Assembly: GCA_949752745.1 (NCBI GenBank)
Contig: OX457031.1
Span: 51,097,103 to 51,161,102, forward strand
Origin: Protula sp. h YS-2021
Lineage: Eukaryota > Annelida > Polychaeta > Sabellida > Serpulidae
DNA: 64,000 nt
Direction of reading: 5' to 3'
Part shown: positions 1-64,000 of the stretch, in pieces
How positions within the stretch are numbered: the stretch's first letter is position 1
Layout of the letters: each line of letters begins with the position of its first letter
The notes under the pieces: generated by a model
Databases searched by the model: none
Seen by the model: only the letters and a program-made list of their open reading frames with translations
Told to the model about the DNA's origin: nothing
Translations under genes and position numbers: made by a program

Positions 1-1100
1 TTGCTACTGTTTTGAAGCTTTCTAAGGAATGCAGGAACACTCGGTGAACCTTCCGGAAAACGCTGAAATCCCCAGCGTAGTTAACACATATGCTTAGATA
101 ACAAAGCAGCCAAAAAATGGCGAGGAAGGGGGGGGGGGGGGTGTTGACGTTATGCACCTTTCTTGATTTTCTATACGAGTTTAATAATGTTTAACAAAAC
201 CGTGCGACTTATCCGAGGAATAACTACACCAAATTTAAAGTCGATCCGACTTTCCGATGTCGAGATATTTTGCTTAACAACAGATAATTTTTTACTCGTC
301 AAAAGTTGAAACAGTCCTCTGACTGAACCAAGGAATATCCACATAAAATTTGAAGTCGATATGGCTTTCCGTTATCGAGATATTATGCATACATGATCTG
401 GTTAAAAAAATACACATTTTACGCGATGACGTCATACGCCGCATTCGTTCGTTCTACTCGCAAAAAATATTTAAAGTTTTTTTCGGACCTACCAAGCAAT
501 AATCCCACCAATTTTCAGCTTTTTCCGATGTTCAGCAGCTGAGAAATTTCGCACACAAGATTTTTACAATAAGACGTCATACACCTGCCCTAATCACGTG
601 ACATGCGTAAAAGTTGACAGAACCGTCCGACTGACCCAAGGAATATCCACATAAAATTTGAAGTCGATAGGACTTTCCGTTATCGAGATATTTTGCACAC
701 AAGATCTTGTTTATAATATATACATATTTTACGTGATGACGTCATACGCCGCATTCGTTCGTTCTACTCCCGAAAAAATTCTATAGAGTCTTTCGGACCT
801 AAAAATCAACAATTCCACCAAGTTTCAACTTTCACCGATGTTCAGCAGCTGAGAAATTTCGCACACAAGATTTTTCCGTAATAACGTCATACACCTGCCC
901 TAATTACGTGACATGCGTCAAAAGTTTAAAGAACCGTCCGACCTTACCAAGGAATAAATCGAACTAGTTTGAAGTTTCGTTCTCGAGATATCTTGCACAC
1001 AACACTTTGTTCACAACAGACTGACCACACACACATACACACACACACCGAACGTACAAACACTATATGTCTCCCCTTGGTCGGGGAAGATAATAATAAT
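1..1100 (+). repeat. Interspersed repeat family A, copy 1 (left end cut by window)
   Basis: The same sequence recurs at about 23091-24320, starting from the same head (ttgaagctttctaa) and the same GGGG run. Inside are two subunits of about 305-310 bp, seen by the spacing of gatgacgtcatacgccgc at 425 and 735. Each subunit carries TGACGTCA-type palindromes and a cacgtgaca box. The 3' end is a CA-rich stretch (1028-1050) followed by a hairpin (tatgtctcccc / ggggaaga) and a TAA-rich tail, as in the 3' ends of some LINEs and SINEs. No open frame of note. The class (LINE, SINE or other) is unresolved. Confidence 0.75.
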
Positions 1101-1156
1101 TATTTTTATTATTATCATTATTATTATTATTACTATTGCTGTTTTTCTTGCTAACT

Positions 1157-1169
1157 GCAATAACGATTA

Positions 1170-1232
<63 letters not shown>
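1157..1232. repeat. (ATT)n microsatellite
   Basis: About 25 perfect ATT triplets next to the tail of the preceding repeat. It translates as poly-isoleucine, which is not a real protein. Confidence 0.95.
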
Positions 1233-1234
<2 letters not shown>

Positions 1235-1685
1235 AAACCATATAATATTTTTTTGGTATTGCGTAATAGACTACTGATAATTCAAATGTCACAGAAATCA
1301 ATAATGCTTCATTTTTCTTATACCAAAGGGTGAAAATACATTGAACCAACCTAAATTCTTATCTTTTGGCGAAAGGAAAATAAAAATATTGAAAAAACTG
1401 AATTTACATTTGGCTGTTTATTAAAATGTCGGTAGCTCAGTATTGACTAACCTATTGAAATTTTTTTTTTCAATTTACTCATTTTTTCAGTTGTTTCATA
1501 TTTTTCTATTTATAACGCCAAAACATAAGTTGTTTAAAGTCTGCAACACAAAATGATGAAATACTGAAAATAATTCCGAGTTCCGTGAAATTCGGTTTAT
1601 CGGTAGTCTATTCCGGAATAACCTACCAGAAAATATCTGGTTTTTCATTTGCTTCAGAATTCTTATTTTAAATAATATGTTATAC
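1233..1685. mobile_element. MITE of the TTCCGGAA family, copy 1
   Basis: Non-coding element of about 450 bp. Its ends are inverted copies of a sequence running from aataagaattctgaagc through a ctattccggaatag core to a tcgaatgtcac-like part. The right end here has the full motif (gtagtctattccggaata at 1602-1619, cagaattcttattttaaa at 1656-1673). The left end is decayed. The interior (taaattcttatcttttggcg, ttaaaatgtcggtagctcag) is shared with copies at about 17868, 44630 and 56782. Confidence 0.7.
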
Positions 1686-1689
1686 ATTT

Positions 1690-2070
1690 TTTAAATATCA
1701 ATCACGATTTTACAAACATATGCTGTTGTTACTGTTAGGATTATTATTGAAGGAACAGGTGAAGACATAGGTGCACTGTAGTGAATGTTAGGACTGTGTC
1801 AGGAATGTTATTGTTTACTGTTTACCTAAGCAACACCCTGTGTCAGTTGCGTCATAGTAGTTCGTACCGAGCTGTCACTCAAGCGTTTTGTATTCCACAA
1901 CATGGCCACATCCAGGCAGTAATCATCTACATGATACACATCAATGGCACACAACTGACCGGCTGATCCCCTCCCCCACCCCCATCCCCCTCTCCGGGGA
2001 TGGGGGCCACTCACGTAACAACTGGTTACCATGACTTTTTAAAACGACTCCTAACACTAAGTGCTAAGTT
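1690..2070. other. No gene recognised
   Basis: AT-rich sequence ending in a C-rich tract (1968-2010). The short reading frames on both strands have no recognisable content. Confidence 0.5.
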
Positions 2071-2079
2071 TGAAATACA

Positions 2080-2590
2080 ACAACCCCTCGTTAATTCGTC
2101 CCCGGATAATTCGAACCCCCGGTTAATTCGAACCGTTTTGCCCGGTGTAACAGTACATCTTGCCCCCTGTATAGCTTCCCCCCGGGGGCAAGCTAGCCTA
2201 GTCTAGCCTCCCCCCCCCCTCGTTAATTCGTCCCCGGATAATTCGAACCCCCGGTTAATTCGAACCGTTTTGCCCGGTGTAACAGTACATCTTGCCCCCT
2301 GTATAGCTTCCCCCCCCCGGGGGCAAGCTAGCCTAGTCTAGCCTCCCCCCCCCCCTGGGGGGAAGCTAGACTAGGCTATCTTGCCCCCCTCTGGGATATT
2401 TTGCCCCCTGTTCAGCTTCCCCCCACCTGGGATATTTTGCCCCCCCCCCAAAAATAAAAGTTTTTTTAGTTGTATTTTAAGCTAGACTAGGCTATCTTAC
2501 CCCCCTCTGGGATATTCTGCCCCCTGTTCAGCTTCCCCCCACTTGGGATATTTTGCCCCCCCCCCCTAAAATAAAAGTTTCTTTAGTTGT
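2080..2590. repeat. Duplicated Tigger/pogo-type terminal sequence with C-rich spacers
   Basis: A unit of about 130 bp containing ctcgttaattcg, ggataattcgaac and ggttaattcgaacc is present twice (2084 and 2217). It is followed by two copies of a roughly 112-bp unit with gggatattttgcccccc (2363-2590). The ttaattcgaac words match the inverted-repeat words at 3200-3240 and 4310-4392, so these are terminal or subterminal parts of a Tigger/pogo-like DNA transposon that have been tandemly duplicated. Confidence 0.65.
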
Positions 2591-4393
2591 ATTTTACATA
2601 AAGGGTAATCCGTTTGTATACTCGCTCTCTATTCACAGTTATCGGGGGATTTAGAGTTGACTGCAATAAAGCTACATCTCTTTTTATAATCCATTTTGAT
2701 TGATCAATTGTATTCGACAATAATGCATAACAGTACAAACAATCTCAGGGAAAATGATTTTGCGGTAAAAGTTTACTCCGAATTAAGAAGTTTAAAAGGG
2801 TATGCAAAAGGGTATGAGCATTTCATTTTTTTATTTTGATTATAAATTAATTACTTGATCAGTAGAGGAAATATTGAAAAGAAGTAGTGAATGAAAATGA
2901 ATAAAAATAAATGAAAATAAATCGGCATTGACCTGGTTGGATCAAAAGCGCAGTGAACTGCAGTGAATTGTGTAAATGACTGTTGAATTACGCAAAAACT
3001 TGATAATTTTCAAGCACAGAAGAAATTGTGCTCTATAGAGATCATTTACAATTAAAAGTTAAGTATTTATTCCATTTATTCGATTTTTTACGGAGGGGGC
3101 AAAATATCCCAGAGGGGGGGGGGAAGCTGTACAGGGGGGGGGGGGGGGCAAGACAGCCTGTTACACCGGTCCCGATTTTGGGACCAATGTATTCTTATGG
3201 AAAAGTTCGAATTAACAGGGACCCGGTTAATTCGAACCCATTTTGACCCCCAAAAATAGCCAAATTTCAGGGATTCTTCGCCAAGGACACACTCATAAAG
3301 CCTCAAAGACGGAATGTAAATCAACCTAATCCTAATTGCAATCTCAATAACGGTAAATATGAACACAGCTCACTCTGATACAGGCATGGTTTACTCTGGC
3401 GTTTCAAAACTGTGCTATTTAGGGCCTTTGTGTATTGAGCCCATTGTTTTAAAACAATAGATGAATCGTACCATTGATCTATTATTTGCTTCATTGTCAT
3501 AATCTGAGGCTAGTTGATCCGAGTGACGAATGTTCAAATTCTCCTCTGCTCACGTTTTGATTACATTTGAAAAAACAATAGCTTGAAGGTGGAGTGGGAT
3601 CAGCAATTTTGTAATGAAAAACATGAAAGGAACAATAGGTTCATATATAATTCATCATAATCCGGCCGCTGCAAAATGTATAAAATGACAGTTCTTTTAC
3701 ACTGTAAATCAGAGATAATTTTGAAAGCAACAGTAATTATGACTACGAAAAGAAAACATAATGATTATTCACTGGATATGAAGCGCAAAATAGTGATTGA
3801 AATTCAGAAAGGCTCAAAAACAAGAACACAAATAATTAATGAATATGGAATTTCCAAATGAACCCTTGCAACTTGGATAAAGAATTCCGATGAAATTATC
3901 AAAGATACGGATAATAATGGTTATGAACAGAATCGAAAACGTGCTCGAAATGGCCAGTATGAGGTTCTGGAAATCGCTTTGCTTAAGTGGTTTACTAATG
4001 CACGTACACAAAACATTCCAGTCAGTGGACCTATTCTTATGACTAAAGCCGAAGAATTGGCTAGTAAACTTGGGCAAACATAGTTATTTAGAATAACATA
4101 TGGTTTAATCATAGCATTAGACTTTACATACATGTATATTAAACCTATGTAGATTTGAGTTCAATAAAATAAAAGGGCTATGCTCATTAAAATTTGCTCA
4201 AACCATTAAAATACACGCAGATATACACACAAGACACCTTATATTATTAAACAAAATATATTACTTTTTGACTGTATAAATGACCAAAACCACCTATACT
4301 GAAAACCGATCCCCGGTTAATTCGAACAATGGTTAATTCGAACCAATTCCTTCGGTCCCGACCAGTTCGAATTATCGAGGTTTTACTGTAATA
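2084..4393 (+). mobile_element. Tigger/pogo-like DNA transposon remnant (composite)
   Basis: The right end at 4370-4392 (gttcgaattatcgaggtttt then actgta) is the classic end of Tigger/pogo-related elements, whose other end reads cagtaaaacctcg...ttaattcgaac. Matching words occur at 2084-2140 and again at 3205-3240, so the stretch is probably a composite or an internally deleted element. A transposase N-terminal fragment lies at 3739-4083. The middle (2600-3060) is AT-rich and non-coding. Confidence 0.65.
3676..4083 (+). pseudogene. Tigger/pogo-like transposase, N-terminal DNA-binding part, broken
   Basis: A frame from the ATG at 3739 encodes KRKHNDYSLDMKRKIVIEIQ followed by TRTQIINEYGISK, the usual start of pogo/Tigger transposases: a CENP-B/psq-type helix-turn-helix that binds the element's ends. 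A TGA stop follows at 3859-3861, where the family normally has a serine before TLATWIK. The same frame stays open past the stop to 4083 and includes ALLKWFTNARTQNIPVSG, the second CENP-B-type helix-turn-helix. Intact transposases of this family are about 450-600 residues and carry a DDE catalytic domain, which is absent here. The element is therefore inactive. The family assignment is firm; which subfamily is unclear. Confidence 0.8.
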
Positions 4394-4732
4394 CCATACG
4401 AGGACTGCAGTTGGAAAGAACGCCTTTTTTATGTGAAACGTGGAGTACTGAATGAAAATTACTCCCTCCCACCCCCTCCCCCCAACCCCCGAAGTTGGCA
4501 CTCCGAGCGGACCGCGTCTGGCCTCAAAATAAACCCCCTGCTCTGCGTTTGGTTTTGTTTGGAAACGCATGGCAACAGATATGACACAAACTACCTTCCG
4601 CCAGGCACCGACCACAGTCGTCATTCCTCGCCTAATTTAGTAACGCATGTGCCAAAAGACGCAAATACTGTGAACGTCATACAGCATAGATCGACTTCTG
4701 TGTTGGGTCACGTGTTTGCTGTGGTGGGTCAA

Positions 4733-5276
4733 AACCAAGCCAAAACGCACTCTAGTCTTCAATGCCACAAACAACGAAGCCAAAACGCACTACAGTCCTC
4801 AATGCCGCAAACAACCAAGCCAAAACGCACTACAGTCTTCAATGTCACAAACAACCAAGCCAAAACGCACTCTGGTCCTCAATGTCACAAATAACCAAGC
4901 CAAAACGCCCTCTAGTCTTCAATGCCACAAACAACCAAGCCAAAACACACTCTAGTCTTCAATGTCACAAATAAGCACGCCAAAACGCACTACAGTCCTC
5001 AATACCATGAACAACAAAGCCAAAACACACTCTTGTCCCCCATGTCACAAACAACACGCCAAAATGCACTCTAGTCCTCAATGTCACAAACAACCACGCC
5101 AAAACGCACTCTAGTCTTCAATTGCACAAACAACCATGCCAAAACGCACTACAGTCCTCAATGCCATAAACAACCAAGCCAAAACACACTCTTGTCCCCA
5201 ATGTCACAAACAACCAAGCCAAAACGCCCTCCAGTCTTCAATGCCACAAACAACCAAGCCAAAACACACAATGTCA
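4733..5276. repeat. 40-bp minisatellite, left part (about 14 copies)
   Basis: The unit has the words accaagccaaaacgcact and agtcttcaatgtcacaaac; copies at 4774 and 4814 are 40 bp apart. The array continues at 6231-6425, so the LINE at 5277-6230 interrupted it. Confidence 0.9.
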
Positions 5277-6035
5277 GCCTCTTGGATGAAGTGCAATCGT
5301 CTTAAGCTTAACGCCTCCAAGACAGAAATTCTTGTTATAGGAACACAAAGAAATATAGATCTCGCTAATATATAGACATTACAAGTGGAAAATGAACAAG
5401 TAGCACGCTCGAAGTCAGCAAAAAATCTAGGTGTGACCCTCGATGCGTGTCTCTCGTTAGAACAACACATCCTAGAAGTGGTAAAATCATGCAGATATAA
5501 ATTACGGGAACTGTGGCATATTCGTAAGTATCTATCTCATGATGCAGCCAAAACAATAGTGCACGCCGCAGTCATTTCGAAACTGGATTACTGCAATTGT
5601 CTTTACGTCAATTTACCTACTTTCCTGATAAAGAAGTTGCAGAGCGTGCTAAATGAAGCAGCCCGATTGGTAACTGTAACACCCAGAAATGAGCACATAA
5701 CATCAGCCTTAATCAAACTTCACTGGTTGTCTGTACCAGAACGTATTGAGTACAAAGTTGTCACAATGGTATATAAAGGACTACATGGTCTTGCCCCAGG
5801 ATATATTAGTGAACTCCTAGTCCCTTATGAACCAACCCGACCCCTCTGTTCAGCATCACAGCGTCTTTTAGTTGAACCACGGTTCCGCCTAAAATCAGCA
5901 GGTTATCGAAGTTTTGAGGTTGCAGGGCCGAGACTTTGGAATAAATTACCACAAAATTTGAGAGAAACAGATAATTTTAACACTTTTAAAAAGAATCTCA
6001 AGACCTTTTTATTTAAGAGATCATACTGTGTTTAA
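5277..6035 (+). pseudogene. LINE reverse transcriptase, C-terminal part (CR1/L2 type)
   Basis: The frame begins with WMKCNRLKLNASKTEILVIG, the conserved segment after the catalytic palm of CR1/L2 reverse transcriptases. It continues with KNLGVTLDACLSLEQHI, LDYCNCLYVNLPTFLIKKLQ, AARLVT, IKLHWLSVPERIEYKV and LHGLAPGYISELL, and ends with GPRLWNKLPQNLR before a stop at 6033-6035. All of these are hallmarks of the thumb/C-terminal domain in this clade. The N-terminal endonuclease and the catalytic FADD-type region are missing, and one in-frame TAG lies at 5373-5375. The copy is dead but the frame after the stop is intact for 216 codons, so the insertion is fairly recent. Confidence 0.9.
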
Positions 6036-6230
6036 TAAAAGCATTGTGTAATTTTAGTTTTTCAAATCAGTATTATCTTACCTGCATTTCAGTGCTATTT
6101 TAGACAATATCAGTATTATGTCAGTATTATGTTGATTGTACTATGACTATATTATTTTGATTATTGTAGCGCTTTTATATAGTTTAAAAAGCGCGTAAAA
6201 AAAGAAAAGTCTAATAATAATAATAATAAT
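5277..6230 (+). mobile_element. 5'-truncated CR1/L2-type LINE inserted in a minisatellite
   Basis: About 950 bp holding only the last third of a reverse transcriptase, a short 3' UTR and a terminal (AAT)n tail at 6212-6230. It is flanked by the 7-bp word aatgtca on both sides (5270-5276 and 6231-6237), a plausible target-site duplication. That word is also part of the minisatellite unit, so the duplication is not proof by itself. Truncation at the 5' end is normal for target-primed reverse transcription. Confidence 0.85.
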
Positions 6231-6425
6231 AATGTCACAAACAACACGCCAAAACGCACTCTAGTCCTCAATGTCACAAACAACCAAGCCAAAACGCACT
6301 CTAGTCTTCAATTGCACAAACAACCAAGCCAAAACGCACTACAGTCCTCAATGCCACAAACAACCAAGCCAAAACGCACTCTAGTCCTCAATGTCACAAA
6401 CAACCAAGCCAAAACAAACTACAGT
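6231..6425. repeat. 40-bp minisatellite, right part (about 5 copies)
   Basis: Same unit as 4733-5276, resuming directly after the LINE tail. Confidence 0.9.
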
Positions 6426-8335
6426 CTTTGGATAAGGCGGTGGCGAGTTGACTGGTAGCGAATTGAAAGGTCGCGAGTTTGTCGGTGGCGAATTTGTATG
6501 TACCCCGTAGTCTTCTTATGGGCCTTTATGTCACAAACGACTTCCCTAAATATAAGTTCTAGGCCTCAGTATCACAAACACCTGCCATAACACTATATGC
6601 GCTATACGGCCGCCCGACACGAACAACTTCGTACTCAAACAACGTTCTACGGGCCAGGCGTTGTATATGTAAAGCAACTGTATTTTATAATATGAATAGT
6701 AATCATGTAGCGTTCTTTTGCCGCGAAGTGTTTTCAACGGAAACAACCCGGTGTCCTTGAACTCTTATTTACTTATATTAGCGGGCTTTGTGCTAGCATT
6801 GTTCACCAATATGTGGCTTAGTGTAAAAATGTCATAGACAATGTACTGCCCTTTAAATCTGAAGTACAAATTGGGAGCAGACTGTGTACAGCTAAGGCTG
6901 TCATAATCATAGACACTTTTATCTAAACACCCTCACACTTGAATGCAGCCGCAAAATGGATAATAGATTCATCGAGTTAGCGTTGTTGCGTAACTTGATT
7001 CCCGTTATTATACTGGTTCATTGCCCAGTCACAACAAAGCCGTTGACACAAGGCCCTCAGAGCAATACATGGAGGAGTAATTAGAGGTGCTTAAAGAATG
7101 CCGTGAAAAAATGACACACAATGCCTTCTATTCACACTAAATCTTTCATTTAAACCGTCTCATAAATTGTCGATTGGTCTGTTCAATTTTTCCGTGACGG
7201 GTACCGTTTGTACGGATTATTCTCCTGCTGTTTACATAAAGTGTTTTTGCCCCTATCGTTTCTAAATATAAAGCAAAAAGCTGTGTAAATCTATAAACAT
7301 AACAGTGCGAAAAGTTGACGACTTTAAAAGTCACTTAATAAAGTTTTGGGCGCATGCACTGGGCATTTGAGTAAGATAAAACGATCTAGGGTTCTCTGCC
7401 GTTTGTATAATATTACGCAGATGTATTTTAGGCACTCGTATATTTTCCCAGTGCATAATAGCAATAAAAATGCAAACCGCGTAAGAAGATATTCTTAGCG
7501 TTGCCTCTACCTTGACATTATGCGGGTCATAGATAGAAATGCAACAAACATTCCCGCCCCCCTATCACCCCCCCCCCTCTCCCTCTCCTTTGCTCACGGC
7601 TCGGGTGACAAAGCAACAGTTAAAACCAAGTCAGGTCCAAGATCAAGGCCATTTTTGTTAAGTGTGTATGTGTGTGGCGCTAGGATATGGGGGTGGGGGT
7701 TGTAATTGGAGAATCTGCATTCCAGCAGATTTAAAAATATCCCTCACATTTTCCGGAAACCTATGCCTGAAAATTTGGCACAGACTGCAGATAATCTAAA
7801 ATGGATGCGACCTACATTTGATAGAGGAGATATCGAGATTGGGTTACACTTCCAAAGTTGCACTGCTCTTGGCTCCAGTTCAAAAGCTGTACGATCGTAT
7901 AGATTCCACAGCTGGCAAATGAACACATAAATTGCCACGTCAGCACAAATTGTGCTCAGCAATGGTGACTTGCTGAGACGTAGCTCTGCGGACACTTTAA
8001 TGTTTGCCATGAGCGATGTAGCCCAGCTCTCATGTACAGGTATAGAGAGGTGCTCCAGCTGAACTGTCGAGTAGTGATAGGGAGGAAGTGGGGGTGGGGG
8101 GGGGGGGGGTGGGTGTGGTTGCCGGCCTTTCCTAAAATGACTAAATTTTTTAACAGTTCGCATTCGTGCTTGCCTTCCCTAAAAGCAGGATTATTCGTAA
8201 TTAAATCTGAGTGGAATTACTTGAGCAATAACTTAAAATAACAAGATATTTACTTGATCAATAACTTTTCAAAAATTACATCAAATTTGGTAATGGTAGC
8301 TAGTGACCAACATATATATTATGATTCTATTTAAA
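6426..8335. other. No gene recognised
   Basis: AT-rich, apparently single-copy sequence. Two C- or G-rich tracts (7556-7590, 8085-8115) create short reading frames without protein-like content. No splice-flanked exon was recognised. Confidence 0.45.
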
Positions 8336-8339
8336 CTTG

Positions 8340-8710
8340 TCGGCTCTGACTAGCAGCCAATGAGGTGGAAAATAATCCCCAGTGGATAAGCAGCCATTGA
8401 AGCTTCAAAATTAATCCCTAGCAGACTAGCAGTCAGTGAGGTCGGTCAATCAAGCACTTGCCGACTAGCAGTCAGTGAGGTCGGTCAATCAAGCACTTGC
8501 CGACTAGCAGTCAGTGAGGTCGGTCAATCAATCACTTGTCGACTAGCAGCCAGTGAGGTCAGTCAGTCAGCCAATCGCTTGCCGACTAGCAGCCAGTGAG
8601 ATCGGTTAATCAATCACTTGCTGATTAACAGTCAGTGAGGTCGGGCAATTAATTCCTCGCAGACTAGCAGCTAGTAGTTCGGGTAATTAATCCACAGACT
8701 AGCAGTAATT
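8340..8710. repeat. 39-bp minisatellite, about 9 copies
   Basis: Units built on cgactagcagtcagtgaggt followed by cggtcaatcaagcacttg. Central copies (8420-8530) are nearly identical; flanking copies are more diverged. Confidence 0.85.
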
Positions 8711-8714
8711 GGGG

Positions 8715-9690
8715 TCAGTCAGTTAATCCCTTATTTACCGGTTAACCTTGATTTACTATGGGTCAGCAGCATACAAATAAAAACATTTAACTAATTTCAG
8801 CATGCATGCCAACTGAAAACTGGTGTAACATAAACAATTTTTGACATCGCCCGGGAGCACCTACCTGACAGAAGGCCAAGGGCCTGGTCTTCTTTAGACT
8901 ATTTTTATCAACCAGTAACAATGTGTACCACGGAAATGCTGCCAAGCGCACAAATTGTGTACATGCGCAATTTGTACATAACACTCATTAATTTCATTTT
9001 AAATAAATCATGCATGTGCTTCTTTTAGATATTTACAAGCTTTTAGTGCGATAAGGTTTCCGCATTACACACCATAATTCATATCAAAGGCGTTAACAGC
9101 ATTTATGCCTATTCGCAAGGCCCTGAAAACACAAGCGTGCCCCCCCAAGACGGAAGAAGACATGTTCCTGTTAGAGTTGTGTGTGCCTTTTTTTGTTTAA
9201 TGTAACGACTTGACACGCACTATTATTATTATTATTATTTTAATTATTATTATTACGACAAAACTCCGTTTCATCTTACTGTTTTTTACGATGCGAAAGC
9301 GAAAAAAATGGTGCAAAAAGTGAGTTCATATTTTCCGCAACCATTTATGCTAGAGAACTCAAATTTTTCAGCACAGATAGTTCTTGCAAATTTGTATTGG
9401 AACACTAACTTGCAGATAAATTTGAAATTAAATATGGTCACGTGATTAACTTTTTCACCACTAATCTTTTTCGTTTCCGCACATCTCATAAACGATACGA
9501 TTTGTTGCCCGTATCTTATAACAGTATGAAAGCTCTTAGTTTAAACTGGTTCCAGCGGGAGTTTTTTTAATGAGGACCCGAAGATGGAGTAGCGTTTTAT
9601 GAGCATTTTAGAATTTCAGGAAAGTAAAAATTCAAAATAACTTCTATCTCGAAAACGGTGCATCGTGGTCGTTTTGAGCCGATTTCTGGT
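8715..9690. other. No gene recognised
   Basis: Mostly AT-rich sequence. On the minus strand, a segment at about 8861-8935 ends at a good donor (cag|gtaggt) with a possible upstream acceptor, but its frame does not fit CCDC93. A short ATT microsatellite lies at 9223-9254. Confidence 0.4.
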
Positions 9691-9699
9691 CCTTCCGCT

Positions 9700-9842
9700 A
9701 CGAACAGTGTACCAATGAACGCTGCGAACAGTGGACCAATGAACGCTGCGAACAGTGGACCAATGAATGCTGCGAACAGTGAACCAATGAATGCTGCGAA
9801 CAGTGAACCAATGAACGCTGCGAACAGTGGACCAATGGCATG
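9700..9842. repeat. 24-bp minisatellite, 6 copies
   Basis: Unit accaatgaacgctgcgaaca plus gtgg. The period is a multiple of three, so several frames stay open by construction. Confidence 0.9.
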
Positions 9843-9954
9843 ACACTGGCACCGACCCACACATTTCTGGTTCCTGTATGGATGGAGCTTTGCGGGAGGG
9901 AGAGGGTGCGGGGGCATGCCTCGTATTTCCCTGTAGTAGTCATTCGTCCCTGAC

Positions 9955-10245
9955 ACCGGGCCAACTTCAGTACTTCAGTCATTCGCCAAGAATTTTGTCC
10001 TCCAACCAAAGGGTTCAGTCCTTTAGTCATTCGACAAGAATTTTGTCCTCCAACCAAAGGGTTCAGTACTTCACTTATTCGCCTAGAATTTTGTCCTTCA
10101 ACCAAAGGGTTCAGTACTTCATTCATTCGCCAACATTTTGTACTCCAAAACAAAGGGTTCAGTACTTCAGTCATTCACTGACAATTTTGTCCTCTAAGCA
10201 AAGGGTTCGTTATTTAAGTCACTCACCAACAATCCCACGCGCCAA
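9955..10245. repeat. 48-bp minisatellite, about 6 copies
   Basis: Unit contains gtcattcgccaagaattttg, tcctccaaccaaagggttca and gtacttca. Confidence 0.9.
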
Positions 10246-10452
10246 TTGTCTCAACAGTTGTTCTATTTGAACTCAGCGAGCTATATATGGAAAGTACTTA
10301 ATATATTAAACATTTGATAAATGTTGTGGGAGATCCTTGAAAGAACGAAGTCAATGTGTTTTCCTTAAAAAAACATTCATCTTACTACATTCAATGAAGT
10401 TCCTTAATTTAGTTTCTAACTAAATTAAGGAGTGTGATTTTCTTTTCAAGTA

Positions 10453-11216
10453 CAGATGAAATCACTTAATCGCATACCGGTTAAACGCATAAATCGGTTA
10501 ACTGCATATTATTCGCAAATCCCAAACCATTTCCAATGCTATCTATTGGAAATTTAACCGGATAATTGCATGCCGCTTAATCGCATAAACTGGATAAACG
10601 CATAGCTTTTTCACGTTAAAATGGAAAGCACACCGGTCAATTGCATAATTCTGGGTGACTATCCAAACAGTGCCACACTTGAAGCAAACTAAAGGAGTGA
10701 GCTGCTCCTCGTTTATTTATCTATCTAATGCATTGTCTTTTGTTTGCTTGAACCATTGTGTACATTGCCAACTCCACTCGCGGTTGTTAACAGTGAGTCT
10801 CGCACTCAGCTCTCACTAGATACTGACCTTTATCCTTAATCCCCCTACTGCCTTCGCTGACGCTAGATAATGGCCTGCACCTCCTAACCCCGCGCTGCCT
10901 GAGCTCTCACTAAATAATGGTCTGAAACCCTTACTCCCCCTGGATTTTCGCTGACAGAAGAATATTGATAGTAAATTGTAGTGAACTGTCTGTAGCGATA
11001 TGAATTTATTAAAGCTGTAATAAAAAAATAAAATCGTAGAAGGCAATCGTTATTTTTCTTTTCTGTTGGAAAAATGAAATGCGGGGATGGGGAGGTGAGG
11101 GGGATGCACGTCTAATAACTACCGCAAATGAAAAAAAATAGGCACGGCAAGAGTACTCCGGATAAACGCATGACAGGGTTTGGCAAATTGGCTATGCGAT
11201 TAACCGGTTTCGTCTG
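10453..11216. mobile_element. 764-bp non-autonomous DNA transposon with TA duplication
   Basis: The left end reads TA|cagatgaaatcacttaatcg and the right end reads gcgattaaccggtttcgtctg|TA, giving inverted ends flanked by TA as in the Tc1/mariner/pogo superfamily. Further subterminal words (ccggttaaacgcata, ccggataaacgcat, accggtcaattgcat) repeat in both orientations. No transposase. Confidence 0.8.
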
Positions 11217-11229
11217 TAATTAATGCCAA

Positions 11230-11515
11230 TGCGCCGGTATTTTTGACGGAATTAACCTGCTTTTACCTAGTGCTCCTTGGTAACCTTTGTAGTCATATCA
11301 GGAAATCTATCAAACATATATTTAAGAAACACATGAAATGTTTTGGAATATTTTTATATTTTATTACAGTGTTAGCAATTCTCAAGCTGGCTAAAGGATG
11401 GCTAAAATATCCACTCTCGTCGTTCTATTCTGGAACTGGATTCACCCACGCCTAACTAAATATTCTAACTCTTACGTAAATATGAGCGAGCGCCTAGTTT
11501 TCTTTCATGCCATCA
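11230..11515. other. No gene recognised
   Basis: AT-rich sequence between the transposon and the next minisatellite. The 70-codon plus-strand frame at 11243-11455 has no recognisable feature. Confidence 0.4.
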
Positions 11516-11524
11516 TTTTTTGCT

Positions 11525-12300
11525 TGTGTACAATGTGACGTATAATACAGACTGTGATGCATCATTTCTTGTGCACAATGTGAAGTGTCACACTGTACAT
11601 TGTGAGACATCACTTCTCGTGTACAATGTGACCTGTCACAGCATACACTGTGACACATCATTTCTTGTGTGCAATGTTACATATCACACTATACACTGAG
11701 ACAGCATTTCTTGTGTAAATTGTGACGTATGTGAGACATCATTTCTCGTGTACAATGTGACCTGTCACATCGTACACTGTGAGACATCATTTCTTGTGCA
11801 CAATGTGACGTATCACGTTATACACTGTAAGGCAGCATTTCTTGTGTACAATGTGAAGTACCACACTGTACACGTCATTTCTTGTGTGCAATGTGACACA
11901 TCACACTGTACACTGTGACACATCGTTTATTGTGTACTATGTGACGTATCACACTACACTGTGAGGCAGCATTTCTTGTGTACAATGTGACGTATCACAC
12001 TGCACACTGCGACACATCATTTCTTGTGTGCAATGTGACATATCACACTGTACACTGTGAGACATCATTTTTTATGAACTGCGACACAATACTTTTCGTC
12101 TTCTATGTGACAGATGACGACATTTTGTTTTAAAATGTGACACTTCACTCGGCTCGTACACCCTTAGCTTCTGCAGCACAATGTGACTTGTCACGCCTTG
12201 TGTGACGTGTGACAGAACACGGTTTCCGGTACAATGTGACATGTCGCGCCTTGTGTGACGTCTGACAGACCACTGTTTCAGGTACAATGTGACATGTTAC
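11525..12300. repeat. About 48-50-bp minisatellite, about 15 diverged copies
   Basis: Units alternate catttcttgtgtacaatgtga, cgtatcacactgtacactgt and gagacatc. Copies differ by small indels, and the array decays towards 12300. Confidence 0.85.
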
Positions 12301-12304
12301 GCTT

Positions 12305-12685
12305 CCAGCTTGTTGAACACTTTGAACACTCTATTGTTTAAAGCCAGTTAGAATCCAAAGGATGTTTTTATTGAAGGAAAAATAAGGCAGACTCGACAAA
12401 GTGAGTCTACTCAACAGATTCGTGAAGCTTCAGTCCAGTTTAAATTATACAGAGAATCATAGAAGTTGAATTGTTCTTAATCTACGCTCTTCTAAGTCTG
12501 CCGAAACAAAATAACTGGCTATAACAACTTGTAAATTAAAAGAAAATTTGTGAGTTCTTATTTGCTTGATATATCCTTATTTCAAATAACAGTATTTTGC
12601 TACATTCAGTTCGCAGTATTAATATTCCTTGTTAAGATTAAACCCTTTAGAATATTATTAAATAAAATTTAACAATAATAACTTC
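12305..12685. other. No gene recognised
   Basis: AT-rich single-copy spacer between two minisatellites. Confidence 0.4.
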
Positions 12686-12689
12686 TAAT

Positions 12690-13600
12690 GCGACAACGCT
12701 ACGTAATCACGACTAGCAAATTTAACGTCATCACGACTAGCAAATTTCACGTCATCACGACTAGCACATTTCATGTCATCACGACTAGCACATTTCATGT
12801 CATCATGACTAGCAAATTTCATGTCACCATGACTAGCAAATTTCATATCATCACGACTAGCAAATTTCACGTCATCACGACTAGCAAATTTCACGTCATC
12901 ACTAGAAAATTTTATGTCATCATAACTAGCAGATTTCACGTCATCCTGATTAGCAAATTTTATGTCATCACGACTAGCAAATTTCACATCATCACGACTA
13001 GCAAATTTCATGTTATAACATCTAGCAAATTTCACGTCATCACAACTAGCAAATTTCATGTCATCATCGCTAGGAAATTTCAGCTCATCACGACTAGCAA
13101 ATTTCATGTCATCATGTCTCGCTAAATTCAGGTCAACACGACTAGCAAATTTCTCGTCTTCACGACAAGCAAATTTCATGTCATCATGACTAGCAAATTT
13201 CACGTCATCACGACTAGCAAATTTCGTGTCATCATGACTCTCTAATTTCACGTCATCACGACTAGCAAATTTCACTTCATCACGACAAGCAAATTTGATG
13301 TCATCATGACTCGCTAATTTCACTTCATCACTACTAGCAAATTTTACGTCATCATGACTAGCAAATTTCATGTTATCATGAATAGCAAATTTCACATCTT
13401 CACGACTAGCAAATTTCACGTCATCACGACTAGCAAACTTCATGTAACCATGTCGAGCAAATTTCACGTGATCACGACTAGCAAATTTCACGTCATCACG
13501 ACTAGCAAATTTCACGTCATCACGACTAGGAAATGTCATGTCATCATGACTAGCAAATTACATGTCATCTAGATTAGCGAATAATTTCACAGCAACACGA
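12690..13600. repeat. 24-bp minisatellite, about 37 copies
   Basis: Unit catcacgactagcaaatttc plus acgt. Since 24 is a multiple of three, the minus strand reads as an 8-residue repeat (SRDDVKFA) for 284 codons and the plus strand also stays open. I treat both as products of the repeat, not genes. Copies vary by single substitutions. Confidence 0.9.
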
Positions 13601-13604
13601 CTAT

Positions 13605-14090
13605 TTTACATCTAACGGTCATCCATTTTCTTCTGAATTTCAGGTTTTTAGGTACTCTGCCAGCACGTTGAGGCATTTTGCAGATCAGTTCGGATCATTT
13701 ACTGTTTTATTACGCACCTTATCTTGACTAATTCTGAGTCAACATGAAGTATTATTGAGCAGTGAGCAAATGTTGACCTTCGTGCTTTATTACATGACTC
13801 AACTGGTGTTTTAATTACAAATAACTGGACTATCTGTTTCCGTTCCCTTCAATACTGAAAAATTTTTGACTTGGGAATCGACCAATAAGACTACAGCTTT
13901 TTCCCCAAGGCGTGTAACAGTGCTATTTGTGTCGGACTGCATGTTTTTGTATACTGATTTTCACAGATTTTCATTTAATATTTAGCATTTGAAACACAGT
14001 GATGTTTGTTGAATGTTGAAAATATGTCCTATGTTTAAAATTTTAAGATTTTTCGTTGGCACTAGCGGCAACAAATAACCTTTCCACACC
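13605..14090. other. No gene recognised
   Basis: AT-rich spacer between two minisatellites. Confidence 0.4.
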
Positions 14091-14139
14091 AAACCTTCCG
14101 ATCAACTTATAGGCAGTACATATTTAGTAGAAACATCTC

Positions 14140-14545
14140 TAGAATAAAGGTCAATGGGCAAACATAGCTAGTCAAAAGGTCAATGGGCACACAACGCTAG
14201 ACAAAAGGTCAATGAGCAAACATCGCTAGACAAAAGGTCAAAGGGAAAACATCGGTAGGCAAAAGGTAAAAGCTCAAACATCGCTGGACAAAAGGTCAAT
14301 GAGCAAACATCGCTAGACAAAAGGTCAATGAGAAAACATCGCTAGACAAAAGGTCAAAGGGCAAACATCGGTAGGCAAAAGGTCAAAGAGCAAACATCGC
14401 TAGACAAAAGGTCAATGAGCAAACATCGCTGCCAAAAGGTCAATGAGCAAACATCGCTAGACAAAGTTCAATGGGCAAACATCGCTAGACAAAAGGTCAA
14501 GACAAACATCGCTAGACAAAAGGTCAATCGGAAACACCGTTAGAG
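14140..14545. repeat. 29-bp minisatellite, about 13 copies
   Basis: Unit gctagacaaaaggtcaatga plus gcaaacatc. Confidence 0.9.
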
Positions 14546-14549
14546 AAAA

Positions 14550-15120
14550 CGTCTCGAGTTGAGACAAATCATTTTTCCGGCATTATATGACCGACCACTT
14601 CTGGTGCAAAATGTGACAACTCGCCTTCCCTGTAAAAGATGACACATCACTTGTCGAAACAAAATATCAAGAGTTTCTATCATACATGGGAACGGGGTCG
14701 AAAAAAAGCCGGATAATTTTACCATACGTTGGAATGGGGTCGAAAAAAGTGGTCCATTTGGCAAAAAAAAAAGCCGGAATATTCCAATGTATGTTCTATA
14801 TTTGCTGATTTCACTGGAGATACCACGCCTCTTCATACTGATGACGTATGATGACGTAGCATATAAAATCAATACACCAAACCTAGACAATGCCAGTTTA
14901 CCTCATTTCTTAAAATTGCAAGTGAAAATTGGGAAGGGTACAACTGAGATCAGCGCAGCTGAAAGTAAAAACGATTCTTATAAAAATGAATACAGCGATG
15001 GCAAAGCAACGAAAACTGCCCTGACGCAGTATTAAGCCGACTTCAGTTTGTGGCGAATAATAAAAGGTTATTGACCAAAGTAAAACAAGATTCGTTGAGC
15101 ATCTGAATATAACGATATCC
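14550..15120. other. No gene recognised; one unexplained plus-strand frame
   Basis: The plus-strand frame at 14787-15035 (82 codons) ends in a lysine- and serine-rich stretch (KNDSYKNEYSDGKATKTAL) before a stop. It has no recognised domain and no clear splice site. The word ggggtcgaaaaaa is repeated at 14695 and 14736. Confidence 0.3.
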
Positions 15121-15124
15121 GGAC

Positions 15125-15290
15125 ACTGAGGTCCTTGACATGACGGCCCCCGACGTTAAGATCCCGGATATTACGGCACCGGACGCTAAGATCCCGGATA
15201 TTACGGATCCGGATGTTAAGATCCCGGATATAACGGTCTCGGACGCTAAGATCCCGGATATAACGGTCCCGGACGTTACGGCGCCATAAC
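15125..15290. repeat. 30-bp minisatellite, about 5-6 copies
   Basis: Unit ggatattacggcaccggacg plus ctaagatccc. Confidence 0.9.
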
Positions 15291-15294
15291 TGCT

Positions 15295-17235
15295 TTCACA
15301 TTTATTTGGTTATTTATTATTAGGTCTCCAGAAATGAGTATATTCCTAATGATTCAGTCATCAATTTCAATGCGAATTTTCTGTGTGTTACAGTTTTTCT
15401 GGAAAACAAATATCATACAGGAAAATGGCACACAGGAATTCTGACGGGTTAAGGAGTTACACAATTAAAGAGAGAGTGATTTAGGGCGATTAAATGTGCT
15501 GCCGAATATAAAATTTCAAAACATTTGCAAGCATGAGTTATTGATTAAGTCATTTCACAAATATGAACGAATATTACTGCTGCTACTACAGCTATTACTG
15601 CAGCTGCTTCCACTGCTACTTACACTATAACTATTATTACTACTTTAACTTTATCCCTGAGCCTCTAGTTAGCACAAAACTCGTTAACCTCAAGCAGCAA
15701 ACAGACCATTTCAAAACCATCATGGTTTAGGTGTACAAGTGAATCGTTGGGTGATAAAAACTTTGCCTGGTCGGTGCAATTCGAAATTTTGCGCACTCTG
15801 TAAGTGAACTTCAATAACTTGAGTAACGGGAGCGATCTCTTCACCCGGGATCTTCACTCGGGATGTCTTGCATTCACTTATTCGATAACTCGAATAATCA
15901 ACACACCGAACAATTTGACTTAGTCTGGGGAAATTCCAAGTTATCGAATGGCCTACTGTGATAAAAAAAAAAGCTGAAAATGCCTTTAACCGTTTTTAAC
16001 TCTTATAAAGAACGCCATATTATATGGTGCGGAACTGTGAATTGCTTCAGGTCGCAGAACCAATAATGACGTCACTCAGCAATGGCTGATTGTGGACAGT
16101 GTTTAACCACTGTTTTTAATTACGTTTAAAACGAAGGACAGCGGAACTCGTTGAACATGCATTTTCAATGAAAATTAGTTATCAGCTGCATATATTTACT
16201 GGGGTATCGGAATAATATCCATGGCAAATAAATACTACAAATACCGCCAAATTTGCATACTGCCAATGGCCTAGGTCGGGTTGTATCTCATTGCGAAGTG
16301 AAACTCAGTGCTCTGGCAAGCCAATTCAACAAATGAGTCACATCACTTCGCAATAAATGAACAGGAACAACAAGGATGTCAAGTTTTCACACCGACAAAG
16401 GCGATCGAGCCCACCGCATTAACTAAGGCAAATGGATAGACCGTCTATCCCCTGGTGCTTACAAACCCGAGCTGGTAATCCCCCCCCCCCCCTGAGCTTT
16501 AGGATTACCACCCCAACGCTCAACAAGCTAACCACCCCCTCCTCCACCCCCACCCCCCACCCACTCCCTAGTCTGGACGTTTTACTCTATTGCTTTCTGT
16601 TAACCTCTTTCTACCCAGCAGCGCCAGTCCGCCACTTTGAGAAGGCGTATCATTTCCTCCGCCCATTACCAATAGTCGGTCCTTCACTTCGGCACACTAA
16701 AGACATATCTAGAACATGACCAAGATCGGATTTAAAAAAAAAGTTCAACGACAGACTCAAGCCATGCAACCTTCCGTCGCGGGAGACCACTAGGGATGTT
16801 CTCCAAAAACAAAACACCGCAGTTCACTCATAAAGAGAGTCATTACAAAAAGGCAGTTCTTATTTTTAATTGGGCGAAGTGCTTGATTTAATGAGTGAAA
16901 ATGATTTATACAGTCGACGAAAATGGGCGGAGATTTTTCGTTTATATGAAACCTTTATCTAGTCTGTCTTTTGCTCCGAGTGATAGGGCGATTATAAAAC
17001 AATTACATACAGGAATAAAATTCTGCAATCGTTATTTTTCATGGTCCAGCTTTAGGCAGAACAATATCATCACAACAACATTTAGGAGCCGTTCTCTTCA
17101 AGTCTGTCCCCTGAAGACGAGAGTACTCTTACTTCCGCCCCCACCGACCGCCCCCCTACCCTTCTCCAACCATTCTGCCTCCATCTGTGAGACTAGCTGA
17201 CTAAAGACTAATGACTCTATGCAAACGTTAACATG
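15295..17235. other. No gene recognised
   Basis: Single-copy sequence with C-rich tracts at 16478-16562 and 17135-17165. At 15880-15960 the words ttcgataactcgaataatc and gttatcgaatggcctactgt resemble a decayed pogo-type transposon end. No exon was recognised on either strand. Confidence 0.4.
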
Positions 17236-17239
17236 AACG

Positions 17240-17830
17240 TGAAAACGACAGGCATACCACATGTCATGCACCTACACCTACATGACATGCACAGACATGA
17301 CACACGACACACATGGCACCTGACAGGCACGGTCACTTAACAGGACAGGCACACATGTGACACATCATGACGTGGCGGGCAGACATGAAACACGACAGCT
17401 ACACATATGACACATGACAGGCCAGACAAGTGATACATTATGACGTGGCGGGCAGACATGACACACGACAGCTACAAATGTGACAAATGGCATGACAGGC
17501 CAGACAAGTGATACATTATGACGTGGCCGACAGACATGACACACGACAGCTACAAATGTGACACATGGCATGACAGGTCAGACAAGTGATACATTATGAC
17601 GTGGCCGACAGACATGACACACGACAGCTACAAATGTGACACATGGCATGGCAGGTCAGACAAGTGATACATTATGACGTGACCGACAGACATGACGCAC
17701 GACAGCTAAAAATATGACACATGGCTTGACAGGCCAGACAAGTGATACATTATGACGTGGCCGACAGACATGACACACGACAGCTACAAATATGACACAT
17801 ATCATGACAAGCCAGACATGACACCGAAAT
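17240..17830. repeat. 78-bp minisatellite, about 6 copies
   Basis: Unit contains acgtggccgacagacatgac, acacgacagctacaaatgtg and gacaagtgatacattatg. Flanking sequence keeps related cacatgacaggc words. Confidence 0.9.
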
Positions 17831-17867
17831 GACATATAACAAAACAGCACAAAACATAGTGTTATAT

Positions 17868-18306
17868 AAAGTAAGAATACTGAAGCAAATAAAAAACCAG
17901 ATTTTTTTGGGTAAACTATTCCGGAATAGACTATGCTTTACTTCTTTCATACCAAAGTGTGAAAATAAGTTGAACAATGTAAATTCTTATCTTTTGGCGG
18001 AACGAAATCGAAAACATTGGAAAAATGAATTCAGATTGGGATGTTTGTTAAAATGTCGGTGGCTCAGTTTTGGATAACCAATCGAAATTTTATATTTTTA
18101 AAAACTGTTTTTATTTTTTTTTTTTAAATTTTTTCATGTTTTTTTTTATTTACAAGGTAAGGAAATAATTTGTTTGCAACCTAAACTGACGAAATAACGC
18201 CAAGTTTCGATTACTTTGACCTTGTATTTTTTTTATTTATCGGCAGTCTATTCCGGAACAGACATCCGGTTTCTTATTTGCTTCAGAATTCTTATTTTAA
18301 ATGATA
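17868..18306. mobile_element. MITE of the TTCCGGAA family, copy 2
   Basis: The left end (gtaagaatactgaagcaaat, ctattccggaatagac) is inverted relative to the right end (gcagtctattccggaacag, cagaattcttattttaaatg at 18284-18303). The body shares taaattcttatcttttggcg and ttaaaatgtcggtggctcag with the other copies. Confidence 0.85.
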
Positions 18307-18309
18307 TGG

Positions 18310-18975
18310 TTTTACAAGACAATAACAGTCGCGTTCATGACAGGATAGGCACAGACAGGACACGATAGGACATGCCAGGACAGCCACAGACAGTACATGA
18401 CAGGATAGGACAGGACACGATGCAATAACAGGTTGGGGAGGGGGGAGGAAGAAGGGAGAGGGGGGACATGGGGGGGAGGGATGATCGCCATAGTGTTTTG
18501 CGTCGTCTTTACTTGCATCATTTTGTGAGGCTGTGAGCGAGATTCAGTTAGTAGATGTTGACTTATTTTGAGTATTACTGAGAGACCACAAAATTTTGCT
18601 AAGTGAACATGAAGTATTACTACCCAGTACCGGTAAGTAACTTCAATGTCTATCGACATTTGCGTTTAGGTCAGCTTTGAATAACTATTGACTTAAAAAT
18701 CTACCGACCAGACTACTCCATTTACAGATTACAGTCATCCAACAGTCCTAATTAATCGGTAAAAATGAACTTGTTTGTAAAACTCCCGCCTCCCGCCCAC
18801 CCCCTCCCCTCCTCTGTCTATGACGTACAAACGTTGTCAAAGAATTGCAGATGCTGAACAATACGGGTTAATGTCTCGACCTGGGCTCGATCTAATTTCT
18901 ATAGGCTTAATTAGCAGAAGCTAAATATAGACCCGGGCTGTGAAATTCACGTCGCAGGAACGTAGCATAGGAGGC
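18310..18975. other. CCDC93 intron; no further exon recognised
   Basis: Contains an irregular gacaggacacgatagga-type repeat (18330-18430) and a G-rich run near 18440-18480. This is the intron directly downstream of CCDC93 exon 18980-19100. The next CCDC93 exon was not found anywhere between here and position 1. Confidence 0.4.
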
Positions 18976-18979
18976 TTAC

Positions 18980-19100
18980 TGTGTGAAGTTATCGTGGATG
19001 GAGTTGAGCAGATTGACCTCTTTGTCCAGGTACAGCTTCGTATCGTCCAGGGTGTTGTAAAGCGTGTAGAACTGCTTGGTCTCCTTGTGTGTGCTCGCCA
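18980..19100 (-). CDS. CCDC93: CCDC93 exon (sixth and last found; transcript order)
   Basis: A 121-bp exon with acceptor ttacattacag|tggcg and donor cacaca|gtaagc. In frame it encodes [20 protein letters not shown] followed by [19 protein letters not shown]. As I remember the family, this is the best-conserved C-terminal coiled-coil block of CCDC93 ([16 protein letters not shown] in vertebrates). CCDC93 is a long coiled-coil subunit of the CCC complex, part of Commander, which supports recycling of membrane proteins from endosomes. The exon takes two bases into its first codon, matching the single G left by the previous exon, and leaves CA for the next. Its first 46 bases and its acceptor are the source of the 90-bp array at 19111-20848. 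The exons that should follow were not found. Confidence 0.93.
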
Positions 19101-20848
19101 CTGTAATGTAAGAATACCCGCCCAACAGGCTTCATTTTAAGACACTGTAAAGCGTGTAGAACTGCTTCGTCTCCTTGTGTGTGCTCGCCACTGTAATGTA
19201 AGAATACCCGCCCAACACGCTTCATTTTAAGACACTGTAAAGCGTGTAGAACTGCTTCGTCTCCTTGTGTGTGCTCGCCACTGTAATGTAAGAATACCCG
19301 CCCAACAGGCTTCATTTTAAGACACTGTAAAGCGTGTAGAACTGCTTCGTCTCCTTGTGTGTGCTCGCCACTGTAATGTAAGAATACCCGCCCAACAGGC
19401 TTCATTTTAAGACATTGTAAAGCGTGTAGAACTGCTTGGTCTCCTTGTGTGTGCTCGCCACTGTAATGTAAGAATACCCGCCCAACACGCTTCATTTTAA
19501 GACATTGTAAAGCGTGTAGAACTGCTTGGTCTCCTTGTGTGTGCTCGCCACTGTAATGTAAGAATACCCGCCCAACAGGCTTCATTTTAAGACATTGTAA
19601 AGCGTGTAGAACTGCTTGGTCTCCTTGTGTGTGCTCGCCACTGTAATGTAAGAATACCCGCCCAACAGGCTTCATTTTAAGACAATGTAAAGCGTGTAGA
19701 ACTGCTTCGTCTCCTTGTGTGTGCTCGCCACTGTAATGTAAGAATACCCGCCCAACAGGCTTCATTTTAAGACATTGTAAAGCGTGTAGAACTGCTTCGT
19801 CTCCTTGTGTGTGCTCGCCACTGTAATGTAAGAATACCCGCCCAACAGGCTTCATTTTAAGACAATGTAAAGCGTGTAGAACTTCTTGGTCTCCTTGTGT
19901 GTGCTCGCCACTGTAATGTAAGAATACCCGCCCAACACGCTTCATTTTAAGACACTGTAAAGCGTGTAGAACTGCTTCGTCTCCTTGTGTGTGCTCGCCA
20001 CTGTAATGTAAGAATACCCGCCCAACAGGCTTCATTTTAAGACATTGTAAAGCGTGTAGAACTGCTTGGTCTCCTTGTGTGTGCTCGCCACTGTAATGTA
20101 AGAATACCCGCCCAACAGGCTTCATTTTAAGACACTGTAAAGCGTGTAGAACTGCTTGGTCTCCTTGTGTGTGCTCGCCACTGTAATGTAAGAATACCCG
20201 CCCAACACGCTTCATTTTAAGACACTGTAAAGCGTGTAGAACTGCTTCGTCTCCTTGTGTGTGCTCGCCACTGTAATGTAAGAATACCCGCCCAACAGGC
20301 TTCATTTTAAGACATTGTAAAGCGTGTAGAACTGCTTGGTCTCCTTGTGTGTGCTCGCCACTGTAATGTAAGAATACCCGCCCAACAGGCTTCATTTTAA
20401 GACACTGTAAAGCGTGTAGAACTGCTTGGTCTCCTTGTGTGTGCTCGCCACTGTAATGTAAGAATACCCGCCCAACACGCTTCATTTTAAGACACTGTAA
20501 AGCGTGTAGAACTGCTTCGTCTCCTTGTGTGTGCTCGCCACTGTAATGTAAGAATACGCGCCCAACAGGCTTCATTTTAAGACATTGTAAAGCGTGTAGA
20601 ACTGCTTGGTCTCCTTGTGTGTGCTCGCCACTGTAATGTAAGAATACCCGCCCAACAGGCTTCATTTTAAGACACTGTAAAGCGTGTAGAACTGCTTGGT
20701 CTCCTTGTGTGTGCTCGCCACTGTAATGTAAGAATACCCGCCCAACACGCTTCATTTTAAGACACTGTAAAGCGTGTAGAACTGCTTCGTCTCCTTGTGT
20801 GTGCTCGCCACTGTAATGTAAGAATACCCGCCCAACAGGCTTCATTTT
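19101..20848 (-). repeat. 90-bp array of CCDC93 3' splice site plus partial exon (20 acceptor copies)
   Basis: The 90-bp unit holds, on the minus strand, about 44 bases of intron end (through tgggcgggtattcttacatt and acag) and the first 46 bases of exon 18980-19100. The core gtgctcgccactgtaatgta starts at 19091 and then every 90 bp up to 20801, giving 20 copies. The copy at 19081-19110 is the real exon's acceptor; 19 decoys lie upstream in the transcript. In the exon frame each decoy reads [14 protein letters not shown] and then stops at TGA after SVLK. Variable sites (act/att/aat, ggt/cgt, agg/acg) show a trimer order in part of the array. Because 90 is divisible by three, another minus-strand frame is open for 627 codons. 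That frame is out of register with the exon and is not a gene. Confidence 0.95.
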
Positions 20849-21419
20849 TTTTTTTAGGTGTTGCAAAAACAAGTAGCTATCGCGAAGGATATATACAGAT
20901 AACTAAAATATAAAAATACCACTTAAATATATCTGCACCCTCTAATCCTAAAATAGTGTAGGCTAGTATGGGCTCTTACCATGAACGCGCTCTAAAAGGA
21001 GAATCCTCGTCCCGCACTCTGTATAATGGTCATCCCGAGGGACCCGAAGTCACTCCACATCACATCTGCTATTAGCTTTCCGTAAATTTAACACCTGAAC
21101 GCATGTTGGTGAGAAAACCCCTACCCGGACAAGTCCACACACAGAAAAGACAACTATTCCACGAAAAGGAGAGGGTGGGGTTGGAGGGGGGGGGGGGGGG
21201 GGGGGAGGAGAATCTGTTTTACTTCAAATTTGACGCATTTTATCTTATTTCATATTAATGCTTATAACAAGTGATGAGAGTGAACCGTTGTTTAGTGCAG
21301 ACAAGCCTCCCCTTTACGTACTGATATCGCCAGGCCACACATTTCACTCATTGCCGCTTGCACATTGAACGGTACACGGGGGGGCAGTATTGTTGTAAAA
21401 GGACAAAGGACCGGCTGAC
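20849..21419. other. CCDC93 intron
   Basis: AT-rich sequence with a long G-run at 21178-21204. The intron between the fifth and sixth exons found is about 2.3 kb and is mostly the 90-bp array. Confidence 0.7.
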
Positions 21420-21528
21420 CTTGGTTATAGAGCTCGACAAATCTCCGCTGATACTGGCTCAGCTCGGCTCGGGTTGGTACTTCATCTATCCGCCGCTGTA
21501 GGCCTGAAATCTCCCTGTTCTTACGAGC
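21420..21528 (-). CDS. CCDC93: CCDC93 exon (fifth found)
   Basis: A 109-bp exon with acceptor gaatttctag|gctcg and donor accaag|gtcagc. It encodes [20 protein letters not shown] followed by [16 protein letters not shown], leaving one G. From memory of the family, RRNREIA.L.RKIDEVPSRAEL.QYQ.RF.ELY is a signature segment of CCDC93 directly before the THKETKQF block, which is the order found here. The region is a charged amphipathic coiled coil. Phase 0 at the start fits the previous exon's phase 0 end, and the trailing G makes valine with TG of the next exon. Confidence 0.95.
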
Positions 21529-21529
21529 C

Positions 21530-22215
21530 TAGAAATTCGGAAAATTATTTAAAAAAGTCGGTTAAAAAAACTGGCATGGGTTTCCCCCAGCATCAATTAA
21601 CACTTTTTGTTGTAAAAATACAGAAAAGATTTTCTGTAGAAATAAAATGTTAAATATTCAATTGCAAAAAAACTATCCAAAACTTGTACAGATTTTCACT
21701 AAATAACTCGAAGCGATAATGGCTTCACATTCAAAACCGTTCACGGTGACGCAGATCATACGTCACAATCATATATAACCATCGCACCGAATTATCTCAG
21801 GTCTATGCTTACGGGTGTGGGATTTTTCTCATGCGTCAACGCACGTTATCTGCGTGATATTTTATAGCATTTTCACATAAAATACAGGATATTCAGTTGC
21901 TTTGCTTGCGTTTGATCGAAAAACAAAATCATTCAAAATACGCTAGAAAAAAAAATTGGAAAAATTAATAAGTACGTGCATCGCCAACTAGAGCGGCCGG
22001 TGCACACAAAACATAAGAGTACAGGCTTATGTTATACACTTTCAGTCGATACCTACTTAGTTTCTTGTTTTTGTGAACAAAAACAAATGTCTCCCCGACC
22101 AAACCCTTGATCCCCCCTCCCCCCTCCCAAAAAAAAATCCTTTTTTTTAATTACTGAAATAAAATGTTCATTTCTGCAAACATAACCTCAATTCAATGTA
22201 AAAAAACTCAAAATA
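21530..22215. other. CCDC93 intron, right part of the segment before the TIR-like repeats
   Basis: AT-rich single-copy sequence with a C-rich tract at 22112-22128. No exon or element recognised. Confidence 0.45.
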
Positions 22216-22219
22216 AACC

Positions 22220-22500
22220 ACTAAGATGGTGGTCACTAAAACAGCTATAAATGGGCGTCTTTTTTTCATCCGAGTCTGGAAGGTGGTCGCTAAAACGAGT
22301 TTTACTGTGGGCCCTTCTCACCCAGATCTGAAATAGGTCATTATAGTAGTTTTACTGTACGTTACATTTTTATCCGGGTCTGGAAGTTGGTCAAGACAGG
22401 CAGGTTTTACCGTACGTCTTTTTACCCGAATCTGGAAGGGGTCACGACGAACGGGTCTTACTTTTTATCCAGGTCTTGAAGGTGGTCGGGATTTTTTTTT
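22220..22500. repeat. About 85-bp tandem repeats of a transposon-end-like sequence
   Basis: Three to four units contain gtctggaaggtggtcgctaa, ttttactgt and tttttacccgaatctggaag. The combination of ggtcgctaaaacgag and ttttactgt looks like the end of a pogo/Tigger-type element that has been tandemly amplified. Confidence 0.55.
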
Positions 22501-22504
22501 TGTT

Positions 22505-23090
22505 AACCATCATCCTCCACACGCCCTCCCCCCCCCCCCCCCCCCCACAACAGCTATTTAATATATTTCCGACTATAAACACAACTCTAACCCTTTTACC
22601 AAAGGCAACGGTAACGGTCTGTACCCTAAGTGTAGTTACAGCCATGATAGACTACCTTGTCTTCGCACATTCCCATCGGCCAAATAGCACTAGAAAGGCC
22701 TTCTTCATAACTGCGCATCTGATGACGCACCTCGGTGGGGGAAGGGGGAAGGCATTTCGGTGCCAAAATGGTGAGCTGCTTCTCATAACACAAGATATCA
22801 GATGACCCACTTTAATAGCGAAAAAAACTTCTGCAAACAATGCCGATCGATACAAAATAGCTCCTATATATAGGATGCCTTGGCAACCGAATCAAGCATG
22901 CGGCGAAAAAAAATCAATAGCTAGACCTGCTTAGACCTATAACATTCCATGACCTCGTAGATGACGACTCCATCGTGCACCACAACTGACACTAACCCCT
23001 GACTGAGTGGCAAGTTACGTAACAGCCGCAGATGAGAAACGCACAAAAAGCTTAATTTCAGGTACTAACAAATAGCATTGGACCGACATC
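22505..23090. other. CCDC93 intron
   Basis: Long C-run at 22527-22546, then single-copy sequence. No exon recognised. Confidence 0.45.
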
Positions 23091-24490
23091 AATGCTGTTA
23101 CTGTTTTGAAGCTTTCTAAAGAATGCAGGAACACTCGAGAATCTCCTGCAAAACGCTGAAATCCCCAGCGTAGTTAACACCTATGTTTTGACAACAAAGG
23201 AGCCAAAAAATGGGGAGGCGGGGGGGGGGGGGGGTGTTGGCGTTATACACCTTTCTTGATTTTCTACACGAATTTAGTAATGTTTAATCAAAACCGTGCG
23301 ACTTATCCAAGGAATAACTACACCAAATTTAAAGTCGATCCGACTTTCCGATGTCGAGAAATTTTGCTTAACAACAGATAATTTTTTTTAAAAGTTGAAA
23401 CAGTCGTCTGACTGAGCCAAAGAATATCCAGAATCTTTCGGAATTACCAAACAACAATCCCACTAAGTTTCAACTTTCTATGATGTTCAGCAGCTGAGAA
23501 ATTTCGCACACAAGATTTTTATGTGATGACGTCATACACCTGCCCTAATTACGTGACATGCGTGAAAAGTTGGTAGAACCGCTCGACTGACCCAAGGAAT
23601 GTTCACATAAAATTTGAAGTCGATACGGCTTTCCGTTGTCGAGATATTTCGCACACAAGACCTTGTGCAAAATATATACATATGTTACGTGATGACGTCA
23701 TACGCCGCATTCTACTCGCGAAAAAATTCTACAGAGTCTTTCGGACCTACCAAGCAACAATTCCGCCACGTTTCAACTTTCTCCGAAGTTCAGCGGCTGA
23801 GAAATTTCGCACAAAACATTTTTACGTAATGACGTCATACGCCTGCCCGAATCACGTGACATGCGTGAAAAGTTGATAGAACCGTCCGACTGACCCAAGG
23901 AATGTTCATACAAAATTTGAAGTCGATAGAACTTTCCGTTATCGAGATATATTGCACACAAGATCTTGTTCAAAATATATACATATTTTACGTAATGACG
24001 TCATACGCCGCATTCGTTCGTTCTACTCGCGAAAAAATTCTACGAAGTCTTTCGGACATACCAAGCAACAATCCCACCAAGTTTCAACTTTCTCCGATGT
24101 TCAGCGGCTGAGAAATTTCGCCCAAAAGATTTTGACGTAATGACGTCATACGCTTGCCCTAACCACGTGACATGCGTCAAAAGTTGATAGAACCGTCTGA
24201 CCTAACCAAGGAATAAATCGATCAAGTTTGAACTCGATCCGACGTTTCGTTCTCCAGATATCTTGCACACAACACTTTGTTCACAACAGACTGACACACA
24301 CACACACACACACATATACAGGTATGTCGGGAAACAAACGACGAATCGCGATTTCTTCTCCAACTCGCGAAATGTACGCCAAAAATCTAACTTCGTTATT
24401 AGGGACTTTTCAGACATAAGTTGTATATGAAAATCTCAGTAGATTTTTTTTACATTCAATTCCGAAAGCGAAAATATATAAAAGACAACA
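23091..24490 (+). repeat. Interspersed repeat family A, copy 2
   Basis: The head matches position 3 onward of the window. Subunits of about 307 bp (gatgacgtcatacg at 23692 and 23997) each carry TGACGTCA palindromes and cacgtgaca. The CA run at 24293-24312 is followed by a different 3' part (ggtatgtcgggaaacaaacg to 24490), which recurs alone at 34270-34455. Confidence 0.8.
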
Positions 24491-24494
24491 GATT

Positions 24495-25130
24495 AAGAGA
24501 AATTTAACAAAGCATGAACCCTGCGAAACGGAATATTTTGTTTACATAATTTGCATATTTTACACCATTTTTTGATATCTGCAACTATAAGTTTGATGTG
24601 AATCGAGACTGTGTAAAAAATGTAAACAAACCGATTTTGTTTATAAACAAAGGCCACGTGCTTTCTGTAAAAGAGTATTAGGGAAACACTAAATAAAAGC
24701 CAAACAAGCGTAGAGTTTGTTTTCTTTTATTTACACCATAATCCCAATGTAATATTTATTTTCTTTCATTTCTATACATAAACTATTTAACATTAATTGA
24801 AGAGTTACAAAATATTGAAGAGCAGTACAAAAGATATTAAAACAGATGAATGTTTAAAAACATAGATTTATATTATACAGATGAATTGTTTAAAAACAAA
24901 ATACAGATTTATACAGATGAATGTTTAAAAACAAAACTCTTTTAAAATAAAACCAAAATACAGAAAAAAATAATACAACAAAATCCCCTACTGATATAAC
25001 CGTGATTTGTAAATAACCAACTCTATCTTATTTTCAAGCTCAGTGTTATGTGTACTAGTTAAAATTTCAAATGATAGACCGAAAAAACGTGAGGCAATGG
25101 AATATAAACCACATAAAAGCTTTCTAAAGA
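24495..25130. other. CCDC93 intron
   Basis: Very AT-rich sequence with short local repeats of acagatgaatgtttaaaaac at 24844-24930. Confidence 0.5.
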
Positions 25131-25139
25131 AAACAAAAT

Positions 25140-28100
25140 ACACAGCTGAAACTTTCAAACTAACATGCGAAATGTACGTACACAACCATGCACAAAATTT
25201 GCAAGTTTAGGGACCCTGCAACACAACTTGGGTGTACTACCCCATCTCGTGACGTTCATAAATTTAAAGTCGGTGACTTCGTATGAGAAAAGTGAACTGA
25301 AAATAACACAATTAAAACTTTCAAACTGACATGCGAAATGTACGTACAAAACCATGCGAAATGTGCGAACACCAAAATTTTTTAATCACGGAAATATCGG
25401 CAAATTTCCAAGATTTGAGGTCCTGTCACGTTTGCGCGTACGCCCTTCTCGCGACGTTCATAAATTTAGTCGGTCACTTCGTATAATAATAGTGACCTTT
25501 TGAAATAACACAGGTAAAATTTTTGAACTGGCAAGCGAAATGCACGTTCACACACAATCATGCGAAATGTACGTATAACAACCATGTAAGTGACACGGTC
25601 TCAAACTTTTGAAAATTTTGCCGAAAATTTTGCCGATGTTTCTGTAAATAAGCACATTTTGGTTTCGCACATTTTGCACGGATGTGTACGTACTAAAGTC
25701 GGTGACTTCGTATGAGAAAAGTGAACTGCAGATAACACAAAACTTTCAAACTGACATGCGAAATGTACGTACACAACCATGCAAAATGCAAAATTTACTT
25801 AATCACGGCAACATCGGCAAAATTTCCAAGTTTTGAGGCTCTGTAACATACCATATGCTCGTACTACCCAATCTCGCAACGTTCATAAACTTTGAAATTG
25901 GTCACTCCGAACAGTGAACTTTCGAACTGACAAGCGAAATGTACGCTCATACACAACCATGCAAAATATAGTGCAACCACGCGAAATCTACGACGCAAGT
26001 ATTTCTTTTTTAAACACATCGGCAAACTTGGCAGCTTTTGTGACCTTGTCACATGAAACTTGCCCGTACTACCCATCGCCGCCACTTTCATAAATTTACA
26101 GTCAGTCACTTTATACGAGAAAAATCAAATGCAAATAACACATTGAAACTTTCAAATTGAAACGCGAACGCACATAACCATGCGAAATGTACGAACCCAA
26201 GCACTTCTTTTTAAATACCTCGGCAAATTTGGCAGGTTTTGAGACCCCGTTGTATGAAAATTGCCCGTACTACCCAGCCCCGCGACGTTCATAAATTTAA
26301 AGTCGGTCACTTCGTATAAGAACAGTGAACTGCATGTGAAAGTGATACAAAGAACACTCCCCGCACTTGTGTAAACCAAAAACAGAATCCCACAAACATG
26401 TCATCACAGCGAAATGTCCCCGAAATAGTTTCTTTTTCTTAAATGGATCTGAAGCTTCATCCGCCTATTTATTTTTCTTGTAAAAATTTGAAAGGTATGC
26501 TCGCAACTGAACTTTGTCCCTGTGCCCCAAAACATCACATGCGAAACGTACGTCCACAACCATGTATGTGACAGGGTCTCAAACTTCGAAAATTTTGTCG
26601 ATGTTTCTGTGAATTAGAACATTTTGGTGTTCGCACATTTCGCATGGTTTTGTACGTACTTAAGTCGGTCACTTGGTGTGAGAAAAGTTAACTGAAAATA
26701 ACGCAGTTAAAGCTTTCGAATTGACAAGCGAAATGTACTTACACAACCATGCGAAATGTGCGAACACCAAAATGTTCTTACTCACAGAAACGTCAGCAAA
26801 ATTTGCAACTTTTGAGACCCTGTCACATGTCATTTACTCGTACTACCCAATCTCGTAACGCTCATAAATTTAAAGTCGGCCACTTCGTTTAGGAGCAGTG
26901 AACTGCAAATAACACAGTTAATACTTTCGAACTGACAAGCGAAATGTACGCACACATCCACAACCATGCGAAATATAGTGCAACCACGCGAAATCTACGA
27001 AGCGAGAATTTCTTTTTTTTAACACATCGGCAAACTTGGCAGCTTTTGTGACCCTGTCACATGAAACTTGCCCGTACTACCCATCACCGCCACTTTCATA
27101 AATTTACAGTCGGTCACTTTATACGAGAAAAATTAAATGCAACTAACACATTGAAACTTTCAAACTGATACGCGAACGCACATAACCATGCGAAATGTAC
27201 GAACCCAAACAATTCTTTTTAAATACCTCGGCAAATCTGGCAGGTTTTGAGACCCCGTTACATGAAAATTGCCCGTACTACCCAGCCCCGCGACGCTCAT
27301 AAATTTAAAGTCGGTCATTTCGTATAAGAACAGTGAACTGCACGGGAAAAGTGATACACAGAAAATTCCCCGCACTTGTGTAAACCAAAACAGAATCCCA
27401 CAAACATGACATCACAGCGAAATGTCCCCAAAATAGTTTCTTTTTTCAAACGGATCTCAAGCTTCATCCGCCTTTCTATTTTTCTTGTAAAAATTTGAAA
27501 TGTAGGCCCGCAACTGAACGTTATCCCTGTGTCCTAAAATATCACATGCGAAATGTACGTGCATAACCATGTATGTAACAGGGTCTCAAACTTCGAAAAT
27601 TTTGCCGATGTTTCTGTGTATTAGAACATTTTGGTATTCGCACATTTCGCATGGTTTTGTACGTACCAAAGTCTGTCACTTGGTGTGAGAAGAAAGACCT
27701 GCAATTAGCGCAGTTGAAGCTTTTGAATTGACAAGCCAAATGTACGTATACAACCATGCGAAATGTGCGAACACCAAATTGTTCTTACTCACAGAAACAT
27801 CAGCAAAAGTTGCAAGTTTTGAGACCCTGTCACATATCATTTTCTCGTACTACATCATCTCGCAAAGCTCATAAATTTAAAGTCGGCTACTTCTTATAAA
27901 AGCAGTGAACTGCAAATAACACAGCTAATACTTTCGAACAGACAAGCGAAATGTACGCACACATCTACAACCATGCGAAATGTAGTGCAACCACGCGAAA
28001 TCTACGAAGCAAGAATTTCGTTTTTTTGACACATCGACAAACTTGGCAGCTTTTGTGACCTTGTCACATGAAACTTATCCATACTACCCATCACCGCCAC

Positions 28101-29905
28101 TTTCATAAATTTACAGTCGGTCACTTTATACGAGAAAAATCAAATGCAAATAACACAATGAAATCTGATACGCGAACGCACATAACCATGCGAAATGTAC
28201 GAACCAAAACACTTCTTAATACCTCGGCAAATTTGGCAGGTTTTGAGACCAAGCTACATGAAAATTGCCCGTACTACCCAGCCCCGTGACGTTCATAAAT
28301 TAAAAGTCGGTCACTTCATATAAGAACAGTGAACTGCATAAAAAACTGATACAAAAAAAAAAAAAAAAAAAAAAACTCCCCGCACTTGTGTAAACCAAAA
28401 CAGAATCCCACAAACATGACATCACAGCGAAATGTCAGCAAAACAGTTTCTTTTTTTTAAACGGATCTGAAGCTTCATCCGCCCTTTTATTATTCTTGTA
28501 AAAATTTGAAAGGTATGCCCGCAACTGAACTATGTCCCTGTGTCCTAAAATATCACATGCGAAATGTACGTCCACAACCATGTATGTAACAGGGTCTCAA
28601 ACTTCGAAAATTTTGCCGATGTTTCTCTTAATTAGAACAATTTGGTATTCGCACATTTCGCATGGTTTTGTACGTACCAAAGTCTGTCACTTGGTGTGAG
28701 AAAAAAGACCTGCAATTAACGCAGTTAAAGCTTTCGAATTGACAAGCCAAATGTACGTACACAACCATGCGAAATGTGCGAACACCAAATTGTTCTTACT
28801 CACAGAAACATCAGCAAAATTTGCACGTTTTGAGACCCTGTCACATATCATTTTCTCGTACTACACAATCTCGCAACGCTCATAAATTTAAAATATTTTC
28901 GAACTGACAAGCGAAATGCATGCACACATCCACACCCATGCGAAATGTAGTGCAACCACGCGAAATCTACGAAGCAAGAATTTCGTTTTTTGACACATCG
29001 ACAAACTTGGCAGCTTTTGTGACCCTGTCACATGAAACTTGCCCGTACTACCCATCGCCGCCACTTTCATAAATTTACAGTCGGTCACTTTATACGAGAA
29101 AAATTAAATGCAAATAACACATTGAAACTTTCATTTGATACGCGAACGCACATAACCATGCAAAATGTACGAACCAAAACACTTCTTAAATACTTCGGTC
29201 AATCTGTTAGGTTTTGAAACCCCGTTACATGAAAATTGCCCGTACTACCCAACCCCACGACGCTTAAAAATTTAAAGTCGGTCACTTCGTATTAGAACAA
29301 TGAACTGCATGGGAAAAGTGATACAAAGAAAATTCCCCGCATTTGTGTAAACCAAAACAGAATCCCAAAAACACCACACCACAGCGAAATGTCCCCAAAA
29401 TAATCTCTTTTTTTAAACGGATCTGAAGCTTCATCCGCCCTTTTTGTTTCTTGTAAAAATTTGAAAGGTATGCCCGCAACTGAACTTTACCCCTGTGTCC
29501 TAAAATATCACATGCGAAATGTACGTCCACAACCATGTTTGTGACAGGGTCTCAGGCTTGGAAAATTTTGTCGATGTTTCTGTGAATAACTACACTTTGA
29601 TGCTCGCACATTTCGCATGGTTTTGTACTTACAAAGTCGGTCACTTGGTGTGAGAAAGTGAATTGCAAATAACACAGTTTAAAAGCTTTCGAACTGACAA
29701 GCGAAGTTTACGTACACACCCATAGCCATGCGAAATATAGTGCATCCACGCGAAATCTACGAAGCAAGTATTTTTTTTTTAAATACATCGGCAAACTTGG
29801 CAGCTTTTGTGACCCTGTCACAGGAAACTTGCCCGTACTACCCATCGCCGCCACTTTCATAAATTTACAGTCGGTCACTTCATAAGAGAAAAGTCAAATG
29901 CAAAC
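25140..29905. repeat. About 1-kb higher-order tandem repeat, 4-5 copies
   Basis: The landmark cttgcccgtactacccatc recurs near 26066, 27067, 28075 (variant), 29038 and 29828, so the large unit is about 0.8-1.0 kb. Each unit contains several diverged subunits built on gcgaaatgtacg, accatgcgaaatg and cataaatttaaagtcggtca. Part of each unit carries the words inverted (cgcacatttcgcatggtttt). No reading frame longer than about 90 codons. Confidence 0.85.
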
Positions 29906-30120
29906 TAGAGCAGTGTGCATAGGCCACATATTCCCCACAGGTAATGCTCTACCACATCCCTCAAAACACATGTCGCAATTTCATGTCCAGCAAATACATC
30001 CGCATCTACCCCTCCAGGCCTCTCTACCATCCTGCAAGTCCAGCAGCTTCTGCAACAAAACAAAATGACAGACATGAGAGTTACACAAGCAAATGGTAAA
30101 TGCATTTATGTGATATAAGC

Positions 30121-30266
30121 GAAGACCTGGAGGGCCACTACTGCTGCTGCCGTACTTGGATTTTGCAAGTGAAATCCTGCTCAGGTAGTGCTTAAGCAAT
30201 GCCTAAGCAGGATTTCACATACAAAATCCAAATAGGACAGCAGCAGTAATTGCCCTCCAGGTCTTC
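30121..30266. repeat. 146-bp foldback palindrome (73-bp arms, no loop)
   Basis: The left arm starts gaagacctggagggc and the right arm ends gccctccaggtcttc. The centre is gcttaagc at 30190-30197. The arms align without gaps at 63 of 73 positions. It could be a foldback MITE, or a hairpin when transcribed. Pairing stops exactly at both outer ends, which suggests a defined element. It lies at the 3' side of the nested PWWP gene. Confidence 0.9.
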
Positions 30267-30489
30267 CGGAATCACAACAGTGGGCATTGATAAGCAGTCC
30301 GTTTCGCCGACAATCATAACGCACGAAAAATGTTTTGAATTCTTTAAAATGCCAACATCTGGTTGGCTTGACCAAATCTGCACAAGTGCTACATATATCA
30401 CGATACTCCTTCCGACACATCTCAGCAACAATTCTTACCCTTTATAAATGCAAAAGCATCACTTACCCAGCAACTCAGAAGACGCCCCT

Positions 30490-30698
30490 TCAACAGCCGA
30501 TTCCGCATTCGCTGAGAGTATTGTGTCTTTCTCGCCCTGCGATGAATGTGTGTGTTCCCCCTCTTCCCTTTGGTCTCTCACAAAGCTCTTTTGACGTGGT
30601 ATCAACGCCTGTAATGACGCAATCGCTGCCCGAACTACGTTCTTCGGATTGCGCCACCCCCTCCCCAACGGTGGCCGTAACTTCTGTGTCATTGATCG
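30490..30698 (-). CDS. Candidate last exon of the nested PWWP gene
   Basis: With the acceptor tatccccgttgcag|cgatc, the frame carried over from the previous exon (one G) stays open for 68 codons (INDTEVTATVGEGVAQSEER, then SSGSDCVITGVDTTSKEL) to a TGA at 30490-30492. The serine/threonine- and glutamate-rich start is like a disordered tail. A stronger-looking acceptor at ttgcacag|attaaa (30735) would end the protein at once with TAA. A consensus donor (ctgg|gtaagt, 30466) just downstream suggests that the exon continues or that a UTR intron follows. The exon is probable; its exact borders and frame are not. Confidence 0.45.
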
Positions 30699-31073
30699 CT
30701 GCAACGGGGATATTGTATGAAAATGTAAACCATTTAATCTGTGCAAGCGAAATGAACAGATGTTTTTAAAATTAATTTAAACTCTGTGGTTAATTTTCTT
30801 CAAATGCCAATGTTTCATTCTAATGTAACAGCCGAGTCATAAACTATAACGTCCTTATTTCATCCTTGAACAATTTAAAGCTTAGCCGCACAGGACATGC
30901 ACGTTCAAAATTCTGACAACAGTCCGTTTCGCTTCAGTCTTACAAGTTCCGGTTCAGTAAAATAACGAAACTGCCCTTCGGATCACACTCACACAAACCA
31001 AAAAAATGTCGAATGAAACGAGAAATACGCGTCAAGCAAAATATATGTTCTATATTCTTCCACTTGTAATTAC

Positions 31074-31283
31074 CTGAAATCGGCGCAGGGATATTTTCCG
31101 CTGCTTTCTTAATCTGTCTACAGGCTTGGTTAATATCCGAACTGTCATCACTATCTTTAAGCGGTCCCCCAACAATTTCACCCACAAAATGGGTCAAGTG
31201 GCTCTGATCCCTGCCGCATAACCTCTTTGCGGCTTCTGCCCAGGCCCTGATGTATCCCTTACCGGGATTTTTACACACCTCGT
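31074..31283 (-). CDS. Nested PWWP-domain gene, exon 3
   Basis: A 210-bp exon with acceptor atttttttctgcag|acgag and donor atttcag|gtaatt. It encodes EVCKNPGKGYIRAWAEAAKR, then LCGRDQSHLTHFVGEIVGGP, an acidic linker (LKDSDDSSDI) and a basic helix (NQACRQIKKAAENIPAP). The first part fits the helical end of a PWWP domain (K..F..AV.EA pattern). The phase fits exon 2 exactly, giving aspartate across the junction. The host protein beyond the domain is unknown. Confidence 0.8.
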
Positions 31284-31802
31284 CTGCAGAAAAAAATGAC
31301 GGAATGCTGAATCATTCCACATTTCATTCCATATAAATTTAGACGCACATAAATCATTCCCAAAAACCATGCGAAAACACACTGTGCGTAAAGGAAAACG
31401 ATACCTTCTTATCATTCCAAGGCCTGAGCACAAAAATTACACGTACACAATGGTCATTTCAATTTCCCTTCCACGCAAGTTACAGAGAGAACCGATACCG
31501 AAGGGCAAATTTAAAAATAGGTGGTATAAGGAATAAGTAAAATCTTGTATATACAGTCCGTTTAGCAATGAGAGCGTGCAACTGGCAATAGAGGGATTCA
31601 GCACTTCATCTAAGATACTGAAAAAATACAAGTTTTTCGGGTCTGATGCTTTCGGCTAGATAATCGAACCTGCAAACTTATGAAGCACTATCATGCAAAA
31701 CTCAACAGAAACGGAGACTGGCAAACTATAAAACGACAAAACAGACATTTAATCCAATCACAGGGAAGGAAAAAAATCTGTCATTTCTTAATAACATATT
31801 AC

Positions 31803-31861
31803 CAATTCCCACAGCCACAGGAAACGGTTTGAGCTTCCTGGGATCGTAAACTTTCTCCGGA
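31803..31861 (-). CDS. Nested PWWP-domain gene, exon 2
   Basis: A 59-bp exon with acceptor ttcatttttag|tccgg and donor gaattg|gtaata. It encodes PEKVYDPRKLKPFPVAVGI. In PWWP domains the strand after the F-G turn is followed by a residue pattern like ..LKPF, which is present here. The T at its start completes the alanine codon left by exon 1, and the final G starts the aspartate codon of exon 3. Confidence 0.8.
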
Positions 31862-32159
31862 CTAAAAATGAAAGAATGTATCACTCTCAGCTGCTGTAAG
31901 AAGGACGTCACTTCTGTCGTTGTCCAGTTTTTATTTCAGTTATTACAGGAGCAAAAAAATGCTACAATACACTGGTCTTTCAACTCTACACAAGTATAAT
32001 TTCTGCGAATAGGACGTCATCACTCCACAAGAACATGCAAAACAAAAGGGAATCTAAATCAACCTGGTTTACAGGACGTCCACGACCTGGAAAGGAAAGC
32101 AATAAAAGGACGTCCACGACCTGGAAAGGAAAGCAATAAAAAAATGTTTAAGAACTTAC

Positions 32160-32341
32160 GCAAAGTCAAAACCGCAAAACGAGACTTCTATACTTCCGTC
32201 AGGGTCCCGGCCTTCCACACGTGCAGGCCACCACTTCCTTCTGTACATGTGAAGAACAACGTCACCTGTTCGGTAGCGCTGCAGATCAACGGACTGTTCT
32301 GAGACCTTGGCCTTTTTAATCCACCCTTTTTTCCGCAGCAT
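32160..32341 (-). CDS. Nested PWWP-domain gene, exon 1 found
   Basis: A 182-bp exon with a good pyrimidine tract and acceptor (attgctttcacag|atgct) and donor actttgc|gtaagt. It encodes a basic start (RKKGWIKKAKVSEQ) and then the PWWP core: TGDVVLHMYRRKWWPARVEG followed by DGSIEVSFCGFDF. GDVV, the WWPA motif and the F-x-G turn are the domain's landmarks. PWWP domains bind methylated-lysine nucleosomes (typically H3K36me2/3) and DNA, so a chromatin protein is likely. The exon starts with ATG, but the strong acceptor implies an upstream exon I did not find. The gene lies wholly inside the CCDC93 intron on the same strand. Confidence 0.82.
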
Positions 32342-32344
32342 CTG

Positions 32345-33665
32345 TGAAAGCAATAAGAGAAATATCATTAGCTGAATATATTGGGAATTTGAAATAAAGA
32401 CACCACAATCCATAAATCTTAGCGAAACAAACCGACAAGTGACGGGATACATTTTGTGTAGCATTGTGATTTTCGATCTTTTTTTTACTGTTATATGGCC
32501 ATATCGGGGCCCCCTGCCACATTATCCTGATATGAGGCATTCAAAATCTCTCTAACCGTTGTACATGGAGTCCCTCACGGACTAGCAAGAAGGAATCCAA
32601 ATCTTAGGTATGACCCGACAGCATAAGCTATAACTGCGCGAAATTGACCGATTTTTTTTACATTCTAAGAGACCATCCATGCCGTTTGTTTTCTATCATT
32701 TACATCCTAATCCCACCTGAATTCAGCCGAAACGCAAAAAATTTCCGCTAAAAGCTAAGTGCGAATTGGCTTATTCTTTAAGCGTTCAAGACGGAGAGGG
32801 GGGGGGGGGGGTCAAAGCATCCGGACTGCGTTCAGGGCAGGGGTTTAAAATTGGCAAAAGTCTGTGTACGTATTAACAGGGCTGGAAATTGGCGGGGGTC
32901 CGAGACCCTCCTTTTTGGCTACCCAGAGTCCGACAGAGCCGCAAAAAATCAGGTCTTCTTGCGCCCTATTTTATCTTAACACGGTTCGGATCCTCCCTAA
33001 ATAGCTTTGGACCTTCCTTTTTCAAAGACACGGGTCCCAAGGACCCGGGCCTAAAAAAGTTAGCTTCCAGCAGTGGCTACTTACCAAAAATTGTACACCA
33101 AGAAATCCATGAACAGACAACATCGACAGCATTTTCAAGCAAAACTGAGCAACAATTTTCTGAGCGAACATTTCTCGACATTTAAATCCGTAAACTGACA
33201 AGGCATGCTAGCTCAAAAAAATGCCGCCCTTACAAGTAAGCCTGTATTTTTACAGCAGCATCTTACACATTCTTAAAAAAATGTCACAAATCACACCAAA
33301 TACGCTAAACAAACATTTTCACGTGATTCACAAAATGTGTGTATTTACCTTTAGGCATATCCTCATTAACTTTTTATCCACTTTTAAGTTTTTCAAAAAT
33401 TATCCACATGTAACCTGGACGCTTTCTGCATTGAAGTGATGCTACCAAGAACAAAGCCGCGCGCATACACCTCGTGACAAGTTAATTTGCATATACTGAG
33501 TCAAAAAAAAAAAAAAAAAAACATTCAAGTTCATGTACACAGTGTAGTGTTTCGCAGATAATTTCATTCCAAACCTTGCATATTTTTTTTATAAACTAAC
33601 ACAAGCTAAAAAATATCGCCAAACAAGCATTTTAATGGCAGAAAACCATTACAAAATGACGGATT
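32345..33665. other. CCDC93 intron upstream of the PWWP exons
   Basis: AT-rich sequence with a G-run at 32799-32811. A plus-strand frame at 32889-33185 has no recognisable content. Nearby, a 35-bp direct duplication (ggacgtccacgacctggaaa...) lies at 32076-32142. Confidence 0.4.
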
Positions 33666-33679
33666 ATTTCGCGCGTAAA

Positions 33680-34266
33680 CAGTGACAAGGCAAGTCAATC
33701 ATAAAAGTAGTGCTCACACAATTAAAACAGCGCACAATAATATACAGTCAGCCTGTCATGAGCGTGGGAATCTCGAGCTTTTAGCCCGTTCACAGATCAA
33801 AGCAAATCTACTGCGACTTAGAGCTTCTGATACGTGTTTGAACTGGCTATTCCGCAGTGGAGGGGGGCGGGGGTGTGGATGGAGAGGGGAGAGGATCAGG
33901 GAAGCATATATGGGAAGAAAAATATGACAGTTTTCGCGTGTAAATAGTAACAAGGCAAGTCAATCATAAAAGTAGTGCTCACACAATTAAAACAGCGCAC
34001 AATAATATACAGTCAGCCTGTCATGAGCGTGGGAATCTCGAGCTTTTAGCCCGTTCACAGATCAAAGCAAATCTACTGTGACTTAGAGCTTCTGATACGT
34101 GTTTGCACTGGCTATTCCGCAGTGAAGGGGGCGGGGTGTGGATGGAGAGGGGGAGGATCTGGGAAGCATATATGGGAAGATACATATGACAGTTTTCGCG
34201 TGTAAATAGTAACAAGGCAAGCCAATCATAAAAGTAGTGCTCAAACAAATAAAACAGCGCACAACA
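33680..34266. repeat. About 263-bp tandem duplication, 2.3 copies
   Basis: The word caatcataaaagtagtgctc starts near 33696, 33961 and 34223. Units share the gcatatatgggaaga end and a G-rich middle. Confidence 0.9.
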
Positions 34267-34455
34267 ATACACAATCACACATATACAGGTATGTCGGGAA
34301 ACAAACGAGGAATCGCGATTTCTTGTCCAACTCGCGAAATGTACGCCAAAAATCTGACTTCGTTATTAGGGATTTTTCAGACATAAGTTGTATATGAAAA
34401 TCTCGGTAGATTTTTTTTACATTCAATTCCGAAAGCGAAAATATATAAAAGACAC
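34267..34455 (+). repeat. 3' part of repeat family A (second type), isolated copy
   Basis: Nearly the same sequence as 24310-24490, from cacatatacaggtatgtcgg to cgaaagcgaaaatatataaa. Confidence 0.85.
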
Positions 34456-34469
34456 AGCCTATCACATGT

Positions 34470-34796
34470 GCGTGAGAATGTCTCGCTTTAGCCCGCTGAC
34501 AGATGCAAGCAAATCAACTGCGAATAGCCGTTTCGGTGTGTTTATCAATGTCAATTTCGCAGTTGGCGTGTACAAGAGAGGAGGAGTAAGGGTGAGGGGG
34601 ATCTGGCCGGCAAAATTTCTTTTCACTTCCAGACTTTACCAGTGCATTTCGCTTTTTGGGGAAAGGGTGGGGTTTACCCCGAATGCCCTCAACCCCGTTG
34701 TTGCACCAATTTAACAGTACAAATACTACAATTTTTGGCTCGAAAAAAAAAAGCCGTTTTGATGTGCCAAAACGTTAAACCAGAGTGAAACGAATC

Positions 34797-34858
<62 letters not shown>

Positions 34859-37330
34859 TTTTTTTTAACAAAGCATACTCACGATTAAGGACAGTGAGAT
34901 AGTGAACTTCAGTTAAAGCGATATTTTTTTTAAAAAAGGGAGGGGGGGGGGGGGTTTGCACGTCATTGTCTCCCACTAGCTACACTAATAGAGCAATATA
35001 TTTTTGAAGGATTGCGTCCTGCAATGAATAAAATAAGCCCATTTTAATGCGCAATTTCGCAGCGGTTGTGTATTGGAGAGGGGGGAGGGAGTTCTCGTGT
35101 GCTAATATCTTACGCTTAACGGTGTTACACATTTTTTTATGACTAATAGGCTTTATCATTGCATTTTGCTCTTGGGACGGGGAGGGGAGGGGAGGGGGGG
35201 GGGGGTGGGCGGAGGGAGGAGTGGGGAAGGTCGCGCACCCTCCCTATTTGCGCTAATACAAAAATGCACTTTTGAAGTATTAGTTTCAGTCAAAGTGAAA
35301 CTAAAAAAAAAAAAAAAAAAGACAGCACAATTAAGATTAAGGTCACCAAGCAGTGAAAAACGAAACTCAGTTTAAGCGATATTGACGGAAAGACTTAGTG
35401 TATATTAGACTTGTACGCACATGACACACGCTTGTACACCCCAGAAACATATAAAATGGCATCACTCAAGAACCTGCCTCTACACGGCGTAACCAAGCGA
35501 ATTTGGGAGAATTTGGTGGCCACAGCACACTCAAGTTTAAGGGCATCAAATAATGAGAAACAAGTAAGTATTTGCGAAACACAAGCGGGCCCCAACCGCC
35601 CCCCCTCCAAAAAAAATCATAGGGTTATGAAGCGATGACGGACAGATGGACAGACGGACGGACACCCCAAACCTATAGGCCCCAATCCGAAGGGTTGGGG
35701 CATAATGAAAGCCAATTTCAGCGATATCCACAGAAAGAGTGGGTGTAAATAAAACATATGCGGACATGAAACACGCTTGCACACGCCAAGAAAAAAGTTT
35801 AAAATGAATGGTACTGAGAGTTTACAGTAACTGCAGCTCACACGCGGCACGCATAGATGTCGCTTGCGAAACTAACATGAACAGACATGAAACTCAGAAA
35901 ATGCAACATTTTTTTCCGAGAAAAACGAACGAGGGGAGGAAGAGTTGCCCGTCATTGTATCCTCCTAGCTACACCAATGGAGCAAAACATTTTTGAAGAA
36001 TTGCGTCCGTCAGTCAATAAAACAGACCGTTTTTAGTACGTTTATCAACTACCAATTTCGCAGTTGGCGTGCGCAAGAGAAGAGGGGAGGGGGGGGGGGA
36101 GGCTCTGGTGAGAAAAATGTCTAGGTTTAACGGTGTTAATATATATTTTTTTCACTTCTAGACTTTACCAGTGCATTTCGCTTTTTGGGGAAAGGGTGGA
36201 GGGGTTTACCCCGAATGAACCCCAACCCCCTCCCACCCCGTTGTTGTGCCAATTTAACAGTACAAATACTGCAATTTTTGGCTCGAAAAAACAAGCCGTT
36301 TTGGTGTGTCAAAACGCAAAGTCAATGTGAAACGAATCGCTTTCTCTCTGTCTCCCCCTCTCTCTCTGCTTTTTTTTTTAAATAAAGCACACTCGAGATT
36401 AAGGACAGTGACATAGTTAAACTAAGTTAAAGCGATATTAACAGATAGACTGGGGTAAATTTGACTTGAAACACAAGAAACAGGTTTGTAAACCCCCCAC
36501 AGGAAGATACAAATGGCACAGAGTAATAACTGCATCTACTGGGCGAATCAAGTCGAATTTGAGAAAATGTTGCGAATACAGCACACTCAAGTTAACGCCA
36601 ACAAGTAGTGAGATATGAAACTCAGTTAATGCCATATTTTTTATAAAGCTAGGGGGAGGGTTGCACGTCATTGTCTCCCACTAGCTATACTAATGGAGCA
36701 ATATATTTTTGAAGTCCTGCAATGAGCAAAATAAACCGATTTTAATGCGTTTATCAACTATCAATTTCGCACTGGTTGTGTATTAGGGGGGGGGGGGGTT
36801 CGCCTGCAAAAATTTTAAGTTTAACGGTGTTAACATTACAGGAGGAGGGGGGGAGTGGGGGTGGTGCACCCCTCTACTTGCGCTAATGCAACAATGCACT
36901 TTTGAAGTATTAGATTCAGTCGAAGTGAAATAAGCCGAATTTGAAAAAAAGACAGCACAATCAAGATTAAGGTCACCAAGCAGTGAGAAACGAGACTCAG
37001 TTTAAGTGATATTGACGGAAAGACTGCGTGTATGTTAGACATGTACGCACATGACACACGCTTGTACACCCCAAAAATATAAATGGCATCACACGAGAAC
37101 CTGCCTCTACACAGTGAAACCAGGCGAATTTGGAAGAATTTGGTGAACACAACACTCAAGTTTAAGGGCATCAAGTAATGAGAGATTAAGTCAATTTCAG
37201 CGATAACTACAGAAAAATTGAGTGTAAATAAGACATGTACGGACACGTAACACGCCTGTTCGCACAATAAAAAGTTATAAAGTGCACTGAGAGTTTACAG
37301 TGACTGCAATTCACACACAACACGCATACA
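34470..37330. repeat. About 1.55-1.6-kb tandem duplication, 2 diverged copies
   Basis: Paired landmarks are tttttggggaaagggtgg at 34654 and 36181, and acacgcttgtacacccc near 35424 and 37057. Shorter internal repeats (gtttatcaa...caatttcgca) occur about four times. G-runs are at 34945, 35180, 36085 and 36786. A hairpin-tailed short repeat (ccccaatccgaagggttggg) sits at 35676-35710. Confidence 0.8.
34801..34856. repeat. (TC)n microsatellite
   Basis: About 28 perfect TC units. The second copy of the large duplication has only a shortened tctctctgtctccccctctctctctg at the matching site. Confidence 0.95.
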
Positions 37331-37334
37331 TGTG

Positions 37335-37735
37335 TCTTGCGAAACAGACCGGCTTATATAAAGAAACCGAGAATAATATGTCAAACAAATGACTTGGTTT
37401 AAAAAAAAAACAAGAATCTACGAAGATAAACAAACTCTAACGATTGCTTTATAAAATATGTGACACTTTGCTTCAGTTAAGCAAAAATATGTACTTAAAA
37501 AAACGAAGTGGAAACTTTCTGATATTATCGTCCACTAACAAAAGGGGTGTTGCCTTGTTTACCCTCAACTTTAACTTTGATTTTTGAGATTTATAGGCTA
37601 CAAACAAAACAATAAATAACTTTAAAACGTATTTGTGATATTATTCTTCTTGTTTTAAATACAATTATTTGGATAGGCCACCCCAAAATCTACTAAAATG
37701 TCGGCCAAAAAGTAGACAACCACCCGGGGCCAGGT
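37335..37735. other. No gene recognised
   Basis: AT-rich sequence between the tandem duplication and the promoter-like block. Confidence 0.4.
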
Positions 37736-37739
37736 CCAT

Positions 37740-37900
37740 TCCAACACGTGGTCGCGCTCCCCTGACACATGTGCTAGCACCTGATTGGCTGAAATGTGAT
37801 ATAAAAATAGATTTCACACAGATCGAAAGATGTGTACGGCTTCCGATTGGCTCTCGTTCCACGTGCTTTTCTCACACAGAGTTCATGGTAGGTAGCCACC
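37740..37900 (+). promoter_or_regulatory. Promoter-like block: two inverted CCAAT boxes, two CACGTG boxes, TATA-like
   Basis: Within 120 bp there are cctgattggctg (37780) and ccgattggctc (37844), both inverted CCAAT boxes, aacacgtgg (37743) and ccacgtgc (37859), both CACGTG E-boxes, and gatataaaaatag (37798), TATA-like. This combination is typical of a promoter or a retroelement LTR. No gene is assigned; the plus-strand frame 37669-38103 that spans it is unrecognised. Confidence 0.4.
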
Positions 37901-38056
37901 TATATGTTGGTGTGAGAACTATTTTACACAGCAAATTTGATGGTCTCTGTAAATTTCTGCGAAATAGGCATGTGGTCTCAGGTGAAAGAGCACGTTCTGT
38001 TTCGCAAAATGAACCCCTAACACAGATTTGCGAAACGGACGACCCGACCAAAATGC

Positions 38057-38083
38057 GAAACGGACCGAAATTCGGTCCGTTTC
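38057..38083. repeat. Near-perfect 27-bp palindrome
   Basis: Arms gaaacggaccgaa and ttcggtccgtttc around one central A. Related gcgaaacggac words occur just upstream (38031, 38055). Confidence 0.9.
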
Positions 38084-38129
38084 ACTTTAACATTGCACCG
38101 TGATACACACCAATTCGTCTTGTTTCCCG

Positions 38130-38235
38130 ACGAAGCCGCATCCACACACACACAGACACACACACACACGTACACACATACACACACACAGAACGTACAA
38201 ACACTATATGTCTCCCCTTGGTCGGGGAGACATAA
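38130..38235 (+). repeat. Repeat family A 3' end with CA run and terminal hairpin
   Basis: After the CA-rich stretch, gaacgtacaaacactatatg leads into the hairpin tatgtctcccc / ggggagacata and a taataa tail. This is the same end as at 1050-1100, here with a perfect stem. Confidence 0.85.
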
Positions 38236-38654
38236 TAAAAGCCACGTATCGACCAGAGGAATATGAAAAACACAAGTACAACAAGGTGAAGGCATTTTTT
38301 TTCACTGAAGCAATACTCATAAAGAATTCTGTCCAGGGGTCCCTCAACTGATGCAGTTAAATTAAGTCACAGTATGGCCAATTTCAATACCGTATAATTA
38401 TGATTTTTTTTTTTACTTTCGTTCATCCATAAACTAAGATCTTGTCTTGCTGAAATGCAAAATATCACGAGCTATTTATTGTTGGTGAATTTATCACAAT
38501 TATTAATTGATTCCCACAATTACATTCCTTCTTATCGGCGGCATCGCGGGAGCATTAATAGTACCGTACAAATAAGCCCACTGACAGCGTACACCGCTGT
38601 GTCTAATTTAGTTGTCTTTCAAACGGCCACCACGTAAAAGAGGAGATGCACTCG

Positions 38655-38700
38655 TGGAACTATAAAAAGGCATGACAGAGTTCGACACAGTTTTAAGCCC
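38655..38700 (+). promoter_or_regulatory. Possible TATA box
   Basis: ctataaaaaggc at about 38661 is a strong TATA-like match. What follows is the G-rich tract at 38755, and no coding region was recognised downstream, so a functional promoter is uncertain. Confidence 0.25.
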
Positions 38701-38754
38701 ATCGTGAATGTCAGGGCGGGAAAATACAAGTCTCGACAGGATGAGACGATTGCA

Positions 38755-38892
38755 AGAGGGGAGGGGAGGGGAGGGGAGGGAACGGGACGGGAGGGAACGG
38801 GACGGGGCCGGATGGGACGGGACGGGAGGGGACGGGACGGGAGGGGACGGGACGGGAGGGGAGGGGACGGGACCGGAGGGGAGGAAGGGGGA
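38755..38892 (+). repeat. G-rich GGGAC/GGGAGG tract with G-quadruplex potential
   Basis: About 135 bp with more than 20 runs of three or more G on the plus strand, arranged as irregular gggacgggag units. It is densely spaced enough for several alternative G-quadruplexes. Confidence 0.85.
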
Positions 38893-38894
38893 CT

Positions 38895-40250
38895 AAGCGC
38901 ACGCTACACTGATGTGTGACGTCATAAATTTTGCATACGGAGAAAGAGGGACGGACCCAGTCCAAAACCTCCCCCCCCCCCCTCCCAGAGTTAGCCTCCA
39001 CACGAAAAATGGCCATGTGGGGCGTGCAGGGGGCCGCACAGCACAGTCACAATCCAACTTTGTTGATTGCTATTCAATTTATTATTGTAAATTGCAGTAA
39101 GTGGCGTTTACTCTTTGTAGGGCTTAGTTGTGTAGAAAGTATGAATGGCGTGTGGATGGATCTAATATCCATTACATCAATATATATACTTCAGTATTTA
39201 CAATTATACAATACTAATTAAGGGCGGAGAATCCCCTACATTGTGATTTTGGAGGGAGGGAGGGAGGGGGGTCACTATGGGTGGCGTTTATTTGTGTGTA
39301 TGGAGAATTCTCCGTACAGTCGAGGGTGGGCGGGGGTGGGGTATCTGGGCATGTTTATGTATGTTCCCGCCCCCCACCCCCAAACAAGGGAGCAAGGATT
39401 GATTACGTGGCCAATACGTGACGTCTACCTGACTAACCCACTGACTGTCTGACTACACAGGGGACTACTGGACTACTGTGGCAGAGAGATGCCGTTCGGG
39501 AAAATGTCGCTGCCTTCGTGCCAACACAGACAGGCAAACTATCCGACGACACTCAAACGTCAAAATGACAGCGTGGCCCCCCACCCATCCCACGACACGA
39601 CTGAACTGATTCCAGTCCGATACACTCCGATTCGGTGCAGAAGCCAATTAAAAGTGTAACTACCCTACTTCTGCTGCAATATAGCATTTACCTTTCAATA
39701 CTGCACGCAATATCGTCTGCCCTTTCAAGGAGCACTCGAGTGCAAGGGGTTCGCCCGATACACGAGTTGTAAACAGGAAGCTGCCGCAGCTCCATGCTTT
39801 ATTAATACCCTTATTAATGACACAAGTATTTTTTTTTTTGGTATAAATGTTTATTGCGGGTACAAAAAACACAGACAAGAAAATATTTCCATGTGCAAGC
39901 ACTGCTACAGCAGCCCTGTTTGGTATGCTGTAAGCGAGGGGTGCACACCAGTTTTGTTTATCACCGCAGATGACAGTATTTGTGACGCCATTCGAAGCAC
40001 ATGCACGTCCGTAGAAGGGTGTGTATTTATTATTTAAAATGTTTACAAACAAATAATTATTAGCGCACGTACCATGATGCAATGGAAAAACAAAGAATTC
40101 ACGACTAAACCTGATGTGTGTCTCGGTATTAAAACTTAAAACAAAGCGATGTTTCATCCTTCAAGAAATTCTCATTTCTCTAATTATACAACGCCCTTAT
40201 TATGCAGTTCCCTTCTTTTCACATCATAGACTATTGTTAGGTCGTAGATC
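38895..40250. other. No gene recognised; one long unexplained minus-strand frame
   Basis: A minus-strand frame of 165 codons (39660-40157) is not made of tandem repeats but has no recognisable domain, so I do not call it a gene. Cytosine and guanine tracts lie at 38970-38985 and 39370-39380. Confidence 0.3.
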
Positions 40251-41615
40251 TGGACACTGGCATGACGGCCCCGCCACTCAGGACACTGGCATGACGGTCC
40301 CCGCCATTCCGGACACTGGCATGACGGCCCCGCCACTCAGGACACTGGCATGACGGTCCCCGCCATTCCGGACACTGGCATGACGGCCCCGCCACTCAGG
40401 ACACTGGCATGACGGTCCCCGCCATTCCGGACACTGGCATGACGGCCCCGCCACTCAGGACACTGGCATGACGGTCCCGTCACTCAGGACACTGGCATGA
40501 CGGTCCCCGCCATTCCGGACACTGGCATGACGGCCCCGCCACTCAGGACACTGGCATATAATGGTCCCCGCATTCCGGACACTGGCATAACCGTCCTCGC
40601 CATTCCGGACACTAGCATGACAGCCCCCGCCATTCCGGACACTGGCATGACGGCCCCGCCACTCAGGACACTGGCATATAATGGTCCCCGCATTCCGGAC
40701 ACTGGCATAACCGTCCTCGCCATTCCGGACACTGGCATGACAGCCCCCGCCATTCCGGACACTGGCATGACGGCCCCGCCACTCAGGACACTGGCATATA
40801 ATGGTCCCCGCATTCCGGACACTGGCATAACCGTCCTCGCCATTCCGGACACTGGCATGACAGCCCCCGCCATTCCGGACACTGGCATGACGGTCCCCGC
40901 CATTCCTGACACTGGCATGACGGTCCCCACCATTCCGGACACTGGCATGACGGCCCCGCCACTCAGGACACTGGCATATAATGGTCCCCGCATTCCGGAC
41001 ACTGGCATAACCGTCCTCGCCATTCCGGACACTGGCATGACGGCCCCCGCCATTCCGGACACTGGCATGACGGTCCCCGCCATTCCTGACACTGGCATGA
41101 CGGTCCCCACCATTCCGGACACTGGCATGACGGCCCCGCCACTCAGGACACTGGCATATAATGGTCCCCGCATTCCGGACACTGGCATAACCGTCCTCGC
41201 CATTCCGGACACTGGCATGACAGCCCCCGCCATTCCGGACACTGGCATGACGGTCCCCGCCATTCCTGACACTGGCATGACGGTCCCCACCATTCCGGAC
41301 ACTGGCATGACGGCACCGCCACTCAGGACACTGGCATATAATGGTCCCCGCATTCCCGGACACTGGCATAACCGTCCTCGCCATTCCGGACACTGGCATG
41401 ACAGCCTCCGCCATTCCGGACACTGGCATGACGGTCCCCGCCATTCCTGACACTGGCATGACGGTCCCCACCATTCCGGACACTGGCATGACGGCCTCCG
41501 CCATTCCGGACACTGGCATGACGGTCCCGTCACTCAGGACACTGGCATGACGGTCCCCGCCATTCCGGACACTGGCATGACCGCCCCGCCATTCCGGACA
41601 CTGGCATGACAGCCC
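40250..41615. repeat. 30-bp minisatellite, about 45 copies, with higher-order units
   Basis: Unit ggacactggcatgacggtcc plus ccgccattcc, with 29-bp variants. The marker atggtccccgcattccggac recurs at 40561, 40681, 40801, 40981, 41161 and, one base shifted, 41341, so 120-bp and then 180-bp higher-order units are present. Long frames on both strands (up to 437 codons) follow from the 30-bp period. Confidence 0.95.
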
Positions 41616-41619
41616 CTGC

Positions 41620-42460
41620 TCATTTTGGACCTGGCACCCCCTTCCAACCACTCCATTTTGGACACTGGCATGACGGTCCCTGCACGTTTTGGACCTTTGC
41701 CCCCCCCCCCCCCCCCCGGGCCACCCCGTTTTGGACCCTGGCATGAAGGCCACGCGCATTTCGGACACTAGTGTGACAGCACCCGCCCATTCCGAACCTT
41801 GGCATGACGGCTCTTGCCCATTTCGGACCCTTCCTCCCTCCCACCCCTACCCCCACCCGCCCACTCAGTGCCGACACCAACTTTTTTTCATCCTAAACAA
41901 TAACTATTGTTAATTAACACTTTGCGGGGCAATAAAAAATGGTGAGAATTAAACGGATATCTGAACTTTCCACCGACTGCTACCAACAAGAAGGATGTTC
42001 TCTTTATCTTCATTTTCTCCCCTTTTTCCTTTTCTAATAAGATTTCAATAGTGAACAGGCTTACATTGGAGGGAAACGGCAGAACACAAGCTGCTAACTG
42101 ATCTCTGTAGTTAGTGTGTTCACGTGTCAATTATTGCGTGCCAACATGGTAATTACAGATCAGATTTTATTTGGAAAGTTTGTTCAAATAAATGGTCAAG
42201 TTTACCAGTATTCTTTCTGTTTTTCTGATATCACAAAAATAACGCTGAAATTGACTAACAAAATATGCAACAGCGTCACAACTATATCCGAAAACAATGT
42301 AGTGTGGTAACCGGAGAAAGGCACATTGAACTACCCAATGCAACAAACCCTGTTGTGTTGTCAACCGGAGGAGTGGCGGGGGGGGGGGGGGGGGAGGTGG
42401 GTGGTGTTGGTGGTATGGCATCTGTCTGTAAATCAGCTTCTTGTGATTGTCATATCCTTA
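41620..42460. other. CCDC93 intron next to exon 42462-42533
   Basis: A decayed edge of the 30-bp array runs to about 41830. AT-rich sequence follows, then a G-run at 42379-42396 close to the donor of the neighbouring exon. Confidence 0.6.
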
Positions 42461-42461
42461 C

Positions 42462-42533
42462 CAAAAGCATTCGAATCTTGTGCAGTTTGTCTCTGCTGGC
42501 TTCGTACTGTTTCTCAATCAGGTCTCTTCTCTC
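42462..42533 (-). CDS. CCDC93: CCDC93 exon (fourth found)
   Basis: A 72-bp exon of exactly 24 codons, phase 0 at both ends, with acceptor cgttacag|gagag and donor ttttg|gtaagg. It encodes ERRDLIEKQYEASRDKLHKI then RMLL. This matches the family pattern in which an EKEKLYKIR-like stretch leads straight into RRNREIA, here supplied by the next exon 21 kb away. It is a charged heptad-like coiled coil. Confidence 0.9.
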
Positions 42534-42778
42534 CTGTAACGACAAGTGACGTCATTATCTCCATAGTGACGTGACAGAATCAATAAAATCACTGACAACA
42601 AAATGTGGGTTAAGATCACTCCGTGTTTAAATATACCTGCCCTAGAAACGACGATACTGAAATGCCAGGGTTCGTTCCGTGGCTTAAAAAAGCTAATCAG
42701 ACTACGGTGTTGTTTACGTGCTAAATTGAGACAATGAGAGGCGACGGACTGTGAACATTCCGATTACTGAATACACGG

Positions 42779-43110
42779 CACGGATAGAGCAGTGACCCCC
42801 TGCCCCCCCCCCTTCCCCCGCCCAACCCCCCGATAACTGAATTACAAATCATTGACATCCCGATAACTGAAATACACTCTACGCATGGAGTAATGACATC
42901 TAGATTTAACTGAAATACAAAGCACTGATAGAGCAGTGACATCCAGATACCTGGTGTACACTGTGCGGATAGAGTAATGATCACCCGATAACTGAAGTAA
43001 ATTGTACGCATAGAGTAGTGACATCCCGATAACTGACTTACACTGTACGCATAAAAATAATGACCTCCCTATAACTGAAGTACACCGTGCGCATGCAGCT
43101 AATGACGTCA
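42779..43110. repeat. About 42-bp minisatellite, 6-7 diverged copies
   Basis: Units contain cccgataactgaagtacac and gtacgcatagagtaatgaca. Confidence 0.8.
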
Positions 43111-43114
43111 CAAT

Positions 43115-43585
43115 GAGCTGATGACGCCACAAGTGTTGGTATTTTGGAATGCCAGGGGCTACAGTACGACAAGGGAGTAACAAAGCCTTAGTTCTGGGTC
43201 TCGCCGCAAGAAGCTTCAGTCACTTACATCTTAAAATAGATGTTTGGATCATGACACGATTTCGGAAAAAAAATGAACAACTGAAATAAAACAGGCTGAA
43301 TATTTCTGAAAACTTCCCCTTGATAACAACTCCAGAACAGATTTAACAATCAAAGCAAGGCACTGAGCACGGTAGAGAGAGGGATTTCTGGGGGTAGGGG
43401 GTGGCGTATTTTTCGCCCTGTTCTACTGAACTTTCTAAAGACTACATTTTATTGAATTTTTGCAAAAACAAAACGTTCATGAAAATTAGGACTAATCATC
43501 CCGTCGCCTGCTCTCTCCGCGTGGTGGCGTATTATTCCCGTGACCTGGCGAACGCTGTGGAATCGCACTCTCAACAGCACAACTG
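43115..43585. other. CCDC93 intron
   Basis: Single-copy AT-rich sequence without recognised exons. Confidence 0.45.
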
Positions 43586-43589
43586 AAAA

Positions 43590-43795
43590 CTCGGACTCCA
43601 CGGCTCAAGGTAAAACTCGGACTCCACTGCTCAAGTTAAAACCCAGATTCCACTACTCAAGGTAAAACTCGGACTCAACTGCTCAAGGTAAAACTCGGAC
43701 TCCATTGCTCAAGGTAAAACTCGGACTCCACTACTCAAGGTAAAACCCGGATTCCACTACTCAAGTTAAAACCCAGACTCCACTGCACAAGGTGA
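43590..43795. repeat. 26-bp minisatellite, about 8 copies
   Basis: Unit aaggtaaaactcggactcca plus ctgctc. Confidence 0.9.
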
Positions 43796-43799
43796 AAGT

Positions 43800-44395
43800 A
43801 AAAATTCTTCTTAAAAAACTAACAAGGGAACACACTGATCATAATGTCTGCCGGGATTCTTATTACAACATGTCATGGGAAAGATTTTCAGGAATCCGTT
43901 TTCAAAATGCCTCTTCTGCCATGTTTTTTTTTTTTCAAATGCTTTCCGAGGAATCACCCCTAGCTGGTGGTCTTGAAAAAGTACTTATGAAATTCTTCAA
44001 ATCTTTTGAACTTTTTTTTCATAGGACAACAAATTTATTGGCTATTCCCCGCCGCACTATTTGCACTGATGTGGCCTGTCGGTGATTGCTTACCTCCGCC
44101 TCATCACTCCTTTCTTAAAGTTGAAGGTGAAAAAAAAAACATACATGCACATTCACAAAAAACGTAAGGAGTTGGTGACCAGCATTGTGGGAGAAGCATT
44201 TCAAGGAAACGTTTACCTACGTACACACGTGCATACGTCCATACAGACCACGGATACCCCGTATTGTGTGAATATACTAGCCCAAAGACCTGCGGCCCAT
44301 TCACACAAAATTCACACAAATTGAAGTAATCCCTTCAGAACTGTGGGACAAGAAGCAATATGATAAATGGCTCCCGAAAAATTAAAATGCTGCAG
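43800..44395. other. CCDC93 intron
   Basis: No element or exon recognised; the plus-strand frames have no protein-like domain. Confidence 0.4.
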
Positions 44396-44399
44396 TTTA

Positions 44400-45055
44400 T
44401 GCACTTTCGGTGGGTCTATTCCGGAATAGCACAGATCACCCGGAATAGATTAACGTCGACTAATGGCCGTAAAACGTATACTTTATATGCACGAATAAGA
44501 TTAAGCACCGTGAGTCTATACCGGAATAGACTCACTGAGTCGAAAATGCCTTATTATGCCCAGGACAAAAACCACCGAAATTTTCATTCATTTCATACAT
44601 TCTTATTTTAAATAAAATCCGGTATCATTTAAAATAAGAATACTGAAGCATTTAAGAAACCAGATATTTTTCGGTAGGCTATTCCGGAATAGACTACCAA
44701 TAAATCGAATGTCACAAAAATCAAAACTGTTTCATTTCTTCATCATTTTACGTTGCAGACTATATAAACAACTTATTTTCTTGCCTAAGAAATTGAAAAA
44801 AAAAACATAAATAAATTGAAAATACAAGTAATTTTAAAAACCTACAATTTCCGATGGGTTATTTCACACTGTACTACCGACATTTTAATAAAAAGCCACA
44901 TGCAAATTCTGTTTTCAAACATTTTTATTTTCCTTTCGCCAAAAACATAAGAATTTGCATTGTTCAACTTATTTTCATCCATATAAATAAGAAAAATGAG
45001 GCATTATTGATTTATCTGACATTCGATCTATCGGTAGTCTATTCCAGTCTATAAC
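44400..45055. mobile_element. MITE of the TTCCGGAA family, copy 3, plus a second partial copy
   Basis: The main copy runs from about 44628 (aaaataagaatactgaagca, ggctattccggaatagacta) to about 45047 (gacattcgatctatcggtag, tctattcc). The interior words are inverted relative to copies 1 and 2. To its left, gtctattccggaatagcaca (44414) and ctataccggaatagactcac (44515) belong to a second, rearranged copy. Confidence 0.8.
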
Positions 45056-45059
45056 TGGG

Positions 45060-45880
45060 CGAGGAGAAGTGATTAGAAAAATAGCTAACAGAAATATAAA
45101 AATACCGGCATTTGGTCAATTTTTGTTCTGATCACCAAAGAAAGCACTTTTTCAAGAAAACTCGCTTCGGGAGCCGTCACAGAAAATTTGAAAGGAATCG
45201 AATTCAAAATGGCAGGCATTCTAACGCAGTGCATACCCTCGGCAGAAACCATTAATCCCATCATCCATCCCCGCGCTTGGCGAAAATTAGGACGGCTATT
45301 CTCGGGCTACACTGTTGTTTAATTTGACTGATCTGTGCTCTTACTGTGTCCTTGATCAATATGGCAAGGTCGTCAAGAGTTCATCAGTTTATAAAGCTAT
45401 GTGCAAATTGAAAACTTCAGTTATAGTCCCGCAGGCTTTGAATTCCATACAAATAATGGCGGTGTATTTAATTAAAACCTGCACCGGCTCGAGACAATGC
45501 TATTGCCTTGGTATAAGAGAGTAAATAATTGTTACGCAATGCAGATATAGTCGGGTGTAGTATTGTTGTCAAAAAGGGGTACAAAAAAGTCATCGCATCC
45601 CTCTACGCTCGTGCTAATTAGTCAATTATAATGCGATGACAATTTAAACATAATATCTTATGTGTGAATAAGTTATGTCTAAATTTCAGGGAAAATATTG
45701 ATGTTTTCAAGGTAAAAGGGGTCGTATTACGTCACGCCAAGTCCGCTTCGTGTTACACATATGTAAGGCGAGGGAAAAATACCTGTTTCTCATCTCCCTT
45801 ACACTACAACCACATAAAAAAGAAGTAACCCGGACGGGTGTAGAAAATGTAGAGTAAAAAAAAAATCGACCAGCCGACCG
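45060..45880. other. CCDC93 intron
   Basis: Single-copy AT-rich sequence; no exon recognised. Confidence 0.45.
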
Positions 45881-45886
45881 GATGTA

Positions 45887-46584
45887 CAGTAAAATCTACG
45901 TTAGTGAACATCTCCATATAATGAACGATTTTTTTCGGTCCCAAATACTGATATTCGCTTAACCACAGGTATTTTATTGTAATTTCTCGTTCGTGAACAC
46001 CTCTATACTCTGAACAGGGAACACTTGCTGGGGGTCCCAAATGGTCAGTGTCAGTGCAAACAAACCTCTAATTAGTGAACACAAGATATTTTTCCGGTAC
46101 ATTTTCCCAGTTTGTTTATACAATTACTGGCCCCTTATCTTACCCCATTGGCAGTGTAGCCAAGTTTTAGTGGGGGAGGGGGGATGAGTTATGTTTACGT
46201 CGTTGTGGCCTGAATTATGTGCTGTAACCGATGATTAGGATTAATTATGTTACGGACTTTTTCTCATCCAAAAGCGCCTCTGTGTAAATGATTTACACGC
46301 AGTATGAACAATGGACAAGAATTGTGCGGACATAATTATTTTATATTAATTTCAGTAACACTGTAACCTGTAAATAAATGCGTACCTTATAAAGTTTGTA
46401 TATGGCATACCTTTTTTACACTATTAAAATGTGAAGTATAAAGAAATGGTTTTGTTTTATTTGAATCTAAAAAAATTACCTTCTGACTTAAGAAAATCCT
46501 GAACCCCCTGAATCCTGTGGACAACTCGATCTAGTGAATATTTTGCTCGGTCCCGACAGTGTTCATTATATCGAGGTTTTACTG
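45887..46584. mobile_element. 698-bp pogo/Tigger-like MITE with TA duplication
   Basis: The left end is TA|cagtaaaatctacgttagtg and the right end is cattatatcgaggttttactg|TA, forming inverted ends with a TA flank. Further internal gtgaacac and cggtccc words occur near both ends, as in other pogo-type elements. No transposase. Confidence 0.85.
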
Positions 46585-46589
46585 TATAA

Positions 46590-47965
46590 CATTTTAAAGT
46601 AAGAAAGATTCAACCGGATGGAAGAAACAGTACTGAAAAATTGCCTTTCACAGCAAGGTATTAAAATATTAAAATTTTACGCCTACGATTTTCGCATTTT
46701 CATACGAAAAACACTGTAAATGCTTCTAACTTGTAACTTCTAACTTGATAATAAAAGTATTGAGTCACAGTAAGTCACAGAGTCACAATACTTTGTGAAA
46801 AAAAAAAAAAACAAAACAAGAATTTTGGCCAATGCCGGGTTGCCGAAACCATATATATATATAGTGCAGCTCCAGCCGGATCTAAATATTTCGACAAGAA
46901 TTAGAAAAGATCGCCGGCCAGCGGCGTCCGTTTAAAGATAAAATTAAGAAACAAGAATATTATTCTTCCTGGCCTACCCCTTTAGGTGAAACCTAGTCAC
47001 ACAATCACGTCATTTCAGCACCGTTTGATCACCAATGCTCGAGCAGCTGCGCCCAAGTTAAAAAAAACAAAAATACAAATTTCCGAGAAACACAATTGCT
47101 TAAATTTCTATGAATTAATGCTGTGCCTACGATTGAAAAGAAAAAAATGAAAACGAGTCACGAGTACAGCACCCTTGGCAGTGAACCAGATCGTTTTCTT
47201 ACAGCAGCAAAATACACACTGCCAACTTTTGAAATAGCTCGAAATAGCTCATGATCTTGAGGCTGCTTCACAAATCAGTATTTCCGATTTTTGCCGTTCC
47301 ATTTCAATCCTTTCGATTAATGAATGACTGCAAACTCGGATCAAAATCGTCCTTTACTTCACATCTCAGGATTCTGAAAACCCACCAAAATTTACCTTTG
47401 GTAAAATCGTGTCACTCCCACTTATTTCACGAAGAATGCTTTTTGTTATTTCCGCAGGACTCATACCCTCAGAGACAATAATCACAGACAGTCGTATTTA
47501 TCATGGTTTATTTACAGTCAAGTTGAAAAAGTAAAATCCTAAGCGATAATTTCATATCTTTGATATGATTTTTTTCATCAAGATCGCTGAAGTGGATTTC
47601 ACACAAGATCAAGATGCCAAAGTTTCCCCTTCATCTGTTGAAATTCGAAAGAGAAACACGCGGATTAAAGGTCAAATGCATCAAAATATTCTCCCAAGAA
47701 TACTGAGAAAACAAGATGGCGACCGTTGGCCATACTGAATTTCGGATAAATCACAAACATAAACATTAGACATCAAGACATAAAAAAATGTCTAGGAGCT
47801 GTAGCAGGATTTTGAGTTGACCTAACACTGTGCCCAGCCGTAAAAGCGAAAACATTACAAAGGTGAAAGCAGAAACCGACCAATTTTGACAAAATTTAGA
47901 TTTTAACAGAGGGCCTCATGGGCATGAAAAACCGACAAAGGAAGACGATGGAAAAACACTGCCCT
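46590..47965. other. CCDC93 intron
   Basis: AT-rich sequence. The plus strand holds acaagatggcgaccg (47702), a YY1-like word, with no gene next to it. No exon recognised. Confidence 0.4.
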
Positions 47966-47970
47966 ACAGC

Positions 47971-48035
47971 AAGGCCTGAAATCACGATCCTCTGAGTATA
48001 AGCGCAACGCCTAACCACTTGAGCTATTCAGGTTC
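47971..48035 (-). repeat. tRNA-derived SINE head
   Basis: The minus strand reads ggaacctgaatagctcaagt then ggttaggcg, with an intact RNA polymerase III A box (tagctcaagtgg). The B-box region (ggatcgtgatttcaggcc) has decayed from ggttcgaatcc. The tRNA-like stem partners are only partly kept, so this is a SINE relic and not a tRNA gene. Confidence 0.55.
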
Positions 48036-48149
48036 CATACCCAACGACTGGTGAAGAAGCAACACGCATGAAGACACTGATTTTTCTGCAATTTGACCGG
48101 TTTTTGGCCAATAATTTGGGCAATTTTTAGTGAAATAGCCAAACAAATT

Positions 48150-48455
48150 ACAAGCCTGAGGCAGAAGCTTGAAGGGAACATTCCTGTAAAATTTAAAACT
48201 TAACTGGACCGGATTTGTGGGAAGATTAGCAGTTTTAACGTTTCCTCAAATTTGGTCAACATTTTGGCCCAAATCACACCGGCAACATTCCTGCCAAATT
48301 TCAAAACAATCGGACCAGACTGTAGGAAAAGTAGCATTTTAAAAAATTGTTTACACACACACACGCACACACACGTTCATAATGGACGACGGACAGGCCC
48401 ACAAGTGACGAGTATAGCCCGCCGACGATAGTCGGCTGGGCTGAAAAACAATTCC
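48150..48455 (+). repeat. Hairpin-tailed interspersed repeat (family B), copy 1
   Basis: Ends with a CA run (48354-48373), gacggac words and a terminal hairpin (agcccgccgac / gtcggctgggct at 48416-48442). The same end occurs at 57430-57500 and 63600-63716, preceded by the shared words cggaccagactgtaggaaaa and gtagcattttaaaaaattgt. Confidence 0.8.
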
Positions 48456-48459
48456 AAGA

Positions 48460-49145
48460 GACCCAACCGACAGAAAGGGACAGACAGACGTGCGGACAAC
48501 CGGCGGAATGCAAAGCTCTACGGAAAATTTTGCAATAGAAAAACGGCAGCACCTCGTGTTTCTTGTTTTTACTGTGTGAAAATAAGCATATCTATATACA
48601 TCTTAAAGTCAACGAACGAATTAAGTGCCCATATGTCAATTTTACTGATTACATAGTAAAATTCTAGGCCGATGTAGTGTATTGACATTTGAATTTTACA
48701 GCAACGATGCAACTTTATCCATACCCAACAGGCATCAAATTGTCGGATCAACTAACGACTTTAGCTTTAGCAAAAAAAAATAAACATAGGTTTTTAAAAT
48801 GAATATACTTGGAGGCGGGAAAAAACGAAGACTTTTTCGAGGTCTTGGACTTCATTTGAGCGGCTAAGATTTCTGTTTTCTTATCAACGTTTGTTTTTAG
48901 GGGTGAGGGTGCCGTATGGTCCAGAAAGTGTTTTTTGCAATTCCCATCCAAATATCTCCGAGCCAAGGCCACACGTGCCACGACACATATATACTGCAGA
49001 TGACAAGAAAATGGACCTAATTGCACAGGGCAGTGCCTCCAAACTAAAACCCTTTCTGTCGGTTTCGCTGTACAGCTTAACCCGCAATAAAGGCCTGCGG
49101 TACCTGTAACATTACGTTCCCACACAGGGGTGCAAATTAAGGAAA
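48460..49145. other. CCDC93 intron
   Basis: Single-copy sequence with no recognised exon. The minus-strand frame at 48748-49218 (156 codons) shows no domain. Confidence 0.35.
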
Positions 49146-49148
49146 AAA

Positions 49149-49452
49149 CAACTAGAGCAGTGTGCATAGCGCCCCCCCCCCCCCCCTCATTCAGTTTAAC
49201 ACGGCCATCCATAGTCAATCAAGAGCTGAAATTTTCCAGGTCTAGTTGGTGCATTTTCCTTGGACGAACCTGGCCCATTTACAATACCAATCTGTGTGTT
49301 TTCCCACAGAAGCTACATACCAAGTTTCATTAAAATCCTTTCAGCAGTTTTTAAGTTATCGTGTTAACAAGCTGATGATGACAGACCGACAGACCGACAC
49401 ACGGTCGATCGCATATATTTCCCACACTTTCTACCTGTGGGGAATAAATAAT
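49149..49452 (+). repeat. Hairpin-tailed interspersed repeat (family C)
   Basis: Begins ctagagcagtgtgcatag, a head also found at 29903-29920. It ends with ccaagtttcattaaaatcct, bgacagaccgaca-like words (gacagaccgacagaccgac) and the hairpin tttcccaca / tgtggggaa with an aataaataata tail. This layout matches the 3' ends of hairpin-recognising LINEs and SINEs. Confidence 0.7.
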
Positions 49453-49454
49453 AG

Positions 49455-50045
49455 AAAATGTCGTTGCTTAACGACACATGTTCCCTAATCTAAATTTTTA
49501 TTTAACATATCGAATAAAATGATCCGTTATTAAAATTCAAAAAATAAGTGGCTTTTGTATAAGTGCAGGTGCACTTAGTAGCTGAAGGCCAACCGATCAG
49601 CCACTTAGCGGGGTCGATAAATGTCTCTGTGTGACGTCAACTAATTTTGACAGCAGAGGAAGACATTAAACTGATTTTAGACTGATAAAATTCTTGAAGA
49701 ATCGTGACGTCACAATGCATTGGGCAACTCCCTCCAGCTACAGAAATGCTGCCAAATGGATTCTTGAATCGCGTGATCGCTTAAGCAAGGTGTACAACCA
49801 TGATGACAATTATCAGAGCCTATAAAAACAATTCGGTTTCAACATATTTCAAGTTATCCGTCAATGGAGATATAGAAACTTGGGGACGGGGGAAGGGGGT
49901 GGGGTGAGGGGGGTTCACCTGAACAGCGGCCCACGATGTAAACACCCGCCTAACACCATTAACGCACCGGCAGGGTATTTGTACTGTTCTTTGGTCAATT
50001 TCCAAATCCAACGCCTTCTTCTTCGAAATGCGATGCCACCAGAAG
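49455..50045. other. CCDC93 intron
   Basis: Single-copy sequence with a G-rich tract at 49885-49912. Confidence 0.4.
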
Positions 50046-50046
50046 T

Positions 50047-50275
50047 GATTCCTCACAACCCCGCTGATCCCAAACAACCCCGCTGATTCCTCACAACCCC
50101 GCTGATTCCACCACACAACCCCGCTGATCCCAAACAACCCCGCTGATCCCAAACAACCCCGCTGATCCCACACAACCCTGCTGATCCCAAACAACCCTGC
50201 TGATCCCAAACAACCCTGCTGATTCCACACAACCCCGCTGATTCCACCACACAACCCCGATGATCCCACACAGGT
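50047..50275. repeat. 19-bp minisatellite, about 12 copies
   Basis: Unit aacaaccccgctgatccca, ending about 60 bp from the donor of CCDC93 exon 50331-50402. It therefore lies at the very start of the following intron. Confidence 0.9.
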
Positions 50276-50330
50276 GAAGACATTCCCTCCCATACAAAGA
50301 AACGAGACACAGGCTCATGAGACAGACCAC

Positions 50331-50402
50331 CTTATCACTGTCCTGGAGGCCGCCATCTTGCTTCAGCTCTTCCATAGCAGTTTGCAGCCTCTTCATTTCT
50401 TC
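50331..50402 (-). CDS. CCDC93: CCDC93 exon (third found)
   Basis: A 72-bp exon of 24 codons, phase 0 at both ends, with acceptor tggttgaacag|gaaga and donor gataag|gtggtc. It encodes EEMKRLQTAMEELKQDGGLQ then DSDK. Joined to the previous exon it gives QFKAHCK-EEMKRLQ, which matches the CCDC93 family pattern FKAHCREEM.RLQ. The codons for QDGG contain caagatggcggc, identical to a YY1 recognition word. Confidence 0.93.
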
Positions 50403-50628
50403 CTGTTCAACCAAGACGAGTGAAAACTTGTCACCTTTACTATGGAAATTAAAAAAACCAACAATCCCATTTTACGATAAGTCACCAATTCACCCTATAC
50501 AAAGCCTAGAAACCCACAAAACAATCATATAAAATTAACAACACTGTCACTATTATGAAAGTTGTCTATTGATCACGTGACAGACAAGTGGCAGTGACGC
50601 ACCAACATACATTGCCGATTTACGATAC

Positions 50629-50710
50629 CTTGCAATGTGCTTTGAATTGCTGTTCTTGGAGCTTCAGGCTCTCGTTCTTCGCCACCAGGGCTCGTAACGT
50701 GTCCAGCACG
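50629..50710 (-). CDS. CCDC93: CCDC93 exon (second found)
   Basis: An 82-bp exon with acceptor ttttgtttcag|cgtgc and donor tgcaag|gtatcg. It encodes [20 protein letters not shown] then QFKAHCK. From memory, vertebrate CCDC93 has LRALVAMNENLK.QEQEFKAHC at this place, so the match is close. The first base completes a glycine codon begun in exon 53154-53227. The intron to the next exon is only 226 bp. Confidence 0.95.
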
Positions 50711-50737
50711 CTGAAACAAAACCACTTCTGATAACTA

Positions 50738-50885
50738 ACCTCTCGTCGGTACACTAACTGAATACTACCTCTCGTCGGTACAGTACCTGAATACTACCTC
50801 TCGTCGGTACAGTACCCTAATACTACCTCTCGTCGGCACAGTACCTGAATACTACCTCTCGTCGGCACACTATCTGAATACCACA
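50738..50885. repeat. 29-bp minisatellite, about 5 copies
   Basis: Unit tacctctcgtcggtacagta plus cctgaatac. It starts about 28 bp from the acceptor of exon 50629-50710, so it occupies the usual branch-point zone of that intron. Irregular gggaacattacaggaggtat repeats follow at 50980-51080. Confidence 0.85.
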
Positions 50886-51284
50886 GTGCCGTGTATTCAA
50901 CTATCAACATTAAAAAACTATTTGGTTTTTGAACATTACAGAACTTGCGGAAACATAACACGGCGTATGGGTATATTACTGAATTTATGAAAACATTACT
51001 AACAACACTACAGGACGTATAGGAATATTACAGGAGGTATGGGACCATTACAGCACGTGTGGGAACATTACAGGAGGTATGGCAGGCGTCAGGTCAGCAG
51101 TGGTTTTGCAACAAGAAACTTGCCATAACCTTAAAATCAACATGGCGTCCAAGCAGCCATTTGCTATTACGGATGGTCTTGAATGTCAGCTTCAAATAAG
51201 AATGCCGATAAATTACTAAGAAAAATTGAAGTAACTCGAAATGTTTTCCAACTTCAATGTGAAACGAATGCCATTAAGAGATAA

Positions 51285-52600
51285 CTAAGGCAGAGATACG
51301 ATCCCCCGTGTAACGCGGATGACCCATGAAATCGGTGCTAAGGCAGAGATACGATCCCCCGTGTAACGCGGATGACCCATGAAATCGGTGCTAAAGCAGA
51401 GACAAGATCCCCCGTGTAGCGCGGGTGACCCATGAAACCGGTGCTGAGGCAGAGACACGATCCCCGGTGTAGCGCGGATGACCCATGAAATCGGTGCTAA
51501 GGGAGAGATGCGATGCCCGGTGTAACGCGGATGACCCATGAAATCGGTGCTAAGGGAGAGATGCGATCCCCGTGTAACGCGGATGACCCATGAAATCGGT
51601 GCTAAGGGAGAGATGCGATCCCCGTGTAACGCGGATGACCCATGAAATCGGTGCTAAGGGAGAGATGCGATCCCCGTGTAACGCGGATGACCCATGAAAT
51701 CGGTGCTAAGGGAGAGATGCGATCCCCGTGTAACGCGGATGACCCATGAAATCGGTGCTAAGGGAGAGATGCGATCCCCGTGTAACGCGGATGACCCATG
51801 AAATCGGTGCTAAGGGAGAGATGCGATCCCCGTGTAACGCGGATGACCCATGAAATCGGTGCTAAGGGAGAGATGCGATCCCCGTGTAACGCGGATGACC
51901 CATGAAATCGGTGCTAAGGCAGAGGACAAGATCCCCCGTGTAGCGCGGATGATCCATGAAATCGGTGCTAAGGCAGAGACACGATCCCCCGTGTAACGCG
52001 GATGACCCATGATATCGGTGCTAAAGCAGAGACATGACCCCCCCCCTCCCCCCCTCCGTGTGAGGCGGATGACTCATGAAATTGGTGCTAAGGCAGAAAC
52101 ACCACCCACCACCCCCTCCCCGGTGTAACGCGATGACCCATGATATCGGTGTTGAGGCAGAGACACGACCTCCCCCCCCCCCCTCCCTCCCTCCGTGTAA
52201 CGCGATGACCCATGATATCGGTGTTGAGGCAGAGACACGACCTCCCCCCCCCCCCCCTCCCTCCCTCCGTGTAACGCGATGACCCATGATATCGGTGCTA
52301 AGGCAGAGACACGACCTCCCCCCCTCCCTCCCCCGGTGTAACGCGATGACCCATGATATCGGTGATAAGGCAGAGAAACGACCTCCCCCCCCCCTCCCTC
52401 CCCCCGTGTAACGCGATGACCCATGATATCGGTGCTACGGCAGAGAAACGACCTCCCCCCCTCCCTCCCCCCGTGTAACGCGATGACCAATCATATCGGT
52501 GCTACGGCAGAGACACGACCTCCCCCCCCCCCCCCCCCCGCCCCGTAACGCGATGACCCATTATATCGGTGCTACGGCAGAAATACGATCCCCCGGTGAT
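51285..52600. repeat. 52-bp minisatellite, about 23 copies, with C-rich expanded variants
   Basis: Unit tgtaacgcggatgacccatg, aaatcggtgctaagggagag, atgcgatccccg. From 52030 the units contain runs of 8-19 C and a shortened cgcgatgaccc. The array lies within the 2.4-kb CCDC93 intron between exons 53154-53227 and 50629-50710. Confidence 0.95.
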
Positions 52601-52604
52601 CCAT

Positions 52605-53150
52605 GAAACTGGTGTTAAAGTCCGTTTACAAGTTGCAAACTACTGCCATTTGCATTACTTTTTCACAGTTCTAAAGCATTCAGTGGTGATATCTCGACAA
52701 AAGCTAAGTTTAATATTAAAAAAAGATATTTTGGCAATTCGCAGTGTTTGTTTTATCCGTGTGTGAAATTTAAAAAAGATGGAAGTTTTCGAGACACAGC
52801 CTGGACGACGCGTTCAGTTTCCCAGGCAAAATTATGTCAAGACGCCAAATTTTACCAAATTTCAAAATACTGTTATTTTTACCATTTTTCAGGAATTGAA
52901 ACAAAAATGCGGCGCTGGACACCTTCAACATATGCTCTATCCGTGAGTGAAATTTCAAAACAATTCGAGCTGTAGGTTCAGAGATATAGCCCGGACACGC
53001 ATGTGGACAGATGGACAAGCTCACAATTCGCCGGTATAAATACAGCAAATACTGTACGTTTCAAATGGGTGCTGCAACATTATTTATGAATACAGGCTCG
53101 GCAAAAAGAGAAGACTAGTTTACGAGCGATGAGGTTAAACATGGATTACG
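52605..53150. other. CCDC93 intron
   Basis: Contains a decayed hairpin-tailed repeat (aaatttcaaaacaattcgag, gacagatggacaagctcaca, 52940-53045). Confidence 0.5.
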
Positions 53151-53153
53151 CAC

Positions 53154-53227
53154 CCTCTGTTTTCCTCTGTTTCTAAGGCTGAAATCTCGGTCATTTCCGC
53201 ATCAAGTTTTTTGCTCTCCTCTTCTGC
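53154..53227 (-). CDS. CCDC93: CCDC93 exon (first found)
   Basis: A 74-bp exon with acceptor acgttttatag|gcaga and donor cagagg|gtgcgt. It encodes AEEESKKLDAEMTEISALET then EENR, leaving GG. The family has a YSEKLDKE...LEKIE coiled-coil stretch about 20 residues before LRALV, the same spacing as here. It starts in phase 0, so its upstream exon must end in phase 0. A candidate lies at 55446-55489. Confidence 0.85.
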
Positions 53228-53229
53228 CT

Positions 53230-53655
53230 ATAAAACGTGTATTTGTTTATTACACGAATGGTTATGATTGTTATTTAACGCTCTTTTGCTATCCAAAGAA
53301 GGAAGCATGTTTCGCTGACGATCTATGGGATTCTACATGAATCAAGATAATCAAGGCATTCAGTTGGGGAATTTGCCACTTACACAAAATTAGTTATGCT
53401 CAAGATACTCGATAACATTACCCTGGATGGCGCCAAACTAAAGACCTAACACCACTGGTCCCTAGCCGAACCGAATGTTGGCGATATTAAATAGTTATCG
53501 AATAAAAATGTCAAACAACTACAGTTGTAAGCAGGGCATAGCTTTTATGAGTCTAGGTAACTACGTCACTGAGCTGTGTGCCGTTATATCTGATGCCGTT
53601 ACAACGAGGACGTGTTGTATTTACTCGACATTTACATTTTATTTCATTGATTGTT
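53230..53655. other. CCDC93 intron
   Basis: Single-copy sequence; no further exon recognised. Confidence 0.4.
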
Positions 53656-53660
53656 ATGGC

Positions 53661-54132
53661 TGAGTATCCAAGGACATCCTGAGTATCCAAGGACATCCTG
53701 AGTATCCAAGGACATCCTGAGTATCAAAGGACATCCTGAGTATCCAAGGACATCCTGAGTATCCAAGGAAATCCTGAGTATCCAAGGACATCCTGAGTAT
53801 CCAAGGACATCCTGAATATCCAAGGAACTCCTGAGTATCCAAGGACATCCTGAGTATCCAAAGACATACTGAGTATCTAAGGACATCCTGAGTATGAAAG
53901 GACATCCTGAATATCCAAGGACATCCTGAGTATCCAAGGACATCCTGAGTATCCAAGGAACTCCTGAGTATCCAAGGACATCCTGAATATCCAAGGACAT
54001 CCTGAGTATCCAAGGACATCCTGAATATCCAAGGACATCCTGAGTATCCAAGGACATCCTGAGTATCCAAAGACATCCTGAATATCCAAGGACATCCTGA
54101 GTATCCAAGGACATCCTGAGTATCCAGGGACA
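53661..54132. repeat. 19-bp minisatellite, about 25 copies
   Basis: Unit gagtatccaaggacatcct. Three units make 57 bp, so all three minus-strand frames stay open for long stretches without being genes. Confidence 0.95.
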
Positions 54133-54189
54133 CCCCCGTCCGATATGATTTTCACAGGAAATGCACGGTGGCATGCTGAAGGGATATCA

Positions 54190-54525
54190 CTCACCCCTCT
54201 CGACAGTGATATCCTGTCGAGACAGAAAAATATTCCACAGACCGATATCCGAACGGGACAGTCATATCCCACCAGGACAGAACGATATCCCGCCGGAACA
54301 GTGATATCCCGCCGATGGAGTGATATACCGCAGGGAAAGTCTTATCCCACCAGGACAGAACGATATCCCGCCGGAACAGAGTGATACCCCGCCTGAACTG
54401 TGATATCTCGCGGAGACACAACGATATTCCTCCGAGACAGAGCAAAATCGCGCCGCCGTTAAGAGCGATATCTCGCATGAACACAGCGATACCCCGTCGG
54501 GTCCGTGTGATATCCAGCCAGGTTC
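54190..54525. repeat. 19-21-bp degenerate minisatellite
   Basis: Units of the form gatatcccgccggaacagt and cttatcccaccaggacagaa, strongly diverged. Confidence 0.75.
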
Positions 54526-54597
54526 CTGGAGTTTTTCTAGGAAAGTTACAATTCATACAGTTCTGTTCCGAAAACGTTGACCACAGTCAGGGCAGGA

Positions 54598-54905
54598 AGT
54601 GTCGGGATCCCGCTGCTCATGCAGGAACTGTTGCTGGGATTCCGCTGCTCATGCAGGAACTGTTGCTGGGACCCCGCTGCTCATGCAGGAACTGTTGCTG
54701 GGACCCCGCTGCTCATGCAGGAACTGTTGCTTGGATTCCGCTGCTCATGCAGGAACTGTTGCTGGGATCCCGCTGCTCATGCAGGAACTGTTGCTGGGAT
54801 CCCGCAGCTCGTACAGGAACTGTTGCTGGGACCACGATGCTTATGCAGGAAATGTTCCTGGAACCCTGCTGCTCATGCAGGAAATGTTCCTGGGGCCCGC
54901 TGCAC
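54598..54905. repeat. 32-bp minisatellite, about 9 copies
   Basis: Unit ggatcccgctgctcatgcag plus gaactgttgctg. Confidence 0.9.
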
Positions 54906-55000
54906 GACGCGATGTTTTCAGAAACTGACAGGAAGTGCCGAGGTCACTTTTAGATCCCCGGATAACTGACATAATATCTGACTTAAACCCGGGATGCTTG

Positions 55001-55342
55001 TAATTTCCGTGTATAATACGCCCCCTAAATATGTACTCTTATTTTTTACTTGACTTTTGTTGACCTTACTGGACAATGCAACTGGAGCACATGTTACTCC
55101 ATCGTTATCTTTATCAGCAAGACTACTCCGTAATATAGTCTTAGACTTGAAAATCTTGACTAAAGTGTGAAATAGTGTTACTTGTATAAAATAGCCCAAC
55201 TTAGACATATAGCCATTCAAGACGTGGATATAAAGTAAGTAATAAATTTTTTGTCTCATTGGTACCACATATAATACTCACCCCTACTTTTGTTCAAAAA
55301 TCGGTGAAAGAAAACGAGTATTATATACAGAAAATTATGGTA
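55001..55342. mobile_element. Small MITE with gtataatacg-type ends
   Basis: The left end taatttccgtgtataatacg is inverted relative to the right end gagtattatatacagaaaat plus tatgg. A further copy of tataatactcac lies inside (55271). No coding capacity. Confidence 0.6.
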
Positions 55343-55445
55343 TACCCCCATTCACGCAAACCTTCTTTCACTACAGACATGGGCAACAGAGGAAAAAAAA
55401 AACGAAACGTGATCAGAACATAGTTACAGACTGAGGAAATCTTAC

Positions 55446-55489
55446 CGTGAGTGCACAGAAGTCACAGTTTACGCAGGACTTCAATTCAG
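55446..55489 (-). CDS. CCDC93: Possible CCDC93 exon upstream of 53154-53227
   Basis: A 44-bp segment ends in a consensus donor (ctcacg|gtaaga) and ends in phase 0, as the next exon requires. It encodes ELKSCVNCDFCALT after a two-base start. Position and length agree with the family's L....N.....LT segment before YSEKLD. However, three cysteines are unusual in this coiled coil and the pyrimidine tract before the acceptor (gcatag|ct) is poor. It may be a chance match. Confidence 0.3.
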
Positions 55490-55494
55490 CTATG

Positions 55495-56780
55495 CAGTTA
55501 ATTTTATATGGTTAAAAATATTTATTTAACAATAATTTGTTGATGAAATCGCTAACCACAAACCAGAACCTTGACATGTTTGTTGATACTGTGTTCAGTT
55601 TCACAACTCTTCACACTGTTAACACTTGTGTTAAATGCTGGAATGACCAGCTACCTACCATCAGTGCTTGACAAGAACATATTAATAGCTTAACTCATCT
55701 GGGGGGGGGGGGGGGGGGGGGGGGTCAATTTGTATGGTGGGTCGGGCCCGGCTTTAATACCAGCCCGGAGTTCTGAGTTTATTCAATGTACAAAAACAAA
55801 ACATGTATGTTTGGCACTTTCTGCCTAAAAATAAACGTAATTACGAAGAAATGAGAAGTACGTGATACTGGAAATAATAAAAATAAATAATAATAAATCT
55901 TTTTTTTTTACGAGAAAATATTTCAGGTTTTAGTTTGGCCAGTGGGGCACACAAGGCTACATGCGTGACCGGTTGTTGTTGTTGTTGTTGTTGTTGTTGT
56001 GCTGCTCACTGACGGCAAAGGCTTCAGCAAGCAAGTGCTAAATGCACAATAAGTATCATAAACACCCTTGTCACCAGTTTGGTAGCTTTATACTTGATTA
56101 ACATTTTCGTTTTGATGATACTGTCTGAGTAAGACGAATGTCCAGGGACATTGTGAACAGCCGAGATCTAGTGAATCTAGAATCAATAAACTTGTACTGT
56201 CTCCGAAAAGACGTGATAAAAAAAAACGGTTACTGAAAATATTTCAAAGGCAGAGACTCGCTTAATCTCTGGCGGAGGTCAGAAAAATAAATTTCAAAGA
56301 AGGTTTATTGTTGGACTACGACCAAAAATGAAAGCAATCTGAGTAGAATCACTTGCAGAAGAGCTATTTTCAAAATCTTGATCCCTGAAACGTTCGAACA
56401 GCGGCATGAGGTCAATTTTCGGAGCTGCGCCTAAAAAAGTAGTTTTTTTTTTAATTTTAAAAGAAAACATCACATGAAAAGCAATATTCTAAATTTTCGA
56501 ATACCTCTAATCAAACTGCAGCAGTCATTTTGGAAAACAAAAACATTTAAAATGCCGTCAATTGGTCAGTTTTTTTTTTTTTTTTGAGAATGGCCATTTG
56601 GCCAATTTTTGGTGGACAGCCAAAAGACTATTTTTAACGAGAGATCAATCTAGCAGATATAAAATTGGAAAAGAATGCAATCAATATTGTAGGAGGTTTT
56701 ACTAATTTTGGCCGATCGCCAAGAAAAGTTCTTGTATTTTTAGAGAAGCCTTCCTACTGAACATTTATACAAAATTACTC
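55495..56780. other. No gene recognised
   Basis: Holds a G-run at 55701-55724 and a (GTT)n microsatellite at 55974-56000. Parts near 56290-56760 have ttgaaaggaatgcaatc-type words typical of interspersed repeats. Confidence 0.45.
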
Positions 56781-56781
56781 T

Positions 56782-57225
56782 ATTATTTAAAATAAGAATT
56801 CTGAAGCCACTAAGAAACCAGATATTTTTGGTAGGTTGTTCCGGAACAGATACTGATAGTTCGAATGTCAGACAAATCAATACTGGTTCATAAGTAAGTT
56901 GAACCATGTAAATTTTTGTCTTTTGGCGGAAGGAAAATAAAAATATTGAAAAACTGCATTTGGCTTTTTATTAAAATGTCGGCAGTTCAGTATTGAATAA
57001 CTTATTGAAACTTAAAATTGTTAAAAAGTTTTTGTATTTTCAATTTTTTCATATTTTTTGTAAACAAACAAAATAAGTTGTTTATATAGTATGCAACATA
57101 AAGGGATGAAATAATGGAAAAAAAAATCGATTTCTGTGACATTCGATTAATCGGTAGTCTATTCCGGAATAGCCTATCAAAAGTATATCTGGTTTCTTAT
57201 TTGTTTCAGAATTCCTATTTTAGGA
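56782..57225. mobile_element. MITE of the TTCCGGAA family, copy 4
   Basis: The left end aaaataagaattctgaagcc, ggtaggttgttccggaacag is inverted relative to the right end ggtagtctattccggaatag, ctggtttcttatttgtttca. Both inner flanks carry the tcgaatgtca/tgacattcga pair. Confidence 0.9.
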
Positions 57226-57329
57226 GAAAAGGCATTCTGAAAATCGGGGGCCAAAACAATTTTCAATGTCCCCTATTTGGTAAGTTTTTTAGCGGACTGC
57301 CAAAAAATAGGTAATTTTTCAAGAGAGAC

Positions 57330-57505
57330 CTTGAGAACAATCGTGTAAAATTTGAAAGGCATCCTATCAAATCTGATCGAGAGGAAGCATTTTAAGTAAA
57401 ATTTACATACGTACGTACACACATACATACAGACGACGGATGCTCCCTCCCCGTACTGATGTGATATGCCCAGTCCGACGAAGTCGGCTGGTCTAAAAAA
57501 AAAAG
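57330..57505 (+). repeat. Hairpin-tailed interspersed repeat (family B), copy 2
   Basis: Shares aaatttgaaaggcatcct, acatacgtacgtacacacat and the end hairpin gcccagtccgac / gtcggctggtc (57469-57493). Confidence 0.75.
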
Positions 57506-57509
57506 CCCC

Positions 57510-58760
57510 CCCCCCCCTCCACCTCACTCCACCCACTCCATAAAATTAATTCAAGCCTTGCTTCAAACATTTTCTCTTTCCTGCCATATTTATTTCAAAA
57601 TAAACTTGTTCATGCTAACGACGCAGGCCACTGATGCAATGTATATAATTTCTTCCGCAGAAGACGACACTTGAGTCAACATGTTTGTATTATAAAATAC
57701 GATGACGTCACTCGGTTCACCTGCTGCCTAGCCACTCCAATCAGAAAATGGCCGCCGTCCTCGCCTAGGAATCACGCACACAAAGCACATTTTGTTTATT
57801 TACAGCAACAGCAGTCACGTTTTGCCCGGTCCCATTTCCCTTCAGCTAGGGGTTAGAAGTCATATGATTTTCTTATGAGGAACAGCTTATCCACGTGTCC
57901 AGAATGGTGTGCCGCCATATTTTTCTATACTCTCCACCCGGAAAGGCACTTGGTTATGAAATATGTTACCATACGTGTCCCAAAAAAAAAAAAAAAAAAA
58001 AAACGCAGGAAATTTTACGGAGTAATTCTGAGGCCAGACGCGGCGGAGTGCAGAGAGTTTCGTAAAAAAATGGAGGGGTCGGGGTATAGGAATTTTTATT
58101 TAGTACTCTGCGTTTCCCACGAAAAATTGGGCTACTTCAGAATTTTATTCCACGTTTAGATAAAAAAAATGGTATTATGTTAAAATTAGCACTGCGTGTT
58201 TTGGGGTCGTTTTAAAAAGCCATGGGCATGCATGATAATCTGTTGGTACATTAGTGCCCCCCGCCCCCGTGATCCATATTATCGGTCGTATCTCTGAAAT
58301 ACCACCCCCACCCCTACCCCCCCCCCCCCGATTTACGACATTGGATTGGCCCGCTGTATCGCTGGCCTACAGAACTCAGTCAACTTGTGCACTCGCACAT
58401 AATCTCCGCTGCAAGTTCATCCAGGTTCCCATTTAAACCTAAATCACAGATAGAATATCAGACGCTGCACCGATAATTGGTTATTTAATCTCCAGCAACC
58501 ACTTTAAAAAGATTCCCAACTGTCTATTTACAATGGTGCATCTCAACTTACGTAATGTATAGATAAGGGGTAAGAAGGAGCCTTTAACTAACTTCTTCAT
58601 GCTTCCGCAATCCTCCTCCTCTTAGTCCCTGTTTCTACCCAAGTTGAAAAAAATGCAGGTATTAAGTGTGACCTACATATCATTACTCAGTCAAAGAGAT
58701 GTGCGGGTATTATTTTAAATATTTTACACATACGTGACAGAACATTCTGAGATTGCAAAG
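57510..58760. other. No gene recognised
   Basis: C-rich tract at 57507-57527. A YY1-like word (aaaatggccgccgtc, 57744) and a CCAAT box (ccactccaatcag, 57732) lie close together, as in promoters, but no coding exon was identified. A-run at 57980-58001. Confidence 0.35.

Positions 58761-58765
<5 letters not shown>

Positions 58766-58844
<79 letters not shown>
58766..58844. repeat. (TA)n microsatellite
   Basis: About 39 perfect TA units. Confidence 0.95.
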
Positions 58845-58845
<1 letters not shown>

Positions 58846-58965
58846 TAATAAAATAAGCTGATAAAGAAACGAATAAATAAAATATATAACAAGCAAAAAC
58901 ACATTATGAAATGGGAAATCTCGGACAGATCAACACTTTTTAAAATATTTTTTTTCCTTATTTAT

Positions 58966-59229
58966 TTACTTCACATCAGGTACACGCTTCTCCGGCACAA
59001 CACACAGCATGTTATCTGCTATATCAGGCCAGGAAAAGGTTTTTTTTCTGTCAGCAATTAGTCTATTTTGACAAACTGACATTTGTAAGCCGGTGGCCCA
59101 GTCATTTAATGTATGCTCGAAAGTGTGAACTAATGCATCAAATCTGACGTGTTTTTGCAGAAGCGGTTTGCCGGTCCACTTCTTTAAAAAATACAGATGT
59201 ATCGCTAAATATATCCAGGAATATAACAA
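58966..59229 (-). CDS. Unrecognised reading frame, possible terminal exon
   Basis: The minus-strand frame ends KKTFSWPDIADNMLCVVPEK then RVPDVK and a TAA. Its composition is protein-like (KWTGKPLLQKHVRFDALVHT, then FEHTLNDWATGLQMSVCQNR) and it is not a tandem repeat. A possible acceptor (tattttttaaag|aagtgg) precedes KWTG, and aataaataagg follows the stop. I do not recognise the family. It could be the last exon of a minus-strand gene, possibly starting at 63090, or a fragment of an unknown transposon. It does not resemble CCDC93. Confidence 0.35.
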   Translation of the reverse strand: MLYSWIYLAIHLYFLKKWTGKPLLQKHVRFDALVHTFEHTLNDWATGLQMSVCQNRLIADRKKTFSWPDIADNMLCVVPEKRVPDVK

Positions 59230-59454
59230 TTAATTATACCAGTATCATATAGAAAGCGACTTCTCCCGCAAACACCCCTCCATCTCCCCCCACCCCCCAC
59301 CCCGCTGGCAAATTTATTTCTATGCAAACTTATATTTATGGTCAATTATTCTATTCTTATCGTCATATGTAAATTCTACCCATTCATTAGTTTTTCTTTT
59401 CCTTCTGTGGAACACTCATGTAACAGTTTTGTTAACATTACGTACAGGGTTGTT

Positions 59455-60700
59455 CCAGACGCGGTTGGCTGGACGGGTAAGAAGGGGCAGAGTGGGTGTG
59501 TCAGGCTGGTTGACTGGATAGCTGGGTGTTTGGGTGGGTCGGCTTACTGGGTGGGGGTGGGGATGGTCGATGGGTCGGTGTATGATGGCAAGAACCTACC
59601 AGTCAGTTGTGTGAGTGGGTGTGTCAGGCTGGCTGGCTGGATGGGTGGGGGTGGGGATGGTCGATGGGTCGGTGTATCATGACAAGCCCCTACCAGTCAG
59701 AGGTATGAGTGGGTGTGTCAGGCTGGCTGGCTGGATGGGTGGGGGTGGGGATGGTCGATGGGTCGGTGTATCATGACAAGCCCCTACCAGTCAGTTGTGT
59801 GAGTGGGTGTATCAGGCTGGCTGGCTGGATGGGTGGGGGTGGGGAAGGTCGATGGGTCGGTGTATCATGACAAGCCCCTACCAGTCAGAGGTATGAGTGG
59901 GTGTGTCAGGCTGGCTGGCTGGATGGGTGGGGGTGGGGAAGGTCGATGGGTCGGTGTATCATGACAAACCCCTACCAGTCAGTTGTGTGAGTGGGTGTGT
60001 CAGGCTGGCTGGCTGGGTGTTTGGGTGGGTCGGTACTACTGGGTGGGGTTGGGGATAGTCGATGGGTCGGTGTATCATGACAAGCCCCTACCAGTCAGAG
60101 GTATGAGTGGGTGTGTCAGGCTGGCTGGCTGGAGGGGTTGGGGTGGGGATGGTCGATGGGTCGGTGTATCATGACAAGTCCCTACCATTCAGTTGTGTGA
60201 GTGGGTGTGTCAGGCTGGCTGGCTTGATGGGTGGGGGTGGGGATGGTCGATGGGTCGGTGTATCATGACAAGTTCCTACCAGTCAGAGGTATGAGTGGGT
60301 GTGTCAGGCTGGCTGGCTGGGTGTTTGGGTGAGTCGGTACTACTGGGTGGGGGTGGGGATGGTCGATGGGTCGGTGTATCATGACAAGTCCCTACCAGTC
60401 AGAGGTATGAGTGGGTGTGTCAGGCTGGCTGGCTGGATGGATGGGGGAGGGGATGGTCGATGGGTCGGTGTATCATGACAAGTCCCTACCATTCAGTTGT
60501 GTGAGTGGGTGTGTCAGACTCGCTGGCTGGATGGGTGGGGGTGGGGATGGTCCCTACCAGTCAGCTTAATGCGTGGGTGTGTCAGGCTGATTGGCTGGGT
60601 GTTTGGGTGGGTCGGTTCTACTGGGTGGGGGTGGGGATGGTCGATGGGTCGGTGTATCATGACAAGTCCCTACCAGTCAGTTGTATGAGTGTCCAGTGAG
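59455..60700. repeat. About 94-bp minisatellite, about 12 copies
   Basis: Units contain gtgggtgtgtcaggctggct, gatggtcgatgggtcggtgt and atcatgacaagcccctacca. Some are lengthened to about 110 bp by a gtgtttgggtgggtcggtac insert. Confidence 0.95.
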
Positions 60701-60829
60701 ACTCATACCAACTTTCCACAAGGTCCGGTTTTGAGACCAGTACAGGTCTGCATTGGGACATTAGATGTGCAAACAAAAAAGGCTGTTGAATTACACCTTC
60801 ACAAAAACCACCATAAAACAAAAGCTGCA

Positions 60830-61830
60830 GCAGCACATAAGCTACACCAGCACATAAGTTACACGAGCACACAAGCTGTACGGTCACATAAACTACATCA
60901 GCACATAAGTTATATCAGCACACAAGCTGTAAGAGCACATAAGCTACGTCAGCACTTAAGCTGCACCAGCACAGAGGCTACATTAGCACATAAGTTACAT
61001 CTGCACATAAGCTACATCAGCACATAAGCTACATTACCACATAAACTACATCAGCACATAAGCTACATCAGCACATAAGCTATATCAGCGCGCAAGCTGC
61101 ACCAGCACATAAGCTACATTAGCACAAAAGTGACACCGGTACATAACTCACACGAGCACTTAAGCCACACCAGCACATAAGCTACACCAGCACATGAGCT
61201 ACACCAACACATGAGCTACATCTACATAGAATCTACACCAACAGATAAGCTACATTAGCACAAAAGTTATACGAGCACACAAGCTGTATGTGCACATAAG
61301 CTACATTAGCACAAAAGTTACACCGGCACATAATCCACACCAGCACTTAAGCTACACCAGCACATAAGCTACACCAGCACATGAGCTCCACCAGCACATA
61401 AGCTACATCTACACAGAATCTACACCAGCATATAAGCCACACTAGCACATACACTACATTAGCACATATACTACATCAGCACATAAGCTACATCAGCACA
61501 TAAGCTGCACCAGCATATAAGCTACATCGTCACATAAGTTACATCAGCACGTAAGCTACATCAGCACATAAGCTACATTAGCACATAAACTACACCAGCA
61601 CATACGATAAATCATCACGTAAGTTACATCAGCACATAAGCTACATTAGCACATAAACTACACCAGCACATAAACTACACCAGCACATAAGATAAATCAT
61701 CACATAAGTTACATCACCACGTAAGCTACATCAGCACATAAGCTACATTAACACATAAGCTACATCAGGAAAAAGTTGTATCAGCACATAAGCTGCACTA
61801 GCACATAAGCTACATCAGAAGAAACAAAAA
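60830..61830. repeat. 17-bp minisatellite, about 57 copies
   Basis: Unit agcacataagctacatc with many single-base variants; it decays at both ends. Confidence 0.95.
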
Positions 61831-61834
61831 AGGT

Positions 61835-62395
61835 CATATTAGCATTTAAGCTGCATCACAAAATAAGCCGCGTTCTTTACTCGGCACATTTCTGTGTCAT
61901 ATATCAAATGTTATCTATTAATAATTGAAATTTGACCAAAAAAAAAAAAAAGAATTTGACAACATGGTTAACTGTCTCTTAAGACTTGAGATATACACGA
62001 TCCCCCCTCCCCCACCCCCGTCCAGTAACAAATTTGGAACAGCCCTTACCATTAAACTTTAGCCTGGTAGAATTCTGTGTTAATGCCGAGGCACGGAAAG
62101 TAGAGCAAGTGCGAATAGGTTGCCCCTCTGTATTTAGACATACTTTAGATATGGCCTTATCTTGAGGCTTCTCCTTCGTTCCTTCTTCGTCTTATTTATG
62201 TACGGTTCTAGGCCGGCCGTCCATTCTTCGCATCAATCCGGGGCATGATACGAAGCAAAGGGAATGGGGCTAGCACTGGTCGTTGTATATTTGCACAGAG
62301 GGGAGATTAAGGGAAGGATTTTTCAATTCGTTCACACCACAAACAGACAGAAGGAGTATATAAATCAGACACAAGCAACCTTCTCCAACTTCTAC
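61835..62395. other. No gene recognised
   Basis: A minus-strand donor-like site (tttaatg|gtaagg) lies near 62049, but no convincing exon frame precedes it. Confidence 0.35.
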
Positions 62396-62399
62396 TCAA

Positions 62400-62690
62400 G
62401 ACAGGCCCGACCCAATATTCCGGACCTGACCCAATATTCCGGACCTGATCCAATATTCTGGACCTGACTCCATATTCCGGCCCTGACCCCATATTCCGGA
62501 CGTGACCCCATATCCTGGGCTTGACCCCATATTCCGGACCTGACCCCATATTCCGGACCTGACACCATATTCCGGACCTGACACCATATTCCGGGCCTGA
62601 CCCCATATTCCGGGCCTGACCCCATATTCCGGGCCTGACCCAATATTCCGGACCTGACCCCATATTCCGGGCCTGACCACAACTAGGGCA
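62400..62690. repeat. 19-bp minisatellite, about 15 copies
   Basis: Unit cctgaccccatattccgga. Confidence 0.95.
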
Positions 62691-62694
62691 TATC

Positions 62695-62980
62695 ACTTCT
62701 ATCTATAGACTATCACATGTAGCATGGTTTGTTTCGCGTGGCCCAAATGTCAAGGCCCAATCCGGATTCAGCAAGTGCAGGTGAGACTAAACTGGATCAA
62801 AGTATATCCAAATTAGTCGTCGAATACTGACTGCTCAATTCAACCCAGTTTCCCCTCTTTCCACTAAACCTGGATGGTTTAGTGGCGTAATCCATGTAGA
62901 CATACACCTCGACTTGACAAAAACAATGCATTGATTACGTGTATCACTTATAATGGGCATTATATTTCACCAGAACAATG
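62695..62980. other. No gene recognised
   Basis: Single-copy sequence just downstream (minus strand) of the candidate first exon. Confidence 0.4.
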
Positions 62981-62985
62981 ATTTT

Positions 62986-63090
62986 CTACGATTTCCTTTT
63001 CACCTTTTCTAACTTTCCGGCGTCTGTTTTATCACGATGGAGCCGAAACACACACGAGGTAGGCTCCTCCACCTTATTATCGCTCGCCAT
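62986..63090 (-). CDS. Candidate first exon of an unknown minus-strand gene
   Basis: An ATG in good context (gtagatggcg) opens a 34-codon frame, MASDNKVEEPTSCVFRLHRD then KTDAGKLEK, with a possible donor (gaaaag|gtgaaa) after KLEK at 63004; without splicing it stops at 62986. Upstream on the same strand are a cacgtgatg box and a ggccgcg motif, as in a promoter. RD...KLEK loosely recalls the start of CCDC93 (ED....KL.E), but the N-terminal exons that should follow were not found. The gene stays unassigned. Confidence 0.3.
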   Translation of the reverse strand: MASDNKVEEPTSCVFRLHRDKTDAGKLEKVKRKS

Positions 63091-63277
63091 CTACTACGCG
63101 GCCATGTGGCACATCACGTGAGCCTCTCCCCCACCCCCACTAACCCTTACTCTGGCATTCGTACAAGGGAGCAAGTGTACTTTCACTTATGAGGTGATCT
63201 TCAACTGATTCACATATAACACCACTGACCATCTGCGCATGTGACAGCGCTCACTTATCTACGACACCACCAATTCA

Positions 63278-63280
<3 letters not shown>

Positions 63281-63361
<81 letters not shown>
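63281..63361. repeat. (AT)n microsatellite
   Basis: About 40 perfect AT units. Confidence 0.95.
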
Positions 63362-63365
<4 letters not shown>

Positions 63366-63534
63366 CACGGTTGGTGATTTCTCAAATGTCCTGAGTGTCT
63401 TCTCGTAGTTACGAATCCACCATATCCTCGGAATATCTTTTTACAACAGAACACATTGTGGTTCATCTTTATACTTTGAATGTTTCACTTTAGTAGTGTG
63501 TTTCAGTTCGTACTGGAAAGCGTAATCTCCCTCC

Positions 63535-63603
63535 CCTCCCCTGTCAAAGTTCACAACAATTGGACTAAAACTGTAGGAAGAGTAGCATTTTTACAAATTG
63601 TTT

Positions 63604-63648
<45 letters not shown>

Positions 63649-63716
63649 TAGCGGACGACACATCACCGAAAAGTGACGAGTTTAGCCCACCGATGATAGT
63701 CAGCTAGGCTAAAAAC
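63535..63716 (+). repeat. Hairpin-tailed interspersed repeat (family B), copy 3
   Basis: Shares ctgtaggaagagtagcattt, ttacaaattgtttacac and the CA run (63606-63648). It ends tagcccaccgatgatagtca, gctaggcta, a mutated form of the family hairpin. Directly after it, ggctattccggtagaaacta (63732) is a fragment of the TTCCGGAA MITE. Confidence 0.8.
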
Positions 63717-63857
63717 AATCTAGTATTGGTAGGCTATTCCGGTAGAAACTACCGAAAGATTCGAATGTGACGGAAATTGAAAATGAAATTAAACATGATT
63801 GTCCATGAACAATGTCGCCGCTCACGAATGCTGATATCAAGATTTATGACATATAGG

Positions 63858-63861
<4 letters not shown>

Positions 63862-63951
<90 letters not shown>
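63862..63951. repeat. (TAA)n microsatellite
   Basis: About 30 perfect triplets near the right edge of the window. Confidence 0.95.
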
Positions 63952-63953
<2 letters not shown>

Positions 63954-64000
63954 GGTAGGAACTAACGTCTGCTTCCCCAGTTCTAAGTTCTAAGACTTAA

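Follow-up and report, generated by a model that had tools for sequence, protein, structure and literature searches.

The array of twenty 90-bp units within the CCDC93 gene of the annelid Protula sp. h YS-2021 is most likely a mirage, a minisatellite that has caught an exon/intron boundary, with exon definition probably keeping the acceptor nearest to the donor in use. It gives the impression of an accident that is tolerated, and its kind already has a name. As in other mirages, the repeated unit spans the boundary, an intact real exon stands at one end of the cluster, and the splice signals are kept in many copies. All positions given without a contig refer to the window, the whole stretch of 64,000 nucleotides that was analysed.

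The sequence-only reading of this DNA had described twenty 90-bp copies, each with an intact CCDC93 acceptor and the first 46 exon bases. Tandem Repeats Finder (TRF) and the spacing of the motif agree with this description. TRF reports a 90-bp unit in 19.9 copies with 97% matches at 19056-20848 on the minus strand, on which the motif TTACAG/TGGCG (the slash marks the splice boundary) occurs 20 times at a spacing of exactly 90 bp. In each unit the last 44 nt of the intron are joined to the first 46 nt of the exon, and the AG is intact in 20 of the 20 copies. Only copy 20, whose exon part starts at 19100, continues into a full exon, as had also been claimed. This true exon (18980-19100, minus strand, placed by homology with its edges taken from AG/GT and frame) has 121 nt, encodes 41 residues, and is followed by the donor CACA/GTAAGC (GT at 18978-18979, minus strand). 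Its acceptor AG lies at 19101-19102 (minus strand), identified from the table of units and by inspection of the edge. The other 19 copies carry decoy acceptors, whose first exon bases follow every 90 bp on the minus strand (20810, 20720 and so on to 19190). The preceding CCDC93 exon, at 21420-21528 on the minus strand, encodes 36 residues and ends with the donor AAG/GTCAGC. Because only 46 of the 121 exon bases are repeated and the donor is present in copy 20 only, mutually exclusive exons were rejected as a description of the array.

The copies differ little from each other. Among copies 2-19, only two of the 44 intron-derived and three of the 46 exon-derived columns are variable, one variant of the exon part (ACC or ACG) is synonymous, and copy 20 corresponds to the consensus except for its last base. 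The identity between copies peaks at a lag of three units (0.983 compared to 0.974 at lag 1; permutation p 0.0017), which corresponds to a higher-order pattern of 270 bp that is clearest in copies 1-11. The 97% matches together with these three-unit blocks are the pattern of concerted evolution within the array. At 10 of the 19 unit junctions there is a second AG, CTTTACAG/TGTC. The CTTAA about 36 nt before the AG in copies 2-20 could, we presume, serve as a branch point. The exon-side end of the array reads GGTGTTGTAAA (19051-19061, plus strand) and the intron-side end GGTGTTGCAAA (20857-20867, plus strand), which agree in 10 of 11 bases; to judge from the sequence, this 11-base direct repeat at the breakpoints might have seeded the first duplication. 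The minus strand also contains a stop-to-stop open reading frame of 637 residues with a 30-residue repeat at 18989-20902, in a frame different from that of CCDC93. A DNA search of the genome with the whole locus returned the locus itself and two short matches, both outside the array.

The host gene is well supported. The peptide of the two exons flanking the array matches one distinct sequence in the PDB, named coiled-coil domain-containing protein 93 (E 1.4e-32), and the Pfam family CCDC93_CC (E 3.3e-42), and the joined frame agrees with the homologues. Searching with CCDC93 proteins of other animals by tblastn, we found 13 exons at E <0.05 and one weaker exon, which follow one another in order along the minus strand between C8:51216115 and about C8:51086524, a distance of about 130 kb. 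Besides the two exons next to the array, three of these lie on the minus strand of the window, at 42462-42533 (E about 1e-5), at 50629-50710 (E about 1e-6), and at 53154-53227, the last having the lowest similarity (best E 0.027, from a smaller search) and fitting by order, AG/GT, and frame. The joined translation has 485 residues compared to about 600-635 in the homologues, which leaves some short pieces unplaced along with the start codon and the final codons. Pfam scans of about 10 kb on each side revealed no further exons, the neighbouring exons being farther off or too short. Between the exons found, the shortest intron has 252 nt and the longest 61 kb; the array lies in an intron of 2,319 nt, and the next one has 27,404 nt. 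A search of the whole genome for the CCDC93 family yielded beyond this locus only two matches, one on C10 with E 1.3e-4 and the other on C9 with E 0.27, and neither reaches the curated cut-off. Given the ordered exons over about 130 kb and only these two matches elsewhere, the gene is a nearly whole, single-copy CCDC93, and a pseudogene or stray fragment was rejected. Its similarity is about equal (57-60%) to molluscs, Owenia, nemerteans, and lancelets, and among the CCDC93 protein matches listed none is from this species. Another array of the gene, with a 29-bp unit at 50738-50881, stops 28 nt short of the acceptor at 50710 and thus covers the likely branch-point region.

Splice matrices for CCDC93 were built from 13 sites each, the acceptor matrix from the 13 other acceptors of the gene. 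The unit acceptor scores 6.2, within the range of the other acceptors (-1.5 to 13.8), and the additional AG at the junctions scores 6.5. By the 13-site donor matrix, the two best GTs within the unit score 2.95 and 2.76, compared to 5.45 for the true donor and 2.94 to 9.9 for the 13 donors of the gene. These two GTs are therefore similar to the weakest donor of the gene, which itself scores just 2.94. All 19 decoys precede the true acceptor and lead to an early TGA, as the sequence-only reading had predicted. Its count of about 14 codons before the stop was close; exactly, whichever of the 19 decoys is entered, 15 codons are read correctly, with one split by the intron, and four foreign codons follow before the TGA. 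In the copies printed this TGA is at least 152 nt ahead of the donor. Because the CCDC93 frame is stopped in each of the 19 decoy units, a coding (exonic) VNTR was rejected.

The origin and fate of the array can be pictured as follows. An initial tandem duplication, for which the 11-base direct repeat may have been the seed, would have copied 44 nt of intron together with 46 nt of exon, and unequal exchange or slippage could then have expanded the unit to 20 copies, partly as three-unit blocks. Where introns are long, as in this gene, the exon would be recognised as a unit, so that the acceptor nearest to the real donor, that of copy 20, would be chosen. The remaining 19 acceptors would be removed with the intron, some leakage aside, and leakage into them would run into the stop codon. 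We infer this route of duplication, the use of copy 20, and the near-neutrality of the array, and copy 20 is expected to dominate with leakage possible. According to the available text of Carranza et al. (PMC9225289), large flanking introns favour the sites closest across the exon. For human acceptors, section 9 of the same paper describes the preference for upstream sites as significantly reduced under exon definition, not as abolished.

The array is not the only duplicated exon edge in this genome. CCDC93 itself contains a second mirage, on the donor side of another exon, with four copies of 57 bp at C8:51213724-51213950 (L013, outside the window). The GT is present in four of the four copies, and copy 2 reads CCGTAG/GTAATA. 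A weaker donor duplication is a 19-nt repeat across a donor at C8:51088601 and C8:51088500 (L004, also outside the window), the copy lying 101 bp downstream. Its score at the donor C8:51088593 is 20 (p 0.036, computed one base off the true position), and it was counted as a duplicated edge despite this score because the repeat crosses the boundary. In total, 3 of 28 CCDC93 edges are duplicated, one of them weakly; the other two score above the null maximum.

Myosin genes were surveyed in the same way. There are at least 87 myosin matches (the best candidates were scored), and 72 of them in 60 stretches were examined; four matches on contig C74, the top row on C1, and the ten weakest rows were left out. 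Contig C74 (66.9 kb) contains the same myosin exons with the same scores as C11:7.267-7.278 Mb, is identical to it over the 341 bases compared, and is probably a duplicated contig. Taking the HMM edges as exon edges, 143 of 144 edges had enough flanking sequence. The null for edge duplication consisted of 2,885 permuted pairs with a 99.5% level of 24 and a maximum of 31. Nine edges score above this level and six above the maximum. Seven of the 143 edges were finally judged to be duplicated into the adjoining intron, the last step being one of judgement. Five of the seven, L063, L084, L033, L058, and L042, are above the null maximum, and the other two, L038 and L050, score 29, a value reached by 2 of the 2,885 permuted pairs. 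On the donor side the seven include L063 (128 bp, at least 2.9 copies, 99%), L084 (110 bp in 2.7 copies, 82%), and L038 (41 bp, decayed). On the acceptor side they comprise L050 (three copies, AG retained in both decoys), L033 (two copies, AG retained), which could instead be a decayed exon copy, L058 (two to three copies), and L042 (40 bp, the repeated units being without AG). The score of L058 does not test the true edge, because the HMM edge falls inside the repeat and the true edge was placed by eye. Two candidates were dropped, L072 because an intronic array had been read as exon and L088 because it is a 13-nt match.

Tandem repeats with a period of at least 10 comprise 16% of a 295-kb region. 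Around 172 edges, arrays cover 4.9% of the positions within 5 nt of the edge, and deeper in the intron, 50-200 nt away, they cover about 10-11%, a descriptive comparison indicating about half the coverage. This fits minisatellites arising generally in this genome and being purged only weakly where they touch splice sites, and the CCDC93 array is not special among them. The seven myosin edges, as judged, and the three CCDC93 edges, one of them weak, suggest that at least one annelid genome commonly contains mirages, a name used so far for lancelets. Within the 64-kb window itself, tandem repeats with a period of at least 6 make up 24%. Two arrays of one 40-bp unit (4733-5269 and 6231-6415) flank an open reading frame of 219 residues at 5376-6035, which presumably resembles the end of a retrotransposon reverse transcriptase. 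In the same assembly, a COX1 frame of 609 codons under code 5 is found on contig C218 (L028:1357-3183), with a long C-terminal extension past the part that aligns to other animals. Among the best 120 of 8,000 candidates, its best named matches are two Serpulidae, Ficopomatus enigmaticus with 62% and 702 bits and Hydroides elegans with 58% and 677 bits, the top score belongs to an unnamed protein (63%, 738 bits), and the next matches drop to 620 bits. COX1 thus points to a serpulid annelid, a placement to which the evenly similar CCDC93 adds nothing, and a lancelet genome was rejected on this ground.

The sequence-only reading had considered that the array might regulate the level of CCDC93, while also naming neutrality as an option. 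Part of the splicing would then enter copies 1-19, the TGA would lead to nonsense-mediated decay, and the copy number would set the amount of CCDC93. The stop behind all 19 decoys and the mid-range score of the unit acceptor would suit such a function, as would the second AG at ten junctions, and in the human data upstream acceptors retain some preference (PMC9225289, available text). However, the decoys and the true site have locally identical sequences, the GTs within the unit score below the true donor, although about as high as the weakest donor of the gene, and the exon-derived parts of the copies vary as little as the intron-derived ones, so that there is no sign of constraint on the decoy copies. 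Moreover, similar arrays are found at further exon edges, both in CCDC93 and in myosin genes, several of them with decayed signals, and the published mirages are reported not to disturb splicing in the available texts of PMC3087553 and PMC3902484. Regulation by decoys is therefore unsupported, and we regard it as improbable. Scarcely more credit is given to a combined reading, in which minisatellites spanning splice sites are a genome-wide serpulid class on several percent of exon edges and the CCDC93 array is in addition a length-variable rheostat. Each unit would here add a competing acceptor leading to decay, and differences in copy number between individuals would tune CCDC93; this conjunction seems unlikely.

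Less likely still, splicing might include single units as additional mini-exons, or the array might be an intron being gained, which would result in repeat isoforms. Every unit contains weak GT sites, the 637-residue reading frame runs through the array without a stop, and Ebner et al. (PMC3087553) propose intron gain from mirages. Against this, the CCDC93 frame hits a TGA at every decoy, the 46-nt exon part alone is not a multiple of three, the GTs within the units are weak, and the human homologue aligns across this site without an insertion, which makes this reading very unlikely. Equally small is the chance that the copy number is an assembly error. Although the assembly does contain one duplicated contig elsewhere (C74 compared to C11), the copies differ in an ordered way, as seen from the identity peak at lag 3, and lie inside a 67-Mb contig. 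Based on these ordered variants and this position, the array is most likely real DNA. A tolerated mirage remains our preferred explanation. Its twenty acceptors are nearly alike over 44 intron and 46 exon bases and differ mainly in their distance to the donor. The array is thus a ready natural assay of exon definition versus first-come acceptor choice among identical sites. The recurrence of mirages on other exon edges also permits asking how often the duplication of splice sites by minisatellites is tolerated, and whether intron gain is fed by it.

Among the nearest systems, we know of no copied exon edge in the VNTR of ABCA7. Like the CCDC93 array, this minisatellite in an intron has been linked to the splicing of its host gene; unlike the boundary-spanning array it is titled as intronic (PMC5954066). 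Repeats at human exon-intron boundaries, the variable internal tandem repeats of segmental duplications, are similar in that boundary minisatellites are able to change gene structure (PMC2812944). They were chosen for altered gene structures with transcript support, and no 20-copy acceptor array is among them in the available part of that paper. Closest are the lancelet genes. Ebner et al. 2010 (PMC3087553) found that intron-exon boundaries of amphioxus globin genes are duplicated in the manner of minisatellites, in one case on the acceptor side, and called this "mirages" after Canestro et al. 2002; by their account, Adh3 data and globin RT-PCR suggest that regular splicing is undisturbed. As in the CCDC93 array, the repeat of the globin gene BflGb6 joins the 3' end of an intron to the 5' part of the exon behind it, the AG survives in several copies, and the copies evolve in concert. 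The two haplotypes of BflGb6 carry 6 and 3 units, each of 150-160 bp, in contrast to 20 units of 90 bp, and its splicing has been seen by RT-PCR in a lancelet, whereas the annelid array is known from DNA alone. In lancelet Adh, TnC, and PGBD5 minisatellites also duplicate splice sites, for Adh and TnC stated to be without aberrant mRNA in the available text of PMC3902484. These are other genes in another phylum, and the PGBD5 repeats are of 60 and 108 bp in few copies. In the literature covered, which included few subscription papers, we found no report under the name mirage outside the cephalochordates. The sequence-only reading was right about the anatomy of the array, which is real, and overrated its novelty, since the lancelet genes with published mirages already include those for globin, Adh, TnC, and PGBD5. 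The CCDC93 array is a large acceptor-side mirage in another phylum, the class itself being already known, and new here are the donor-side mirage of 4 x 57 bp and the weaker donor duplication in CCDC93 together with the survey of the myosin edges.
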